From: Candidatus Electryonea clarkiae
GTDB lineage: Bacteria; Electryoneota; Electryoneia; Electryoneales; Electryoneaceae
Assembly: GCA_030765455.1 (NCBI GenBank)
Contig: JAVCCM010000156.1
Span: forward strand, 1-64,000
Direction of reading: 5' to 3'
DNA: 64,000 bases
Positions 1-64,000 of this stretch are shown here, piece after piece. Numbering within the stretch: the first letter of the stretch is position 1; the number at the start of each line of letters is the position of its first letter. Made by a program: the position numbers and the translations under genes. The notes under the pieces were generated by a model. It was not told the origin of the DNA, searched no databases, and saw only the letters and a list, made by a program, of their open reading frames with translations.

Positions 1-3
1 CAA

Positions 4-97
4 GCCCCAGCGGGGCGAAAGTTGAAGTTCACCGGTTTTCTTTCGTCCCTGCGGGACTGAAAAAATGTTAATCCGAAAGCACAGGGCTTACGCCCTG
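4..97. repeat. Cluster of three short REP-like hairpins at the window edge
   Basis: Three perfect short stem-loops follow each other: GCCCC/GGGGC (4-16), GTCCC/GGGAC (45-57) and CAGGGC/GCCCTG with a TTAC loop (82-97). They share the layout of bacterial REP-type intergenic palindromes. No reading frame covers them. The cluster may continue to the left of the window. Seen directly; its mobility or function is unknown. Confidence 0.6.
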
Positions 98-102
98 AGC
101 TA

Positions 103-302
103 CATGATTTCGACCTTCCAGGTCTTCCTTCAATTGAATCCTCATGATTTCGACCTTCCAGGTCTTCCTTCAATTGAATCCTCATGATTTCGACCTTTCA
201 GGTCTTCCTTCAATTGAATCCACAAGATTTCGATTTTCAAGATCTGCTGTCAATTGAATCCGCAAGATTTCGACCTTCCAGATCTTTTTTCATATGTATT
301 TT
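103..302. repeat. Five-unit 40-bp tandem repeat
   Basis: Units start at 103, 143, 183, 223 and 263. Units 1 and 2 are identical and unit 3 differs by one base; units 4 and 5 are increasingly diverged, so the array decays towards the right. Each well-preserved unit contains a GACCT-TCC-AGGTC hairpin and the palindrome TTCAATTGAA. There are no unique spacers, so this is not a CRISPR. The stretch 303-567 between the array and the first gene holds nothing I can recognise. Confidence 0.85.
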
Positions 303-567
303 GATTTTTCAGAGTTTGTAAAAAAAAGCGTTAAGTGTTGCTCATTCATACATCATGCATTATATTTCCGAATAGTCAAGACAGGCTAACGGTGTTGAAA
401 TCTACTTGTCGAGGATTCAGCCTGTCAAATCCAGAACCCCGTACCTGGACGAGCACCAACCGGTTTTCAGCATCCCCACAAAGATTGATGAAACAGCTCT
501 ATGCTTTTTTTGCATAAGGCTTCGCTGAAGTATCAGTTTGAATTTGTGTTTCTTTTTGGGAGCTATC

Positions 568-3513
568 ATGAACAGAATCCTGTTTCTCGCCGCTTTTTTA
601 CTCGTTGTTATTCTTACTGGATGCACCAAAACAGACGAGGATAATCCTGTCACTCCGGAAGCAACTCCACCCGAAGCCCCAACCGGACTTATTGCCGATG
701 GGAGTAGTGACCGAAGTATTTCCCTCGGATGGAATGACAACTCCGACGATGAAGAATATTTCTACGTCGAACGTTCCCTCGGTTCAACCGGCGCATTCAT
801 GCAGATCGCAACTCTGGGCGCTAACGTCACCTCATTTTCTGATACCGAACTGGCTCCGGGAGTTACGTATGCTTACCGGGTTCGAACCGGGAACTCTACC
901 GGGTTTTCGGAATACAGCAATGAAGTGTCCGCACAGGCAACCGGTTTTGTTGAAAATCCGGAACTGCTTATCGCCGAGTACAATGAATTCACACCTACTC
1001 GAGATGTCACACTGCTGATTATTGCCTCTGATGCGGAATCGATGATGTTATCCAACTCGGATCGATTCCAAGGCGCAGAATGGGAACCTTTCAAACCGTT
1101 GAAATCCTGGCAACTTGCTACCGGCGCAGACCTCAAAACTGTTTACCTTAAAATAGCAAACGACTTTGGTGACACCTCCGAGGTGATTACTACCTCCATT
1201 ATGCCGGAAATGCCCTCAGTCGATGCTGTGATAAATAGTGGAGAGGAAAGCACAAGCACTATCCAGGTTCGTATGACACTTGTGGTTGAGGGTGGTATAA
1301 CCGGGATGAAGGTTTATAATGATATTCCAGATTCTGCCAGTGAACCATTTGATTGGTCAGACCTTGAGGAAGAGTTTAACTGGAATCTTATAACAGGTCC
1401 CGGCACAAAAACAGTCCGGGTAAAAGTGCGAAATGATTTCCTGGTTGAGGCGACAGCAACAGCGTCTATCGAACCTGAAATTCCTGAAGTCTCTTTTGAA
1501 ATAAATGGCGGCGTAAACGAAACTGCTTCCCGATATGTTACCCTTGACCTCTCTTCAACAGGTGGGGCGACGGAGATGAAGATCTCAAACAGCCCACTTG
1601 CGGGAAGCATGATTTACGGATCGCAAGTTGATCCCCGCCAGGGTAAATGGGATAAACATTGGAATGATTCGGGTCTTTCTCACAAAAATAATAAAATATT
1701 GAATGGTGGTATAAAAGGTGATTTGAGAAGTGGCGCGGACCTCCGTGTCCGTGATAAGGGCAAAAGTGATAAGAGCATGAGCAGCGCAAAGAACTTCTCA
1801 CCTGCTCAACCAATGGCGCGCACTGAGGCACGCCCCACCTCCTCTTCAAAACTTTACATAACTGGTTCAAATTCTGTCAACAATTCCAGTATTGAATTAG
1901 ATGAGAATGATGAATGGATTCCATATACTGAAACTGTTGATTGGGAATTGGATTGTGGCGATGAGGGCAAAACCGTCTATGTCCTCGTCCGCAATGATTT
2001 CCTGATCGAGACTTCCGTTGACGAGTCTATTGAACCACTGCCTCCAACTGATCCTTTCATCCAAATTCTCGACGGAGATCAGCAGAATTCCTACATCGTT
2101 GATCTGGCAATACATTGTGATTACGCTGATCTAATGATGATATCTCATCTTCCGGGTTTTGCCGGAGCTGAGTGGATTGAATATGAAGAAAACATAACCG
2201 GTTTTGATTTAGGTGGCGGCAGATTGGCAACAGGCGGCAGCTCTCAAAAATCACCTTATGAAGAAAAACCATCGCCATCCTCTGAAATTGATGAGATAGT
2301 ATCCGTATATGTCAAATTCATAAACAACTTTGAAATTGAGAGTGACGTGGCTTCCGATAATATAGAGATTGATGCTGCTCCTCGATCACTTGGCTTGAGC
2401 TATTCACGCAATGAGATCAATCCGGAGGGAAGCGGAGGGAATACAACCACACAACTCACTGCAACTGTTCTAACTAGCAATGAGAATCCGGTTGGAGATG
2501 GAAAAGAAGTGTATTTCCTGATGGGTATTTTTCCAGGCGGACAAGATGAAAATCCAAGAATTAATGAGTCCGATGGGACAGAACCTGGTAATTTTTATCA
2601 TTCACCATTTGATTCAGCACAGACAATTGACGGATCGGCAGTCGTAACCATTCATGCCGGTTCCGGTCTGGGATTGATTGGAATTAGAGTTTGGACATTT
2701 ATCGATGAAGAGACTCGCGGCACACCGGATGCGGACTCAATTGTTGTAATTATTAATAATTTGAGTGTTACAGGCGGACCTCCTCATCATGTCGATATTG
2801 ACATCAACGAGATCGCTGAAGATGGTGGTGGAGCAATATGGATATTAGAAGTGTCAGCCACTGTCAGAGACATTCAAAATCATCCCGTTTTGGACAGCAT
2901 TGCAGTTCAATTTGAAGTTGATCAGGATATTGCAGTTATCAGTGATGGATATACCGGTAACGAAAACATGGCGGGTATAACAGTACCGGGAGTAGCATTT
3001 TCTACCCTGGTCTATAACAGCTCAGTGACAAACGACAGTATTCAAATCCAAGCTGAAGTGCTTGCTGGTGATGGACACAACACGATAACCGGAATTTATA
3101 ATGATTTCAAACTTCCATTACAGGAAGGCGCCGGTCTTCTTTACTCAGATCCCTTGAACTGGAATTACAGAAACCAGCACCCAATTGCGGTTTTTGATAT
3201 GTCTGTTTTTGTTTATGACGGTCATGATCATTGTATAGACAAACAGCTTGTCCGTTTCTTGACCGACAGGGGATTGTATTATACGAGTGCAGCCGGTGGC
3301 GCAGTGAGAAACGAGGCTTTGACCGGACCACTGGATTATCCGGTCGGCATGGATGGGGATGAATGCGGCTGGGCGCAACGTTACCTGAGAATCACTTTCG
3401 ATGACGCTTTTCCCGATCCAAGAATTCTCGACTCCAGGGCAACAGCAAATGTAGAAATCATCGGTTGCGCAGACATATATATAGAACCGGTTACTATCAA
3501 TCTAATACACTGA
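568..3513 (+). CDS. Giant FN3/Ig-like surface lipoprotein, paralog 1
   Basis: A 981-residue secreted lipoprotein. I start it at 568 rather than an upstream ATG at 538 because GGGAG lies 5 nt before it and the protein then begins with a clean lipoprotein signal (lipobox LTGC, Cys19). Order: FN3 domain (about 28-120); repeated ~90-residue beta-rich modules carrying the phrases TEMKISN, W-x-PF/PY and VRNDF; an invasin-like Ig domain (about 590-700); then a C-terminal region with YDGHDHC and WAQRYLRITFDDAFPDP. The third module holds a long low-complexity insert (about 345-440) containing two GC-rich palindromes. It is the first of three tandem paralogs. No catalytic motif is visible, so an adhesive or structural surface role is inferred. 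Family architecture is clear; the function is unknown. Confidence 0.85.
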   Translation: MNRILFLAAFLLVVILTGCTKTDEDNPVTPEATPPEAPTGLIADGSSDRSISLGWNDNSDDEEYFYVERSLGSTGAFMQIATLGANVTSFSDTELAPGVTYAYRVRTGNSTGFSEYSNEVSAQATGFVENPELLIAEYNEFTPTRDVTLLIIASDAESMMLSNSDRFQGAEWEPFKPLKSWQLATGADLKTVYLKIANDFGDTSEVITTSIMPEMPSVDAVINSGEESTSTIQVRMTLVVEGGITGMKVYNDIPDSASEPFDWSDLEEEFNWNLITGPGTKTVRVKVRNDFLVEATATASIEPEIPEVSFEINGGVNETASRYVTLDLSSTGGATEMKISNSPLAGSMIYGSQVDPRQGKWDKHWNDSGLSHKNNKILNGGIKGDLRSGADLRVRDKGKSDKSMSSAKNFSPAQPMARTEARPTSSSKLYITGSNSVNNSSIELDENDEWIPYTETVDWELDCGDEGKTVYVLVRNDFLIETSVDESIEPLPPTDPFIQILDGDQQNSYIVDLAIHCDYADLMMISHLPGFAGAEWIEYEENITGFDLGGGRLATGGSSQKSPYEEKPSPSSEIDEIVSVYVKFINNFEIESDVASDNIEIDAAPRSLGLSYSRNEINPEGSGGNTTTQLTATVLTSNENPVGDGKEVYFLMGIFPGGQDENPRINESDGTEPGNFYHSPFDSAQTIDGSAVVTIHAGSGLGLIGIRVWTFIDEETRGTPDADSIVVIINNLSVTGGPPHHVDIDINEIAEDGGGAIWILEVSATVRDIQNHPVLDSIAVQFEVDQDIAVISDGYTGNENMAGITVPGVAFSTLVYNSSVTNDSIQIQAEVLAGDGHNTITGIYNDFKLPLQEGAGLLYSDPLNWNYRNQHPIAVFDMSVFVYDGHDHCIDKQLVRFLTDRGLYYTSAAGGAVRNEALTGPLDYPVGMDGDECGWAQRYLRITFDDAFPDPRILDSRATANVEIIGCADIYIEPVTINLIH

Positions 3514-3518
3514 TGAAA

Positions 3519-3756
3519 GCAATTAAGAATTATCAATTAAGAATTAAGAATTGAAAAGATAAACCATTTGATCGATGGGATCGTATCCTACAAAATTGCA
3601 TTTATGCACAGGATTAGCAGATTTTGTTTACTTAGCGCCTTTGCGCCTTTGCGTGAGAAAAAACATGCTTTTAGAAATCAAGAACACATAATAATAATTT
3701 CTTAATCTTTATTAAATGTTTTGATTCTTAATTCATAATTCTTAATTCTTAATTGC
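3519..3756. repeat. Intergenic element bounded by inverted AT repeats, copy 1
   Basis: The spacer after paralog 1 opens with GCAATTAAGAATT plus further AATTAAGAATT units and closes with the inverse (AATTCTTAATT...AATTGC), giving terminal inverted repeats of about 35 bp around a 170-bp core. The core contains a TTGCGCC TTTGCG motif and an 'acaggatta' stretch that recur in copy 2 (6507-6749). It ends just upstream of the ribosome-binding site of the next paralog, so it probably carries that gene's promoter. Confidence 0.7.
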
Positions 3757-3782
3757 AAAATACTATTTGCCAGGAGAAAGTT

Positions 3783-6503
3783 ATGATACGTCTGATCTTT
3801 TTGATTATGCTTATCGGTTGTATTTTGCTCGCCGGTTGTACGGAGGATGATAAAACTCCTGTTGAGGTCACTCCACAGGTTCCTGAAGCTCCGTCAGCCT
3901 TGACCGTTAATGCCTCTTCTGACCGTTCGGTCTCACTTTCCTGGACGGATAATGCCGACGATGAAAATTTTATGTTTATCGAGCGCGCGATTCATAATTC
4001 CGGATCATTCATACAAACCGCTAAACTTGGCGCAAATGTCGTCACATATATCGATACCAGCCTGACACCGGGTGTGACATACAGTTACCGTATCCGTGCT
4101 CGCAATTTGACGGGATTCTCGGAGTACAGCAATGAAGGCAGCGTTATGGTAAGAGGGCAGGTGGAAAATCCTGAGCTTAGTTTTGCTGACTATGAAGGCA
4201 GCACTCCGACTCGATTTGTCAATCTGTTGATAGCAACCTCCGATGCGAGTTCGATGCTCTTATCTAACCTGCCTGATTTTTCAGACGCCGAGTGGGAGGA
4301 ATTCCTACCGTTGAAACAGTGGGAACTGGCTACAGGCGATGGAATTAAAACTGTTTACCTCAAATTAGTTTACCAATTTGGAGATACTTCCGGAGTTATT
4401 AACGCAGTCATTGAGCCGGAAATACCGGGAGTGGAGGTGTTGATAAATGACGGCTCCGAAATTTCTGCAACCCGTTTTGTCCGACTAACGATTTCCGCTG
4501 AAGCCGGAGCAATTGAGATGCGTATTGATGATAATGAGTGGCAGCCGTTAACTGACCGGTTCAACCATGACCTCGGTTATGCATCAGACAATTCTCCAAT
4601 CGAAGTACAGGTTACGGTGCGAAATGATTTTTTGATAGAAGCCCTGGATGTTGCATCTATCAGACCGGAAACGTCAACAATTGAAGGTGTTATCAATAAT
4701 GGCGCCGAAAGTACCTCAACACGATTTGTAACACTCAACCTGTCTGCCGGGGGCGGTGTTACTGAAATGAAAATTTCGAATAATCCTCTCTGCGGAGTAT
4801 TATCATCTGATCCTCCTGATAATAAAAAACAAGTTATTACACAGAAATCCGGAAACCTGTCAAATTATCCATTAAAAGGAAAAAACAATGTCCCTTCCAG
4901 GCAGGCAAAAAGACAGTTAAATCAACCACAGAACGCAAAACCCATTCAGACTTCAAACGAACTTGATGAACCAGTCTGGCAGCCTTATGAAGAAAGTTTT
5001 GACTGGGAACTCACTACTGGAGGTTGGACAAAACTCGTCTATATCCTTGTTCGTAATGACTTTGAGCTTATGGCATATACCACAACCGCAATCGAACCGC
5101 TTATTCCCGCTAATCCGTCTGTTAGAATTATCTGGGGTGGGTACGAAGAGAATCAGGTTGTCACGCTTGATCTCCAATGTGACCATGCCGACAGAATGAA
5201 CATCTCGAACCGTTCGGATTTTGAAGGTGCTCAATGGCAGCCTTTCAGGGAAATTGTCACTGGTTGGGACCTGAGTGAGGGAGGGGATAATAACGCACAT
5301 GAAGCAACCGTATTTGCAATGTTCAGGAATGATTTTGGAGTATTCAGTGATGTGGTTTCTGATACTGTTGATGTCTGGGAACGACCTTTCAGGATAGAAG
5401 TTGAGTTAAATCGAGATAATATTGCTGTATCAGGATCAGGTGGTATTGAGACAGCAAGGTTTGCAGCTCGTGTATTCAATCAGGCTGGTGGTCCTGTGCA
5501 AAATGAAACCTTAGTTTATTTCCTTATGACCGATTATCCGCATGGTGAAAACCCTAACGAATATGATCCGTCATTTAACGAATCAGGTCGAGGGCCAACT
5601 CCATATGATCCATTACCTCATGATTCTTCTTCGACGAACAATGGTTCTGCTATGGTTTCAGTTAATTCTGGATCCGGACTGGGTTATATCGATATATCAG
5701 TCTGGGCTTACGTAAACCCGAATTTGCGTGGAACGCCGGATGTTGATTCCGTTCTGATTGCCTGTGAGAACATAATAGAAGTTGTGGCAGGACCTCCAAG
5801 TAGCATTGTAATTGAGGTGAATGAGGAAGCTCAGGACGGTGGCGGAGCGGTCTGGCTCTTAGATGTTGCAGCAACCTTAACCGACATAAGAGATAACCTG
5901 GTTTTGGACAATATCCCGGTACAGTTTACTGTTGAACCGGAATTTGCAACCATCGGTAATGCATACACCGGCAACGAAAACCAGGCAGGAGAAACAGAAC
6001 CCGGTGTGGCATATGCAACCCTTTCATATCACAGCCAGGTAACGAATGACTCCATATCTATCACGGCAACAGTTTTACGTGACCATAACGCACCGCTTGT
6101 CGAAACAATCGAGGATTATAATCTCCCTATGCAGCAGTGCAGCGCAGTTCTACACACCGATCCAGCTAACTGGAACTACCGGCACCAGGCTAACTTTGGT
6201 GTTTTTAATATTTCAGTCTATGTTTATGATGGACATAATCATCACATCAATGATCAATTTGTTAGATTTTTAACGGATCGTGGTTCCTATTACGCCTCTC
6301 CAGGAGGTGGGGCTCCACGAAATGATGCTTATACAGGAATGTATGAAGCGGAGCCAGGTTGGGCTCAGCGTTACCTCAGAATAAGCTTTGACGATGCATT
6401 TCCCGACCCGCGTCACCTGGAATCAACTGCTACAGCAAGAGTGGAAATTATTGGATACTGGGATAACGAGCCGGAACCGGTTATGATTTTCTTGCAACAC
6501 TGA
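3783..6503 (+). CDS. Giant FN3/Ig-like surface lipoprotein, paralog 2
   Basis: A 906-residue lipoprotein paralogous to its neighbours on both sides. The start at 3783 follows AGGAG by 6 nt and gives a lipobox LAGC with Cys19; an in-frame ATG at 3753 would only add ten non-signal residues. Same order as paralog 1: FN3 (about 30-125), repeated beta modules with VRNDF, a short low-complexity insert in the same loop (about 340-400, rich in K, N, Q and P), an invasin-like Ig domain, and a conserved end with YDGHNHH and WAQRYLRISFDDAFPDP. Probably anchored in the outer membrane. No enzyme motif is seen and the function is unknown. Confidence 0.85.
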   Translation: MIRLIFLIMLIGCILLAGCTEDDKTPVEVTPQVPEAPSALTVNASSDRSVSLSWTDNADDENFMFIERAIHNSGSFIQTAKLGANVVTYIDTSLTPGVTYSYRIRARNLTGFSEYSNEGSVMVRGQVENPELSFADYEGSTPTRFVNLLIATSDASSMLLSNLPDFSDAEWEEFLPLKQWELATGDGIKTVYLKLVYQFGDTSGVINAVIEPEIPGVEVLINDGSEISATRFVRLTISAEAGAIEMRIDDNEWQPLTDRFNHDLGYASDNSPIEVQVTVRNDFLIEALDVASIRPETSTIEGVINNGAESTSTRFVTLNLSAGGGVTEMKISNNPLCGVLSSDPPDNKKQVITQKSGNLSNYPLKGKNNVPSRQAKRQLNQPQNAKPIQTSNELDEPVWQPYEESFDWELTTGGWTKLVYILVRNDFELMAYTTTAIEPLIPANPSVRIIWGGYEENQVVTLDLQCDHADRMNISNRSDFEGAQWQPFREIVTGWDLSEGGDNNAHEATVFAMFRNDFGVFSDVVSDTVDVWERPFRIEVELNRDNIAVSGSGGIETARFAARVFNQAGGPVQNETLVYFLMTDYPHGENPNEYDPSFNESGRGPTPYDPLPHDSSSTNNGSAMVSVNSGSGLGYIDISVWAYVNPNLRGTPDVDSVLIACENIIEVVAGPPSSIVIEVNEEAQDGGGAVWLLDVAATLTDIRDNLVLDNIPVQFTVEPEFATIGNAYTGNENQAGETEPGVAYATLSYHSQVTNDSISITATVLRDHNAPLVETIEDYNLPMQQCSAVLHTDPANWNYRHQANFGVFNISVYVYDGHNHHINDQFVRFLTDRGSYYASPGGGAPRNDAYTGMYEAEPGWAQRYLRISFDDAFPDPRHLESTATARVEIIGYWDNEPEPVMIFLQH

Positions 6504-6506
6504 AAA

Positions 6507-6749
6507 GCAATTAAAAATTAAGAATTATGAATTAAGAATTGAAAAGAAAAAATCTAAAGCGAGAAGATCGTAACCTAAAAATATTATAGGGATGTACAGG
6601 ATTAACAGGATTTTCTTTCTTTGCGCCTTTGCGTCTTTGCGCGAGAAAATGAAATACTTTTATAAATCAAGGAGAATCAGAATTATAGCCTGAATCCTTA
6701 TGTATTAAATGTTTTAATTCCTAATTCCTAATTCATAATTCTTAATTGC
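6507..6749. repeat. Intergenic element bounded by inverted AT repeats, copy 2
   Basis: Starts GCAATTAAAAATTAAG 3 bp after the stop of paralog 2 and ends with ...CATAATTCTTAATTGC just before the ribosome-binding site of paralog 3. Its core resembles copy 1: 'gtacaggattaacagg' followed by TTTGCGCCTTTGCGTCTTTGCG. Its matching position and sequence suggest that gene and spacer were duplicated together. Confidence 0.7.
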
Positions 6750-6765
6750 TTTTTTAGGGGGTTTT

Positions 6766-9423
6766 ATGTATCGTTTTACAGTTTTATTTCTACTGATAGC
6801 TTTTTTCGTCTTTGCAGGGTGTGAGAAGGATGAGGATTCATCTTCGTCAACAACTTCGCCCTCAACGCTAGTACCTGATACTCCAACTGACCTGATGGTC
6901 AGCGAGGTGCTTAATCGCAGTATAACCTTGACCTGGCATGATAATGCGGATAACGAGGATTATTATCACCTCGAGCGTTCGATTGATTCCCACGACGGGT
7001 TTGTCGAAAAAGCAAGGATGGGTGCTAATTCTCAGACATTTACAGACACCGATCTCGCTCCCGGAATCTCATATTTCTATCGAGTACGAGCATCAAACAG
7101 TACCGGTTTCTCCGACTATTCAGACGAAACGCATGCCTGGGCTAAGGGGACGGTGGAAAATCCGGAACTACGTATAGCCGACGGCGCTGCAACCACCCCG
7201 ACACGTTATGTCAGCCTGGTTATAGTCGCCTCAAACGTTCCCTCAATGTTGATCTCCAATAATTATTATTTTATCGGAGCCGAGTGGGAACCGTTCAATC
7301 CCCTTAAATCATGGCTGCTGGAACCGGGTGACGGAATGAAAGCGGTCTATCTCAAATTAGCCAGCGGTGACGGCGACACTACCGATACTATTTTTGATTC
7401 AATTATGCCTGAAGAACCTGATGTACATGTACTGCTGAATGATGGAGCCAGGAGCACCAATTCAAGAGATATAAATGTGAAACTGGTGACGACTGGTTCT
7501 CCTTTACGAATGGCTGTTGGCAGCGTCGATAGCGATGGTATGAGACAACGCTGGCAGGAGTTTGAAGATGAGTTTAGCTGGGAGCTTACGCCGGGTCCGG
7601 GAACAAAACCTGTGTATGTGACAGTCCAGAATGATTTTATGTTAGAGGCTTCCACGACAGTATCAATCGAACCCGAACCTCCCCAATTGTCGATTTCAAT
7701 TAATGACGGAGCCCACGGAACCCACAGCAAATATGTCACATTGACTTTAGAGGCTTCGGAAGGTGTAACAGAAATGCAGATTTCAAATGAAGCTTTCGGT
7801 GAAGGACTGTATAGTAAAAAGAAAAAAGATTTTGGCTTGTTCAAATCCGTCAAAGGTAATTCCAGTGAACTGGATGAAACAGATGAATGGGTTCCATTCT
7901 GGGGGAGAACTGCCTGGGAGCTTCCAGTTGATGTAGGAACAAAAACGGTTCATGCCCGGATTCGTAATGAGTTTCTGTTAGAAACAGAGGCTGAGGATGC
8001 TATTGAACCACTTAGATTAGGACTTCCAAGCATTGAAATTGCAGAACAATATGAAGGAAGGGAATTGTTTGGTACGTTAAGGCTTCATTGCACAAATGCG
8101 GAAAGTATGATGGTCTGGAGTGCAGTGGGTAGTTCCGGGACAAGAGTAGCTTTTATAGAACATCTGAATAATTGGCAGCTCTATTGGTCTGATCGGTGGG
8201 GCCCGTGGGATCCTCCGTGGCCACAACCTCGTCCTACATTATTTACAGTATATGCGAGATTCTGGAACAGCTTCTATGGATCAACAATTGTTGTTAGTGA
8301 TCAAGTTCCGGCAGCCGGAATCTTCTTTCATACCGGAAAACCAGCATCAATCATTTTAACGTCCAATAAGAATGAACTTCAAGCAGGTGGACATCACGCT
8401 ACAATTACCGCAACGTTGCGGGATGCAAATGATGATTTAGTAGAAAACGAAACCCAAGTTTTCTTTCTGATAGATGGTTTTCCTGAGGAAGACAGACCGT
8501 TATTAAATGAATCTGATGGTTTAGAGCCCGGCAATCCCTATGAAGGTCCATTTGACTCAACCCAGACCAATAATGGCTCCTGCCGGGTATCTATCACTTC
8601 CGGAACGTCAACCGGATCGGTTCGATTGGTGGCTTGGACACATGTGTATCCGGAGTTAGTTGGCACGCCGGATGCAGATTCAATCATTACCTATTACAAC
8701 AGCCTGATGATAGTCGGCGGGATGCCTACTACCATGTCCATTGATGTCGATGAACAAGGGACTGACGGCGGTGGGGATATATGGCTGCTGGACGTTACAG
8801 CGTTGCTGCATGACGAAAACGGCAACCCGGCAAGGGACAGTATCGCGGTACAGTTCACCCTTGATCCGCCTATTGCCGAGATAGATTTCGGCTGGACGGA
8901 AAATGGGATAGCATCAACTACCCTGGCTTATCATTCATATGTCACAAACGACAGCGTTACCATAGAAGCAATGGCATATTCTGACGGCGATGAACCGTTA
9001 ACTGCTGTATATCATGACTTTAATCTTCCCATGCAGGAGGGCGCCGCCCTGCTGTACTGTGATCCGACCAACTGGAATTTTGCCACGCAACCACCAGTCG
9101 CCTATTTCGATATTTCCGTTTTTGTTTATGATGGTCATGATCATTGCATAAATGATCAGCTTGTGAGATTCTTAACTTCTCGAGGTCTTATTTGGTGGTC
9201 CGGAGGAGGTCAAATCCGTAATGAAGCTATGACCGGTCCGCGTGATTATCCCGTCGGATTAGACGGTGACGGTCCTGGATGGGCACACAGGTATTTGAGG
9301 ATAACTTTCAATGACGCCTTCCCTGATGACAGGGAGCATGAATCGACAGCCATTGCAAGTGTAGATATTATCGGGTACCAGGACATCAATGTTGAACCAG
9401 TTACTGTGCGTTTACAACAGTAA
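6766..9423 (+). CDS. Giant FN3/Ig-like surface lipoprotein, paralog 3
   Basis: An 885-residue lipoprotein (lipobox FAGC, Cys19) preceded by AGGGGG. It keeps the FN3 domain (about 35-130), the repeated beta modules, the invasin-like Ig domain and the C-terminal YDGHDHC and WAHRYLRITFNDAFPDD segments of the other two copies. The variable insert is shortest here, about 30 residues around SKKKKDF. A Trp/Pro-rich stretch near residues 480-490 (about 8200-8230) is specific to this copy. Probably exposed on the cell surface; function unknown. Confidence 0.85.
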   Translation: MYRFTVLFLLIAFFVFAGCEKDEDSSSSTTSPSTLVPDTPTDLMVSEVLNRSITLTWHDNADNEDYYHLERSIDSHDGFVEKARMGANSQTFTDTDLAPGISYFYRVRASNSTGFSDYSDETHAWAKGTVENPELRIADGAATTPTRYVSLVIVASNVPSMLISNNYYFIGAEWEPFNPLKSWLLEPGDGMKAVYLKLASGDGDTTDTIFDSIMPEEPDVHVLLNDGARSTNSRDINVKLVTTGSPLRMAVGSVDSDGMRQRWQEFEDEFSWELTPGPGTKPVYVTVQNDFMLEASTTVSIEPEPPQLSISINDGAHGTHSKYVTLTLEASEGVTEMQISNEAFGEGLYSKKKKDFGLFKSVKGNSSELDETDEWVPFWGRTAWELPVDVGTKTVHARIRNEFLLETEAEDAIEPLRLGLPSIEIAEQYEGRELFGTLRLHCTNAESMMVWSAVGSSGTRVAFIEHLNNWQLYWSDRWGPWDPPWPQPRPTLFTVYARFWNSFYGSTIVVSDQVPAAGIFFHTGKPASIILTSNKNELQAGGHHATITATLRDANDDLVENETQVFFLIDGFPEEDRPLLNESDGLEPGNPYEGPFDSTQTNNGSCRVSITSGTSTGSVRLVAWTHVYPELVGTPDADSIITYYNSLMIVGGMPTTMSIDVDEQGTDGGGDIWLLDVTALLHDENGNPARDSIAVQFTLDPPIAEIDFGWTENGIASTTLAYHSYVTNDSVTIEAMAYSDGDEPLTAVYHDFNLPMQEGAALLYCDPTNWNFATQPPVAYFDISVFVYDGHDHCINDQLVRFLTSRGLIWWSGGGQIRNEAMTGPRDYPVGLDGDGPGWAHRYLRITFNDAFPDDREHESTAIASVDIIGYQDINVEPVTVRLQQ

Positions 9424-9425
9424 AC

Positions 9426-9738
9426 GCAATTAGGAATTGGCAATTAGGAATTAGGAATTGAAAACACTTACTCAAATTTTAGAAAAATTGATTTGCTTTT
9501 AAGCAATTGTATTGAAGGAACTAATTCATTTTTATCAGCTACATATCTGCATAATTTGAAAACTCTTAGAGAAAAAGAATGACTTTTTCCCTTTATTGCA
9601 TTGCTTATCTCCAAATCCTTCGCACAAAATTTTCCTAATTCCTAATTCCTAATTCCTAATTCCTAATTCCTAATTCCTAATTCCTAATTCCTAATTCCTA
9701 ATTCCTAATTCCTAATTCCTAATTCCTAATTCTTAATT
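9426..9738. repeat. Third inverted-AT-repeat spacer with a TTCCTAA heptamer array
   Basis: Left end GCAATTAGGAATTGGC with three AATTAGGAATT-like units. The right end is a pure microsatellite: 14 copies of TTCCTAA (9632-9729) and one TTCTTAA variant (9730-9736), running directly into the pckA stop codon at 9737-9739. The core differs from copies 1 and 2. It lies between convergent genes. The uniform heptamers suggest recent expansion by slippage. Confidence 0.8.
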
Positions 9739-11377
9739 ATTTTTGGGGTCCCGATTTGCGGACGTCCTCCGTGGTGTCGTCAGCGTATTTTTTGAAATTC
9801 TCTATGAACCGTGCTGCAAGCTGCCGGTATGCGTTAAAATAGACTTCCCTGCTCGACCATGAACTTGCCGGATCAAGGACGTTGTCTGGAACACCCTTGC
9901 ATTTTTTCGGCACTTCAAAACCGAAGATGGGATCCTTTTCATAAGGCACGTCGTCGAGTTTTCCATCGAGAGCAGCATTCAAAAGGGTACGGGTGTACTT
10001 GATACTAATTCTTTTACCCACGCCGAATTTTCCGCCGACCCAACCGGTATTCAGCAGCCAGGCGTTTACATTGTATTTCAGCATCTTTCTACGGAGTAAC
10101 TCAGCATAGAAAGCGGGAGGATGCACCATAAATGGAGCGCCGAAACATGCAGAGAAGGTGATCTCCGGCTCTAATCCCAGACCAACCTCGGTTCCTGCAA
10201 TTTTCGAGGTGTAGCCGGAGATGAAATGATACATCGCCTGTTCAGGTGAAAGCTTTGAAATCGGAGGCATTACACCCGAAGCATCACAGGTGAGGAAAAT
10301 GATATTCTTGGGGTGTCCCGCCATCTTCTCGGGGACGGCATTATCTATATAACTGAGCGGATAAGACGCTCGCGTGTTTTCAGTCAGGGTCTCATCGTCC
10401 AAATCGATATTGCGTGTCACGGGATCGTAAATCACATTTTCAAGAATTGATCCAAATTTATGAGTACAGGCATGGATTTCCGGTTCCGCAGAGGCGGACA
10501 GTCGGATAACCTTGGCGTAACAGCCGTTCTCGATATTAAAAATACCTTCATCTGTCCAACCGTGCTCATCATCACCGATAAGATCCCGTTTCGGATCGGC
10601 AGAAAGGGTAGTTTTGCCTGTTCCCGACAGACCGAAGAAGAGCGCTGATTTACCCTTCTTGCCAACATTGGCGCTGCAATGCATGGAAAGTACACCCTGC
10701 AAAGGAAGCAGGTAATTCATCAAGGTGAATATTGTTTTTTTTATCTCACCACCGTACAGTGAGACTCCAACAAGCGCCATTTTCTTACCGAAATTCAGCG
10801 CGATATAGGTATTGGAATTCGTATTCTCGATCTGACGTATTGCCTTGAAATTAGGTGTGCAGATCAACGTAAATTCCGGGACAAATTGTTTGTATTCATC
10901 GGCTGTCCGTGGCGGAAGAAGCATATTTTTTGTGAAATGGCTCTGCCAGGCATGCTCCGTAATAACGCGAATCGGGAGTCGGTATTCAGGATCGGCACCG
11001 GCATAAACATCCTGCACAAAAATATCACGACCCTCAAGATAACCACTAACACGGATTAACAGGTCGTTAAACTTCTCTTCCGGGTAAGGGCGATTGTATT
11101 CACCCCACCAGATATTTTCATCGGAAGTCGGTTCCTTGACTACGTATTTGTCGTTGGCTGCACGCGAGGTATGTCCGCCGGTATTAACCAGTACAGGTCC
11201 ACCGTTTGAAATGACTCCTTCGCCGCGGAACACGATCTCCTCATACAAAGCTTCTACCGGAAGATTCCAGTAAACTTTACGGAGATTGTACAGTCCATGC
11301 ATTTTGACCGAATAAGCACTCGCCAGGGCGTTAGCGATTTTTTCCGCCGGTGTTTTTATATTTAATAAGTTGTTCAC
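9737..11377 (-). CDS. pckA: ATP-dependent phosphoenolpyruvate carboxykinase
   Basis: A 546-residue cytosolic enzyme converting oxaloacetate and ATP to PEP, CO2 and ADP (gluconeogenesis). I start it at the GTG at 11377, which overlaps the stop of the upstream aminotransferase gene as GTGA. A longer frame from an ATG at 11446 would overlap that gene by 73 nt and add 23 residues absent from the family; 546 fits the usual ~540. The P-loop GLSGTGKTT lies at 249-257, as in E. coli PckA, followed by the DDEHGW metal/nucleotide segment. The overlap implies translational coupling with the aminotransferase, which supplies oxaloacetate. Confidence 0.96.
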   Translation of the reverse strand: MNNLLNIKTPAEKIANALASAYSVKMHGLYNLRKVYWNLPVEALYEEIVFRGEGVISNGGPVLVNTGGHTSRAANDKYVVKEPTSDENIWWGEYNRPYPEEKFNDLLIRVSGYLEGRDIFVQDVYAGADPEYRLPIRVITEHAWQSHFTKNMLLPPRTADEYKQFVPEFTLICTPNFKAIRQIENTNSNTYIALNFGKKMALVGVSLYGGEIKKTIFTLMNYLLPLQGVLSMHCSANVGKKGKSALFFGLSGTGKTTLSADPKRDLIGDDEHGWTDEGIFNIENGCYAKVIRLSASAEPEIHACTHKFGSILENVIYDPVTRNIDLDDETLTENTRASYPLSYIDNAVPEKMAGHPKNIIFLTCDASGVMPPISKLSPEQAMYHFISGYTSKIAGTEVGLGLEPEITFSACFGAPFMVHPPAFYAELLRRKMLKYNVNAWLLNTGWVGGKFGVGKRISIKYTRTLLNAALDGKLDDVPYEKDPIFGFEVPKKCKGVPDNVLDPASSWSSREVYFNAYRQLAARFIENFKKYADDTTEDVRKSGPQK

Positions 11378-12591
11378 AGCCAGTCCCTCACCAGTTTCTT
11401 CTCGCCAATGAATAATTCGTTCGGCGATTCGGGATCTACGACCCATTTAATTCTTTCGATTCCAACCTTAATGTCCTTGACCGAGCCGCAGATACTCAAT
11501 CTCAGGTATCCCTCTAAACCAAACTCTTTGCCCGGTACTGTTACCACCATGGCTTTTTCAAGTATCTGTTTAGCCAGGGCGACAGAATCATTGCTATATG
11601 CCCTGAAATCCGGCAAGCAGTAGAAAGTCCCTTCAGGTTTGGTGGTTTTAATGCCGGTAAAAGATTTCAACTCACTCATCATGATGTCACGGTTATTCTG
11701 CAGCATCATTTGCAGTGAGCCGATAGTGGACTGAATCCCGGTCAGCGCGCCTTCGGCAGCGGCTTGAACTACCGTTGACGTAGTTGTGGTAGTTTGCGCC
11801 TGGATATTGATCATTATTTCAACAAGTTTGCGCGGCGCTACAGCCCATCCTACCCGGAAGCCGGTCATACCGTACAACTTCGATACACCGTTCAGGGTAA
11901 TAATACGAGAATCTTCTAAATCTTTATTAGTGTATGCATAAGGCGAGGGCCAGGTTTTTCCATCAAATATCAGCTTGTGGTATATATCATCAGATATCAG
12001 CCAGATACCTTTGGCTTCACAGAATTCAACGAGTTCAGCGATGAATTCTTCAGAATAAATGATTCCCGATGGATTATTCGGGCTGTTTATTATTATTGCC
12101 CGGGTGTAAGAACCCACCACCTGTTTGATGTCTTCCATTCGAGGGTGGAAAGAACCATCCTCGGGAGTGACAATCACAGGAATGCCATACACCATCTTGA
12201 TCATTTCAGGATAACTGACCCAATATGGTGCCAGGACTATCACCTCGTCCTGTGGATTGAGAATTGTGTACAGGATATTCCACAGTGACTGTTTCGCTCC
12301 ACTGGAGACTATCACGTTCTCAGGAGCTACAAGCTTGTTGTAGTTTTCCTCAGTATAGCGAATAATCGCTTTTCGTAACGCTGGTGTACCTTCGGTGGGA
12401 GTATATTTTATATCTCCCTCTTTGATCTTTGCGGCTGCACCGAGTATGGCAGTAACCGGAGCACGGTTCTTCGGTTCTCCAGCTCCAAGGTGAATAACCG
12501 GCTCTCCCTTGACACGAAGCAGGCGCGCCTGTTCGTTCATTGCCAACGTTGCCGACGCCGCAATCTGCCGTGCCTGCAAACTTAAGCTCAT
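11374..12591 (-). CDS. aspB: Aspartate aminotransferase, class I/II PLP-dependent
   Basis: A 405-residue fold-type I aminotransferase, likely interconverting aspartate and oxaloacetate in the cytosol. The PLP-binding lysine is K238 in the pattern SK-x5-GFRVGW; NSPNNPSG (about 169-176) and SDDIYH (about 200-205) are the usual cofactor contacts. The start ATG at 12591 has AAGGA 6 nt upstream. The stop overlaps the GTG start of pckA by 4 nt, forming a two-gene operon at the oxaloacetate/PEP node. Substrate choice among AspAT-like enzymes cannot be fixed by eye, so the symbol is tentative. Confidence 0.88.
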   Translation of the reverse strand: MSLSLQARQIAASATLAMNEQARLLRVKGEPVIHLGAGEPKNRAPVTAILGAAAKIKEGDIKYTPTEGTPALRKAIIRYTEENYNKLVAPENVIVSSGAKQSLWNILYTILNPQDEVIVLAPYWVSYPEMIKMVYGIPVIVTPEDGSFHPRMEDIKQVVGSYTRAIIINSPNNPSGIIYSEEFIAELVEFCEAKGIWLISDDIYHKLIFDGKTWPSPYAYTNKDLEDSRIITLNGVSKLYGMTGFRVGWAVAPRKLVEIMINIQAQTTTTTSTVVQAAAEGALTGIQSTIGSLQMMLQNNRDIMMSELKSFTGIKTTKPEGTFYCLPDFRAYSNDSVALAKQILEKAMVVTVPGKEFGLEGYLRLSICGSVKDIKVGIERIKWVVDPESPNELFIGEKKLVRDWL

Positions 12592-13382
12592 AAAAGATTC
12601 CTTCTATCTAAAAGGAGAAAAACTGTTTGAATTATACCTCGAGCTTGTATAAAAACGCACAAACTTTTGTATATTAATTCGAGCAGTTTTTTCTGGTGTT
12701 TGTTTATAACTAAGAATCAACATTCTAAGTCATTGTATGTCAATTATTAACATCGGTGTCTGGCGTATCTCCACCAGAGCAATAAAACTGAATTATAGAA
12801 TGAAGTTAGTGAATAAAATAACAACCTGCAATACTTGAATGAGAATATGCTGTTTTTTTGAGTGTACTTTGGAAGTATTAATATTACATGATTTTTTCAT
12901 GTTTGTTTGTTCATGAGTTGTTTATACAGTCAACTCCAGTCCTTTCGGGTGGGATTTGCTTGTAAATGCTTTTGCAGTAGAGACCACAAGCCTGTGCTTG
13001 GGAAGAATACAGTGAATAAAGAGTTTTTTTTTCTTGAATCTCAAATTTTCAATGGTTGTTTGGGAACAAACTCATACTGCTGTTTCGGTGATCTCCTCAG
13101 CAAATCCATAGGAAAAATCAGCAAAAATCTGAGTTACTACTATCCTTGGATTACTGATCTATGATTTTCACAAAAAATAGCAGAGCTTGGCAAAACATCC
13201 GTATTATGACGCTATAAACTTGTTGCTATTAAACTTATAAAGACCTACTCCTATTGACATGAACCGTTAGTTATACGAAACAGTAATTAGCGTACAAGGG
13301 AAAATTTTCTTATATTGCTTGCGACATTATTCTCAAGGATAGAAACGTTTAAAGTGAATTTTTTAAGCAGGGAGAGGGTTAC
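12592..13382. other. 791-bp gene-poor divergent intergenic region
   Basis: This lies between the divergent aspB and acyl-CoA dehydrogenase genes, so it must hold promoters in both directions. On the minus strand a perfect TATAAT (plus-strand 12631-12636) lies about 40 nt before the aspB start, but no well-spaced -35 was found. On the plus strand TTGACA occurs at 13254-13259 without a good -10 at 16-18 bp. An 85-codon open frame at 12907-13164 looks spurious: no ribosome-binding site and cysteine-rich, unfamiliar composition. Confidence 0.4.
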
Positions 13383-14525
13383 ATGGATTTCAGATTAACT
13401 GAAGAACAGGAGATGCTTCGTCAAACCGCGCGAGATTTTTCAGAGAAAGAATTGCGTGCCGGAGTCGCTGAAAGAGATGAGAAGGAGATATTTCCAGGTG
13501 AATATATCGAGCAGCTCAGTGAACTTGGTTTTATGGGCATGGTTGTTTCCGAGGAAAACGGCGGTACAGGATTTGACACGGTTGGTTATGTTGTCGCACT
13601 GGAGGAGATGGCTCGAATTGATCCATCAGTGGAAATTATCGTTTCTGTGCATAACAGCCTGCATATTTACCCGCTTGAGAAATTTGGCAGTGATTATATA
13701 AAAAAGGAATGCCTGTCCAAAATGGTTACCGGTGAATGGCTCGGAGCGTTCGCATTAACGGAACCCGGTTCAGGTTCCGATGCCGGGGCTATGAAGACAA
13801 CAGCGGCAAAATCTGGAAATGAATGGATATTGAATGGCACAAAAAATTTCATCACTTCCGGATCAAATTGCGATGCTTATGTATTAGTAGCAGTGACCGA
13901 TAAGGACAAAGGTGCTAAAGGAAGTACAGCTTTCTGGATTCCCCGGGAAACACCCGGTCTGATAGTAGGAAAACACGAAAATAAGATGGGAATTCGCTCG
14001 ACGGATACGGTATCCATTTCGCTTGAGGATGCACGAATCCCTGAAGAATATATTATTGGAAAGCCTGGAGATGGCTTCAAGATAATGCTGACTGCATTGG
14101 ATAGCGGCAGGCTTGGCGTCGCAGCACAGGGGCTTGGTATTGCCCAGGCAGCGTTGGAGGAATCATTAAGCTATAGCCAGGAAAGATTTCAATTCGGCAA
14201 ACCGATTGCCGCATTCCAGGGAATCCAGAATAAAGTCGCAGATATGCAGATAAAGATCAGTCAGGCAAGATGGTCGTTATATCATGCTGCCTGGATGAAA
14301 GACCAGGGCGAGAGATACTCAAAAGAGGCAGCTATAGCAAAAGTAGCATGCAGTGAAGCTGCGATGTGGTGTGCTAACCAGGCGGTTCAGATTTTTGGCG
14401 GTTATGGCTACTGCAAAGATTATCCTGTTGAAAGGATGCTCCGCGACGCTAAGATTACAGAGATTTATGAAGGAACAAATGAAATTCAGAGAGTGGTAAT
14501 TTCAAGAGCTTTGTATGGAAGATAA
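13383..14525 (+). CDS. Acyl-CoA dehydrogenase
   Basis: A 380-residue FAD enzyme introducing a C2-C3 double bond into acyl-CoA; electrons would go to an electron-transfer flavoprotein, which is not encoded here. Visible family signatures are the FAD/substrate motif [13 protein letters not shown] (about 119-132) and the C-terminal GGYGY...[10 protein letters not shown], with the catalytic base at E363 as in short-chain/butyryl-CoA dehydrogenases. AGGGAGAGGG precedes the ATG. Length is standard. Chain-length specificity is a guess (short chain). Confidence 0.93.
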
Positions 14526-14583
14526 AAGCTGCTGAATATTATTATGAGATTAGTTATTACTTTTCTGTTTTTTGAAGTTATTT

Positions 14584-15138
14584 ATGTCTCTATTATATCT
14601 TTGCCGACATGCAGAATCAGTAGCAAATGCTGAAGAGTGGGTTTCGGGTTGTTCCGATGTTCCATTGACAGAAAAAGGATATCTACAAGCGTCTGAATTG
14701 GCGGAGGCATTAAGTAGGGATGGGACGCTGAAAAATATTATCAGCAGCGATTTAAGCCGGGCAAAAAATACAGCGGAAACAATTCGAGAAAAACTGGGTG
14801 GGGAACTACTCCTTGACAAAGATCTGCGTGAACGTGATTACGGGCAGTGGACGGGAACTCCTTACCAGGTAGCTTTTGTCGAACGAAAGGCAGAATGGGA
14901 ACGTCTGCGACAGCATGATGATATTGCACCGCCAGGTGGTGAAACTCAAGCTGAGCATCGTGTGAGGATTTTCAGGGCACTAAAACGTGCTCACAGAAAA
15001 TGGCAGCATGGATTCATAGTAGTCACGCATCGAGGTGTTATCAGGCTGTTATTTCAAACATTGGGAATCATGGAGGATGGAAAAATACCATCGCCTCCAA
15101 ATCCGCCCATGTTTATAAAGGTGGATTGGAAACCGTAA
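14584..15138 (+). CDS. Histidine phosphatase family protein (phosphoglycerate mutase-like)
   Basis: A 184-residue member of the branch-1 histidine phosphatases. The catalytic RHAE motif is near the N terminus (LCRHAESVANAE), followed by LTEKGY and SDLSRAKNTAE, and the second catalytic histidine sits in VVTHRGVIRLL. I prefer the ATG at 14584 over an in-frame TTG at 14572 because the beta-strand before RHAE then begins at the usual distance. Substrate is uncertain: cofactor-dependent mutase, cobalamin-pathway CobC-like phosphatase and general phosphatase are all possible. Confidence 0.85.
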   Translation: MSLLYLCRHAESVANAEEWVSGCSDVPLTEKGYLQASELAEALSRDGTLKNIISSDLSRAKNTAETIREKLGGELLLDKDLRERDYGQWTGTPYQVAFVERKAEWERLRQHDDIAPPGGETQAEHRVRIFRALKRAHRKWQHGFIVVTHRGVIRLLFQTLGIMEDGKIPSPPNPPMFIKVDWKP

Positions 15139-15229
15139 TGGTTTCTTCAGATATTCAGTTTGGGATCAGTAATTCTTGAGTAAAATGTTTACGAAAATAA
15201 ATACTTGAACATACATATCGGAGTTAAAG

Positions 15230-16240
15230 ATGGGTTTTGATGGATCAGGTTTTATCTGGATGAACGGAAAATTAGTTCCCTGGAACGAAGCAACTATTCC
15301 CGTGGGTGCACACGTTATTCATTATGGGTCATCTGTTTTCGAAGGTATTCGAATGTACCACCAGGAAGCCGGTGAGCATAAAAGTGTGGTTTTCCGTCTC
15401 CGCGAACATATCCAAAGGTTATATAATTCAGCAAAAATTTACAACATGACCCCGGATAACCTAAGCGATGACAGCCCTCACGCACAATCGGGCGAATTTC
15501 TGAAATACTCGATCAACGACGTGCTTGATGCATGTGTTGAGACGCTAAAGGCAAATGGAGATCGAGATGCATATATCCGTCCTGCTATATATAGAGGGTA
15601 TCATAGTTTAGGCGTCGATCCACGAAATTGTCCGGTTGACGTTTTTGTAATGACCTGGCGTTGGGGAAATTACCTTGGAGCTGAAGCCCTTGAACAGGGC
15701 GTGGATGTCGCTGTTTCCTCATGGACAAGAATGGCACCCAATACTTTTCCTGCTCTTGCTAAATGCGGCGCGAATTACATGAACAGCCAATTGATAAAAC
15801 TTGAAGCTATCCGTCACGGTTATGTCGAAGGAATTGCTCTTGACACTATGGGTTATGTTTCTGAGGGATCAGGTGAAAACATCTTCATATATTTAAAGGA
15901 CCAGAAGGCGATATATACTCCACCGCTCGGCAATAGCATCCTGCCGGGAATTACACGCGATGCCCTGATAAAGTTACTAAATGATATGACTGATGCGGGT
16001 GAAATTGACGCGAAAGTCGAGGAACATATTATACCCCGCGAAATGCTCTATTTGGCTGATGAGGTTTTCTTCTGCGGTACAGCATCGGAAGTTACACCAA
16101 TCCGGTCAATAGACGGCAAAAAAATTGGTGCCGGAAAGCGTGGAGAGATAGCCGGAAAATTACAGGAGAAATTCTTCTCAATCATCAACGGTGCAAGTGA
16201 AGATACATATAATTGGTTGACTGCTGTTGAAATTGACTGA
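15230..16240 (+). CDS. ilvE: Branched-chain amino acid aminotransferase
   Basis: A 336-residue fold-type IV PLP enzyme for the last step of Ile, Leu and Val synthesis, using glutamate as amino donor. The PLP lysine is K178 in ALAKCGANYMNS, and YVSEGSGENIF is the cofactor phosphate-binding loop typical of IlvE. GGAG lies 8 nt upstream of the ATG. Length is slightly above the ~308 of E. coli IlvE; an extra segment around residues 70-92 explains most of it. Not visibly linked to other branched-chain genes. Confidence 0.93.
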   Translation: MGFDGSGFIWMNGKLVPWNEATIPVGAHVIHYGSSVFEGIRMYHQEAGEHKSVVFRLREHIQRLYNSAKIYNMTPDNLSDDSPHAQSGEFLKYSINDVLDACVETLKANGDRDAYIRPAIYRGYHSLGVDPRNCPVDVFVMTWRWGNYLGAEALEQGVDVAVSSWTRMAPNTFPALAKCGANYMNSQLIKLEAIRHGYVEGIALDTMGYVSEGSGENIFIYLKDQKAIYTPPLGNSILPGITRDALIKLLNDMTDAGEIDAKVEEHIIPREMLYLADEVFFCGTASEVTPIRSIDGKKIGAGKRGEIAGKLQEKFFSIINGASEDTYNWLTAVEID

Positions 16241-16380
16241 TTTTTCTTCTTTGAAGCATGAATGAGTTGTGATTAAATTGTACCCGGAGTTACAGCAGAA
16301 ATTAGTTCCGGATTGAATGATAATATTTACAGACGCAAGTTTCAGGCAGTATCCAGGCGTTAAGTTATGGGTTTTTGAAA

Positions 16381-16968
16381 ATGCAGGTTGGAGCAACCAA
16401 GAGTCGCCATGAGGCGCGGGAAAGAGCTCTTCAGGTTCTTTATGCAGTTGAGGTCGCGGAACATGTTCCCGAAAAGGCATGCGACGAATTGCTGAATGAA
16501 GGTGAAGACCGTTATCTGGATTTTGCGCGAACTCTTGTTTTGCTTGCCGTTGAGCACTGTGAAACGATGGATGAACTCATTCGTGATAAAGCTCAACGCT
16601 GGGATTTCAATAGAATCGCAATTCTTGATAGATTAATACTTCGCCTGGCGCTTTGTGAGTTTTTTTATCTTCCGGATGTGCCTCCCAAAGTAACAATCAA
16701 CGAAGCAATCGAAGTAGCCAAAGAATTCAGCACTGAACAATCCGGTCGATTCATAAATGGAATACTTGATGCTGTTTTCGGCGAAAAAGAAGCGGATATT
16801 CGAAAACTGAAGAAATCTTCTGTTATGGGAGATTCTGATAAAGCTCTTGAAAAAACAACGAAAAAAAAGAAATCAACTTCAAAAGCAAAAGCAAAAACAA
16901 CAAAAGCAAAAGCAAAAACAACGAAAAAAACAACATCGGAAAACAAAATAGAACCCAAGGAATCCTGA
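16381..16968 (+). CDS. nusB: Transcription antitermination factor NusB with a lysine-rich tail
   Basis: A 195-residue NusB, an RNA-binding partner of NusE/S10 in rRNA antitermination. The N-terminal SRHEARERALQVLYA and later PPKVTINEAIEVAK and SGRFINGILDAV are NusB signatures. The ATG at 16381 is preferred over a TTG at 16375. Unusually, about 45 residues after the normal end form a K/A/T tail (repeated KAKAKTTK) encoded by an A-rich near-repeat at 16859-16930. The tail resembles histone-H1-like nucleic-acid-binding tails; its role is inferred. The next gene follows after 4 nt. Confidence 0.92.
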   Translation: MQVGATKSRHEARERALQVLYAVEVAEHVPEKACDELLNEGEDRYLDFARTLVLLAVEHCETMDELIRDKAQRWDFNRIAILDRLILRLALCEFFYLPDVPPKVTINEAIEVAKEFSTEQSGRFINGILDAVFGEKEADIRKLKKSSVMGDSDKALEKTTKKKKSTSKAKAKTTKAKAKTTKKTTSENKIEPKES

Positions 16969-16972
16969 CGGT

Positions 16973-17647
16973 TTGATATTCGCAATTATTTCTGACATCC
17001 ACGGCAATTTACAGGCGTTAGAAAAGGTACTCAACGATATAGAGTCGAGAAAACCCGACCGTGTAATATGTCTTGGAGACCTGGTAGGATATGGCGCTAA
17101 CCCGAATGAGGTCATTGATAGGATACGCCAATGCGCTGATGTTGTTTTAGCGGGAAATCATGACCATGCGGCAATTGGACTAACAGATATAACCGTCTTC
17201 AATCAGTTTGCTTTCAATGCTGCAATCTGGACTCGAAAAATCCTCACCCCTGAGAATCACGAATACTTGACATCTGTACCATTCACGCACAGCGAAGATG
17301 ATCTTTATTTTACCCATGCGAGCCCGCATAATCCGGAGGATTGGCATTATATTTTCACCCGGTACGATGCCGAATATGCTATGGAGCATGCGCCGACCGG
17401 GATCGTTTTTATTGGTCATACCCATGTACCGAATGATCACCAGACAAGAAACGGCCGCTTAATAAATGTCGGATCAGTTGGGCAACCGCGTGACGGCGAC
17501 CCGCGTGCGGCTTATACGCTGTTCGATAACCAGACCGGAGAACGCCGACTGATACGTCTTGATTATGACATAAAATCCGCAGGAAAAGCAATCCTCAAAG
17601 CCGGCTTACCCAAATTCTTAGCCGAGAGGTTAGTCAAGGGAAGATAA
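16973..17647 (+). CDS. Calcineurin-like metallophosphoesterase (YfcE/MJ0936-like)
   Basis: A 224-residue metal-dependent phosphoesterase. The motif set is complete: SDIHGN, GDLVGYG, GNHDHA, a central H in FTHASPHN and C-terminal GHTHVP. Start is a TTG 4 nt after the nusB stop, with AAGGA 11 nt upstream inside nusB; no ATG lies near the first beta-strand. Probably co-transcribed with nusB. Substrate unknown; related proteins act on phosphodiesters in vitro. Confidence 0.88.
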   Translation: MIFAIISDIHGNLQALEKVLNDIESRKPDRVICLGDLVGYGANPNEVIDRIRQCADVVLAGNHDHAAIGLTDITVFNQFAFNAAIWTRKILTPENHEYLTSVPFTHSEDDLYFTHASPHNPEDWHYIFTRYDAEYAMEHAPTGIVFIGHTHVPNDHQTRNGRLINVGSVGQPRDGDPRAAYTLFDNQTGERRLIRLDYDIKSAGKAILKAGLPKFLAERLVKGR

Positions 17648-17663
17648 ACTAGTCTGGTTGAAA

Positions 17664-17717
17664 CTGGTTGATTGATGTATAATTCTGAAACTGATTGATA
17701 GATGTACAATTCTGAAA
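17664..17717. repeat. Two-copy 27-bp tandem repeat
   Basis: CTGGTTGATTGATGTATAAT... (17664-17690) is followed at once by CTGATTGATAGATGTACAAT... (17691-17717), differing at only a few positions. Noncoding, just downstream of the metallophosphoesterase gene. Confidence 0.75.
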
Positions 17718-17736
17718 TATGTTATTTACGTAGTTT

Positions 17737-17824
17737 AACCCGGCTTCAGCGGGTTATTCTTTGCACCCGGCTTCAGCCGGGGTGTTGGGTTGAAAGCTAC
17801 TGATATAGCGCGCTTTAGCGTGGC
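17737..17824. repeat. REP-like triple palindrome
   Basis: Three related hairpins with a TTCAG/TTTAG core: AACCCG...CGGGTT (17737-17755), CCCGGC-TTCA-GCCGGG (17766-17781) and GCGCGCTTTAGCGTG (near 17807-17821). They resemble extragenic palindromes placed after genes. The third lies over the end of the toxin pseudogene, whose stop codon uses the TTA of its loop. The first two may also terminate nusB-operon transcripts, although no clear U-run follows. Confidence 0.65.
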
Positions 17825-18095
17825 TTCTCGAAAGTATATTTATAAACATCTTTTCGATACCCTACCTTTACGACAAGAACACTCTTTTCCTGATCATCTA
17901 TAGCATAAACAATCCTGTACCAACCTGACGTACTCGACATCGAGCCTGCTGAGACAGCTTCTCACATCCAGGCGGACGTGGATCATCAACCAGGGATTGA
18001 ATTCGACTCACAACCATCTGTCGATCCTTCTTCCGGCTTATCCGCTCGATCTCTTTCACAGCCGAGGGTTTTACCAGGAGATTATATCTTCCCAT
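17815..18095 (-). pseudogene. Frameshifted RelE/ParE-family toxin
   Basis: The frame from the ATG at 18095 encodes a RelE/ParE-like start (YNLLVKPSAVKEIERI, then CEKLSQQA and RVRQ) but breaks to give a stop at 17895-17898 after 65 codons. In the neighbouring frame the family continues perfectly: GWYRIVYAIDDQEKSVLVVKVGYRKDVYKY in pieces, to a TAA at 17815. One missing G in the CAG-GTTGG stretch near 17934 accounts for the break. Repaired, the protein would be about 93 residues, the normal length. It overlaps the antitoxin gene by 14 nt. A sequencing or assembly error is the main alternative to real inactivation. Confidence 0.82.
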
Positions 18096-18315
18096 CGCTC
18101 TTGAGCTGATTCAGGACGTCTTCAAAGGCAAGGTTGGGTTCCGCCGATCTTTCCTCGAAAGCAGCGATATCTTCTAAATCCTCGAGTAAGCTCTGACGAA
18201 CTGCATCATTCACTAAATCAGATATGCTTCGATCCGTCTCAGCGGCTTTGATACGAATCGCACGATGAAGCTGAGGATCAAAATAGACGGTTGCTCTTTT
18301 TACTTTAGTAGCCAT
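18082..18315 (-). CDS. Ribbon-helix-helix antitoxin
   Basis: A 77-residue partner of the adjacent toxin. The first 45 residues (KRATVYFDPQLHRAIRIKA, then SISDLVNDAVRQSL) form a typical ribbon-helix-helix DNA-binding domain. The acidic C terminus (EDLEDIAAFEE...) would wrap the toxin. The start at 18315 is preferred over 18354 because the domain begins at MATK. The gene comes first and overlaps the toxin by 14 nt, the classic arrangement that autoregulates its own promoter. The antitoxin is intact although the toxin is broken. Confidence 0.85.
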   Translation of the reverse strand: MATKVKRATVYFDPQLHRAIRIKAAETDRSISDLVNDAVRQSLLEDLEDIAAFEERSAEPNLAFEDVLNQLKSDGKI

Positions 18316-18689
18316 GAATGTAAATATAACCTCATCCAGACCTAATTCACCCAATCTGCTGAGAGATCATTCGCTCCATTAACTTATTGGTTATATGAAT
18401 AAAACTGGATTTTGATAGATGCTCAGTGGTATATTTAGTGGATGCTGTTATAACTACTCCTTCTAACTGGCGACACCGCATACAGTATTGCTCGCATTAT
18501 ATGAGCGCGGTTGAGGTTAGATATAATCTTAGAATAAGGAGATCATCATGAAACTTACCTTCATCATACCCTGACTCCCTCAATTACAGGAGAGAAATAC
18601 CGTGCATTGAATTAGTACGGGCTTTTGATATTGAGGGAGAATACCTGATTTTTATCATTATAACCAAAAATTTAATCTTGGAGTTGAAG
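18316..18689. other. Intergenic region with a strong start for an 8-codon ORF and a perfect inverted repeat
   Basis: At 18548 an ATG with AAGGAG 6 nt upstream opens an eight-codon frame (MKLTFIIP, stop at 18572). A perfect 10-bp inverted repeat, CTCCCTCAAT (18575-18584) and ATTGAGGGAG (18630-18639), follows. One base fewer in the CCC at 18569-18571 would fuse this start in frame to the 44-residue gene at 18690. It could be a leader peptide with an attenuator-like structure or the relic of a longer gene; I cannot decide from sequence alone. Confidence 0.35.
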
Positions 18690-18824
18690 ATGTCTGACAA
18701 AAACACAGGCGGCGGAAGAACTCCCAATGATCAGCGGGCCGACGTTAAGAATCCGAACAATTCGGATTACGTTGAGGATCAGATCAACAGGGATAGTCAA
18801 GCTGCAGAAAAGGAAGACAAGTAA
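18690..18824 (+). CDS. Small hydrophilic 44-residue protein
   Basis: An ATG at 18690 with GGAG 6 nt upstream opens a 44-codon frame ending at TAA 18822-18824. The protein is very polar, lacks cysteine and hydrophobic segments, and contains KNPNNSDYVEDQINRDSQ. From memory this resembles short hydrophilic Gram-negative proteins with an NPNN-x-x-Y motif, of unknown function. It is followed by a perfect hairpin terminator at 18844, so it has its own transcript end, and sits directly before the glycosyltransferase/radical SAM operon. A precursor-peptide role is possible but unproven. Probably real: good Shine-Dalgarno, compact gene, terminator. Confidence 0.65.
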   Translation: MSDKNTGGGRTPNDQRADVKNPNNSDYVEDQINRDSQAAEKEDK

Positions 18825-18843
18825 CATCTACTTGTGAGCCTTG

Positions 18844-18880
18844 TGTGCATGCACCATCTGAGTGCATGCACATTATTTTC
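18844..18880 (+). terminator. Rho-independent terminator
   Basis: Perfect 11-bp stem TGTGCATGCAC / GTGCATGCACA with a 7-nt loop (18844-18872), followed by TTATTTTC. It lies 20 nt after the small ORF and ends 2 nt before the next gene's ribosome-binding site, so it could limit read-through into that operon. Confidence 0.75.
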
Positions 18881-18894
18881 TAGGGAGATCTACA

Positions 18895-21231
18895 ATGAAA
18901 ATTCTTCAGATCATACATGGTTATCCAATGCTTTATAATGCTGGATCGGAAGTCTATACTCAGACACTTTGCCATGGTCTTGCGTCATCAAATGAAGTAT
19001 TCGTGTTTACTCGCGAGGAAGACCCTTTCAAAAAAGACGCAAACCTGATCGTAACGAGTGACGGTACGGATAACCGAATCAAACTTTACTTAATTAACAA
19101 TCCAAGGAACCGTGACCGTTACAGAGTTCCTGAAATTGATAAGGTTTTCATCCGTGTGCTTGATGAAGTGAAACCTGATATCATTCATATTGGTCATATG
19201 AATCATCTGTCAACATCTTTGGTATATGAAGCTGCCATCCGTGGGTATCCGATTATATTTACTCTTCACGATTTCTGGTTGATGTGTCCGCGTGGGCAGT
19301 TCATGCAGATGTTCCCCCAAGATAAGACTGATCTGTGGAAAGCCTGCAAAGGACAGGATGACCGGAAATGTGCTGAACGATGTTATGCCCGATATTTTTC
19401 TGGCTCAACAATTGATTGCGAAGAGGATATCGAATACTGGTCAAGTTGGGTTGCAAGACGGATGAAGCACATTCATGAGATGATCGAGCACATTGATTTG
19501 TTCATAGCGCCATCAAAATATCTTCTGAATCGACACATATCTGAATTTGGAATTCCTTCTTCTAAACTGGTTTATCTCGATTACGGATTTGATCATAACC
19601 GGCTGATGAGTCGGGAACGAATGAATAGTGAACCTTTCACATTCGGATACATCGGAACACATATTCCTGCCAAAGGCATACAAGTGCTTCTTGATGCCTT
19701 CGGAAAACTTGCAGGTGAAACAAGATTACGAATTTGGGGTAAACCTCGTGATCAGGCAACGGACGGACTAAAGAGGCTGGCGGAGAGACTGCCTGCCGCA
19801 AATTATGATCAGATTAAATGGCATTCAGAGTATCAGAACCAGAATATCGTTCGTGATGTTTTCAATCATGTTGACGCAATTGTAGTTCCTTCAATCTGGA
19901 CGGAAAATTCTCCACTTGTTATTCATGAAGCTCAGCAGGCGCGTATTCCGGTTATTACATCTGATATCGGAGGGATGGCAGAGTATGTCAGACATGAAGC
20001 TAATGGCCTCCTGTTCAGGTATCGTAACAGTTTATCACTTTCAGAGCAGATGCAACGTTTCATTGATGATCCGGCACTTGCGAAAAGATTAGGTGAAAGA
20101 GGATACCTTTATTCAGAAACTGGAAATGTCCCTCATATACAAGAACATGTTGAATTAATCAATCATCACTATCAACAGGTGATCACTAATCGTAAAACAT
20201 CAAAAACTGAGCATCGTTCGGGACCATGGAGGATCACATTTGATACTAATCCTGATACTTGTAATCTGCATTGTATCATGTGTGAACAGCATTCAACATA
20301 TCGGAAACACAATTTTAATCAAATAAACAGACACCGAATCATGCCATTTGATATGATTGAACGTGTGGTAAAAGAAACTGTGCCAAACGGTTTACGGGAA
20401 ATTATTCCTTCTACAATGGGTGAACCTTTATTATACCCTGACATAGAAAGGATCATTGAATTATGTCGTGAGTATAACCTGAAATTGAACCTCACAACGA
20501 ACGGGACATTCCCGAAACACAGCGCTGCAACCTGGGCTGAAGAAATTATTCCTATTAGCTCAGATGTGAAAATATCAATGAATGGGGCTTCACGGAAAAC
20601 ACAGGAAGCCATCATGGAGGGATCAAATCTGGAAAATACTCTCAACAATATTCAAACATTTTGTAGTATTCGTGATGAGCTCAAAATTAATGGCACTAAC
20701 GGTTGCAGAGTCACACTCCAACTCACTTTTCTTGAGAGAAACATGCATGAAATTACAGATCTCGTGAAAATGGCTATTGATATGGGAGTTGATCGTGTTA
20801 AAGGTCATCACGTCTGGACTCATTACCCTGAACTTGAACAACAATCGCTCAGAAGAAGTCCCGAAGTTATTAAGAAGTGGAATGATGTAGTAAGGGAGAG
20901 TGCTAGGATTGTCAAATCAAAGTTCCTACCCAATGGAAAACGTCTGATTCTTGATAATTTTAATACTTTGGAAAAATCAGCAACAGATGATATTCATCAA
21001 GGAGGACGTTGTCCATTTCTCGGACACGAAGCCTGGATCAATACAGAAGGGAGATTTGATCCATGTTGCGCACCAGATGACTTGCGCCGTGGATTGGGAA
21101 GTTTCGGAAATATATGCAATGAAAGTTTCATGGATATCTGGCGAAGTGAAGCATATAAGAATCTTATCAGAACTTATCCGACCAGATCATTGTGTATTTC
21201 ATGCAATTTGCGTAAACCGGCGGAGGAATAA
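18895..21231 (+). CDS. Fusion: GT4-like glycosyltransferase - radical SAM/SPASM protein
   Basis: A 778-residue two-domain protein. I start at 18895 (AGGGAG upstream) rather than 18862, so that the GT fold begins MKILQIIHGY. Residues 1-430: a GT-B glycosyltransferase of the family 4 type, with GYPMLYNAGSEVYT at the acceptor side and the donor-binding PSIWTENSPLVIHEA. Residues 440-778: radical SAM domain with the cluster motif C456-x3-C460-x2-C463, then TNGTFP, and a SPASM-like end with C706, C724/C725, C767 and C770 for an auxiliary cluster. SPASM proteins often modify peptides, so a glycosylating and radical-modifying enzyme is plausible. Substrate unknown. It overlaps the next gene by one base (TAATG), so the two are coupled. 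Confidence 0.88.
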   Translation: MKILQIIHGYPMLYNAGSEVYTQTLCHGLASSNEVFVFTREEDPFKKDANLIVTSDGTDNRIKLYLINNPRNRDRYRVPEIDKVFIRVLDEVKPDIIHIGHMNHLSTSLVYEAAIRGYPIIFTLHDFWLMCPRGQFMQMFPQDKTDLWKACKGQDDRKCAERCYARYFSGSTIDCEEDIEYWSSWVARRMKHIHEMIEHIDLFIAPSKYLLNRHISEFGIPSSKLVYLDYGFDHNRLMSRERMNSEPFTFGYIGTHIPAKGIQVLLDAFGKLAGETRLRIWGKPRDQATDGLKRLAERLPAANYDQIKWHSEYQNQNIVRDVFNHVDAIVVPSIWTENSPLVIHEAQQARIPVITSDIGGMAEYVRHEANGLLFRYRNSLSLSEQMQRFIDDPALAKRLGERGYLYSETGNVPHIQEHVELINHHYQQVITNRKTSKTEHRSGPWRITFDTNPDTCNLHCIMCEQHSTYRKHNFNQINRHRIMPFDMIERVVKETVPNGLREIIPSTMGEPLLYPDIERIIELCREYNLKLNLTTNGTFPKHSAATWAEEIIPISSDVKISMNGASRKTQEAIMEGSNLENTLNNIQTFCSIRDELKINGTNGCRVTLQLTFLERNMHEITDLVKMAIDMGVDRVKGHHVWTHYPELEQQSLRRSPEVIKKWNDVVRESARIVKSKFLPNGKRLILDNFNTLEKSATDDIHQGGRCPFLGHEAWINTEGRFDPCCAPDDLRRGLGSFGNICNESFMDIWRSEAYKNLIRTYPTRSLCISCNLRKPAEE

Positions 21232-22889
21232 TGATTGACTGGAGAAATACGTGTATAGCAGAAGATTATTCTTATCATCTGTACCAGGGAAAAGAATTTT
21301 ACAAGTACAGATTTGATCATGTCCTGAAATATCATCCACCCGGATTTGCTGCTGTCAGTCGTGACGGGATGGCATGGCATATTGATGCTACAGGTAAGGC
21401 AGCATACAGTAGCCGGTATCTAAGGACGTTCGGCTTCTATGATGAACGCGCGGCTGTAGCGGATCAACAAGGCTGGACACATATCATCACGGATGGAAAC
21501 ACCCTTTATACTCAAAGATACTGCTGGTGTGGGAATTTTCAGGAGGGACTATGCACAGTAAGAGATGAGGAGGGCAACTATTTTCATATTGATCATACAG
21601 GAAAAGAAAAATACTCAAAAAGATGGAGATATACAGGGGATTTTCGAGATGGAATAGCAGTTGTTCAGAGTATCGAAGGGCTGTCATCTCATATAGTTAA
21701 AGAGGGAAGCTTGCTGCATGGTCGCTGGTATCAGGACTTGGATGTCTATCATAAAGGAATTGCAAAAGCAAAAGACATCGATGGCTGGGTGCATATTGAT
21801 AAATCTGGCAAACCGCTATATCAAAGAAGATTCTATATGATTGAACACTTCTATAATGGTCAAGCACGTGTTGAGAATTTTAATGGAAGCCTTGAGATAG
21901 TTGCTGAAGATGGAAATACCATAAAATCACTACGTCCTGCCACTAAAAGTGCGTTTTCTGAACTTTCCTGGGATATGGTTGGCTTCTGGAAGACCGAGAC
22001 CATTGCGGCAGCAGTAAAATCGTGTATTGCAGAAGCATTGCCAGGAACAGATACGACCGTGTCGAAGTTGTGCAGAATGCCCATACACAACACTCAAAAA
22101 CTTTTGAGAGCATTAGGTGAACTTGGGATTGTGGACTGTATGAGCACAGGTGAATGGCAATTGACAGAGAAAGGGCAGTTCCTAAAAAGGGATCACCAGT
22201 TGACACTTGCTGAAGCTGCCTTGGAATATGCAGGAGCATTGCAGACGCCATGGAAAGATCTTCATCATGTTTTGATAAACAACGATAATTCTTCAGGGGA
22301 AATCTTTAAAGAAATAGCTAATGACTCGACAAGAAAATATACACATCATAGAATGCTCCGCAGTTATGCTGAACATGACTACAGAAAATTAATCCCGCTA
22401 TTACCGATCAAGCCCGGAGACAGTGTTCTTGACGCAGGTGGCGGTGACGGTGTTTTTGCTGAGATGATCCTTGGGTATTACAGAGATGTTAATGTTCATG
22501 TTCATGTTCTTGATCTTCCAGGAATTATAGAGATGATGCCTAAAAATATTACAAGTACGGGATGTGATCTTTTCCAGAAATGGCCGGCTCAGGGAGATGT
22601 TGTAATACTTGCTCGAGTACTCCATGATTGGAATGATGAAAAAGCTTTGCAAATCCTGAGGAACGCTCATCATGCTCTCAATTTTGAAGGAAGACTTATC
22701 CTCCTTGAAATGTTACTGCATGAAGAAAATTATTATGGCAGCCTATGCAATCTGCACCTCTACGCTGTAACAGGTGGCAAAGAACGCTCAGAGGGACAGT
22801 ATAAAGAGTTACTTAGACAAGCAGGATTTTCGTCAATTATTATAATGGAGCAAAATGTCCCCGCATTAATTATTGGAGACAAGATATGA
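21231..22889 (+). CDS. Fusion: WG-repeat domain - O-methyltransferase
   Basis: A 552-residue protein. Residues 30-230 hold five to six WG-type repeats (beta units such as GFAAVSRDGMAWHID, GIAKAKDIDGWVHID), usually a binding or scaffolding fold. Residues 240-330 resemble the winged-helix dimerisation domain of family-2 O-methyltransferases. Residues 370-552 form a SAM methyltransferase with VLDAGGGDG (399-407) and the catalytic-type His465 in LHDWNDEKA. Starts at the stop of the GT/radical SAM gene with GGAGG upstream. The shared operon suggests that both enzymes act on the same molecule, perhaps held by the WG domain. Substrate unknown. Confidence 0.85.
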   Translation: MIDWRNTCIAEDYSYHLYQGKEFYKYRFDHVLKYHPPGFAAVSRDGMAWHIDATGKAAYSSRYLRTFGFYDERAAVADQQGWTHIITDGNTLYTQRYCWCGNFQEGLCTVRDEEGNYFHIDHTGKEKYSKRWRYTGDFRDGIAVVQSIEGLSSHIVKEGSLLHGRWYQDLDVYHKGIAKAKDIDGWVHIDKSGKPLYQRRFYMIEHFYNGQARVENFNGSLEIVAEDGNTIKSLRPATKSAFSELSWDMVGFWKTETIAAAVKSCIAEALPGTDTTVSKLCRMPIHNTQKLLRALGELGIVDCMSTGEWQLTEKGQFLKRDHQLTLAEAALEYAGALQTPWKDLHHVLINNDNSSGEIFKEIANDSTRKYTHHRMLRSYAEHDYRKLIPLLPIKPGDSVLDAGGGDGVFAEMILGYYRDVNVHVHVLDLPGIIEMMPKNITSTGCDLFQKWPAQGDVVILARVLHDWNDEKALQILRNAHHALNFEGRLILLEMLLHEENYYGSLCNLHLYAVTGGKERSEGQYKELLRQAGFSSIIIMEQNVPALIIGDKI

Positions 22890-23126
22890 ATTAGAATATT
22901 GAACGAGAAATCGGGGACAATATATCTATTTCTCTCTGTATTTCCTTCAAATAATACCTGCATCCTATGATCACCGAGTGAGTTATATGATGCTGCATTT
23001 TTGAAACTCCGTTTCGTGTTATTCTTGCCATAGTTAAAAATATATCAGATAATTCCTGATTTCAAGATATTGATATATTATCCTCAGAATTATTACAACA
23101 GTAAAAGGATCAGTCAGTTGTCGAAA

Positions 23127-23288
23127 AGTAGTTCACTTTCGTTGAAAGTGAATCAAACTTGGATTGAGTAGTAGATGTTACCTGTTTGAAACACGACTCA
23201 ATAATTTGCAGAAAAAGAGAATTTACTTACTAAAAAGATGATTTGCCTTCAGAAAAAGACGATTCACTTTCGCCGAAAGTGAACTACT
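23127..23288. repeat. 162-bp MITE-like element with 28-bp terminal inverted repeats
   Basis: The ends AGTAGTTCACTTTCGTTGAA... (23127-23154) and its inverse (23261-23288) match at 26 of 28 positions. Each end is itself a palindrome around TTCACTTTCG..CGAAAGTGAA. The core has no coding potential and carries an internal repeat of CAGAAAAAGA. The rest of 22890-23381 holds nothing I recognise. A non-autonomous mobile element is the simplest reading; no target duplication was established. Confidence 0.7.
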
Positions 23289-23381
23289 CTTCAGATTAAG
23301 TCCATTTTACTCAGTGTTATACGCTATTGCTTTGGGGGAATCTGGGGACAACATATTGTTTAAGGTGAGCTTGTCTTATCA

Positions 23382-23594
23382 TCAGATTGCAATTGTTTCA
23401 CGAATTGCATCATCAGGTAAACCGCGGACAGCATCCTCGCGTCTGTCTTTGAGTATCAGGGAAATAGCTGCTTTAAGGCTCTTTTTACATTCCTCAATAT
23501 TTCTTCCCTGTCCATTAGCGCCCGGCATCTCGGGACGATATGCAATATACCACTTGCCGTCTTGTTCGATAATTGCAGTGAATTCGTTTTGCAT
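23382..23594 (-). CDS. HicB-like protein, apparently without HicA
   Basis: A 70-residue protein with the HicB_lk-type partial RNase-H fold: EFTAIIEQDGKWYIAYRPEMPGANGQG, then ECKKSLKAAISLIL (quoted in parts). I choose the ATG at 23594; ATGs at 23600 and 23612 are alternatives and none has a strong ribosome-binding site. HicB proteins are usually antitoxins paired with HicA, but no HicA-like frame is seen on either side, so this is an orphan or a stand-alone regulator. The C terminus lacks a clear DNA-binding domain. Confidence 0.75.
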   Translation of the reverse strand: MQNEFTAIIEQDGKWYIAYRPEMPGANGQGRNIEECKKSLKAAISLILKDRREDAVRGLPDDAIRETIAI

Positions 23595-23639
23595 TATCAT
23601 TACAGGAAACATAATTTTAACGATCTCAGGTCAAATGAA

Positions 23640-23745
23640 CCAAAAAGAAAAACCACAAAGTACTCGAAGAATTCGCAAAGAGCGTGAAGAGGACCTTTGC
23701 GACTACTTTGTGTTCTCTGCGGTTAATGGTTTCAATCTGGTTGAT
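23640..23745. repeat. Imperfect inverted repeat of the 'CTTTGCG/CACAAAG' type
   Basis: CCACAAAGTACTCGAAG...CGCAAAG on the left and CTTTGCGACTACTTTGTG on the right form an imperfect inverted repeat between hicB and the mutase gene. The TTTGCG words recall those in the spacers at 3519-3756 and 6507-6749, suggesting a dispersed intergenic repeat family. Noncoding. Confidence 0.5.
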
Positions 23746-23748
23746 CTT

Positions 23749-25413
23749 TCAAATAGATTTATACGTTCCCCATACCTCCTCCAACGCCATGCAAATCTCG
23801 CCTAATGTCATATACCCTTCAACCGCATCAAGGATTACAGGCATAAGATTTTTTTCTCCCCTGGCGGTTTCTTTTATATTGTCCAACGTTCTTTGAACGA
23901 AATCTGCCTGCCGCCTGGTCCTTTTTACTTCCTGAACACGGGCGATTTGTTGTTTCTCTTCTTCGGGATCGACTTTTAACAGGTCTTCATGATGAGATGA
24001 TTCTTCAATAAACTTATTGACTCCAACGATTACTTTATTACCATTCTCAATTTCCATTTCGTACCTGTAAGCTGCCCTGGCAATCTCGGTCTGGAAATAC
24101 TGGTTCTCAATTGCTGCTACCGAACCGCCCATATCCTGAACTGTTTCCATAATTTCGAGGGCTTTACCTTCGATTTCGTCTGTTAGTTTCTCTACATAAT
24201 AACTTCCGGCAAGAGGATCGATGGTTTCGGTAACTCCTGCTTCATAGGCAATAACCTGTTGAGTACGGAGGGCAAGTTTTACCGAGGCTTCCGTGGGCAG
24301 TGCAAGCGCTTCATCACGGCTGTTCGTATGAAGACTCTGTGTTCCACCTAACACTGCAGCAAGAGCTTCTATGGTTGTACGAACTACGTTGTTATCTATC
24401 TGTTGCGCGGTAAGTGTACTGCCGGCAGTCTGTGTATGAAACCGCAGCTTGGTTGAGAGAGGATTCTTTGCCTTAAATGTTTCCTTCATCATCCTGGCAT
24501 AAATGCGGCGGGCTGCACGGAATTTCGCGGCTTCCTCAAATAAATTGGAATGAGAATTGAAGAAGAATGCCAGCCTCGGAGCGAAACTGTCTATTTCCAA
24601 TCCGGCTGACAATGCAGCTTCGATATATGCGCGGGCATTTGCAAGGGTGAAGGCGATTTCCTGTTCAGCAGTTGATCCGGCTTCACGGATATGATAGCCG
24701 CTGATTGAAATTGTATTAAAACTTGGTGTGTTTTCCTGGCACCAGGCAAAGATATCCGTTATCAATCGCATTGATGGTTTTGGGGGAAAACGGTAGGTGC
24801 CGCGAGCTATATATTCTTTTAAAATATCATTTTGGATAGTCCCATTTATTTTATTCTTGGGGACATTCTGCTTTCCCGCCATTGCAGTGTACATTGCCAG
24901 GAGAATTGCGGCGGTGGAGTTGATGGTCATGGAGGTAGAGATTTTATCTAATGGAATACCTTCCAAAAGAACTTCCATATCCGCCAGACTGTCAATCGCT
25001 ACGCCAACCTTGCCTACTTCACCCGAAGCGAGATGATGGTCGGAATCGTAGCCGATCTGGGTAGGCAGATCGAAAGCCACCGATAATCCGGTCGTTCCTT
25101 GTGAAAGCAAATATTTATAGCGTTTATTTGAATCCTCGGCAGTGCCAAATCCGGCATATTGACGCATTGTCCAGAATTTGCCGCGGTACATTGTCGGTTG
25201 AACCCCGCGAGTGAATGGATACATTCCCGGAAATCCTAATTGATTCATGTATTCGGAATGTTCTAAATCACCCTCGGGAGAATAAACACGTTCGATCTCA
25301 TATTCTCCATCCGTGGTAAACACTTTTTTTCTTTCGGGTCTTTTTGCTAACGTTTTGGAAAGAATATCAGCTTCCCACTTGTTTTTGCCCTGCTTAAGAG
25401 AATCATTCGCCAT
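23749..25413 (-). CDS. Methylmalonyl-CoA mutase large (catalytic) subunit
   Basis: A 554-residue TIM-barrel subunit of the two-chain mutase that interconverts methylmalonyl-CoA and succinyl-CoA with adenosylcobalamin. Signatures include [24 protein letters not shown] (in parts), [25 protein letters not shown] and [15 protein letters not shown]. The B12-binding domain (about 130 residues, DxHxxG) is absent, as in archaeal-type and many bacterial split enzymes, and no small subunit is encoded nearby. GGAG lies 8 nt before the ATG. Stands alone, probably in propionate or odd-chain metabolism. Confidence 0.95.
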
Positions 25414-25522
25414 TTTTCAAACTCCGGTTTAGAGATAATTTGCAATTCTTATCGAAAAAAATTAAATCTTCCAAACAATAAAATCTATTCGTTATTCCAT
25501 TGATTCATCTGGCTCAATGGGT

Positions 25523-25604
25523 TGTCATTCTCGGGCTTGACCCGTGAATCCACCATTAGCATTGAATCTGAGCATAGATTCCCGGGTCAAGCCCGAGAAT
25601 GACA
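25523..25604. repeat. Palindromic 'CATTCTCGGGCTTGACCCG' element
   Basis: TGTCATTCTCGGGCTTGACC... (25523-25550) and its inverse (25577-25604) form a long hairpin-capable pair with only one mismatch in the 28-bp arms. Both arms are G+C-rich in an AT-rich spacer. A decayed copy lies at 41248-41324. The remaining parts of 25414-25921 hold nothing recognised. Confidence 0.8.
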
Positions 25605-25921
25605 AAATACCACAAAGCAAGTGAACTGATCTACTGTTCAATATCAACAAAATGGATATGCTTTCTATTGTATGGCATCTGGGTTTAAGATATATAATAT
25701 TATTATTGATTGTACCTACTCAGTAATATAATATTAATAATTTTACTGATGACATTTTCAGAATAATTCATGTAAATTGAAGTATCGAGAGATACTTCTT
25801 GAAGATAATGAATATTGTCGTTTTTCATTCGCAGATAGTCAGTAAACCAACAGGCTGAAAGCTAATTAATCTCGAAAGCTTACGATACTGTTTACATTGA
25901 AGGAGGATAGAGGCGAATTTC

Positions 25922-26689
25922 ATGAGCACAAGGCATTACAAATTTCAAGGAAATGTTATTGAAGGAATAACCATTGATTTCTGGAACTCGATTGCTGATG
26001 ACAACAACTATGAATTAAGAACCCAGAAAAGAGCTGAAATTACACATAAATGGCTGATTTCTCATGATTATCACGTCAAAACAGAAGAAATAGCTGCACT
26101 TTTTGATTCATTTACAACAGATTGGTATCAACAATGGCGAAAGACACAATTTACTCTTGGACCACTTGATTGTGTCGCACAAATACTCAAAGGTTTGAAA
26201 ATAAAACTGCGCCCATCATTAGTTGAGGAATTAGCAACGATAATTGAAGAAGTCGTTCTCGATTTTCCGCCGAAATTGATTGACGGTGTAGTTGATGCCA
26301 TCGCCAGGCTGCATGACGATTTACTGCTCGGCATAATATGCGATACGGCGATCAGTGGTCCCCACTCCATTAATGCGCTATTGAAAGATTGGGGAATATC
26401 CCGGTTTATTGATGTTCGAGCCTACTCACTGGATGTAGGTGTATCAAAACCGAATTCGGTGATATATAGAAATGCCCTGGATCAAATGGTAGTTGACCCA
26501 AACCGCGCGATACATTTCGGCGATCTGGAAGAGACTGACGTTAAAGGCGCAAAAGATTTTGGAATGTTTGCAGTACGATTTGATGGTTGCAAGGGTGACC
26601 GGGAGCGCAAAAAAAGGACGAGAGCTGACATGATTGTCGAATCGTGGGAAGAATTTATGTCTGCACTGACTGTTTCTGATCATGTGTAA
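25922..26689 (+). CDS. HAD-superfamily hydrolase
   Basis: A 255-residue HAD-type phosphatase-like protein. Motif I is TIDFWNSI: the nucleophile Asp is present, but the usual second Asp is replaced by W, as in several DxW-type HAD subgroups. Motif II is CDTAISG, motif III the Lys in VSKPNSVIY and motif IV HFGDLEETDVKGA. A helical cap lies between motifs I and II (about 30-115). AGGAGG lies upstream of the ATG. Substrate unknown. Its neighbours offer no hint. Confidence 0.82.
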   Translation: MSTRHYKFQGNVIEGITIDFWNSIADDNNYELRTQKRAEITHKWLISHDYHVKTEEIAALFDSFTTDWYQQWRKTQFTLGPLDCVAQILKGLKIKLRPSLVEELATIIEEVVLDFPPKLIDGVVDAIARLHDDLLLGIICDTAISGPHSINALLKDWGISRFIDVRAYSLDVGVSKPNSVIYRNALDQMVVDPNRAIHFGDLEETDVKGAKDFGMFAVRFDGCKGDRERKKRTRADMIVESWEEFMSALTVSDHV

Positions 26690-26716
26690 TATTAATATAT
26701 TTAAAAATATAAATCT

Positions 26717-26740
26717 TAATAGTGGATCAACTCACTATTA
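26717..26740. other. Perfect AT-rich hairpin between genes
   Basis: TAATAGTG and CACTATTA form an 8-bp stem with an 8-nt loop, 28 nt after the HAD gene and 78 nt before the next gene. No U-run follows, so it may be a weak terminator or a symmetric operator rather than a clear intrinsic terminator. Confidence 0.35.
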
Positions 26741-26817
26741 CACAAATTCATTGCCCAGCTTAATTGTAAAGTAGATCAGTTTTTATTGTGTTTAACCAAA
26801 CACACCTCGGAGCCATC

Positions 26818-29800
26818 ATGAAAACAACTTCATGCGTTATGGTAAGTGTAATTCTGTTATTTGTAATCGTTTCCATTGCTTTTTCCCAACCCTGGATGAA
26901 AGATTTTGATCCTGATGCAAAACCGCCGACTTTCTTTGAGATTCAGGCTTCTTTTAATGAATACTGGGAGGGACGGGCTCATCAAAAAGGGGATGGATGG
27001 AAACAGTTCAAGCGCTGGGAATGGTTTTTAGAAACGAGCGTTGATGAAAATGGAATATTAAATCCGCTTAGCCTCTGGAATGGATGGCTGGAAAAGCAAC
27101 GACTTTTTCCCGGTGGTGAATTAGATGAAGCAGATTGGACATCAATGGGTCCTAATCTTACCCAAGAGTACTATGTGGGCGGGCTGGGCAGGATAAACAG
27201 CATCAGCTTTGACCCGGTAGATCCTGATATAATTTATATTGGCGCCGCATCCGGTGGGTTATGGAAGACTACAGATCACGGCGAGAACTGGATAAACATG
27301 ACTGATGATCTGCCCTTGCTGGGAGTGAGTGGGCTGGTTGTAGATCCTGATGATACGGATATACTCTATCTCGCTACCGGTGACGGAGACGGCACAAACA
27401 CCTATTCCATCGGTGTCCTGAAATCTACAGACGGAGGCAGCACCTGGAATACTACCGGTCTTTCATGGGATGTGGTAAATTTCCAGTTGATTACCAAGCT
27501 CTTAATGCATCCCGACGACTCTTCAATTCTCCTGGCAACTACACATGGTGGAGTCTATCGAACTACTGACAGCGGCGAAAACTGGGTGGAAACTCTTGAT
27601 GGATCATATTTCAAAGACCTTGAGGTCGATCCTGATAACAGTGATATATGGTATGCCGCAAGGTCAAATGTCGGAATCTTCAAGTCTATTAACGGCGGGC
27701 AGAATTGGAACCGGCTGACCAACGGACTTCCCACAAACGGTATCTCCCGGATTGCATTAGCAGTTTCACCGGCAAATAGTCAAATGATATATGCTCTTTA
27801 CGCAAATTCCAATAACAGGTTTTTCGGGCTTTATAGATCAGAAAACGGCGGCGATGAGTGGTCGCTTCAATCCAATACACCAAATATTTTTGGATACTCC
27901 AGCACCGGAGATGACAACAGCGGGCAGGCATGGTATGACCTCACATTGGCGGCAGATCCGGAGGATGAGGATATAGTTTTTGCCGGTGGAATTAATATCT
28001 GGAAATCCACTGATGGCGGCGAGGATTGGGATATAATAACTCATTGGACTGGCGATGGCGCCGCATTTGTTCATGCCGACCAACATGCGCTGGAGTTTAA
28101 CGGTGACGTTCTGTATGCAGGTCACGATGGCGGGATTAATTATTCAACGAATGGTGGTAACTCCTGGACTGACATAACGGATGGCCTGGTCATAACACAA
28201 ATTTACCGTCTTGGAATTTATTCCGGAGGCGATGAAATTGCCAGGGCAATGAATGGCAACCAGGACAATGGTTCCAATTATTACTACAACGGCAACTGGT
28301 CTTCGGAACTCGGTGGTGATGGAATGGAATGTGCCATTGATCCGGCAAATCCGAATTTCATGTATGGCGAATTTTATTACGGTCAGATGATGAAAACTAC
28401 CGACGGAGGCCGTTCATGGAATCAGTGTAATGAAGGCACTACAAATAACGAAGGAGGTTGGGTAACACCATTTGCCATTGACCCAAATCATCCCTTTAAT
28501 CTGTACAAGGCAACGACACGAATATATCGGACAACTAACCGTGCAACTCAATGGAATGACATCAGCGGTGCCTTTAATGGCAACAGAATGCGTTCACTTG
28601 CCATTGCCCCTTCAAACAGTAGTGTTATCTACACTGCGGATGCTAACGGAAATCTTTTTCGCACTACTGATGCAGGCGAGAACTGGACTGATCTGAACTC
28701 ACCCCGGGAGCCCATAACTTATCTTTCAGTAGATCCTCATAACGAAAATATTTTGTATGCAACATCCGGAGGATTTTCAGCCGGGCAAAAGGTCTATGTA
28801 TCAAATAATTCAGGCGAAAACTGGGCAAATATATCGCTGGGTTTGCCAAATCTGCCAGCAAATTGTGTCCTTGTGCATCCGGGAAATTCTGATCATATCT
28901 ATCTTGGAATGGAAGTTGGAATCTACTTTTCTTCAAATGGCGGATTGACATGGCAGGATTATAGTGATGGAATGCCTAATGTTAAAGTAACAGAAATGGA
29001 ATTGCATGTTCCATCCAATACCCTTGTTGCATCAACTTATGGACGGGGGATGTGGCAGTCACCTGCCGAGACAGCCGCAGAAGCTCCAACAATCCGGCTC
29101 TATTCGCCCAATGGAGGTGAAGGCTGGAGGTTGTTAACTACTCATTTTATCACCTGGTACGATAATATTGATGGCGATGTTGTCATTGAACTGATTCGGG
29201 ATGGTGAAGTAACCAATACAATCAGCGAATCAACTGAAAGTGATGGAATGTTTAACTGGTATGTTGGTAATGATGTGCTGCCCGGATTAGGCTATGCAAT
29301 AAGAATTTCGAGCCTCGATGATCCGGATGTATATGTTGAGAGCGAAGAAACATTCAATTTCATAATACAGCCACCATACCCTCAATTTCCCGACAACTAT
29401 TCCCAAGTCGATTACTTACCGGTACTTTTAATGTGGGGCAGGTCGGAGGGAGCACATAGCTATCGTGTTCAATTATCAACGAGCAGTATGTTTGAAGAGA
29501 ATGAAATTGTTCATGACGATACGATTGTTGGTTCAACCCTGACCCAAATAACTGAATTAGGTAACGGGGCAAGATACCATTGGCGAGTACAGGCTCTGGA
29601 TGGATATGGAGGCGCGAGCGAATGGTCAGAAGCATGGGTCTTCCTACTCGTGGTAAATGTTCCGGAGAAGGAATATATTGGGATTCCCGAACAATACGAA
29701 ATTGCTTCAATATATCCCAATCCATTCAATTCAACGAGCAAAGTCATTATCGGGCTCCCTGGAATACAGCGTTTGAAAGTGCAGGTTTTTAATATCTCCG

Positions 29801-29955
29801 GCGATCTTGTAAAAACTCTTGCCAGCGGACCGTTTCCACCCGGTTATCATAGCTTCACTTTTGATGGAGATAATCTTTCGAGCGGCATTTATTTTGTAAA
29901 TGCATATATACCGGACAAACTGGATGTGCAAAAGAAAATCATCCTGGTGAAATAA
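26818..29955 (+). CDS. Secreted BNR/sortilin-type beta-propeller protein with FlgD/T9SS-type sorting domain
   Basis: A 1045-residue secreted protein. The start at 26818 has GGAG 5 nt upstream and gives a Sec signal peptide (cleavage near AFS-Q). Residues 100-750 contain many BNR/VPS10 units of the form KTTDGGxxW (for example WKTTDHGENW, KSTDGGSTW, RTTDAGENW), building one or two propellers. An FN3-like segment (about 860-950) follows. The end, YPNPFNSTSK...GYHSFTFDG...SGIYFVNA, is the FlgD-like C-terminal domain used as a sorting signal in FCB bacteria. Likely a surface or extracellular protein; a glycosidase-type role is possible but no active site is recognised. Confidence 0.88.
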   Translation: MKTTSCVMVSVILLFVIVSIAFSQPWMKDFDPDAKPPTFFEIQASFNEYWEGRAHQKGDGWKQFKRWEWFLETSVDENGILNPLSLWNGWLEKQRLFPGGELDEADWTSMGPNLTQEYYVGGLGRINSISFDPVDPDIIYIGAASGGLWKTTDHGENWINMTDDLPLLGVSGLVVDPDDTDILYLATGDGDGTNTYSIGVLKSTDGGSTWNTTGLSWDVVNFQLITKLLMHPDDSSILLATTHGGVYRTTDSGENWVETLDGSYFKDLEVDPDNSDIWYAARSNVGIFKSINGGQNWNRLTNGLPTNGISRIALAVSPANSQMIYALYANSNNRFFGLYRSENGGDEWSLQSNTPNIFGYSSTGDDNSGQAWYDLTLAADPEDEDIVFAGGINIWKSTDGGEDWDIITHWTGDGAAFVHADQHALEFNGDVLYAGHDGGINYSTNGGNSWTDITDGLVITQIYRLGIYSGGDEIARAMNGNQDNGSNYYYNGNWSSELGGDGMECAIDPANPNFMYGEFYYGQMMKTTDGGRSWNQCNEGTTNNEGGWVTPFAIDPNHPFNLYKATTRIYRTTNRATQWNDISGAFNGNRMRSLAIAPSNSSVIYTADANGNLFRTTDAGENWTDLNSPREPITYLSVDPHNENILYATSGGFSAGQKVYVSNNSGENWANISLGLPNLPANCVLVHPGNSDHIYLGMEVGIYFSSNGGLTWQDYSDGMPNVKVTEMELHVPSNTLVASTYGRGMWQSPAETAAEAPTIRLYSPNGGEGWRLLTTHFITWYDNIDGDVVIELIRDGEVTNTISESTESDGMFNWYVGNDVLPGLGYAIRISSLDDPDVYVESEETFNFIIQPPYPQFPDNYSQVDYLPVLLMWGRSEGAHSYRVQLSTSSMFEENEIVHDDTIVGSTLTQITELGNGARYHWRVQALDGYGGASEWSEAWVFLLVVNVPEKEYIGIPEQYEIASIYPNPFNSTSKVIIGLPGIQRLKVQVFNISGDLVKTLASGPFPPGYHSFTFDGDNLSSGIYFVNAYIPDKLDVQKKIILVK

Positions 29956-29975
29956 AATGTAGCCTGCGGAATGTT

Positions 29976-30167
29976 ATGATCTATATAAATAAAGAATTAT
30001 GCGATCTATGCGGTGCCTGCCTGGCTGTTTGTCCGGAGAACTGCATGGATCTTTTTCCTGAAAAATTATCTATCGTAGAAGAAAACTGCACTCTTTGTTG
30101 TATTTGTGTGCCTTCCTGCCCCGTGGCTGCACTATCTATTCAAAAGGAGTATCATGAAAATGGATAG
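29976..30167 (+). CDS. 2[4Fe-4S] ferredoxin
   Basis: A 63-residue bacterial-type ferredoxin with two CxxCxxCxxxCP-like motifs: CDLCGACLAVCP and CTLCCICVPSCP. It lies 6 nt before the FAD-dependent reductase, implying that it delivers electrons to it. GGA precedes the ATG at 29976. The second motif has an extra Cys (CTLCCIC). Soluble, cytosolic. Confidence 0.92.
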   Translation: MIYINKELCDLCGACLAVCPENCMDLFPEKLSIVEENCTLCCICVPSCPVAALSIQKEYHENG

Positions 30168-30173
30168 AATATT

Positions 30174-31355
30174 GTGAAGCCAGACGTCTATGATATAGTG
30201 GTTGTGGGAGCAGGTCCTGCCGGATCGATGGCTGCTGAAGCGGCGGCAGTAAATGGTGCAAAAACCTTACTCATCGAACGGAAAGAAATCATTGGACAGC
30301 CTCAACGATGCGGAGGAGTAACACTCTTAAGCTGTTTGCAACCTTTTTTTACTCCCAGAAAGAAATGGATATTATCAGAAATATCCCGTACAGTTCTGTA
30401 TGCTCCCGACGGCACTGCAATTGAGCTGAAAACAAATTCTGAAACCGGTGTTGTGCTTAACCGGGTCCTGTTTGATCAATGGTTGGCGGAACGAGCAGCT
30501 CAAGCCGGCGCTGATATCATTAGTGGAGGAACAGTAACAGGATTGGTATTCAAAGATCAGTTTGTTACCGGTGTGAATTTCATGCAAGATGGCCAGCAAA
30601 AGTCTGTTCAGGCGGCAATAGTTATAGGAGCTGACGGGGTTGAATCCCGTATTGGGCGTTGGGCAGGAATATCGCCTCCCTTATCCCTCAACAATCTCTC
30701 AAATGCATATCAAATGACGTTGGATGAAATTGATTATGATGATGGTGCGGTGCATTTCTTCTGGGGGAGTAAAATTGCACCTTACGGTTATGCTTGGATT
30801 TTCCCCGTAGGAAAACGAACGGCCCATGTGGGGATAGGATTTTTAGCTTCAAAGAATAAACCTGGTTCAGCTTATAAAAAGTTGAATGAATTCGTCAAAT
30901 ACCGTTTTGGCAATCCCAAAATTCTGGATGAAGTTGCCGGAGGACTGCCAGTGGGTAAACCGCTTCATACTCCTGTCGGTAATGGAGTAATCCTTGCAGG
31001 AGACGCAGCCTGGCATTGTGATCCCTTGACAGGTGCAGGTATTCATACAGCATTAATAGCGGGTAACGCCGCCGGGAAAACAGCCTCAAAGGCAATTAGC
31101 GAAGGAGATATTTCTGCTTATGGATTGAGAGAATATACTCGCAGGATTGACAACGAATTTGGAACTCACCATCGAAAGCTTTACCGTTTCAGGGATGCAG
31201 CCTTGCGGCAGACAGATGATCAATTGAACCGTCTCGCTGGAATTATTGCAAAAATTCCGGTAGGCAAACGAACTATGCGAGGTATTATTTTAAGGGCTTT
31301 CGTGTCAAGTCCCGGAAAGCTGATAAAAGTATTATCAGCATTATATTTCAGTTAA
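30174..31355 (+). CDS. Geranylgeranyl-reductase family FAD-dependent oxidoreductase
   Basis: A 393-residue flavoprotein with the N-terminal dinucleotide site VVVGAGPAGSMAAEAA (about 10-25), the family motif PQRCGG (about 43-48) and the second FAD site GNGVILAGDAAWHCDPLTGAGI (in parts, about 267-288). The family reduces isoprenoid double bonds in lipid side chains or quinones. Starts at GTG 30174, 6 nt after the ferredoxin, matching ferredoxin-dependent family members. Substrate (quinone or polyprenyl chain) is inferred only from the family. Confidence 0.87.
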   Translation: MKPDVYDIVVVGAGPAGSMAAEAAAVNGAKTLLIERKEIIGQPQRCGGVTLLSCLQPFFTPRKKWILSEISRTVLYAPDGTAIELKTNSETGVVLNRVLFDQWLAERAAQAGADIISGGTVTGLVFKDQFVTGVNFMQDGQQKSVQAAIVIGADGVESRIGRWAGISPPLSLNNLSNAYQMTLDEIDYDDGAVHFFWGSKIAPYGYAWIFPVGKRTAHVGIGFLASKNKPGSAYKKLNEFVKYRFGNPKILDEVAGGLPVGKPLHTPVGNGVILAGDAAWHCDPLTGAGIHTALIAGNAAGKTASKAISEGDISAYGLREYTRRIDNEFGTHHRKLYRFRDAALRQTDDQLNRLAGIIAKIPVGKRTMRGIILRAFVSSPGKLIKVLSALYFS

Positions 31356-31365
31356 TAGCAAAAAA

Positions 31366-31392
31366 TAACCCGGCCAGTATTTGACCGGGTTA
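31366..31392 (-). terminator. Intrinsic terminator between convergent genes
   Basis: TAACCCGG and CCGGGTTA make an 8-bp stem with an 11-nt loop. On the minus strand the stem is followed by TTTTTT, so it best terminates the lipoprotein gene at 31416-33380; it may also slow the reductase transcript from the other side. Confidence 0.75.
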
Positions 31393-31415
31393 CAAATGTC
31401 AATAAAGCTGATAAA

Positions 31416-33380
31416 TCAGAACTTTGGGTTGGCATGGATCGCATTCGTTATATCAGGCTCGTCTTCAAGAATCTCGTTCACGACCTCAATTGATCCGTCT
31501 GAACCGTCAATATCACAGATATACCAATAAGTACCAGATCCTTGAGTCGGGACACTGATTGTCGAAATACGTCCTTCTCCTGTCCAGATTTCAACATAGG
31601 CGCCACTATTGGTAAAATCCGGTGAACCTGAATAATTATGTATATAGTAGCGATATTGAGTATCATTTTCATCAGTAAAGAATCGATAAATTGTGATTGT
31701 TTCGGGACCAAAGCTCGAAACATCGTCATGATCAAGTTTTGCGTATGGTACATCAGCAGAATCACCACGCGAGCCATAATAAATATGGTACTCTGTGTCT
31801 TCAATCTCAGGTGTCAGAATATGGCTGTCAAGATCCCTCGGTGTTTCACCCCATTGAAGTACAAAACGCATTTCGCCACTTGCATCGCCTGATGCTACCA
31901 GGGTGAAGTTGAAGTTTTCAACCTCATCATCATCAGCCACAGAGAGAGTGCGAGCATTCGAATAATAACCGTCAAGAATTGCTGTAATCGTCCTGATGCC
32001 CGCATCGACGGCGATCAAATATGATCCGTCTTCAGACGTAGTCGTTGATTCCCCGTCATCCGACAAGATGGATACACCTTCAAGTGGTTCACCATTCTGG
32101 CTGTTAGTAACATAACCTTCTATCGTTCCGGTTCCACCACCACCACCAGCAGTCATGACAAAAGAGACATGATAATATTCATCGGCTTCTACTTCCACCG
32201 TGTCATATTGTGTCTCATACCCGTCTTTGCTTGCTTCGAAATAACGAGTTCCCGCGCTTACATCAAGGTCCAGGCCGCCAACATCGTTCGTTGTTCCAAA
32301 ATAACCGTCATCCGACTCAACCAAAACACCGCCAAGCGCTTCGAATTCACCGTCGGTACAGGCGATCATTATATGCCCAAGGTCTTCGCCACCACCGGAG
32401 TCTGATGACATCGTGAAATTAGTAGTAAATATCTCTCCGGCAATCACATTTACCTGGAAATTGTGATCCGCATAATCATCATGGCTGGCGTTAATGGTAT
32501 TTAATCCGGATACAAAAGCACTGAAGTATGCACCATCACCCAATGTGTATATATCCAATCCTGACTCATGCAGTAAGCGAACTCCTCTAACAGGAGCGCC
32601 TGATTCAGAGTCTGTAACAATACCTTGAATGGCGCCAAATGAATCCCCGCCCTCTCCCGGTTCCATCGCGAAATACCACACCATGGTATCTCCTGCTTCA
32701 GGGTTAAGATCCTCTATGTTGGTTTTGTACCCTTCTGCTGTAACTGTAATCAGACGTTTACCCGGTGTGGCCGAAATTAAATAATAACCTTCCTCCACAC
32801 TGTAAGTAGTGATGCCCTCATCAGATGTCACAATAGCCCCAACAATTGCCAGGTCTGTTTCCATTTCAAGCACCCAGCCCTCGATGAAAGAAGAACTATC
32901 GACAGGATTTGTACTTGAGGTGTCAGCACCGGTGGGAACAAACTGTTTTGAGCCCCATGTACCATCTGACCTGGTGACTTCCACTTCGTATTGTACTTCG
33001 GCTTCCAGCTCTAATTCTTCTTCCGGGTTACCGCTGGCGTAGTTCCTGCTGCCGCTTGGAACTGTGCCGTGAGTTACCGGTGAAGCAATACTGCTCGTCG
33101 AGTCTGAGGCAATTCCCCATACGATTCTAGTAGTATCAGTCGTGCGCACGACCTGTAAATCAACAACATCACTACCTGCCCAGGAATAAATAGGCGTACC
33201 TTCGTTATCTTCAACAGTGATAGCTATATCTCCAAAGGTCTCGCCGGGAAGATTATTGTTTCCAGGTCCTGTAGGACTATCGTCGCTGTCACCGGAATCG
33301 CATCCAACCAGTCCGAAACCAGCCAGGAGCAACCCGGATAATACTAATTTTGGCAAAAGTGATCTGGATTTTCCAAACAT
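31416..33380 (-). CDS. Lipoprotein with carboxypeptidase-regulatory-like repeats
   Basis: A 654-residue lipoprotein (lipobox LVGC, Cys27) preceded by AAAGGA. After a spacer rich in S, D and G come about four carboxypeptidase-regulatory/PEGA-like beta domains, recognisable by repeated phrases such as IEGYVTNSQNGEPLEGV, GAIQGIVTDSESGAPVRGV and ITVTAEGYKT. A final domain (about 540-654) begins FVLQWGETPRDLDSH, a form common to uncharacterised secreted C-terminal domains. The protein is acidic overall. Likely sits on the outer membrane; role unknown. The 33381-33723 spacer upstream holds its promoter region but no clear signal. Confidence 0.83.
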   Translation of the reverse strand: MFGKSRSLLPKLVLSGLLLAGFGLVGCDSGDSDDSPTGPGNNNLPGETFGDIAITVEDNEGTPIYSWAGSDVVDLQVVRTTDTTRIVWGIASDSTSSIASPVTHGTVPSGSRNYASGNPEEELELEAEVQYEVEVTRSDGTWGSKQFVPTGADTSSTNPVDSSSFIEGWVLEMETDLAIVGAIVTSDEGITTYSVEEGYYLISATPGKRLITVTAEGYKTNIEDLNPEAGDTMVWYFAMEPGEGGDSFGAIQGIVTDSESGAPVRGVRLLHESGLDIYTLGDGAYFSAFVSGLNTINASHDDYADHNFQVNVIAGEIFTTNFTMSSDSGGGEDLGHIMIACTDGEFEALGGVLVESDDGYFGTTNDVGGLDLDVSAGTRYFEASKDGYETQYDTVEVEADEYYHVSFVMTAGGGGGTGTIEGYVTNSQNGEPLEGVSILSDDGESTTTSEDGSYLIAVDAGIRTITAILDGYYSNARTLSVADDDEVENFNFTLVASGDASGEMRFVLQWGETPRDLDSHILTPEIEDTEYHIYYGSRGDSADVPYAKLDHDDVSSFGPETITIYRFFTDENDTQYRYYIHNYSGSPDFTNSGAYVEIWTGEGRISTISVPTQGSGTYWYICDIDGSDGSIEVVNEILEDEPDITNAIHANPKF

Positions 33381-33723
33381 ATCTTTATCCTTTGTTTAAT
33401 GAAATCTATTAAAACAGTTTTAAATATTTGTATTCGCACATCATACATCGTGTTAAGAATACTTTTCCAAGGACGTAAAATACATTTGTCGTTAATAAAT
33501 TGCAATATGGTTATTGTTTTGGTGAGGCTTTGAGGCATTTTAACAGGGACAATTTATATAATACTGATTATTGTCAAAAGATAGAAATAACAACAGGTAG
33601 AAATCACCTGGTTTTTATATCCTGATATTCCAAAAAAATAAAAACTACATTACCGGTTTATTGTAAAACCTGATTTTGTTTTATATGTTGAGATTCAGTT
33701 TAGCAAACTAACAAGGCAAAATA

Positions 33724-34428
33724 GTGAAAATCCTGTTTTTGGGAACAGGCTCCGGAATGCCTGATCCGAATCGTAACAGCAGCGCAGTCCTTATTGAGGG
33801 AGTTAATGGCGCACTTCTGATTGATGCCGGCGAGGGCGTCTCGTCCCGGCTGCGTCAGCAGGGTATATGGAAACAGGAAATCAGCACCATAGTTTTAACT
33901 CACTCACATACCGATCATGTAAGCGGGTTAATGATGCTGATTCAGGGTTGGTATCTTGAAGAAAGACAATCTCCATTACAGATTTTTGCTCCTGCCTTCC
34001 TTTTGAGTGGTCTCAGCTTATGGTTGGATACTGTGAGGTTACAACCAGCCAAACTGCCATTCCGGATAGATTTTCAAGAACTTTCCGGCGGGAAATTCAA
34101 TATTTTGAGCGGGCATCAGCTTGAAGCCTGGGAAAACGGACACATTGCCTCATCCGAAGGCGGTAGTTACAGCCTGGCAGTTACTGATGGTGGCAGCAGA
34201 TGGGTTTTCAGCTCAGACCTGGTAAATCTAAGTTCACTTGCAAGTTATCTACCGGGCTCAACCGGGTTGGTCGTAGAATCATATCACATTGAACCTGAAG
34301 AGGCTGTCAAAATGGCAGGTGCGAATGGAATAAAAAAAGTGTATCTTACACATATTCCACCTGAATGTAATTGTGAACCGTTAGCTGGCGCAATCTGGGC
34401 GGAAGACAACATGCTGATAAATGGTTGA
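33724..34428 (+). CDS. Metallo-beta-lactamase-fold hydrolase (RNase Z-like)
   Basis: A 234-residue MBL-fold protein. It has the RNase Z/ElaC-type start ILFLGTGSGMPDPNRNSS and the metal motif THSHTDH (about 60-66), further metal ligands SSD (about 160-162) and a C-terminal THIP. GTG start with AAGG 7 nt upstream. It is shorter than RNase Z (about 300) and lacks a visible exosite arm, so a general MBL phosphodiesterase is as likely as tRNA 3' processing. Confidence 0.8.
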   Translation: MKILFLGTGSGMPDPNRNSSAVLIEGVNGALLIDAGEGVSSRLRQQGIWKQEISTIVLTHSHTDHVSGLMMLIQGWYLEERQSPLQIFAPAFLLSGLSLWLDTVRLQPAKLPFRIDFQELSGGKFNILSGHQLEAWENGHIASSEGGSYSLAVTDGGSRWVFSSDLVNLSSLASYLPGSTGLVVESYHIEPEEAVKMAGANGIKKVYLTHIPPECNCEPLAGAIWAEDNMLING

Positions 34429-34441
34429 ATACACATAAGCA

Positions 34442-35611
34442 ATGAATACAGATAATACACAAAACAGGAAATTGATAGGTCCGGGAAAGGAAAGCCCAAA
34501 CCTTGGAGTAAGAGACCGGTTAGTCGGTGTCAGTGATTCAATCTCGAAGGTACGTACCTTCGTACGCCAGGTTGCTCCCACCAAAATTTCCGTATTGATC
34601 AGTGGAGGCAGCGGAACAGGCAAAGAGGTAGTGGCAAAAATGATTCACGACCTGTCCCCACGCCGAGACACGATGTTCGTTCCTGTTAACTGCGGAGCAA
34701 TTCCCGAGGGATTGTTCGAAAGTGAAGTGTTCGGTCATGAACGCGGAAGTTTCACCGGCGCAGACCGGCAACGAAAGGGGTACTTTGAAAGAGCTGATGG
34801 CGGTACTCTTTTTCTTGATGAAATTGGCGAAATGCCCCTTGCGATGCAGGTCAAAGTTTTGCGCGCACTTGAAGATGGAGAATACTACAGGATTGGCGGG
34901 ACGAAACCTTTGAGAGCTGATGTACGGATTGTTGCCGCAACAAACCGTGACCTGGCAAAAGAAGTAGAAGCAGGCAAATTCAGGGAGGATCTCTACTTCC
35001 GCTTAAGGGCAGTAGATATCTTTCTTCCGCCTCTAAATGAACGCAAAGAAGATATACCACCTTTGGTGAATCGCTTTGCAGAAGAATTCTTCCGGGAAAA
35101 TCAAATACCTGGGACTCGTATCCTACCGGAAGGAATGGAGGAAATTCAGAACTGGGTTTGGCCCGGAAACGTCAGGGAACTACGTCACTTCGTTGGCACA
35201 TTACTTACACTCGAACATAACAGTCCCATCGACTCTGCTGCTGTTCGCAGACATCTGCCAAGAAGTTCAATCTCCGAGACTACTTTGCCGGTATTGGCGC
35301 CCTTACCGCGAGAAGGACTTGACAACGGCATGGTCGTACAGCTGCTGATAGATATGCGCCGCGATATACAGGAACTGAAAGAGATGGTTGCGAGAGCATT
35401 GCTCCTGGCACAGTATCCAACCGCTCTTCCTGAGCACGTTTCCTATCGCGAAGAAAGCGAGCAACCGATTCGCCTTACACTCGAGGAGATAGAACGTGAT
35501 CAAATCCATCAGGCATTGAAAGAATTGGATGGAAATCGCAGAAAAGCCGCCCAGGCACTGGGGATAGGCGAAAGAACTTTATATCGAAAAATAAAGGAGT
35601 ATAATTTATAA
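34442..35611 (+). CDS. Sigma-54-dependent transcriptional activator without a sensory domain
   Basis: A 389-residue bacterial enhancer-binding protein. The AAA+ domain (about 27-255) has Walker A GGSGTGKE, the sigma-54 contact loop as GSFTGA (second residue Ser instead of Ala), Walker [13 protein letters not shown] and the R-finger region REDLYFRL. A linker with a coiled-coil-like stretch ([17 protein letters not shown]) precedes a Fis-type HTH ([20 protein letters not shown]). No receiver, GAF or PAS domain is present, so activity may be set by expression or partner proteins. The stop overlaps the LptE start by one base. Confidence 0.92.
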
Positions 35612-36156
35612 TGACAAAACGCCTTTATTTACAATATAGTATTGAAGCAAGGTTGAAATTATCGAAATCCGGTCTCATGCAGAAACTAAGCCTGTTATCC
35701 CTGTTAGTTTTCCTTGTTCCGGGTTGCGGCATATACACTTTTGGCGGAAATGTTCCTGGTCATTTGAAGTCCGTCGCAATACCGATTTTCGAGAACCAGA
35801 CTTCGGAATTTGAGATTGTCGAATTATTGACTGAAGCTGTAGAGGAAGCTTTTCGCGTTGACAATACTTTGAAGATTAAAGACATAAAAAATGCTGACAG
35901 TGTTCTTAATGGTACGATAATAAGAATTGGTGATGTTCCTTCAACTTATAATGCTGATGAAACTGTGGATGAATATAAAATTACTGTTTCAGTACAGGTA
36001 AGTTTTGAAGATAAAATAAAAGGTAAAATAATCTGGGAAGAGATAGTTTCAGGCTGGGGAATCTATCCCTCCGATGGTGTTCGGGACGAAGGAATGGAAA
36101 AAGCAGTAGAGAAACTGGCTGAGGATATTCTTAACAAGACGGTATCAGGATGGTAA
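35611..36156 (+). CDS. lptE: LptE-like LPS-assembly lipoprotein
   Basis: A 181-residue lipoprotein of the LptE type, the outer-membrane plug that helps LptD insert LPS. The signal ends at the lipobox VPGC (Cys39 from this start), followed by the family start GIYTFGGNVPGHLKSVAIP and the NQTSEFEIVELLTEAV helix. The ATG overlaps the stop of the regulator gene (TAATG), supporting coupling; an in-frame ATG at 35677 would give a more typical 17-residue signal and is a real alternative. The next gene overlaps by 7 nt. A neighbouring heptosyltransferase fits LPS biogenesis. Confidence 0.82.
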   Translation: MTKRLYLQYSIEARLKLSKSGLMQKLSLLSLLVFLVPGCGIYTFGGNVPGHLKSVAIPIFENQTSEFEIVELLTEAVEEAFRVDNTLKIKDIKNADSVLNGTIIRIGDVPSTYNADETVDEYKITVSVQVSFEDKIKGKIIWEEIVSGWGIYPSDGVRDEGMEKAVEKLAEDILNKTVSGW

Positions 36157-37244
36157 TCGCTGAACTTCAACGTGATCAGGCGCCTGTTGATGTAGTGGAT
36201 GAAGTCACAAGACGCCTGGAACGCGGTGAGGTGCTCATTATGCCCTCAGATACAGTCTATGGTTTGCATGCCCTGGCGAGCAATGTCGAAGCTGTTGACA
36301 GAATCAGGAAGATAAAAGGTATCCCTGATCAATTTTATCCTTTTACAACGATTTTTTCCTCAGTGGTAGATATTGGAAGATGGGTAATCCTTCCCGAAGG
36401 CGCAGACCGTCGCAAAGTGGTTGATTCATGGCCGGGTCCGATCACGTGGGTGCTCCCGGCAAAAAGAAGCACACCGGCGCATTTATTAGGGGATGAAGGT
36501 ACTTTAGGAATCCGCATTCCACGTCATCCGTTACTCAGAGCCGTCACCATGGCATTGGATGATCTTGTTGTTTCCACGTCCGCAAACATACATCATCAGC
36601 CTCCTCCTGTCTCACGAGATAGCATTTCGTCAGAAATAATGGAAAAAGTGGATGGCGCAGTATTTGAACTCGAAAACTTGCACGGAAGACCATCGGAGGT
36701 CAAACGGTGGACCCCGGCAGGTCCTGAAATACTTAGATCGAGGATGGACGATAACATTATCGCAAAAGAGCGTGTCAATATTCTGATAATCTGTTCTGGT
36801 AATATCTGCCGAAGTCCAATGGCTGAGGTCGTGCTGTCATCAAGACTTAAAGAGCTTGCTCCAAATCAATTTGTTGTCAGGAGTGCCGGGACAATAGCGC
36901 AAACCGGCTGGAACGCTTCGATGCATGCTGTTGAGGCGATTCGCGAGAAAGGCTGCGACCTAAGCAATCACTTAAGCCGCAGGGTAAATCGGGATTTAGT
37001 GGAATGGGCAGATATTATTCTAAATATGTCGCGAGATCACCTGGGAGATTTGCACGCGGATTTTCCGGAATTTTCCGGAAAAATGTACCTTTTCACAACT
37101 TTTCCCAGATCGCCGGGAAGATATGATGAAGGAGTTGACGACCCATACGGACTCGACATGGAAACGTATCGAAACGTGGCAGAAATAATCGTTGATCATG
37201 TAGATCGAATTATTCCTCATCTTCTCGAAAGAGTCCAAAGATGA
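36150..37244 (+). CDS. Fusion: threonylcarbamoyl-AMP synthase (TsaC/Sua5) - low-molecular-weight protein phosphatase
   Basis: A 364-residue fusion. Residues 1-200 are a YrdC/TsaC domain making threonylcarbamoyl-AMP for the tRNA t6A modification (PSDTVYGLHAL, GPITWVLPAK, GIRIPRHP and VVSTSANIH). Residues 210-364 are an LMW phosphatase with the C-x5-R loop CSGNICRS (C215, R221) and the acid DDPYG near 330. The residue at loop position 5 is Ile219, as in tyrosine phosphatases; the arginine phosphatase YwlE has Thr there. In Bacillus the two functions sit as neighbours (ywlC, ywlE). Overlaps lptE by 7 nt. Confidence 0.9.
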   Translation: MVIAELQRDQAPVDVVDEVTRRLERGEVLIMPSDTVYGLHALASNVEAVDRIRKIKGIPDQFYPFTTIFSSVVDIGRWVILPEGADRRKVVDSWPGPITWVLPAKRSTPAHLLGDEGTLGIRIPRHPLLRAVTMALDDLVVSTSANIHHQPPPVSRDSISSEIMEKVDGAVFELENLHGRPSEVKRWTPAGPEILRSRMDDNIIAKERVNILIICSGNICRSPMAEVVLSSRLKELAPNQFVVRSAGTIAQTGWNASMHAVEAIREKGCDLSNHLSRRVNRDLVEWADIILNMSRDHLGDLHADFPEFSGKMYLFTTFPRSPGRYDEGVDDPYGLDMETYRNVAEIIVDHVDRIIPHLLERVQR

Positions 37245-37305
37245 GGTGATGACTTATCACTGACAGCACCGAGCTACCGGCAAATTTGAACCTGTAAAAT
37301 AGAAA

Positions 37306-38358
37306 ATGAGTACAATTAAAAAAATACATCCTCGCCGCATCCTGGTAATTCAGACAGCTTTCCTCGGCGACCTCGTACTTACATTGCCTTTGTTCCATGC
37401 AATCAAACGGTTGTGGCCCCAGGCAAGAGTAGCGGCATTAGTCGAAGATGGTGCATCAGGGCTGTTACGAGGCCAAGGAATTGTCGATAAAGTCATCACT
37501 TACTCCAAACGTGACAATAATTCGATATCCAAAGATATGAAACGTATTGTCAAAGACATCCGATCTCTTAAATGTGACCTTGCATTGATTCCGCATCGAT
37601 CCTTCCGAAGTGGACTGATTGCATATTCGGCAGGTATTCCTTTGCGTGTTGGATTCTCAAAAACTCCCGGCATGATTTTCTATACACATCGTATCTATAG
37701 AAACCCGAAACAGCATGAATTTGCCAGGAACCTGGAACTTCTGAAATTTGCATCGGCTGATATTGCATGCAAACCTGTTTCGCTGGTCATCCCAAATTCT
37801 GTCAAAAGAAAAACCGAATCATACATTTCTACACAAATTCCGGCTTTTAAAAAGTTTGTTGTTATAGCTCCGGGCAGTGTATGGGCTACCAAAAGATGGC
37901 CTCGGCAGTATTGGATAGATTTATTGAAAATGTTCTCTGAAGATGGTATCCGAACATTGATTATAGGTGGTTCAGGAGATTACACGCTGGCTCAAGATAT
38001 CTCTAAAGAAGCCGGGGATATGGTTTTTTCTTTTGCAGGAAAACTGTCCATTCTTGAATCATCGGAAGTAATCAATCGTGCCGGAATGCTGATTAGTGGT
38101 GATACTGCACCTGTTCATCTTGCAAATACAGTTCAAACCCCGGTATTATCAATATTCGGTCCAACCGTTCCAGGGTATGGTTTTGCGCCATTCAACAAAG
38201 ACGACATGGTGATCGGAATGGATATGGAATGCAGGCCATGCGCAATTCATGGCAGCCGGGATTGTCCGCTTGGCCATCATAAATGCATGAAAGATCTGCA
38301 AGCGAAAGAGGTCTATGAAGCAGCATTGAAAATCCTTAACTCTCCTATAGAAAGCTGA
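37306..38358 (+). CDS. Glycosyltransferase family 9 (LPS heptosyltransferase-like)
   Basis: A 350-residue GT-B enzyme that probably adds ADP-heptose to the LPS inner core at the inner face of the cytoplasmic membrane. GT9 signatures: TAFLGDLVLTLPLFHAI at the N terminus, VIAPGSVWATKRWP (about 186-199) and the donor site SGDTAPVHLAN...SIFGPTVPGYGFAP (about 264-302). A cysteine group near the end (C-x2-C, C, C) is typical of WaaF-like proteins. The start lacks a strong ribosome-binding site. Next to lptE and an unknown gene, consistent with LPS assembly. Confidence 0.88.
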   Translation: MSTIKKIHPRRILVIQTAFLGDLVLTLPLFHAIKRLWPQARVAALVEDGASGLLRGQGIVDKVITYSKRDNNSISKDMKRIVKDIRSLKCDLALIPHRSFRSGLIAYSAGIPLRVGFSKTPGMIFYTHRIYRNPKQHEFARNLELLKFASADIACKPVSLVIPNSVKRKTESYISTQIPAFKKFVVIAPGSVWATKRWPRQYWIDLLKMFSEDGIRTLIIGGSGDYTLAQDISKEAGDMVFSFAGKLSILESSEVINRAGMLISGDTAPVHLANTVQTPVLSIFGPTVPGYGFAPFNKDDMVIGMDMECRPCAIHGSRDCPLGHHKCMKDLQAKEVYEAALKILNSPIES

Positions 38359-38372
38359 TACTTGGCGCTAAT

Positions 38373-40091
38373 ATGAATGTTGATATTCAAGAGCGATTGA
38401 TTTCGGAAATATTAAGAACTGCACTCGTATGGTCTGATAACAGCGGAAAGAGCGGGATTCTTGATCCGGAATATGGACGAACGAAAAATGCAAATCCCCG
38501 CTACCAGGAAGTCTGTCTAACTCTTGCTCTTGCTGTAAAGTTGCGAATCGGTCTTCCGGATGACGTCATGGACGTCGAGCTTGAAACCGCCGCAGTCAAA
38601 TCTATCAATGGATGGCTTGCCCTTCAGCACCGGAGTGGCGGAATACGGATCAAACACAGAGGCAGTCCCGATCCCCAGGCTACGGCTTTTGGTGCTTATG
38701 CCATAGTTAGATCCCTGATATTACTCGGAGATCTTGTTCCTTCAGCTACACGAAACAACGCAGAAAAAGCACTTAAACGTACCGCCAGATTTCTCACTCA
38801 CCATAATTTCAGGGGCGGACTGGAAGCCCTGCCAATTCGTTTTGCCGCCCTTAAAAGCATTGCTGTGTGGTTTGAAGACAACAATATGCGGATAGCTGCC
38901 GAGAAGATACATCAGGAGGGAATACATATCCTGGAGCAGGCGCTTGAAGGCAACGGCAATTCAGAGGTTGACGCGAGTGCATTGTCGATATCTCTTGCAT
39001 ACCTGACCCTGATGGTGAATGAGCCGTCTCAACGTGAATTGGCTTTATGGGAAAAAATTTGTAAACGCTGTCTTCTTTCAACAGCTGAAAATGGAATATT
39101 CGGTGGCGGTGCTGAAACTTCGATAGCAAGCCTTCCGATAACCACAGGATTTGAATTATTAGCAGGAAGGATTCCAGAAGCTGCTGAGATTGTAAGAAGG
39201 CTGGAGAAGGGCTGGAAGATGGGATTTTATTCAGGTATGCTGGATGCTGAAGTTCCATGGTTAATACCGGTTTCTTATCTTATCGGATTTGGTCTGGCTG
39301 AACGAAGGAGCAGAAAAGGATTAAAATTTGACGCAATGCAACCCAATGCGGGAACGGGATTGTATGGAGAAGGTTTGATAGATATTGGGGAATGGAAGTT
39401 ACGTCTCGGTCGTGGCGGCACAATCGGCTGGATACATCATAAACCAAGTGACTCAATTCGTATCTTTGGCTCACCCGCTGGACTGGCTCTTCGTGAAGGC
39501 CCCTGGCTTACTCGCGACAATCTTCTATATCATGCTTCGCTTGCAGGTGCATTTCCTGGAAAGACTGAGGATCCGTGGTGTATTGAGGGGAATATCTATC
39601 CCGTAAAAGTTCCGGGTACAGAACGCCCTCCAGGACGAGTTGGTTTTCCCAAGCCGCGGGGAAAAGAGAAGAGTCGGGAGATAAGGCTGGTTCCATATTC
39701 AGAAACACCAGAAGTGCAGCGTGCCCCGGGAATTTCATATAAACGTGAAATTATGACCAAGAGCGGCGCTCTTACCATAGAAACCCAAGTAGAAGGCAAT
39801 GTAGTATTTAGAATTCCTGTAGTTTGGCTAGGCGGTAAATTTGGAAAAATGAAATTAGGTAAGCTTGATTTTCCGCCAGAGCTGAGTTTTCAGAAAAGGG
39901 GTGTACGAGAGATAACGTTAGAGGGAGGTCCCTGGCCGGGATGGACTATCAGGTTTGACAAGCCGGTTGATTTGGTATATGACGCAATTTTAGGACCTGT
40001 TACGGCACATCCCATGCGGTTTCTAAGTGTCGCAGCCGGTACAATTGACGTTATAGCACAAAACAGGCTTCACATGGCTATTCGAGTATGA
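38373..40091 (+). CDS. Conserved-looking protein of unknown function (probable alpha/alpha toroid)
   Basis: A 572-residue protein, apparently cytosolic (no signal peptide). Residues 1-310 are helical with repeated hydrophobic pairs and phrases such as WLALQHRSGGIRIKHRGSPDPQATAFGAY (in parts), suggesting an alpha/alpha toroid as in sugar lyases, prenyltransferases and terpene cyclases. Residues 325-572 are beta-rich with many Gly, Trp and Pro (WKLRLGRGGTIGWIHHK), like heparinase II/III-type C-terminal sandwiches. No catalytic set is recognised. Located 15 nt after the heptosyltransferase and probably co-transcribed, so a role in surface polysaccharide is a guess. Confidence 0.7.
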   Translation: MNVDIQERLISEILRTALVWSDNSGKSGILDPEYGRTKNANPRYQEVCLTLALAVKLRIGLPDDVMDVELETAAVKSINGWLALQHRSGGIRIKHRGSPDPQATAFGAYAIVRSLILLGDLVPSATRNNAEKALKRTARFLTHHNFRGGLEALPIRFAALKSIAVWFEDNNMRIAAEKIHQEGIHILEQALEGNGNSEVDASALSISLAYLTLMVNEPSQRELALWEKICKRCLLSTAENGIFGGGAETSIASLPITTGFELLAGRIPEAAEIVRRLEKGWKMGFYSGMLDAEVPWLIPVSYLIGFGLAERRSRKGLKFDAMQPNAGTGLYGEGLIDIGEWKLRLGRGGTIGWIHHKPSDSIRIFGSPAGLALREGPWLTRDNLLYHASLAGAFPGKTEDPWCIEGNIYPVKVPGTERPPGRVGFPKPRGKEKSREIRLVPYSETPEVQRAPGISYKREIMTKSGALTIETQVEGNVVFRIPVVWLGGKFGKMKLGKLDFPPELSFQKRGVREITLEGGPWPGWTIRFDKPVDLVYDAILGPVTAHPMRFLSVAAGTIDVIAQNRLHMAIRV

Positions 40092-40122
40092 CAAGGTTAC
40101 ACCCCTCCATAAGGTAAAGAAG

Positions 40123-40596
40123 CTATCGATCTTTTAATTCTATTGAAACTTCAACCAGGAAAGAAAAATTACCCATAGTAAAGGGAATCACTACTGCTGG
40201 CACATTCAAGTTATGACTGACCTTATGATTTTTTCCTACTATTACCGACGGTATAGACACATGAAATGTTAATCCCTCTTCAGCCAATGTTGTTTTCGCA
40301 CCCCCGGCAATTATATTGGCTAATTCTCCAATCATATTCTGAACGTTACTGTTCAAGTTATGAGCTGTTTCGCCTGTCATCATTTTATATACTTCCAAGG
40401 CAGTTTCCTGTGGGAAACTTAATGCTATCGAGCCTGTTACCTTGCTTTCTGCGAATCCAATTATCCCGGTTATATCCCCCTGGGTAAGTATATTATCTTT
40501 GACATAAGGTGTTTGCCGTTCGGGTGTCATACCAACCATCATTTCCATAGTATTCATAACGGAACTGATGAAAGGATTGACGTATTTCACATTCAT
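40123..40596 (-). CDS. cheX: CheX-like chemotaxis phosphatase
   Basis: A 157-residue CheX/CheC-family protein that dephosphorylates CheY-P. The active-site helix reads GELANIIAGGAKTTL, matching the conserved E-x2-N pattern. The family N-terminal NPF-I-S-V and the GS-I-ALSFP strand are also present. It lies 29 nt downstream of cheY on the same strand with GGAG before its ATG, so the pair probably forms an operon. Only 31 bp separate it from the convergent gene. Confidence 0.88.
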   Translation of the reverse strand: MNVKYVNPFISSVMNTMEMMVGMTPERQTPYVKDNILTQGDITGIIGFAESKVTGSIALSFPQETALEVYKMMTGETAHNLNSNVQNMIGELANIIAGGAKTTLAEEGLTFHVSIPSVIVGKNHKVSHNLNVPAVVIPFTMGNFSFLVEVSIELKDR

Positions 40597-40625
40597 GCCT
40601 TAAATCTCCATTTGCGTTAAAAATA

Positions 40626-40985
40626 TTATTCATCCAGGTTTGATTGTACTTTGTCTATCAGTATCGTTCTTGTGAAAGGTTTGATAACAATATCATTTAC
40701 GCCTTCCTTTAGAGCGGAAAGGACTTCTTCCTGAGCTCCTTCATTTGTGATCATGATGATCGAAATCTCTCGAAATACAGGGCTTTGTCGAATTTCTTTC
40801 ACAAGGCTCAATCCATCCATTACCGGCATATTCGAATCTGTCAGGACAAGCTTCACTCCGCTCATTTTTTCAAGCGCCTCAACTCCGTTTCCTGCTTCAA
40901 CGATATCAGAATAACCTGAAGAATTAAGATGGTTTACAATAATGCGACGCATGGTAATCGAATCGTCAACTACAAGAATTTTCAT
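40626..40985 (-). CDS. cheY: CheY-like single-domain response regulator
   Basis: A 119-residue receiver domain without an output domain. Acidic pocket VVDDS, phospho-acceptor Asp in LTDSNMPVMDG, Thr in MITNEG and Lys in VIKPF are all in place. The start ATG at 40985 has GGAGG 9 nt upstream; a TTG just before it is less likely. It pairs with cheX; no flagellar or receptor genes lie in the window, so the output may be motility or another CheY-style switch. Confidence 0.92.
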   Translation of the reverse strand: MKILVVDDSITMRRIIVNHLNSSGYSDIVEAGNGVEALEKMSGVKLVLTDSNMPVMDGLSLVKEIRQSPVFREISIIMITNEGAQEEVLSALKEGVNDIVIKPFTRTILIDKVQSNLDE

Positions 40986-41247
40986 CAACAGATACCTCCA
41001 CGATCATCTGGAACCTTCGAGTGATTCAATGATTTGTCCTCAGATGATGAAACTTTCGTTTTATCATTGGCTGATCCAAGGTGTTATGACGCCTTTCCTC
41101 AATACAACTCAAGCCTTCAGTTTCTTTGAATCAGGTTATCCCGGTTTATAGCAATTTTCTGATGGGATAATCAAGCTTTTTGCCTGCCTCCAAAGGTATC
41201 GGCAAGCTCAAACAATGTATCAAATAATAAGGCATCAACGAAAGCTT

Positions 41248-41324
41248 CATTCTCAGATTGAGCCCGTTATCCTCGGGTAAAAGCTCAGAAACATTGGATT
41301 GCCCTATCAAGCACGAGAATGACA
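41248..41324. repeat. Decayed copy of the palindromic element at 25523-25604
   Basis: Left arm CATTCTCAGATTGAGCCC (41248-41265) and right arm TCAAGCACGAGAATGACA (41307-41324) match the ends of the 25523 element with several substitutions. The rest of 40989-41348 holds nothing I recognise. Confidence 0.6.
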
Positions 41325-41348
41325 AAACGCACCTTTTAAGTTGATACT

Positions 41349-42518
41349 CTATAAAGTTTCGCCGGCTCCCACATAGATTCGATATCCGCTGTCAGCCGAA
41401 TAGCCTATATCAAAATGCCCAACAATCCTGGGCGGCACAATGACACGTAAACCGCAACCGAATCCATTCCTGGTTTTTCGCCAACCGAAATCAGGATCAC
41501 CAACCGCTCCTGCATCATAGAAGGCAACAGTTTCATAACTGATCGGTTGTATTGGCAGCCTGTCCCAGAGTTTATTCATGATCTGTGAAGGCAGAAGCCA
41601 GTTTGTAATTGTTTTCAGATTGAGCTGTGCCCTCCCGGCTACCAGTCGTCGGCCATAATCCCTGTGTTCAAGATGTCCGCGGACTGTCGATTCTCCACCC
41701 ATGTGATTACGTACCGAGGCAGGCGTTTCCAACTGAAATTTTGTCATCCCGCGAATATAGAATCTTAATAGATTGGATACCGGTTTTGCCAGGGCTGCCG
41801 AGAAGTCTGCTGACAGATCAAAACGAGGGTTAATAAACAGATCGCTGTTGGAACGTCCGGCGAGAATTGATGTGCTGATTATCGTACCATCATAGGGACG
41901 CATCGTGTCGGTTGTCCGGTATCTGAATTGGGGACCGAGAAGAATCACAGAGCCCTTAATAAAACGGTCTGGCGCAATAACCAATGGATTTCCTTCAGCA
42001 CTTTCAATATCTGAAGCCTGTGACATATCAAATTTCAGAGACGGTCCTATCTGCACATTTTGCGATACTGATTTAAGGAATGATATATTGGTCTTGACTC
42101 TATCAACTGTTGCCTTGGCAATCACCTGCCCATCCCCGACAGGAGAATACAAATCCCTCGCAATCCTGCGAAAAGCTGTTGATCCGCTTATAAAACCTGA
42201 GCGTAAAGGAACCTCACCTTCGATTTTTACGATAATACGTCCCGTAGTGCCATAATAAGAATAAGGATAGAGAATAAGACCGTCAGGCCTGGTTATCCCG
42301 GAAAGTCCCCCAATTATAAAACCTTCATCTGTGCTATAACCCAGGATTGGAGCGACAACATATTGAAGTTTATCGTTATTATTAATTGGTTCTTCAGATT
42401 GAGCTGATTTGGTGTGAGTATTTATGACTTCCTGGGATAATACAGCGCCGGGGATAGAGAGAACTGAAATAATACTGATCAATATCCAGAACATAATATT
42501 GCCGAATTTATTAAACAT
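41349..42518 (-). CDS. Outer-membrane protein of the bacterial surface antigen (Omp85/BamA C-terminal) type
   Basis: A 389-residue secreted protein with a Sec signal (cleavage near ALS or VLS-Q, about residue 29). The rest alternates like beta-barrel strands; GGESTVRGHLEHRDYGRRL (about 275-293) matches the VRGF/Y loop of Omp85 barrels, and the chain ends IYVGAGETL at a probable last strand. No POTRA domains are visible, so it resembles stand-alone barrel proteins rather than BamA. GAGG precedes the ATG. Function unknown; an outer-membrane transport or assembly role is inferred from the fold. Confidence 0.75.
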   Translation of the reverse strand: MFNKFGNIMFWILISIISVLSIPGAVLSQEVINTHTKSAQSEEPINNNDKLQYVVAPILGYSTDEGFIIGGLSGITRPDGLILYPYSYYGTTGRIIVKIEGEVPLRSGFISGSTAFRRIARDLYSPVGDGQVIAKATVDRVKTNISFLKSVSQNVQIGPSLKFDMSQASDIESAEGNPLVIAPDRFIKGSVILLGPQFRYRTTDTMRPYDGTIISTSILAGRSNSDLFINPRFDLSADFSAALAKPVSNLLRFYIRGMTKFQLETPASVRNHMGGESTVRGHLEHRDYGRRLVAGRAQLNLKTITNWLLPSQIMNKLWDRLPIQPISYETVAFYDAGAVGDPDFGWRKTRNGFGCGLRVIVPPRIVGHFDIGYSADSGYRIYVGAGETL

Positions 42519-42940
42519 TCTCTATTCCTCAGACATTTACCGAAAAATTCAAATCCATAGAAAATACGTCATATTTCTTAAATGTCATAGTACTGAAGTT
42601 GAAGGCAATATTGGCATTATCTTGAATACGTCGTGGAAAAAAACAGAGACATTTCAGGCTGGAGTGGAAAAGAAAAAGATTCGAGTGGATTAGGGCATTG
42701 AATCCTTAGAGTCCGTTTGTCCTATATATAGTATTTGAGTCTTATGAATAAAAATGTTTTAAATTATTAGAACAATTCTAATTTTAATCTCAGATTATAT
42801 ATTGACCAATGACAGGTTTCATATCTATACAATCGGGATATCATCAGACACTCTCAGGTTCTAACAGGTTCTTAACAACTCATCGCATTCTCTACCTTAC
42901 TTTAAAGGAAACATTCCATCACTCAATCTGGAGAAAGAAC
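42519..42940. other. Divergent spacer before the histidine kinase
   Basis: Noncoding stretch holding the divergent promoters of the barrel protein and the sensor kinase. An ATG at 42809 opens an in-frame extension of the kinase, but it lacks a ribosome-binding site and would place 44 polar residues before the first membrane helix. AT-rich stretches near 42720-42800 could hold promoters; none is convincing. Confidence 0.4.
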
Positions 42941-44671
42941 ATGGCACTAACAGTTGTTGGACGAAAACGTCTGTTAATTAGTTTAATAATTCTGTTGCTT
43001 GTCGGGTTAGCGATGTTTCATACGATTTTCATTTTCGGGATGTCCAGGGAAGCTAAGAGTAGAGGAAATGCCAACGAAGCTACTCTACAGGCGAATATAA
43101 GTTTGATTAATACGATGACAAATGAAGTGGAACGTATTTGGAGGAATCATGCGATTCACCTGCTCGAAGCCGATTCCACCTCTTCACCCGGTCTCCTATC
43201 CCAGGAAAATTTGAATGAATTGGCTAAACTCCCTCACGTCCTGGATGCCTTTTCATTGGATTTCAAAGCGGAGGAGAGTCGCTCTGTTCACGGAATCCTG
43301 CCGCAAAATATACTTTTTGAGAATTTTGACAAACAGGATAAGAAACCATTAGCTGGTATAGTCAGGATGAATTATGCCCTCATAGGCGGCTTGACAAAGC
43401 TTGAAGATATCAAAGGACCTGAACAGAAACGGACCCTGATGATACGTTATCGTGGAACCTTCTCGCCCGCTCTTGGTACTGAAGTAATCGGGCTGGTTTT
43501 GGATCGTGATTGGACCATCCACCATATCCCCAGTTTGATGGATAGTGTTGTGCGCGATGATTTCAGCTTTCACTGGTTGGCGCCTATAATACCTCGAGAA
43601 AAATGGGTTGTGGATACTGTACCCAGATGGTACAAAAAATGGGAAGAAAAAGGCGATCCCTGGCTCGGTGTCGGTGGATACTGGAAACAGGTGATTGGTA
43701 TCAAGCACGCTGATAGTACACTTTGGCGCGATGGCGATCCCAATGCGGAGCTATTCTTTTACCAGGGGCTCTTCGATAAATCTGGTCATCCATATATGAA
43801 ATGGATACCTTTCGACCTTGAAGTCTCGGCATGCACCTCTTTCCCCCAGTTTTGGGATACACTTGACAAAGGTTACAGAAATCGGAGCATTTATTTTCTG
43901 TCGATGGAGATTCTCGGGATAGCATTGCTGGGAGTACTGGTTTTATCACTTCGTCAGTTCCGTAAACAGGAAAAGCGCAACCGTATCGCCCTCTCACATC
44001 TTGCTCATTCCATCAAGACTCCAATCACCCGGATCCGACTTGATGTTGACTCTTTGTTAGCGGACTTTGTTGGATCAGAAGAGGAAGAGAGCGATATTTT
44101 GCAGGCTGTATCCCATGAATGCGAACGGATGGAGTTGGCGGTCCAGGGCGCGTCCTATGCACTCAATGAGGGGAAGTTAGATCTCAATACTAACCAGTCT
44201 GACTTGAGGGAACTGGTAAAAGAGACTATCGAGGCTTGGCGTCCTCAGTTTGTTAACAGCAAAATAAAGTTGAATATTGAGATTCCACTCTCACCTCTGG
44301 AGATATCCATTGATCGGGAGAAGATTGCAGTGCTGCTCGACAATCTCCTGGACAATGCATTGCGGCACACGATGATCCAACTACCTAAGCTTAGCGAGGA
44401 AGCGGATGTAACTGTCAGAATGTCAACCTCGGCAGAAACAGTGCAGATAATTGTCGATGACCGTGGTGAAGGAATCAAATCCTCAGACCGTAAACTGGTC
44501 TTCGAAAGATTCCAACGTACTCCAGGATCGGCTGGAACTGGAACTACTGGTCTAGGACTTGGATTGGCACTGGTGAAGGAGATAGCAAAAGGACATGGTG
44601 GGTCAGTCAACATAAAAGATCGAGAAGGGGGCGGAAGTAGTTTCATAGTTTCCCTTCCAAGAACTGAATAG
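42941..44671 (+). CDS. Membrane sensor histidine kinase
   Basis: A 576-residue kinase; the start at 42941 has GGAG 7 nt upstream and places the first membrane helix at residues 10-33. A ~330-residue extracytoplasmic sensor follows, then a second helix (about 365-385, SMEILGIALLGVLVLSL). HisKA contains the phospho-acceptor His in LSHLAHSIKTPITRIR; the ATPase has the N-box LLDNLLDNALRH, G1 DDRGEGI and G2 GLGLGLALVKEIAKGHGG. The cognate regulator follows after 4 nt. The sensor domain is unfamiliar, so the signal is unknown. Confidence 0.92.
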   Translation: MALTVVGRKRLLISLIILLLVGLAMFHTIFIFGMSREAKSRGNANEATLQANISLINTMTNEVERIWRNHAIHLLEADSTSSPGLLSQENLNELAKLPHVLDAFSLDFKAEESRSVHGILPQNILFENFDKQDKKPLAGIVRMNYALIGGLTKLEDIKGPEQKRTLMIRYRGTFSPALGTEVIGLVLDRDWTIHHIPSLMDSVVRDDFSFHWLAPIIPREKWVVDTVPRWYKKWEEKGDPWLGVGGYWKQVIGIKHADSTLWRDGDPNAELFFYQGLFDKSGHPYMKWIPFDLEVSACTSFPQFWDTLDKGYRNRSIYFLSMEILGIALLGVLVLSLRQFRKQEKRNRIALSHLAHSIKTPITRIRLDVDSLLADFVGSEEEESDILQAVSHECERMELAVQGASYALNEGKLDLNTNQSDLRELVKETIEAWRPQFVNSKIKLNIEIPLSPLEISIDREKIAVLLDNLLDNALRHTMIQLPKLSEEADVTVRMSTSAETVQIIVDDRGEGIKSSDRKLVFERFQRTPGSAGTGTTGLGLGLALVKEIAKGHGGSVNIKDREGGGSSFIVSLPRTE

Positions 44672-44675
44672 TTTT

Positions 44676-45356
44676 ATGTCACATATATTAATCATCGAAG
44701 ACGATCCCCGGCTGGGGTTGCGTCTGAAAAGAAACCTCGAGCTCTCGGGCTACAGGGTTACCCTCGCCCGGGATGGACTGGAAGGTTGGCAACGGGTACG
44801 TGAAGGGAGTGCGAACCTGGTACTCCTGGACCTGATGCTGCCACACCTGGATGGAACCACCTTGTTAAACCGGATGCGAAAGGAGCGGTTCATGCTGCCG
44901 GTGATAATCCTGACTGCCAAGGGACAAGAAGCAGAGCGGATCGACGGTTTCAGAGCTGGATGCGATGATTATGTGACCAAACCTTTCTCACTTCTGGAAT
45001 TGATTGAACGGGTACGAGCCGTACTGCGCCGCTCCGGGTATCGTGAAGAAACCCCACTGCTCCAGATCGGGGACTGGCGGATTGATCCTGAAGCACATGA
45101 GGTTCGCTTTCGAGAATTGCCCGTTCATCTTTCACCACTTGAATTTGATCTGCTCTACCTTCTGATGCAGCATGCAGATCACGCTCTTTCGCGGCACTTC
45201 CTGCTGAATGAAATATGGGGAATAAGCGCTGAGGTCACAGATCGCACGGTGGATACTCATATCGCATATCTCCGTCGCAAATTCCAGGAACTGGGCGAAG
45301 ATCCGGGGAGGATTGTCACCGTGTATAAAGTGGGATATAAGTGGAAGGTAATATGA
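44676..45356 (+). CDS. OmpR-family response regulator
   Basis: A 226-residue regulator: receiver (about 1-120; IIEDDP, phospho-acceptor Asp in LLDLMLPHLDG, TAKG, Lys in VTKPF) and a winged-helix DNA-binding domain (about 128-226; LSPLEFDLLYLLMQH, SRHFLLNEIW, RTVDTHIAYLRRKFQE). It lies 4 nt after the kinase and is almost surely its partner. Local GC is higher than in the flanks. Targets are unknown; the divergent barrel gene is one candidate. Confidence 0.95.
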   Translation: MSHILIIEDDPRLGLRLKRNLELSGYRVTLARDGLEGWQRVREGSANLVLLDLMLPHLDGTTLLNRMRKERFMLPVIILTAKGQEAERIDGFRAGCDDYVTKPFSLLELIERVRAVLRRSGYREETPLLQIGDWRIDPEAHEVRFRELPVHLSPLEFDLLYLLMQHADHALSRHFLLNEIWGISAEVTDRTVDTHIAYLRRKFQELGEDPGRIVTVYKVGYKWKVI

Positions 45357-45439
45357 TATGATTTCAAACAAAGGTTGCTTTTATTCCTCACAATACCTGA
45401 TAATTGAAGCATAGGTTATTTGAACAAAGGTGAAGAACC

Positions 45440-45706
45440 ATGATGATCGTAATCTTACTCGTGGGTATCTACTTAATTGTATCTTCCGGAGTTCCCGGTG
45501 CAAGTTGGGGATTCCTTAGAGGACCCTACTCAGGCACAGGAAGTTGGCTTAAAACGCATCCAACTTTTGGACGGCTTTCAGGTGTAAGTTTTATTGCATC
45601 GGTCATTATATATGATATTTCATTAATGTTTTTTTTGCTCCTGATAAGCATCGGATTTGTTTTTCTAATCATTGGACTGGTCGTAGATAGTCACTCACAA
45701 TTATAA
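45440..45706 (+). CDS. Small two-helix membrane protein
   Basis: An 88-residue protein with hydrophobic helices at about 1-17 and 56-80, joined by a Gly/Ser-rich segment (GASWGFLRGPYSGTGSW). AGGTGAAG lies just upstream of the first of two adjacent ATGs. Located 83 nt after the response regulator, possibly its target or co-transcribed. No family recognised. Confidence 0.6.
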   Translation: MMIVILLVGIYLIVSSGVPGASWGFLRGPYSGTGSWLKTHPTFGRLSGVSFIASVIIYDISLMFFLLLISIGFVFLIIGLVVDSHSQL

Positions 45707-45910
45707 TGCAATGCATCAAACTTTCACCATACAGCAGAATCTTCTTCATCCACACCTGTGTTCCTGGGAAAATAGATAAGGCAAGAAAAGTAGTGCTGAT
45801 GCCATAAGGAGTTGCAAAACAAAGAGATAAAACACTATTAAAGAAATTCTGAGATTGATAGTCACAAGAGCGATCTGGTTGATTTGATTATTTGGAAGGA
45901 AGAAATAGCC

Positions 45911-45935
45911 ACCGGTGTAGTGCCGGTTGTTTTTT
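45911..45935 (+). terminator. Intrinsic terminator about 205 bp after the small membrane protein gene
   Basis: ACCGG/CCGGT stem with a 7-nt loop, followed by TTGTTTTTT. The interval 45707-45910 contains no convincing gene, so this end may belong to a long 3' untranslated region or a small RNA. The rest of the spacer to 46033 holds nothing I recognise. Confidence 0.6.
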
Positions 45936-46033
45936 AGATAGATAGTGATGATGCCCTAATAACGTCACGTTAGATGGTACAACAATAATCTAACTATAAT
46001 AAATAGATTTTGGAATTGATGGAAATACTCATA

Positions 46034-47035
46034 TCACCACATATCAAGATATTGATCTAAATATTCATTTGAGAAATATAGATGCCTTTCCTCAGTGAAA
46101 TAAGCTTGATAAAATGGCCAAGGATCCGATTCATCCCAGTTATCATGAGCACCTTCCCAACCAATTCCAAATTGCATAGTATACAAACCGATAAAAATAT
46201 AGTACTTATTAGTACGATCTAATGACAGTTCATTTGTAAACCATGTTGGAAGATAATTGAGCTTAGTTTCCCAGGTTTCATTTTGCCAATCCTCAAAACT
46301 TCCAAGGTAATTTCGGCCAGGCTGTTGATATACAAATGCAAGCCAATATTCAAACCCACGGTACACTTCTTCATTCCAATGTCTGTCCGCAAACTCATTG
46401 GATTCAGGTGAAAGTTCTCCACCAATATTGTTATATCTTTCTAGTTTTTGCACATGCACGTTAGAAGACTGGATCTGTGATCTATATATCAATCCAATAG
46501 TGGGTTTAAAATAGTACTTGAGATAATAGTAATTGGGTATTTCATCATCAATAAATGTAGTAACCGAGTATTCGTAACAATCATCAAATGTTCCTGCTGG
46601 AACAGTAATAGAAGAGTTGGTCGATATTACTTCTGTCGTTCTTTCATAGTGGTCAGGATAATCACCACTACTATAATACGTATCGCCAGCTGATGCAGGA
46701 AACTTCCAAAACAGTACCAGTTCTTCCAAGTATCGGTCGTAGAAATATAATCCTTCATCACCTTCATGTAGTCTTCCCGGCAATACTCCATTAAATAGAA
46801 ATAAATGCTTACCGTCAACTGTCGTTGTATCAACAATTTCGTTCCACCACCAAGATTGATACACATCATCGGCACCATACTCTTCATATATCCACCAATT
46901 ACCAACCTCAAGCGCAAATGGATTTTCAATTGCATTTTCACTATTTGAAGGATTTTTGTCATCCTCACTGCAACCTATCGCTGATAGACAGACTGTTAGT
47001 GCAATTAGAAAAAGTCCCCAAAGCCAATTATTCAT
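46034..47035 (-). CDS. Secreted lipoprotein of unknown function
   Basis: A 333-residue lipoprotein (lipobox AIGC, Cys22). The mature part is Tyr/Trp-rich; NPFALEVGNWWIYEEYG (about 38-54) and VPAGTFDDCYEYSV (about 146-159) resemble motifs of uncharacterised FCB secreted proteins in which a G-x-WWIY strand is followed by VPAGTFxxC. The C-terminal 110 residues (W-rich, EVYRGFEYWLAFVYQ) are unfamiliar. Upstream of two larger secreted proteins on the same strand. Confidence 0.75.
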   Translation of the reverse strand: MNNWLWGLFLIALTVCLSAIGCSEDDKNPSNSENAIENPFALEVGNWWIYEEYGADDVYQSWWWNEIVDTTTVDGKHLFLFNGVLPGRLHEGDEGLYFYDRYLEELVLFWKFPASAGDTYYSSGDYPDHYERTTEVISTNSSITVPAGTFDDCYEYSVTTFIDDEIPNYYYLKYYFKPTIGLIYRSQIQSSNVHVQKLERYNNIGGELSPESNEFADRHWNEEVYRGFEYWLAFVYQQPGRNYLGSFEDWQNETWETKLNYLPTWFTNELSLDRTNKYYIFIGLYTMQFGIGWEGAHDNWDESDPWPFYQAYFTEERHLYFSNEYLDQYLDMW

Positions 47036-47089
47036 ATGTACACTTTCTGTATTTCGGATTGAATTAAACAGATAGACTATCCTGGTTAA

Positions 47090-48400
47090 TTATCTGATCA
47101 ACATAACTTTCCTAACCTCATCCATCTTCCCCGGCACACTGGCGTGGATGAAGTAGATTCCGCTGGGTAGTTCATCAGCGTTGAAAGTGAATTTATGGTA
47201 GCCGGGTGAATAGCGTTCGTTTGCGAGTGTGGATACTTGCTGACCTGTTATGTTGAAGATGTTAAGTTTTAATTCGGATGATGCTGGTAGTCCGACTGAA
47301 ATGGTTGTCGTTGAATTGAATGGATTGGGATAAATGGCACTTAGGGTATATTTGTCAGGTATGTTTAAAGTCGTTTCGATTATATCATTTGCTGCGTTAT
47401 CAAGACGAATTAACCAAACATCGACCCAACCATTACCGAAAGACCAAGTTTCACCGGTAATAATATATCCCTCATCATTAGTCTGTTGAACACTGAAGCC
47501 CTGCTCATTGTGAGTTCCGCCGAATGTTTGGGTCCACTCTTCATTCCCGATTGAATCTGTCTTTACCACCCATAAGTCAGATCTCCCGGCACCTGAAGAC
47601 CAAGTTTCACCGGTTATTATATATCCACCATCATCTGTCTGCTGAACACTATGGCCAATTTCGTAATCATTTCCGCCGAAAGTCCGGCTCCATTCTTCAT
47701 TCCCCCTAGAATCAGTCTTTATTAACCACACATCTACCCAATCATCGCCAGAAGACTCTGTTCCACCAGTAATGATATATCCACCATCATTTGTCTGATT
47801 GACACTGTAGAAAAAATCATCATAATATCTGCTTCCGAAAGTCTGAGTCCAAACTTCATGTCCTGTTGAGTCTGTCTTAATCAGGAACGCATCATCTTCG
47901 CCAGAATAGTTCGTTTGGGTATTTCCAGCAATTACATACCCGCCATCAGAAGTCTGTTGGACACTCTCACCCACATCCAAATTTTCTGTTCCGAAAGTCT
48001 GGTTCCATTCTTCATTCCCTGCTGAATCCGTCTTTAGTAACCACACATCGTACCAATCATCGAAATTTAAAGACCAAGATTCACCTGTTATTATATAGCC
48101 ACCATCATTTGTTTGTCGAACACTGAAACCTCTATCATCGAAATCCCTTCCAAATGTCTGGTTCCATTCTTCATCACCATTTGAATCTGTTTTGATTAGC
48201 CATAGGTCTGATGCAAGAGGATCCAATGAATCGGTGTATCCTACAATTATAAATCCACCATCATTTGTTTGCTGAACGTCATGCCCTGTATCCACATTAA
48301 TTCCCCCAAAAGTCCTTGTCCATAACGTATCAGGTGGTTGGGCAGCAACAGGTATGCTGGCAAGTGTTATGCAGGTAATAATGAATGATAACAGGCGCAT
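47090..48400 (-). CDS. Secreted repeat (beta-propeller) protein with FlgD/T9SS-type sorting domain
   Basis: A 436-residue protein with a Sec signal (cleavage near VAA-Q, residue 20). Residues 25-340 contain about six near-identical 53-residue units built from QQTNDGGYIITG, WLIKTDS and GNEEWNQTFGG, presumably blades of a propeller. The end YPNPFNSTTT...SPGYHKFTFNADELPSGIYFIHASV is a sorting domain almost identical to that of the next gene. Exported to the surface or medium. Function unknown. Confidence 0.85.
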   Translation of the reverse strand: MRLLSFIITCITLASIPVAAQPPDTLWTRTFGGINVDTGHDVQQTNDGGFIIVGYTDSLDPLASDLWLIKTDSNGDEEWNQTFGRDFDDRGFSVRQTNDGGYIITGESWSLNFDDWYDVWLLKTDSAGNEEWNQTFGTENLDVGESVQQTSDGGYVIAGNTQTNYSGEDDAFLIKTDSTGHEVWTQTFGSRYYDDFFYSVNQTNDGGYIITGGTESSGDDWVDVWLIKTDSRGNEEWSRTFGGNDYEIGHSVQQTDDGGYIITGETWSSGAGRSDLWVVKTDSIGNEEWTQTFGGTHNEQGFSVQQTNDEGYIITGETWSFGNGWVDVWLIRLDNAANDIIETTLNIPDKYTLSAIYPNPFNSTTTISVGLPASSELKLNIFNITGQQVSTLANERYSPGYHKFTFNADELPSGIYFIHASVPGKMDEVRKVMLIR

Positions 48401-48416
48401 GTTCTTTCTCTTATGG

Positions 48417-51400
48417 TTATCTGATTAGTACTACTTTTCGTATTTCGTTCATCTTCCCCGGCACACTCGCGTGGATGAAATAGATTCCGCTGGGTAGTTC
48501 ATCGGCATTGAATGTGAATTTATGGTAGCCGGGTGAATAGCTGTCATTTGCAAGTGTGGATACTTGCTGACCAGTTATGTTGAAAATCGAAAGTACTAGC
48601 TGGGAGTGTTCGGGTAATGCTACTGAAACTTTTGTCGAAGAATTGAATGGATTTGGATATGCAGGGCTAATGGTTATCTGCGAAGGTATAATATTCTGTA
48701 TTTTTTTCTCAACGCCAGCAGTCCCGTCATTAATCCTCATAACATGAATGTCATAGTCATCACCGGTATTTTCTGTAGTCCTGTCGGCACAATAACCCCA
48801 AGTGGTCAGCATTCCGCCTTCACCATCGGGAACATAATCATAGAAAGCATGTAAATATGGAAGGTTTGAGAGTACGACTGGATCGTTAGCATTCTCCTCA
48901 TTAACCAGTTCACCATCCCTATTGTAATGTAGAAACCGGTCTTCAAGCAGATATAGCCCTCCTGCTCCATCGGGACACACATATCTAAGACTCCTTGCAG
49001 GTCTAAACACAACAGGTTGTTCCGTCAGCAATTCAGCATCAAGATTATAATGGTATAGTTCGTAATCACCGTCCAGGTATCTGATAATCCAGAATTCGTC
49101 ATCGATTCCCGGAACCAGGTTCCCCTTCCTTATCATACCTCGATAAATTCTTAACGAATCTCCATCCCAGCCCAATTCTCCATTTTCGTTAAGGCAGACA
49201 AAATAATTAAGTTGATTTTGCGAATACATCCGTCTTCCCATACGAATTACCAGGCAAGTATCTACACGGATTGCATCAAACAACTCAGCCCTGTTTCGAT
49301 CACACGTCATCAGAAGTACCGGTTCTTCCCAGGCGAGTTCTCCATTTGAATTTATTTTGATAGCATAGAATTCAACTTCATGCTCTTCATTTCCTTTAGA
49401 ATAAAAAACGATGATATCACCTGATTCCGTCTGTTCAATACCAAGTAATGTTCCGACGTATTCGCTGGGAACAACTTCTATTCCATAAGGTTCATTCCAT
49501 AGCGGTGTGCCATCACTGTCTAGCCGTTGTCCACGAACCTGTGGAAGCATTTCATCGTAATAAATGTAGTAGAAGAGGAATATCCCACCGTCTTCACTGG
49601 CAGATGCATGATATGTACTGACAGAGTTCCCTTCTTCCTCTTCTATTATCGGTACACAATACCCTCTTTCACCCCAAAGCGGATCACCGTCTTCATTAAT
49701 CCTCTGTGCATAAAGACGACCTGAAGTGTAATTCGACCAGTCAACCAATATACAAGCAGCTATAGCTCCGTCATTATTATCTGTATAGATTTGTAAATCA
49801 TGGGCACAATAGTCGTTGTTTACATTTTCGCCTGATACCATTCCTGGAACAGTGTTAATACCATTTCCATCCCACTGAATTTCACCGGATTCCAGATCGA
49901 TTCGCTGCATGAATGGAAGTCGACAGTTAATACTTGTCCTGTTATCTGTCCAGCAAACGTAAGCCGACTCTCCAGAGCGCATGATTTTCGGTTCTTTTCC
50001 TCGCCCTTCCAGATCCTCTACAACAGCAATATCATCATCATTGAAAGAATCTCCGCTCTCCAAATCGAAAGAATTAGTATATATTCCTCCGTAGTGGTTT
50101 CTTGGGTCACGCCATACACAAACAACATTATCACCACAAAACATTGGGGTAAGCCAGGTATGATATGTCCGGTTTGAGTTAATTAAAGTTGGAGAATCCC
50201 ATGCAATCGTTCCATCTTGCTCAACTCGAAGTAGTTCAAAGCCTTCATCCTCGTTTTCATCTGTTTCGTAAGCCCGCCAGGCGACAACCACCCCTCCTTC
50301 ACCATCACTTACCAGCCAGTCTCTATTTGTCGTGCGATCTGAAAGCAATAGACCATATTCCTCGTCACCCCAATGTGAAACTGGTTCACCGTTAATCGAT
50401 TCAATTTTCTTGATTCGCACCCTGTAATCGATTTCGTACCGCCCACTATTAATCCATGATAGGGCAAAACTTCCGGGTGAGATCAAAACAGTTCTTAACG
50501 CCTCACCGGATACATTTTCAGGTACTAGCACTACTCCTTCCGGATTCCAGAGCAGGTTGCCGTCAGAATCTATTTGTTGACCGCAAGCCTGAGCATTCGA
50601 ATCGATATAATTATGCCAGGTAATGAACGTGCCACCTTCACCATCGGAAATCATACTTATACTCCCATCGAACCAATCCGTCATCATTTCCATGCCAGTT
50701 GAATCAGCCCAGAGTAACTCGCCATCTGTATTTACCTTATTCATCATAGCGCGGTCACCTTGATACTCCTCGAAGACGAATATTATTCCTCCTGACAGGT
50801 CAGTTGTCACTTCGACATCGGATGCATTCACCGCGATACAAATAAAACCGTCCCAGAGCGACTCGCCGTTATAGTCAAATCGGTTGGCATATATTTCATG
50901 ATCATCTCTCCAAAGGGCAATAAAACTTCCCTCCAACGATGGAAGTATAAAATCATTAGTTTGAGCGTAATCGTGGTAGTAGAGAGGCTCGCAATTGTCC
51001 GGGGTTAGATTGATACCCTCTTGATCCCACTGAGGAGTACCGTAAGAATCCAGAAGCTGGAACCTGGCATCGAAACGATTACGATTCTCTTCATCTATCC
51101 AGTAATCTTTCCAGCAGATATACCATCCATATTCGCCGGCGGAAATCACAAGAGGATCATTCTGGATATATAGACCATTGGTGAGCTGCACGCCATCTTC
51201 ACCCCATTCCGGATTACTTTCAGAATCACAGAGCTGAGCAAATATTTCCTGCGAACTGTTGGTAAAGGCAGTCCAAACGACACAAAATTCGCCATCATCG
51301 TTCGAGGCAGTATGCATAATATCATCGATATATGGGTGAATATGTGGTCCCTGACGAACTACAAGACCGTTTTCCACTCCCCAGAAGTTATATTCGGAAA

Positions 51401-51467
51401 GAGCTGTTGTTGAAATGCAAAAGATCGATAAAAAAGCAATCAAGAAAATTGCTGGATAGTACCTCAT
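48417..51467 (-). CDS. Large secreted protein with FlgD/T9SS-type sorting domain
   Basis: A 1016-residue secreted protein. I start at 51467, where GGAGGAGG precedes the ATG and a Sec signal peptide (RYYPAIFLIAFLSIFCIS) begins; an ATG at 51551 would hide it behind 28 polar residues. Residues 30-900 are repeated 50-60-residue beta units with phrases such as GDPLWGERGY, NGELAWEEP, DSDGTPLWNEP and SDGEGGTFITWHNY, suggesting a large propeller or tandem WG-like folds. The C-terminal 80 residues form a sorting domain. Stop codon 17 nt before the start of the next gene. Function unknown. Confidence 0.85.
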   Translation of the reverse strand: MRYYPAIFLIAFLSIFCISTTALSEYNFWGVENGLVVRQGPHIHPYIDDIMHTASNDDGEFCVVWTAFTNSSQEIFAQLCDSESNPEWGEDGVQLTNGLYIQNDPLVISAGEYGWYICWKDYWIDEENRNRFDARFQLLDSYGTPQWDQEGINLTPDNCEPLYYHDYAQTNDFILPSLEGSFIALWRDDHEIYANRFDYNGESLWDGFICIAVNASDVEVTTDLSGGIIFVFEEYQGDRAMMNKVNTDGELLWADSTGMEMMTDWFDGSISMISDGEGGTFITWHNYIDSNAQACGQQIDSDGNLLWNPEGVVLVPENVSGEALRTVLISPGSFALSWINSGRYEIDYRVRIKKIESINGEPVSHWGDEEYGLLLSDRTTNRDWLVSDGEGGVVVAWRAYETDENEDEGFELLRVEQDGTIAWDSPTLINSNRTYHTWLTPMFCGDNVVCVWRDPRNHYGGIYTNSFDLESGDSFNDDDIAVVEDLEGRGKEPKIMRSGESAYVCWTDNRTSINCRLPFMQRIDLESGEIQWDGNGINTVPGMVSGENVNNDYCAHDLQIYTDNNDGAIAACILVDWSNYTSGRLYAQRINEDGDPLWGERGYCVPIIEEEEGNSVSTYHASASEDGGIFLFYYIYYDEMLPQVRGQRLDSDGTPLWNEPYGIEVVPSEYVGTLLGIEQTESGDIIVFYSKGNEEHEVEFYAIKINSNGELAWEEPVLLMTCDRNRAELFDAIRVDTCLVIRMGRRMYSQNQLNYFVCLNENGELGWDGDSLRIYRGMIRKGNLVPGIDDEFWIIRYLDGDYELYHYNLDAELLTEQPVVFRPARSLRYVCPDGAGGLYLLEDRFLHYNRDGELVNEENANDPVVLSNLPYLHAFYDYVPDGEGGMLTTWGYCADRTTENTGDDYDIHVMRINDGTAGVEKKIQNIIPSQITISPAYPNPFNSSTKVSVALPEHSQLVLSIFNITGQQVSTLANDSYSPGYHKFTFNADELPSGIYFIHASVPGKMNEIRKVVLIR

Positions 51468-51636
51468 CCGAACCTCCTCCACTCTTGAGTTGTATAATAC
51501 TTCATCAATCGTATGTATATTAAAGATATGAACCGGGGGTGTTAATAGCAACTAATTGTAGTCTAAAACTGCACAAAGTTTAAAATTGTTGAACAAATTA
51601 AGTTATGTGCGAATTCGAGATGATTTTATGATGGTG

Positions 51637-51930
51637 TTATGGACGGGATTTTGATGAGTCATTTGATATCAACTCCATTGCCTTTTTTACAGGGATACGG
51701 TAGATCTGGTTTTCTTCATCGAGGATGGCATAGGAATTGAGCAGTTCCGATTCTTGAACTCTTTGCTGTATGAGTTCCGCAGATGGTGGTTTTAGTATCT
51801 GGTTATAATGCACTCGCTCCTCGTCAGCATTCCTAGATTCCACATATCCTGCAATCATGACAACTGTGAGCAACAAAAGCACAAGTATCCCGCCGAGTAT
51901 TTTTCCTGTAGATAATGATTTGTCTGTCAT
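51637..51930 (-). CDS. Single-TM protein of the alternative complex III/oxidase cluster
   Basis: A 97-residue protein with one helix (about 11-29) and a periplasmic tail ending NSYAILDEENQIYRIPVKKAMELI. That ending (LNxY...D...xxRIPVxxAMEL) recurs in small proteins encoded near complex III and oxidase assembly genes in other bacteria. It follows actF by 29 nt, the last gene of the operon here. Probably an accessory to alternative complex III or its oxidase. Confidence 0.7.
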   Translation of the reverse strand: MTDKSLSTGKILGGILVLLLLTVVMIAGYVESRNADEERVHYNQILKPPSAELIQQRVQESELLNSYAILDEENQIYRIPVKKAMELISNDSSKSRP

Positions 51931-51959
51931 TTTATTGTTCCTGCTCAGAATACATGTAA

Positions 51960-53303
51960 TTATATATTTTGAAACTCAATGGACTCATCCAGTTTGGGAT
52001 CGTTGAATGCCAAGACAGCATGCTTTGTGAAATTCCGCCAGAAGATGAACAGGAATATCCCGCCAATTCCCATCATTGTTGTCAGATCCAGCCATGACGG
52101 AAGCGCTGATTCCGGGTGCAGAACCGGCATGACATTCCAGTATAAATCCAACCAGTGCATTACCAATAACCAGATTGCGAAGAAACGTAAGGCGTCAAAG
52201 CTCCTCTTTACATGACGGCTCATAAGCAGCACAAAGGGAATCACAAAATGACCAAAGACAATTATTAATGTCATAGCTTTCCAACTGCCTGTCCAGCGAT
52301 TATGATAATATATCGTCTCTTCCGGGATGTTGGCATACCAGATTAGCAGGTATTGACTGAAGGAGAAATATGCCCAGACAATCATGAAGGCAAACAGCAG
52401 TTTTCCCAGGTCATGATAATGTTCTATCGTAATTTCCTTTTCAAGGATCCCTCGTTTCCGTAATCCTACAAAGACAACTATCATGAATGCCATTATCCCT
52501 ACCAGCCCACCGGCGAAATAATAAAGTCCGTAGATAGTGGAATACCATGCAGGGAACAGGGACATCAACCAGTCAAATGCCGCGAAAGTTACTGTAAATG
52601 CAAAAGCGATTATTCCCGGTGCGCTCAGAACTTTGAATCGCTTCCAATCATTCAAGGTGAATCCAGGCTTGTCCTGCTTGATTGATAAACGATACAGGGC
52701 GAATGCAAAAATCGTCCACACCGCGAAGTATATCAAGGTACGTATCACAAAAAATGGTACATTCAGAAAACCCGATTTACTTGCTACTAAATCTATATGT
52801 GCTTGATGAGCATGATCATCATGTTCAACATGCCCGGAGTTTGCTTCCGAATGTGAATCATGTGTTTCTTCAGATAGAGTATTTCCGTGATTAGTATCTT
52901 CAGATGCATGTGCAGTTTCAATCAGATCAAGATGAATGGCTTGTTTTTCACCGTGATGCGCTTTCCCAATCTCAACCCATTCATAGAGGTCGCCCATCCC
53001 AATGAAAACCGGGATGGCAAAGATCAACAACCAGGGCAGGGTGACCATGATATTTTCTGCCATACGCCTCGCGGTGACACTCCATTTGGCGTTGGTAATA
53101 TGATGAAGCATTACAAAGAATAATCCGCCGAATCCAATCGAAACCCAGAATGCAAATGAAGTCAACCAGGAGAACATGAACTGACTGCGATCTACAAAAA
53201 ATCCAACAGCAGAGAGAACCAGCCCGATTACTCCTACAACCAAAGCAATTGTTCCGGCTTTTCCCCTGTCGGTGAATTCATATTTTGTGTTATCGAATTG
53301 CAT
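51960..53303 (-). CDS. actF: Alternative complex III subunit ActF (NrfD-like quinol-binding membrane protein)
   Basis: A 447-residue protein with about ten membrane helices, the second NrfD-like subunit of alternative complex III, which oxidises quinol and feeds cytochrome c. Between the early helices lies an unusual polar loop (about 115-175) with twelve histidines in 54 residues, e.g. HDDHAHQAH, longer than I expect for the family; it may bind metal. AGGT before the ATG. Follows actE after 48 nt. Confidence 0.9.
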   Translation of the reverse strand: MQFDNTKYEFTDRGKAGTIALVVGVIGLVLSAVGFFVDRSQFMFSWLTSFAFWVSIGFGGLFFVMLHHITNAKWSVTARRMAENIMVTLPWLLIFAIPVFIGMGDLYEWVEIGKAHHGEKQAIHLDLIETAHASEDTNHGNTLSEETHDSHSEANSGHVEHDDHAHQAHIDLVASKSGFLNVPFFVIRTLIYFAVWTIFAFALYRLSIKQDKPGFTLNDWKRFKVLSAPGIIAFAFTVTFAAFDWLMSLFPAWYSTIYGLYYFAGGLVGIMAFMIVVFVGLRKRGILEKEITIEHYHDLGKLLFAFMIVWAYFSFSQYLLIWYANIPEETIYYHNRWTGSWKAMTLIIVFGHFVIPFVLLMSRHVKRSFDALRFFAIWLLVMHWLDLYWNVMPVLHPESALPSWLDLTTMMGIGGIFLFIFWRNFTKHAVLAFNDPKLDESIEFQNI

Positions 53304-53351
53304 ATTTACCTGGTCTGTTAATCAGATATACCTTTATGTGCCGTTTCTATT

Positions 53352-53984
53352 TTACTTTATCTTTTCTTTTACATCATCGGGAAGATCAGTGTAAGCCGCA
53401 TTCTGGCTCAGTTGCAGGGCACGTAGGTAGTTAATAATCATCCACCTGTCTTCTACCGGGACCTGGTCAGCGTACCTGGGCATATTCCGGATTCCGTTGG
53501 TAATAATATCAAATATCTTACCGTCCGGATACTCCCTGATCTGGTCTGTATGGAAACTGGGCGGAACCATGTATCCTTTCTTGATAATAATCCCGGTGCC
53601 ATCACCAGTTTGACCATGACATATCGAGCAATAGATATTAAAACGTTCCCTCCCCCGCTCCATATTTTCCATCGTTGGAATAACAGGTGATTTTGCAATG
53701 AATTCACCGGTAACCGAATCAATGCCCTGCCAGAATTCCGTGTCTTCATTCAACTGACCACGCGCTACAGTACCCTCAACAGGCACTCTCATTCCGGCAC
53801 CGTTAAGAAAGAATTCGCTTGAAGACTGGGGCAGATATTTAGGCTGCGAGTCCATGTTCGGATTCACATGAATGGGCGTCTTTTCAGAAGGACGTCCCTG
53901 GCAACCACCAAGCACCAAAACGATTAGTAATAAAAGTCCTGATATTATGATAAAAGTCTTATCCTGCCTGCAAAGAAGGTTCAT
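53352..53984 (-). CDS. actE: Alternative complex III subunit ActE (monoheme cytochrome c lipoprotein)
   Basis: A 210-residue lipoprotein (lipobox LGGC, Cys28) with one heme site CSICH (about 119-123) and a methionine ligand in GIRNMPRYADQV. It passes electrons from complex III to the oxidase or a soluble cytochrome. Starts four bases into the end of actD (ATGA), with GGAGGAG upstream. Outer face of the membrane. Confidence 0.92.
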   Translation of the reverse strand: MNLLCRQDKTFIIISGLLLLIVLVLGGCQGRPSEKTPIHVNPNMDSQPKYLPQSSSEFFLNGAGMRVPVEGTVARGQLNEDTEFWQGIDSVTGEFIAKSPVIPTMENMERGRERFNIYCSICHGQTGDGTGIIIKKGYMVPPSFHTDQIREYPDGKIFDIITNGIRNMPRYADQVPVEDRWMIINYLRALQLSQNAAYTDLPDDVKEKIK

Positions 53985-54520
53985 TTCTCCTCCAGCAGTT
54001 CTACGTTAACACAACCGATTTCTTTAAAGAACTGTAAAGTTTTATTTGGATCGAATTTTTTGTCTTCCGCAAGGATACTGATAAAAAATGCGTCATCAGT
54101 GGAACGTTCAAAACTATTTGAATGGAATACTGGGTGATGAAATCTCAGTTTATTCAGCCCTAACATACCGAATACTGCTGTTATCACGCTGAAGAGAACA
54201 CCCAGGGCGAATGTCACAGGAAAGAATGCCTGATAGCTGAAGAAAGCCTTGCCTGCAATCACCAATTTATAGTCAACGGCACTCATCCACCATTGCATCC
54301 CCAGTCCAACTACCACACCGGTAAAGGCCGCAAAAGCCACCATCCATCCCAGCGGGCTGCGTTTTTCGCCCATAGCATCGTCCATCCCGTGAACCGGGAA
54401 GGGACTATGCACATCCCATTCTTTGAAACCCGCATCACGAACTTTCCCGGCAGCATGAAGGATATCAGCGGGATCTTTGAACTCAGCTATAACACCTTGA
54501 ATTATCTTATTATCGCTCAT
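53981..54520 (-). CDS. actD: Alternative complex III subunit ActD
   Basis: A 179-residue DUF3341-type protein: a cytoplasmic domain with GVIAEFKDPADILHAA and VHSPFPVHGMDDAM, then two membrane helices (about 60-80 and 92-115). A GTG at 54526 overlaps the actC stop, but the ATG at 54520 has GGGGAGG at the right distance, so I use it. ActD has no cofactors in known complexes; it fits the order actA-F exactly. Confidence 0.92.
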   Translation of the reverse strand: MSDNKIIQGVIAEFKDPADILHAAGKVRDAGFKEWDVHSPFPVHGMDDAMGEKRSPLGWMVAFAAFTGVVVGLGMQWWMSAVDYKLVIAGKAFFSYQAFFPVTFALGVLFSVITAVFGMLGLNKLRFHHPVFHSNSFERSTDDAFFISILAEDKKFDPNKTLQFFKEIGCVNVELLEEK

Positions 54521-54522
54521 AA

Positions 54523-55941
54523 TCACGCCTCCCCTTTATGTGCCGGAGGCATATTATGATGAAAATGTGGATTTGCCCGGGGCAGGACACCCTTGACCTC
54601 GGACATTGCCATTACGGGCAGGAAGCGGATGAACAACAGGAACAGGGTCAGGAACAATCCGAAACTGCCAATAAAAGTCCAGGCATCAACCCAGGTAGGC
54701 TTGTAATAATCCCAACTCGAGGGCAGATAGTCTGCATGCAAAGACATTACAATTACGAATCTCTCAAACCACATTCCAATATTTGTAAAGATCGAGAGTG
54801 CAAATAAAACAGGTATTGTTCGCCGCAGCTTCCGTATCCAGAACAACTGCGGAATTATCACATTACAACTGACCATAGTCCAGTATGCCCACCAATATGG
54901 ACCAAAGGCACGGTTAATAAATGCAAACCTTTCATACATATTCCCACTGTACCAGGCTATGAAAAATTCTGTTGAGTAAGCATACCCGACCATCATACCG
55001 GTTACCATCATGATCTTCGCCATACGTTCCAGCGTATCAATGGTGATGTAATTCTGCAATGCCGGTAAAACTTTCCTTGCCAGGATGGCAAGTGTCATTA
55101 CCATTGCAAAACCGGAGAATATGGCTCCAGCCACAAAATATGGTGGAAATATTGTTGTATGCCAACCAGGTACGATACTGGTGGCAAAATCTGTAGATAC
55201 AACACTATGTACAGAAAGAACCAGGGGAGTAGAAATTCCTGCGAGCAGGAGATATGCTACTTCATAATGTTTCCATTGACGGTTCCCGCCACGCCAGCCA
55301 AGCGACAAAATTCCAAATACAACTTTCTTGATTTTGCTTTTAGCGCGATCACGGTAAGTGGCAAGATCAGGAATCATACCGGTGTACCAGAACAGGGCAG
55401 ATGCCGTAAAATAGGTGCCTACCGCAAAAATATCCCATAACAGGGGGCTGCGGAAATTAGGCCAGATAGACATCTGGTTCGGCACCGGGAACATGAAGTA
55501 CGCCACCCAGATACGACCAACATGTATTCCGGGAAAAACTCCCGCGCAGATAACAGCGCAAATTGTCATCGCCTCGGCGAAGCGGTTTATTGAGGTGCGC
55601 CATTTCTGTCTGAACAGGAAGAGGATAGCTGAAATAAGTGTTCCTGCATGTCCGATGCCAACCCAGAACACAAAGTTGACGATAGCCCAGCCCCAGCCAA
55701 CAGGTATATTGACGCCCCAGACACCAACACCTTCCCATGCCAGGTAGCCGATCATAATCAGCAGGTTCATGGCAAGCATACCGCTTATAATAAAAGCGAT
55801 CCACCACCATCTGGGTGTCTTCGTTATAGGCTTTTCAGATATCCGGCAAATGTCGGTAGTGATCTTGTGAAAGTCAGGATCACCTTTCACAAGGGGAATA
55901 TCCTCAATTACCAGACCTGTATTTTCTGCAGTAACGCTCAC
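54523..55941 (-). CDS. actC: Alternative complex III subunit ActC (NrfD-like)
   Basis: A 472-residue integral membrane protein with about ten helices, the quinol-oxidising NrfD/PsrC-like subunit that partners ActB. Landmarks include [13 protein letters not shown] at the first helix, [14 protein letters not shown] and [15 protein letters not shown]. The start is a GTG at 55941 with AGGG upstream. The C-terminal tail is followed by actD across a close junction (GTGA). Confidence 0.93.
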
Positions 55942-55978
55942 AAACCCTACACTGTTGTTTTATTATAAATACTGTATT

Positions 55979-58951
55979 TTAACTCTTCAAGGCAGGGTTG
56001 GGATTACGCAACCGCGCCTGGTAAGATGTCCGTGGACGGAGATTTAGTTCCGCCAGTACCTCGTATGTTCTTTCCGAATTTTTCGCTTTTACAATACTAC
56101 TTTTCTTGTCAAGAATATTGCCGAACTTAATTGCTTCAGTCGGGCAAGCCTGTTGGCAGGCAGTTCGCATCTCACCGTCCATGACTGTTCGACCTTCTAA
56201 CTTTGCCCTTCGCTTGGTGCGATTTATCCGTTGCAGGCAAAAAGTACACTTCTCCATTACACCACGTGAACGAACTGTCACATCCGGATTCTGAGCCATC
56301 TTGACCAGTTCCGGTAACCGGTTGGTATAATTGAAGAAATTGAACCGTCTCACCTTGTAGGCACAGTTGTTCGAGCAGTACCGGGTTCCTATGCAGCGGT
56401 TATAGGTCATTACATTCAAACCTTCCGCATCATGTGTCGTAGCTGCTACCGGGCAAACCTGCTCACAGGGCGCCATTTCGCAATGCTGACATGCCATTGG
56501 CTGGAAACCGATTTCCGGATTATTCAGATCACCGTTGAAATAACGGTCTATTCGCATCCAGTGCATTTCCCTGCCATAATCAGCCTGTTCCTTACCAACT
56601 ACCGGGATGTTATTTTCACTCTGGCAGGATATGGTACACGCCCCACAACCGATACATGCATTCAGATCTATTGACATTCCCCACTGGTTACCTTCGTCAT
56701 ATTTATGTTCTTTCCAAAGGCTCGCCAGGTCAGGTACATGAACTTCATGCTGGGCAAACTCGGGATCGTTGCGATATTCATCAAGGTCTGCTTCACGTAT
56801 CAGAGGACGCCCTTCCATACTGCCATGGTTCTGGGTTGTGGCAAAAACATGTTTTTTACCAGTTCGGGTAACTTTGGTTCCTGAGAGAAAGTCCATATTG
56901 TCGATGGTTCTGATACCGTTGACACTAAATCCCGCACCTTTCTCAATCCTGCCATTACTATCATTGCCATACCCAAGTGGAAGTATTATCACATCATCAG
57001 CTTGACCTGGGAGTATCCAAACTGGTATTTCAATGCTATTATCACCAGACTCAATAGAGATAAAATCACCATTCTCCAGTCCATGCATTTTAGCTGAGGC
57101 AGTACTTATGAGTGCTGCATTATCCCAAATCAGCTTAGTCAGTGGATCGGGTAATTCCTGCATCCAGCCATTGTTAGAAAATCGACCATCATAAACACTA
57201 TGATCAGCAGTAAAAACTATTTCCATTCCTGTTGAATTATTCTCAATAGGGAATTCTTTGAGATGAGCTTCGATCGCAATTTCTTGAATAATTACTGGCT
57301 CGACTCTAGTTTTGCCTTCAGGATATACTCCATCATGTAATGCTTTGCGCCATGATAATTCAAAGGACTCACCATGGAATATATCCTTCCAGGTTTCCCT
57401 GACTATATTATATCCCTTTTGACTTTCTCCATATATGATGAGGTTTAAAACTTCCAGGACACTTTTCCCAAAAAATAACGGTTCTATCATAGGCTGGATA
57501 ATAGCTGGAGTTCCGTCCATTGATCTGCAGTCACCCCAGGATGCGAGGTTATGTGCGCTGTGGATATCCCCGTCCAATAATGCTGAAACACTATCTGCAG
57601 ATGATGAAAGTTTATATGTACGTTGGATTTTCTTTAAGGATTCAATAATTTGCAGGTCAAAAGGAATCGTCGCTACTGGATAATCGCTCAGGACAACCAA
57701 TGTATTCACTTTACCGTTATCTATGTTTGCGACAAGATTCTTTAAAGCAGCCCGGTCTGATACCTGTATATGCTCAGCAATGTGAAATTCTATAGTATTA
57801 TCAATATTTTCTAAAGCGTAGTTTATTGAGAGAATCAATGCATGCACAGCTTTGGGTTGACGTCTCCCTGCCACAACAAGTGATTTACCTTTGTGCGAAA
57901 TCAGATCATCTGCTACTGCATCAATCCATCTTTGATCTATATTGTTTTGTTTTACTGCACCAAATGCAGAAAGAGCTGGAATTGTGGTACCTCTCGATTC
58001 AAGAGCACGGGCAAGCAAAACAGTAAAATCAATTACCTGGCTGGATTTAATTCTCAAGCGATGATCCGCCATAGCCCCGGTTATCGTATAACCGGGTTCG
58101 GCAACATAGAGACGGTTCATCTTGTCATGGGGTCCGCTAATGCTACGTCCCTTTGCGAAACCTAATGCGCTGGTCACATTTTCGCTATCCATCATGAAGG
58201 GATCTGCATCCAGCGCAACAATGATCTTAGCCTTGTCATAGTGATAGACTGGTTGGAGGTTTTTTCCAGAAGCTATCCTTATACCACCATAAATGTTTTC
58301 ATCAGAAACACTATTGAATGTTACCCATTCAGCTTTGGGATAGGTCTTGAAGAATTCTTTCTTCAGTCTTTCAAACGAAGGAGAACTACTTTCATTGCCA
58401 AGAATTACCAGTCCTTCTCCACCATTTTCATCAAATTCGGTTTTTATCTCTTTCCAGGCATCCTCAAATTCTTGCCAACTCGATTCTTTTCCTTTATTCG
58501 TTATCTTTCGAGAACGATCAGGATCATACAGGTTCAGAATGGAAGCTTGCATGAAATTATTGCTCTTGCCCAAGCTGGAAGGGTGAAGCTCATTGCCTTC
58601 TATCTTTACCGGGCGGCCTTCATGGCAGGTAACCACCAATCCATAGGATGATGTTCCCAAAGGCATTGAAGTAGCGTAATATTCCGGTTCACCCAACACG
58701 AGATTTTCCGGCGCATCAACATAAGGAACAATCTTTTCAACCGGACGCCTGCAACCGGTCAAACCGGCAAAGGCAAGCGTGGTGCCAACGGTGGAAAGAA
58801 AAGTTCGCCTGGAAACCGGATGGTTTTTCTCAGTATCCTCTTCGGGAAACTCGTTTTTCGCAAACCTTTGGTATTCAGGCTTGTTATCAAGCTGCTCAAG
58901 GCTACGCCAGTACTTCTTGTCCAAAGTTTTATTTTTATCTAACGATGACAT
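55979..58951 (-). CDS. actB: Alternative complex III subunit ActB (molybdopterin-oxidoreductase-like with FeS clusters)
   Basis: A 990-residue periplasmic protein. The twin-arginine signal SRRTFLSTVG (R48, R49) is followed by a lipobox-like GLTGC. The long molybdopterin-oxidoreductase-like part (about 80-730) carries no visible cofactor ligand, as in known ActB. The C-terminal ferredoxin part binds several FeS clusters (NACIGCGACTISCQ, CQHCEMAPCEQVCP, CIGTRYCSNNC, CTFC). Start at 58951 overlaps actA by 13 nt; a TTG nine bases upstream is less likely. Confidence 0.94.
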   Translation of the reverse strand: MSSLDKNKTLDKKYWRSLEQLDNKPEYQRFAKNEFPEEDTEKNHPVSRRTFLSTVGTTLAFAGLTGCRRPVEKIVPYVDAPENLVLGEPEYYATSMPLGTSSYGLVVTCHEGRPVKIEGNELHPSSLGKSNNFMQASILNLYDPDRSRKITNKGKESSWQEFEDAWKEIKTEFDENGGEGLVILGNESSSPSFERLKKEFFKTYPKAEWVTFNSVSDENIYGGIRIASGKNLQPVYHYDKAKIIVALDADPFMMDSENVTSALGFAKGRSISGPHDKMNRLYVAEPGYTITGAMADHRLRIKSSQVIDFTVLLARALESRGTTIPALSAFGAVKQNNIDQRWIDAVADDLISHKGKSLVVAGRRQPKAVHALILSINYALENIDNTIEFHIAEHIQVSDRAALKNLVANIDNGKVNTLVVLSDYPVATIPFDLQIIESLKKIQRTYKLSSSADSVSALLDGDIHSAHNLASWGDCRSMDGTPAIIQPMIEPLFFGKSVLEVLNLIIYGESQKGYNIVRETWKDIFHGESFELSWRKALHDGVYPEGKTRVEPVIIQEIAIEAHLKEFPIENNSTGMEIVFTADHSVYDGRFSNNGWMQELPDPLTKLIWDNAALISTASAKMHGLENGDFISIESGDNSIEIPVWILPGQADDVIILPLGYGNDSNGRIEKGAGFSVNGIRTIDNMDFLSGTKVTRTGKKHVFATTQNHGSMEGRPLIREADLDEYRNDPEFAQHEVHVPDLASLWKEHKYDEGNQWGMSIDLNACIGCGACTISCQSENNIPVVGKEQADYGREMHWMRIDRYFNGDLNNPEIGFQPMACQHCEMAPCEQVCPVAATTHDAEGLNVMTYNRCIGTRYCSNNCAYKVRRFNFFNYTNRLPELVKMAQNPDVTVRSRGVMEKCTFCLQRINRTKRRAKLEGRTVMDGEMRTACQQACPTEAIKFGNILDKKSSIVKAKNSERTYEVLAELNLRPRTSYQARLRNPNPALKS

Positions 58952-59586
58952 GCGCTGCAATTCTCTGGAGGATTAATATTGTTTTCCTGCATGAACTTCT
59001 GCACCCACTCACCGTGATCTTTCGGAGGAGTCCAGTACATGTTGGTCACCTGTGACGGCGGACGGAGATGCGGTCCGGGATCACGATGGCAATCCAGGCA
59101 CCAGCCCATGCTTAAAGGCTCTACCTGCTGAACCTTTTCCATCATGGCAACATTGCCATGACATTCAATACAAGCTACTCCTGCACGAAGATGAAGGGAA
59201 TGATCAAAGTAAGCGTATTCCGGCAGGTTATGGATGCGGACCCATTCAATAGGCATTTTATTTGCAAAACTTTCGCGAACCGGGTCCAGAGTTTTTTTAT
59301 CAGTTCCCACCAGGATATGACAATTCATACAAACCTTGGTGGGAGGGATATTGGAGTGACGAGATTTTTCAACTTGGTAATGGCAGTAGCGACAATCTAT
59401 ACCAAGATCGCCGGCATGAAGCTTGTGGCTGTAATCTACCGGTTGAATCGGTCTGTAGCCGGCATCAGTGAATTTCGGTGAACCATAATACCAGAAGAAA
59501 AACACTCCACCAAGAACCAGCAAAATAACCATCATTATAACTATCAATGGAATCAAGTTCGCCGATTTTGAGAAAATCTGTGCCAA
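58939..59586 (-). CDS. actA: Alternative complex III subunit ActA (pentaheme cytochrome c)
   Basis: A 215-residue cytochrome with one N-terminal membrane helix (about 10-32) and five CxxCH heme sites: CRYCH, CMNCH, CIECH, CLDCH and CSACH. That count matches ActA. The start is a TTG at 59586, the only start near the membrane helix. First gene of the act operon, divergent from the Rrf2 regulator. Confidence 0.94.
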   Translation of the reverse strand: MAQIFSKSANLIPLIVIMMVILLVLGGVFFFWYYGSPKFTDAGYRPIQPVDYSHKLHAGDLGIDCRYCHYQVEKSRHSNIPPTKVCMNCHILVGTDKKTLDPVRESFANKMPIEWVRIHNLPEYAYFDHSLHLRAGVACIECHGNVAMMEKVQQVEPLSMGWCLDCHRDPGPHLRPPSQVTNMYWTPPKDHGEWVQKFMQENNINPPENCSACHR

Positions 59587-59886
59587 GAATTATTCTCTGG
59601 TTTGAAGGTTAAAAAATTTTCAGAGCGATTTGTAAGAGATAAAGCTGCTAATCCGTTGAATGGTTGATCATACTTCGATCCAACCAACCATACAATATCA
59701 TCTCAAAATAATCGATTTACAAGTTTATGGCTAATTATAATATAGATTTTTCGCCTCGAGTCTTTTGTCTCCCTGATAGAGTCCATTTATTTCTCCCTGA
59801 AAAACGTGAGATAATGGTCTTGACTCTGCCTGCGAATTTGATTAAATAATATATGATCTTTTTTTCAGAAATCAAGTGGGTGGTAG
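59587..59886. promoter_or_regulatory. Divergent control region of the act operon and the Rrf2-ccoI operon
   Basis: A 300-bp spacer between divergent respiratory operons, so it must carry both promoters and any Rrf2 sites. On the plus strand TTGACT (59820-59825) is followed 17 bp later by TAAATA and then TATGAT (59852-59857). None gives a confident match with normal spacing. No clear dyad for Rrf2 was found by eye. Confidence 0.45.
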
Positions 59887-60330
59887 ATGATTTTCTCCAA
59901 AGGTACTGGTTATGCACTAAGAGCGTTAATCTTCCTTGCTGAACACATGGACGAAGGACCATTTCTTGCCGGGGCAATAGCTGACGACATTGATGTTCCA
60001 AAACCAACTTTATCAAAAATCCTGAACCGCCTGGCGGCAAAAAAACTTGTGAAATCAGTAAGTGGTCCAAATGGAGGGTTCTGGCTGGTCAAAGATCCTG
60101 GGTTAATCAGCCTGAAGGAAATCTATGAAGCTTTTGAGCCATCCCGTTCATACCAGGAGTGCTTATTGGGGCATCCTCAATGTCCGGGGACAAAATACTG
60201 CACTTTGCACCTGAAATGGCTGGAACCACAAAAACACATTTTCGATTTTCTAAATAACACCAAAATATCTGATATAATACCGTTTGAAGATGGGTTACAA
60301 CCGGAGGATATCCCACTTGAGGATCAATAG
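59887..60330 (+). CDS. Rrf2-family transcriptional regulator with a three-cysteine cluster site
   Basis: A 147-residue winged-helix regulator (GTGYALRALIFLAEH, then PTLSKILNRLAAKKLVKSVSGPNGGFWL in parts). The C-terminal wing has C-x6-C-x5-C in ECLLGHPQCPGTKYC, which fits an iron-sulfur cluster as in IscR, NsrR and RsrR. Divergent from actA and 24 nt ahead of ccoI, so it probably senses oxygen, NO or iron-sulfur status and controls both operons. Confidence 0.88.
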   Translation: MIFSKGTGYALRALIFLAEHMDEGPFLAGAIADDIDVPKPTLSKILNRLAAKKLVKSVSGPNGGFWLVKDPGLISLKEIYEAFEPSRSYQECLLGHPQCPGTKYCTLHLKWLEPQKHIFDFLNNTKISDIIPFEDGLQPEDIPLEDQ

Positions 60331-60354
60331 AGGACCATTTCGTAGTTATTTATA

Positions 60355-62829
60355 ATGGAAAATTTTGAGCAAAAAAATACTGAAGTTGCCATACCGGAAA
60401 TCAGTATCGATCCTAAAAATGACAGGAAGCTGATCTGTGACCATTGTGGTCTGGAATGCAGGGATGACTCCATCAGAATTGGTGACAAATTATTCTGTTG
60501 CCATGGCTGTAAAAAAGTATATGAACTGCTTCACGCTAACGAAATGTGCGCCTATTACAATGTAACCGATCAACCGGGTTTGACGCCAAAAATAGATGAA
60601 ACCGATTTAAGATACGGCTACCTCGATGATCCTGAAATTCAAAAACAACTTCTCGAATTTTCCGATGGTGACATTTCAAAGATCACACTGAATATCCCTT
60701 CTATGCATTGTGCTTCATGCATCTGGCTTCTGGAACAACTGAACCGTTTTAATAACGGAATTACTCATTCACGTGTAAATTTTCTAAGGAAAGAGTTGAC
60801 AGTTACTTTCCGACATAATGAATTATCCCTGCGCCAATTGGTTGAACTGGTTGCTTCGTTGGGGTATGAACCTGCTATTAAGCTGGAGGACGTTCAAAAG
60901 GACAAACGCTCTGATGATCGTAAACGCCTATACCTCCAGATTGGAATTGCAGGTTTCGCGTTCGGCAATATAATGCTGCTTAGTTTCCCGGAATACCTGG
61001 CAAGGAGCGGCGACACTGTCAATCCCACGTTAAGACTGCTCTTTACCTGGATCAATCTTGCCCTGTCGCTTCCGGTTGTATTCTATAGTGGCTGGGATTA
61101 TTTGTCCGGCGCATGGAAAGGGCTGGCTAACAAGATTATTAACCTTGATGTGCCTATTGCGTTAGGCATTGGTGCACTTTTCGCAAGAAGTGTTTACGAG
61201 ATTTCATTCAGTGTGGGCGCTGGCTATTTTGATTCTCTTTCAGGATTAATCTTTCTCTTACTATTAGGGAAATTATTCCAGGCGAAAACTTACGAAACAC
61301 TCTCATTTGAACGTGATTATACCTCATACTTCCCTATTGCCATTATTCGGAAAGATGATAACGGTGAAAAAAGCGTGCCCGTAGTTACCCTTAAACAGGG
61401 CGACAGGATTATTGTCCGCAACCAGGAGCTTATTCCGGCTGACTCCATCCTGATTGAAGGCACAGGTGGAATTGATTACAGTTTTGTAACAGGAGAATCC
61501 CAACCGGTGTCAAAGGAAAGTGGCGACGTGATTTATGCCGGTGGTCGGCAGATTGGTGAAGCAATCGAGCTGGAAGTTATCGAAGAGGTATCCAGAAGTT
61601 ACCTGACCAGATTGTGGAATCATGACAGTTTTGGTGATGCTGATCAACCCAGTGCCGCAAACCTGGCAAACAGTATCAGTAAATATTTCATTGCTGTTGT
61701 TTTATTGATAGCTATAGCTGCTTTCGGCTGGCATGCTGTCAGTGATTTTTCACTTGCCTTCCGGGTATTCACCTCTGTCCTTATAGTAGCCTGTCCATGC
61801 GCTCTTGCATTAGCAACACCGTTTACGCTTGGCACTGCTATGCGGATAATGGGACAGCACAATTTCTACTTGAAAAATGTCGGAATCGTTGAAAAATTAT
61901 CCCAAATCAATCATATTGTATTCGATAAAACCGGAACTCTGACAAATGCAGGCGATGTTGAAATAACATGGCAGGGTGACCGGCTTGCTGATCATGAGAA
62001 TGCGTTGATCAGATCTTTGATCCGCCACTCCACTCACCCGCTGAGTTTACAGCTGTTTAATCACCTGCCGGAAACACTTTCATTGCCGGTAGAGGGATAC
62101 AATGAAATTACCGGAAGGGGAGTCGAAGGGATAACCGCGGGAACTCAAATACGCATTGGATCAGCAGACTTTATCATTCCAGGAGACAGTAATGGCGCGA
62201 AGCACGACAAGCAGGAAACCGATGGTGTATTTATCGAGATTGATGGTCTTTTCAGGGGCAATTTTGTATTAAATACAACCTTGCGGCCAGGAGTTGTAAA
62301 ACTACTCCAAAGATTGAAGCACAAATTCAACTTGTCCCTGCTATCCGGGGATACTGACCGTGATGAAGCACTATTAAAACCGGTTTTCCCCGATGGTTCT
62401 GAAATGCGTTTCAGACAAAAACCTGTTGACAAATTAAACTATGTCAACAGGCAGAAAGATAACAATGACAGGGTTTTAATGATCGGGGATGGCTTGAATG
62501 ATGCGGGAGCATTAAAAACAAGCGATGTCGGTATCGCGTTAACAAGTGATATTACATCATTTTCGCCCGCTTGTGATGCATTGCTTGATGCGGGTTCACT
62601 ACCTTTACTGGACCGGTTCATCAGTTTTTCAAAAGCCGGTATGAGAATTATCGTTGCCGGATTCATTTTGTCTTTTTTATACAACATCATTGGCTTGGGC
62701 TTCGCTGTTACAGGCAAACTGTCACCCCTGATCAGCGCTGTTTTGATGCCCTTGAGTTCAATTACCGTGGTAACATTTGCATCTTTCGCTACAAGAATTC
62801 AAGCACATTTATCTGGTTTTAAAAAATGA
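60355..62829 (+). CDS. ccoI: Copper-transporting P1B-type ATPase for cbb3 oxidase assembly (CcoI/FixI)
   Basis: An 824-residue heavy-metal ATPase. It has an N-terminal Cys-rich segment (CDHC, FCCHGC), a heavy-metal-associated domain with CASC, the membrane ion motif CPC (IVACPCALALA), the phosphorylation site DKTGTLT, the HP motif in STHPLSLQ and the hinge GDGLNDAGAL. CcoI delivers copper to the CcoN subunit, which is encoded 220 bp downstream. The 3' end overlaps ccoS (ATGA). Confidence 0.94.
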   Translation: MENFEQKNTEVAIPEISIDPKNDRKLICDHCGLECRDDSIRIGDKLFCCHGCKKVYELLHANEMCAYYNVTDQPGLTPKIDETDLRYGYLDDPEIQKQLLEFSDGDISKITLNIPSMHCASCIWLLEQLNRFNNGITHSRVNFLRKELTVTFRHNELSLRQLVELVASLGYEPAIKLEDVQKDKRSDDRKRLYLQIGIAGFAFGNIMLLSFPEYLARSGDTVNPTLRLLFTWINLALSLPVVFYSGWDYLSGAWKGLANKIINLDVPIALGIGALFARSVYEISFSVGAGYFDSLSGLIFLLLLGKLFQAKTYETLSFERDYTSYFPIAIIRKDDNGEKSVPVVTLKQGDRIIVRNQELIPADSILIEGTGGIDYSFVTGESQPVSKESGDVIYAGGRQIGEAIELEVIEEVSRSYLTRLWNHDSFGDADQPSAANLANSISKYFIAVVLLIAIAAFGWHAVSDFSLAFRVFTSVLIVACPCALALATPFTLGTAMRIMGQHNFYLKNVGIVEKLSQINHIVFDKTGTLTNAGDVEITWQGDRLADHENALIRSLIRHSTHPLSLQLFNHLPETLSLPVEGYNEITGRGVEGITAGTQIRIGSADFIIPGDSNGAKHDKQETDGVFIEIDGLFRGNFVLNTTLRPGVVKLLQRLKHKFNLSLLSGDTDRDEALLKPVFPDGSEMRFRQKPVDKLNYVNRQKDNNDRVLMIGDGLNDAGALKTSDVGIALTSDITSFSPACDALLDAGSLPLLDRFISFSKAGMRIIVAGFILSFLYNIIGLGFAVTGKLSPLISAVLMPLSSITVVTFASFATRIQAHLSGFKK

Positions 62830-62984
62830 CAATTATAATATTGCTGATAGGTGCAAGCCTGCTGATCGCAACCGGATTTCTCATTGCCTTTATATGGGCT
62901 GTCAGGAACGGTCAGTACGAGGACAAATACACACCCTCGGTCAGAATCCTGCTGGATGACCTGGAAGACAAAAAAGATTCGTGA
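62826..62984 (+). CDS. ccoS: CcoS, cbb3 oxidase maturation protein
   Basis: A 52-residue protein with one N-terminal helix (residues 3-24, ILLIGASLLIATGFLIAF) and the CcoS motif FIWAVRNGQYED; a short acidic tail follows. It overlaps the ccoI stop by 4 nt (ATGA). Its position between ccoI and ccoN is the family's conserved place. Required for cofactor insertion in cbb3 oxidase. Identified from the raw sequence; it is short but clear. Confidence 0.92.
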   Translation: MTIIILLIGASLLIATGFLIAFIWAVRNGQYEDKYTPSVRILLDDLEDKKDS

Positions 62985-63048
62985 TTGATTATATTCCGGG
63001 ATTGCTAATCCTGGAGTCGTAGTTACTTCTATTTTCAGGGAGAAGAAG

Positions 63049-64000
63049 ATGTCGGGAAACGTGGAAAAGTTCCAGTACGACAATACAATAGTCAGGATGT
63101 TCCTCATCGCCAGTGTCGTTTTTGGCGTAATCGGAATGTTGGTTGGGCTGATAATTGCTATCCAGCTCTTCTTTCCTGCCTTGAACCTGGGACTTTCTTT
63201 TACCACTTTTGGGCGGCTCCGTCCACTGCATACCAATGCGATAATATTTGCTTTTGTTGGTAATGCAATCTTTATGGGAGTTTATTATTCCCTGCCTCGA
63301 TTGCTGAAGACTCCAATGTTCAGCCGCACGCTGGGCTTGATCCATTTCTGGGGCTGGCAATTGATTATCCTGTCCGCGGCAATCACTTTACCCCTGGGAA
63401 TGACCACTAGTAAGGAATATGCGGAACTGGAGTGGCCTGTTGATATTGCCATTGCGATCATATGGGTGATCTTTGCCATCAATATGTTTGCCACTATCGC
63501 TAAAAGGCGGGAGAAGCACCTTTACGTGGCGATATGGTTTTACATAGCAACTGTGGTTACAGTGGCGGTACTGCATATAGTAAATTCATTCGAAATCCCG
63601 GTAAGTTTCTTGAAAAGTTATTCGCTTTATGCCGGTGTTCAGGATGCATTGGTGCAATGGTGGTACGGACACAACGCGGTTGCATTTTTCCTGACCACCC
63701 CATACCTGGGTCTGATGTACTATTTCCTGCCTAAAGCGGCTAATCGACCGGTGTATTCATACAGACTGTCAATCATCCATTTCTGGGCATTGATATTCAT
63801 CTATATATGGGCAGGACCGCATCACCTGCTCTATACAGCCCTTCCCGACTGGGCACAATCATTGGGAGTGGTTTTCAGCCTGATGCTGATCGCCCCCTCA
63901 TGGGGTGGCATGTTGAATGGTCTGCTTACCCTGCGAGGTGCATGGGACAAGGTACGTGAAGATCCGGTACTGAAATTCATGGTCGTTGCAATAACCGCAT
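63049..64000 (+). CDS. ccoN: cbb3-type cytochrome c oxidase subunit I CcoN (5' part, truncated by the window)
   Basis: The first 317 codons of CcoN, the heme-copper catalytic subunit. It starts at an ATG at 63049 after AGGGAGAAG and stays open to the window end. Landmarks: [17 protein letters not shown] with a heme ligand His, the copper-site [10 protein letters not shown], and [14 protein letters not shown] with the adjacent HH pair. Several membrane helices are visible. It belongs to a high-affinity oxidase; ccoO, ccoP and others should follow outside the window. Confidence 0.95.

Follow-up and report, generated by a model that had tools for sequence, protein, structure and literature searches.

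Introduction

Within the 64,000-nucleotide stretch of Candidatus Electryonea clarkiae DNA analysed here (the window), a small open reading frame (ORF) is followed by two coupled genes, one joining a glycosyltransferase to a radical SAM enzyme and the other joining WG repeats to an O-methyltransferase (OMT). The question raised by this locus is whether the four modules are accidental neighbours or parts of one system and, in the latter case, what they may produce. Below, GT denotes glycosyltransferase, rSAM denotes radical SAM/SPASM, and "=" between modules indicates that they are fused. The features are as follows:

18690..18821, +, small Asn-rich ORF of 44 aa (MSDKNTGGGRTPNDQRADVKNPNNSDYVEDQINRDSQAAEKEDK), first gene of the operon, candidate acceptor or carrier peptide (HMM family member, E 3.7e-10)
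18895..21231, +, gene 1, GT4-radical SAM-SPASM fusion, 778 aa (Pfam domains, AlphaFold, Foldseek)
18895..20184, +, GT4 glycosyltransferase domain of gene 1, aa 1-430, with invariant E337-x7-E345 motif
20257..20667, +, radical SAM core of gene 1, aa 455-591, C456-x3-C460-x2-C463
21010..21207, +, SPASM auxiliary Fe-S domain of gene 1, aa 706-771, with C706/C724/C725/C767/C770 invariant
21231..22889, +, gene 2, WG-repeat-OMT fusion, 552 aa (Pfam, AlphaFold)
21231..21938, +, WG domain of gene 2, aa 1-236, made up of about six beta repeats of 35 aa in which conserved His recurs at regular spacing
21975..22832, +, OMT of gene 2, Methyltransf_2 type with N-terminal dimerisation-like region, aa 249-534
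22623..22625, +, codon of the catalytic-type His465 of gene 2, in an LHDW motif

Domain architecture and conserved residues

A reading made earlier from the sequence alone had described a coupled pair with two fusions and four domains, and this was borne out by the ORFs, Pfam and structure models. The genes share one base at their junction (TAATG), and each is single-copy in its own genome. In gene 1, Pfam placed Glyco_transf_4 at 17-236 and Glycos_transf_1 at 240-404 (5.6e-26), Radical_SAM at 455-591 (1.5e-15) and SPASM at 706-771 (3.8e-10), and the protein carries both the CxxxCxxC motif and the C-terminal cysteines of radical SAM/SPASM enzymes. In gene 2, WG repeats were found at 7.5e-7 and Methyltransf_2 at 358-534 (2.4e-28), with a weak match to an N-terminal dimerisation domain at 249-317; the SAM motif and catalytic His of Methyltransf_2 O-methyltransferases are both present. 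The AlphaFold models of the two proteins were confident (mean pLDDT 87.4 for gene 1 and 94.4 for gene 2). Foldseek matched gene 1 to GT4 enzymes of the MshA/GlgM/BshA type and to SuiB, and the OMT of gene 2 to the small-molecule O-methyltransferases ASMT, PhzM, DtpM and DnrK. Solved structures matching the rSAM profile were mostly peptide or protein modifiers (anSME, YydG, SuiB), and BtrN and cytosylglucuronate decarboxylase were also among them.

The cysteines C456, C460, C463, C706, C724, C725, C767 and C770 showed no variation across 41 relatives of gene 1, E337 and E345 were likewise invariant, and H465 was invariant in 32 relatives of the OMT. The residues singled out beforehand are therefore functional signatures of working-type enzymes and not chance motifs. 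Four further invariant cysteines (C131, C151, C159 and C163) lie within the GT4 domain, at aa 131-163, and a similar pattern was seen in related GT4 proteins of other loci; they are a possible metal site, located in the least confident part of the model.

The WG domain is 39-56% identical across phyla, and its approximately six repeats carry invariant or near-invariant His, Tyr and Gly at regular spacing, a pattern that fits specific binding better than loose scaffolding. A sequence search of the PDB found no structure related to this domain.

Distribution, linkage and co-inheritance

A collection of 84,980 species genomes was scanned with rSAM+WG as query, the best 80 of 136 relatives were kept as loci, and modules were placed in these by tblastn. 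GT, rSAM and WG were all present in 74 of the 80, and most of the remainder reach contig ends. The order GT>rSAM>WG on one strand was found in 71 loci, the GT=rSAM fusion in 44, the WG=OMT fusion in 34 and both fusions in 20; an OMT was nearby in 49. Since WG was part of the first query, the scan was repeated with rSAM alone. Among Myxococcota, 21 of 284 genomes were positive, with WG adjacent in all 21 and GT upstream wherever the contig extends far enough; among Bacteroidota, 2 of 396 were positive. This linkage rules out accidental neighbours. The scores were all-or-none (mostly E<1e-110, one at 1e-87 and otherwise nothing at the 1e-40 cut), indicating that the rSAM family is discrete. Moreover, pairwise distances of the modules were correlated (Mantel r 0.78-0.86, p 0.001). 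Judged by conserved linkage, recurrent fusions and correlated divergence, the four modules can be taken with near certainty as one functional unit, and, because they travel together, usually in one operon, the cassette genes almost certainly build one common product.

The cassette spans at least 19 bacterial and archaeal phyla, including Asgard, and occurs also on Arsenophonus plasmids, on one IMG/VR contig and in Wolbachia phage WO. Several of the 19 phylum-level groups in the rSAM tree were interleaved, with 28 label changes against a minimum of 18, which would be as expected of transfer, although a tree of MAGs cannot prove it. On one Arsenophonus plasmid (L206, 7852-10187) the GT and rSAM halves do not share a reading frame and the stretch lacks an annotated gene, which gives the impression of a split or broken gene.

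The nearest relative (G002, another genus of the same family) was the only one of 193 relative genomes with an orthologue, 55% identical over the full GT-rSAM. Here a 259-aa GT-like ORF precedes the gene 1 orthologue, and a 235-aa WG-only protein follows it, ending in a stop with no OMT. This genome thus keeps the GT-rSAM fusion and its linkage to WG but lacks the WG-OMT fusion. Isolation of the fusions to a single genome, with the genes unlinked elsewhere, had been named as a result that would count against the proposal; it is rejected by this orthologue together with the genome-collection scan. What the two genes encode is the core of a discrete cassette, probably spread by horizontal transfer, that comprises GT4, radical SAM/SPASM, WG and often OMT.

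Variable cap and neighbouring genes

GT-rSAM-WG is the near-constant core, and the OMT is replaceable by kinase-like domains. The C-terminal fusion partner of WG is usually an OMT; in L122 and L143 it is a protein-kinase/APH-like domain (Pkinase 6e-17), and in L144, L171 and L181 a P-loop kinase-like domain. In L122 (10545-11462) and L143 (7473-8516), the cassette is followed by a protein in which a class II aldolase is joined to a WG-like N-terminus, and proteins of this type were found in some Myxococcota and Pseudomonadota loci.

Several neighbours recur among the 80 kept loci. A His-phosphatase or Tyr-phosphatase is near 56 of the 80 and is in some cases fused to a nucleotidyltransferase; for the His-phosphatase protein, the assignment of its C-terminal half as polymerase-beta-like comes from motif alone, Pfam being blank there. 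A search of the window's own genome for the PF13350 phosphatase found none. An NAD-epimerase is near 26 of the 80, with an EPI=GT=rSAM triple fusion in L137, L143 and L147, and a carbamoyltransferase is present in 12; class II aldolase, a second rSAM-SPASM, PhyH and AsnB each occur in subsets of loci, and PhyH with SHMT-like genes on Arsenophonus plasmids. Eleven loci (Bacteroidota and one Lachnospiraceae genome) have an RtcR-related sigma-54 regulator beside the operon. Eight of these eleven regulators are at least 37% identical to RtcR seeds, and one, scanned against PADLOC, was identified as CARF-AAA (5e-62). Five loci have viperin as a neighbour (3e-84 in Bacteroidota). A sigma-54 site was found in 1 of 10 upstream intergenic regions, convincingly in L179 only. 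In archaea, a Zc3h12a-like NYN RNase (PF11977) precedes the cassette in L117 (5201-5680), L171 (4804-5646) and L181 (1239-1952).

In the window itself, a RelE/RHH-like, toxin-antitoxin-like pair (17898-18354, -) lies on one side of the operon and a HicB-like small gene (23382-23612, -) on the other, both recognised by eye; such genes on both sides suggest an insertion hot spot. Between the operon and the HicB-like gene are the near-identical palindromes TTCACTTTCGTTGAAAGTGAA and TTCACTTTCGCCGAAAGTGAA (23130-23290). Further away, 538-9423 encodes a tandem set of three paralogous secreted proteins (about 890-990 aa) whose N-terminal parts are fibronectin-like.

The small peptide gene

The ORF at 18690, to which the sequence-only reading had drawn attention, is single-copy in the genome, and small ORFs like it immediately precede GT in unrelated phyla. 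When 21,419 small ORFs, taken from both strands at every locus, were searched with a peptide HMM, 18 matches were obtained, of which 17 lie on the operon strand, immediately before GT or before the epimerase that precedes it, and one lies beside RtcR. An Asn/Arg-rich peptide is the first gene in about a quarter of the loci, the window included, and the ORF does belong to a family recurring at the same place; a second, SMP-like family occupies this position in L154, L184 and L190. In AT-rich loci, strongly hydrophilic upstream small ORFs numbered 13 on the operon strand versus 0 on the opposite strand. The motif DNR[AS]NQLNP was present in 8 of 21 cassette-bearing Myxococcota genomes versus 3 of 263 others (Fisher p 3e-8). 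In 7 genomes it lies immediately ahead of the operon, and several family members carry it as a repeat. A wider motif, ND[QE]R..NPNN, was found in 3 of 242 sampled genomes, one of them being that of the window.

No peptide was found beside most loci, including those of Wolbachia, Arsenophonus, Chlamydiae and Cyanobacteria; phage WO and Arsenophonus were considered as possible carriers and none was found there. Related peptides occur without the cassette, and neither a protease nor a leader/core boundary was seen. Tied to the cassette in some loci and absent in others, the peptide is a real but not constant partner. A short peptide gene linked to the modifying enzymes, which in a RiPP cluster would encode the precursor, heads the operon here and in roughly one locus in four and is absent from others.

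Relationship to known systems

The earlier statement that no described system has this four-domain pairing does not hold. In Wolbachia phage WO, WD0613 is a GT with radical SAM and SPASM, and WD0614 consists of KWG repeats fused to an O-methyltransferase type 2 (PMC4701759, PMC9203015), exactly the pair seen here. Homologues were noted in 2015 in Desulfovibrio, Haliangium, Capnocytophaga and Saprospira (PMC4701759). As members of the Undecim Cluster the two phage genes bear the names UC3 and UC4, and a part in glycan synthesis and in methylation has been suggested for them (PMC9203015); the functions of the cluster were called unknown in a 2025 paper (PMC12801941). The closest part is WD0612-WD0614 (UC2-UC4), of which UC3 and UC4 share the architecture of the window pair. 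By tblastn, the window modules match phage WO in the same order (GT 52%, rSAM 51%, WG 47% and OMT 24%), GT-rSAM being homologous to WD0613 and the adjacent WG-OMT to WD0614. The complete cluster (contiguous WD0611-WD0621) is absent, since module seeds found only GT, rSAM, WG and OMT in window positions 10001-32000. Phage WO has an epimerase, UDP-glucose dehydrogenase, PhyH, threonine aldolases and transporters but lacks a peptide gene, whereas the window has only two genes behind a peptide ORF. The window pair is thus a free-standing variant, headed by a peptide gene, of a core that has been described but not characterised. In the open literature, no paper naming WG together with radical SAM and GT was found. 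New here are the breadth of distribution, the GT-rSAM-WG core, the swappable OMT, the recurrent phosphatases, the divergent RtcR and viperin neighbours in Bacteroidota and the peptide as first gene.

Two other systems are partly similar. SuiB, of the streptide-type RiPPs, was the best PDB match of the rSAM half in both sequence and fold (5v1q), and the operon is likewise headed by a short peptide gene. However, identity in the fold match is 17%, the window rSAM is fused to a GT, the window has no KGx-type precursor, and the peptide is not universal among cassette loci. Similarly, an O-antigen cluster fusion (L105, 6837-9350, 837 aa) has the same GT4-rSAM-SPASM order in a single protein and is about 31% identical in rSAM, but it has no WG or OMT partner and sits in an ABC-transporter glycan cluster with several GTs.

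Possible function of the cassette

Comparison of the loci showed the modules to be inherited, spread and fused as a unit, with catalytic signatures intact, and the cassette to be associated with a peptide and a phosphatase. The explanation we favour, though at slightly less than an even chance, is that the two genes supply the core enzymes of a mobile biosynthetic cassette in which one WG-presented acceptor, the peptide where present, would be glycosylated, radical-modified and capped. The WG domain would present this single acceptor to the enzymes, and the GT4 domain, with a nucleotide sugar as donor, would glycosylate it. The radical SAM/SPASM domain would then alter the acceptor or the sugar by epimerisation, decarboxylation or cross-linking, and the OMT, or the kinase-like domain in other loci, would add the cap. 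Phosphate could later be removed by the phosphatase encoded near most loci, though not in the window. Where the operon begins with the gene for the small Asn/Arg-rich peptide, as in the window and roughly a quarter of loci, that peptide would be the acceptor or carrier, and the system would then be RiPP-like. For the acceptor, the peptide is the most likely candidate where present, and a small molecule may be nearly as likely. The proposal that one substrate receives sugar, radical and methyl modifications remains the most economical reading, in keeping with four modules that act as one unit, with the reservation that the WG-OMT fusion is not obligatory, WG standing alone in the nearest relative. 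Linkage, the rSAM-only result, the Mantel correlations, the invariant residues, the variable cap, the phosphatase, the peptide HMM and motif, and the peptide modifiers among the rSAM matches count in favour of the acceptor-modifying cassette. Counted against it are the loci without peptide, which are the majority, the cassette-free peptides, the lack of a protease or leader boundary, and an OMT fold of the small-molecule kind.

A small-molecule pathway, yielding a sugar-containing, radical-tailored and O-methylated or phosphorylated metabolite (aminoglycoside- or peptidyl-nucleoside-like) with the peptide unrelated or accessory, is a less likely but tenable alternative. It would account for the NAD-epimerase (26 loci), carbamoyltransferase (12), class II aldolase, PhyH, AsnB and second rSAM, for the epimerase, UDP-glucose dehydrogenase, threonine aldolases and transporters of phage WO, and for PhyH and SHMT-like genes on Arsenophonus plasmids, and it agrees with an OMT nearest ASMT, PhzM and DtpM and with BtrN and cytosylglucuronate decarboxylase among the rSAM matches. 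However, the peptide gene is statistically tied to the cassette, and minimal loci such as the window have no recognisable scaffold-building enzyme.

Much less probable is a stress or defence role, either RNA end repair or modification or an RNA-damage-induced metabolite. The divergent RtcR (CARF-AAA) and viperin neighbours in Bacteroidota, the NYN RNase upstream in archaea and the phosphatase and nucleotidyltransferase fusions point in this direction, but RtcR is restricted to one clade, the sigma-54 site was found in just one of the ten intergenic regions, and OMT and GT4 are not RNA-enzyme families. Slightly less probable again is that the cassette acts on a surface glycan such as exopolysaccharide or LPS, the role put forward for the Undecim Cluster (PMC9203015). 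GT4 with epimerase and the separate fusion L105 within its ABC-transporter glycan cluster are consistent with this; the cassette is, however, found in Asgard and other archaea and in Wolbachia, and no flippase, polymerase or ABC-2 exporter is among the neighbour families recurring beside the core.

In its widest form, the acceptor-modifying cassette would define a new RiPP-like class extending from Asgard archaea to Wolbachia phages, in which a WG-bound, small Asn/Arg-rich peptide whose core repeats a DNRANQLNP-type motif would undergo GT4-SPASM sugar and radical steps and receive a cap from the WG-fused OMT or kinase, with the Undecim Cluster as a derived form whose substrate would be either a peptide supplied in trans or an equivalent small molecule. 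Taken as a whole, this is rather unlikely.

Significance

Arthropod Wolbachia conserve the Undecim Cluster and express it at a high level (PMC12801941). Based on the results of this study, its core genes are now placed in a cassette shared with the culturable, free-living Halomonas, Ectothiorhodospira, Myxococcus, Sorangium and Algibacter, which opens the cassette to deletion and expression and to identification of the product by mass spectrometry. Direct tests are offered by the peptide gene, by the exchangeable cap and by the association with RtcR.
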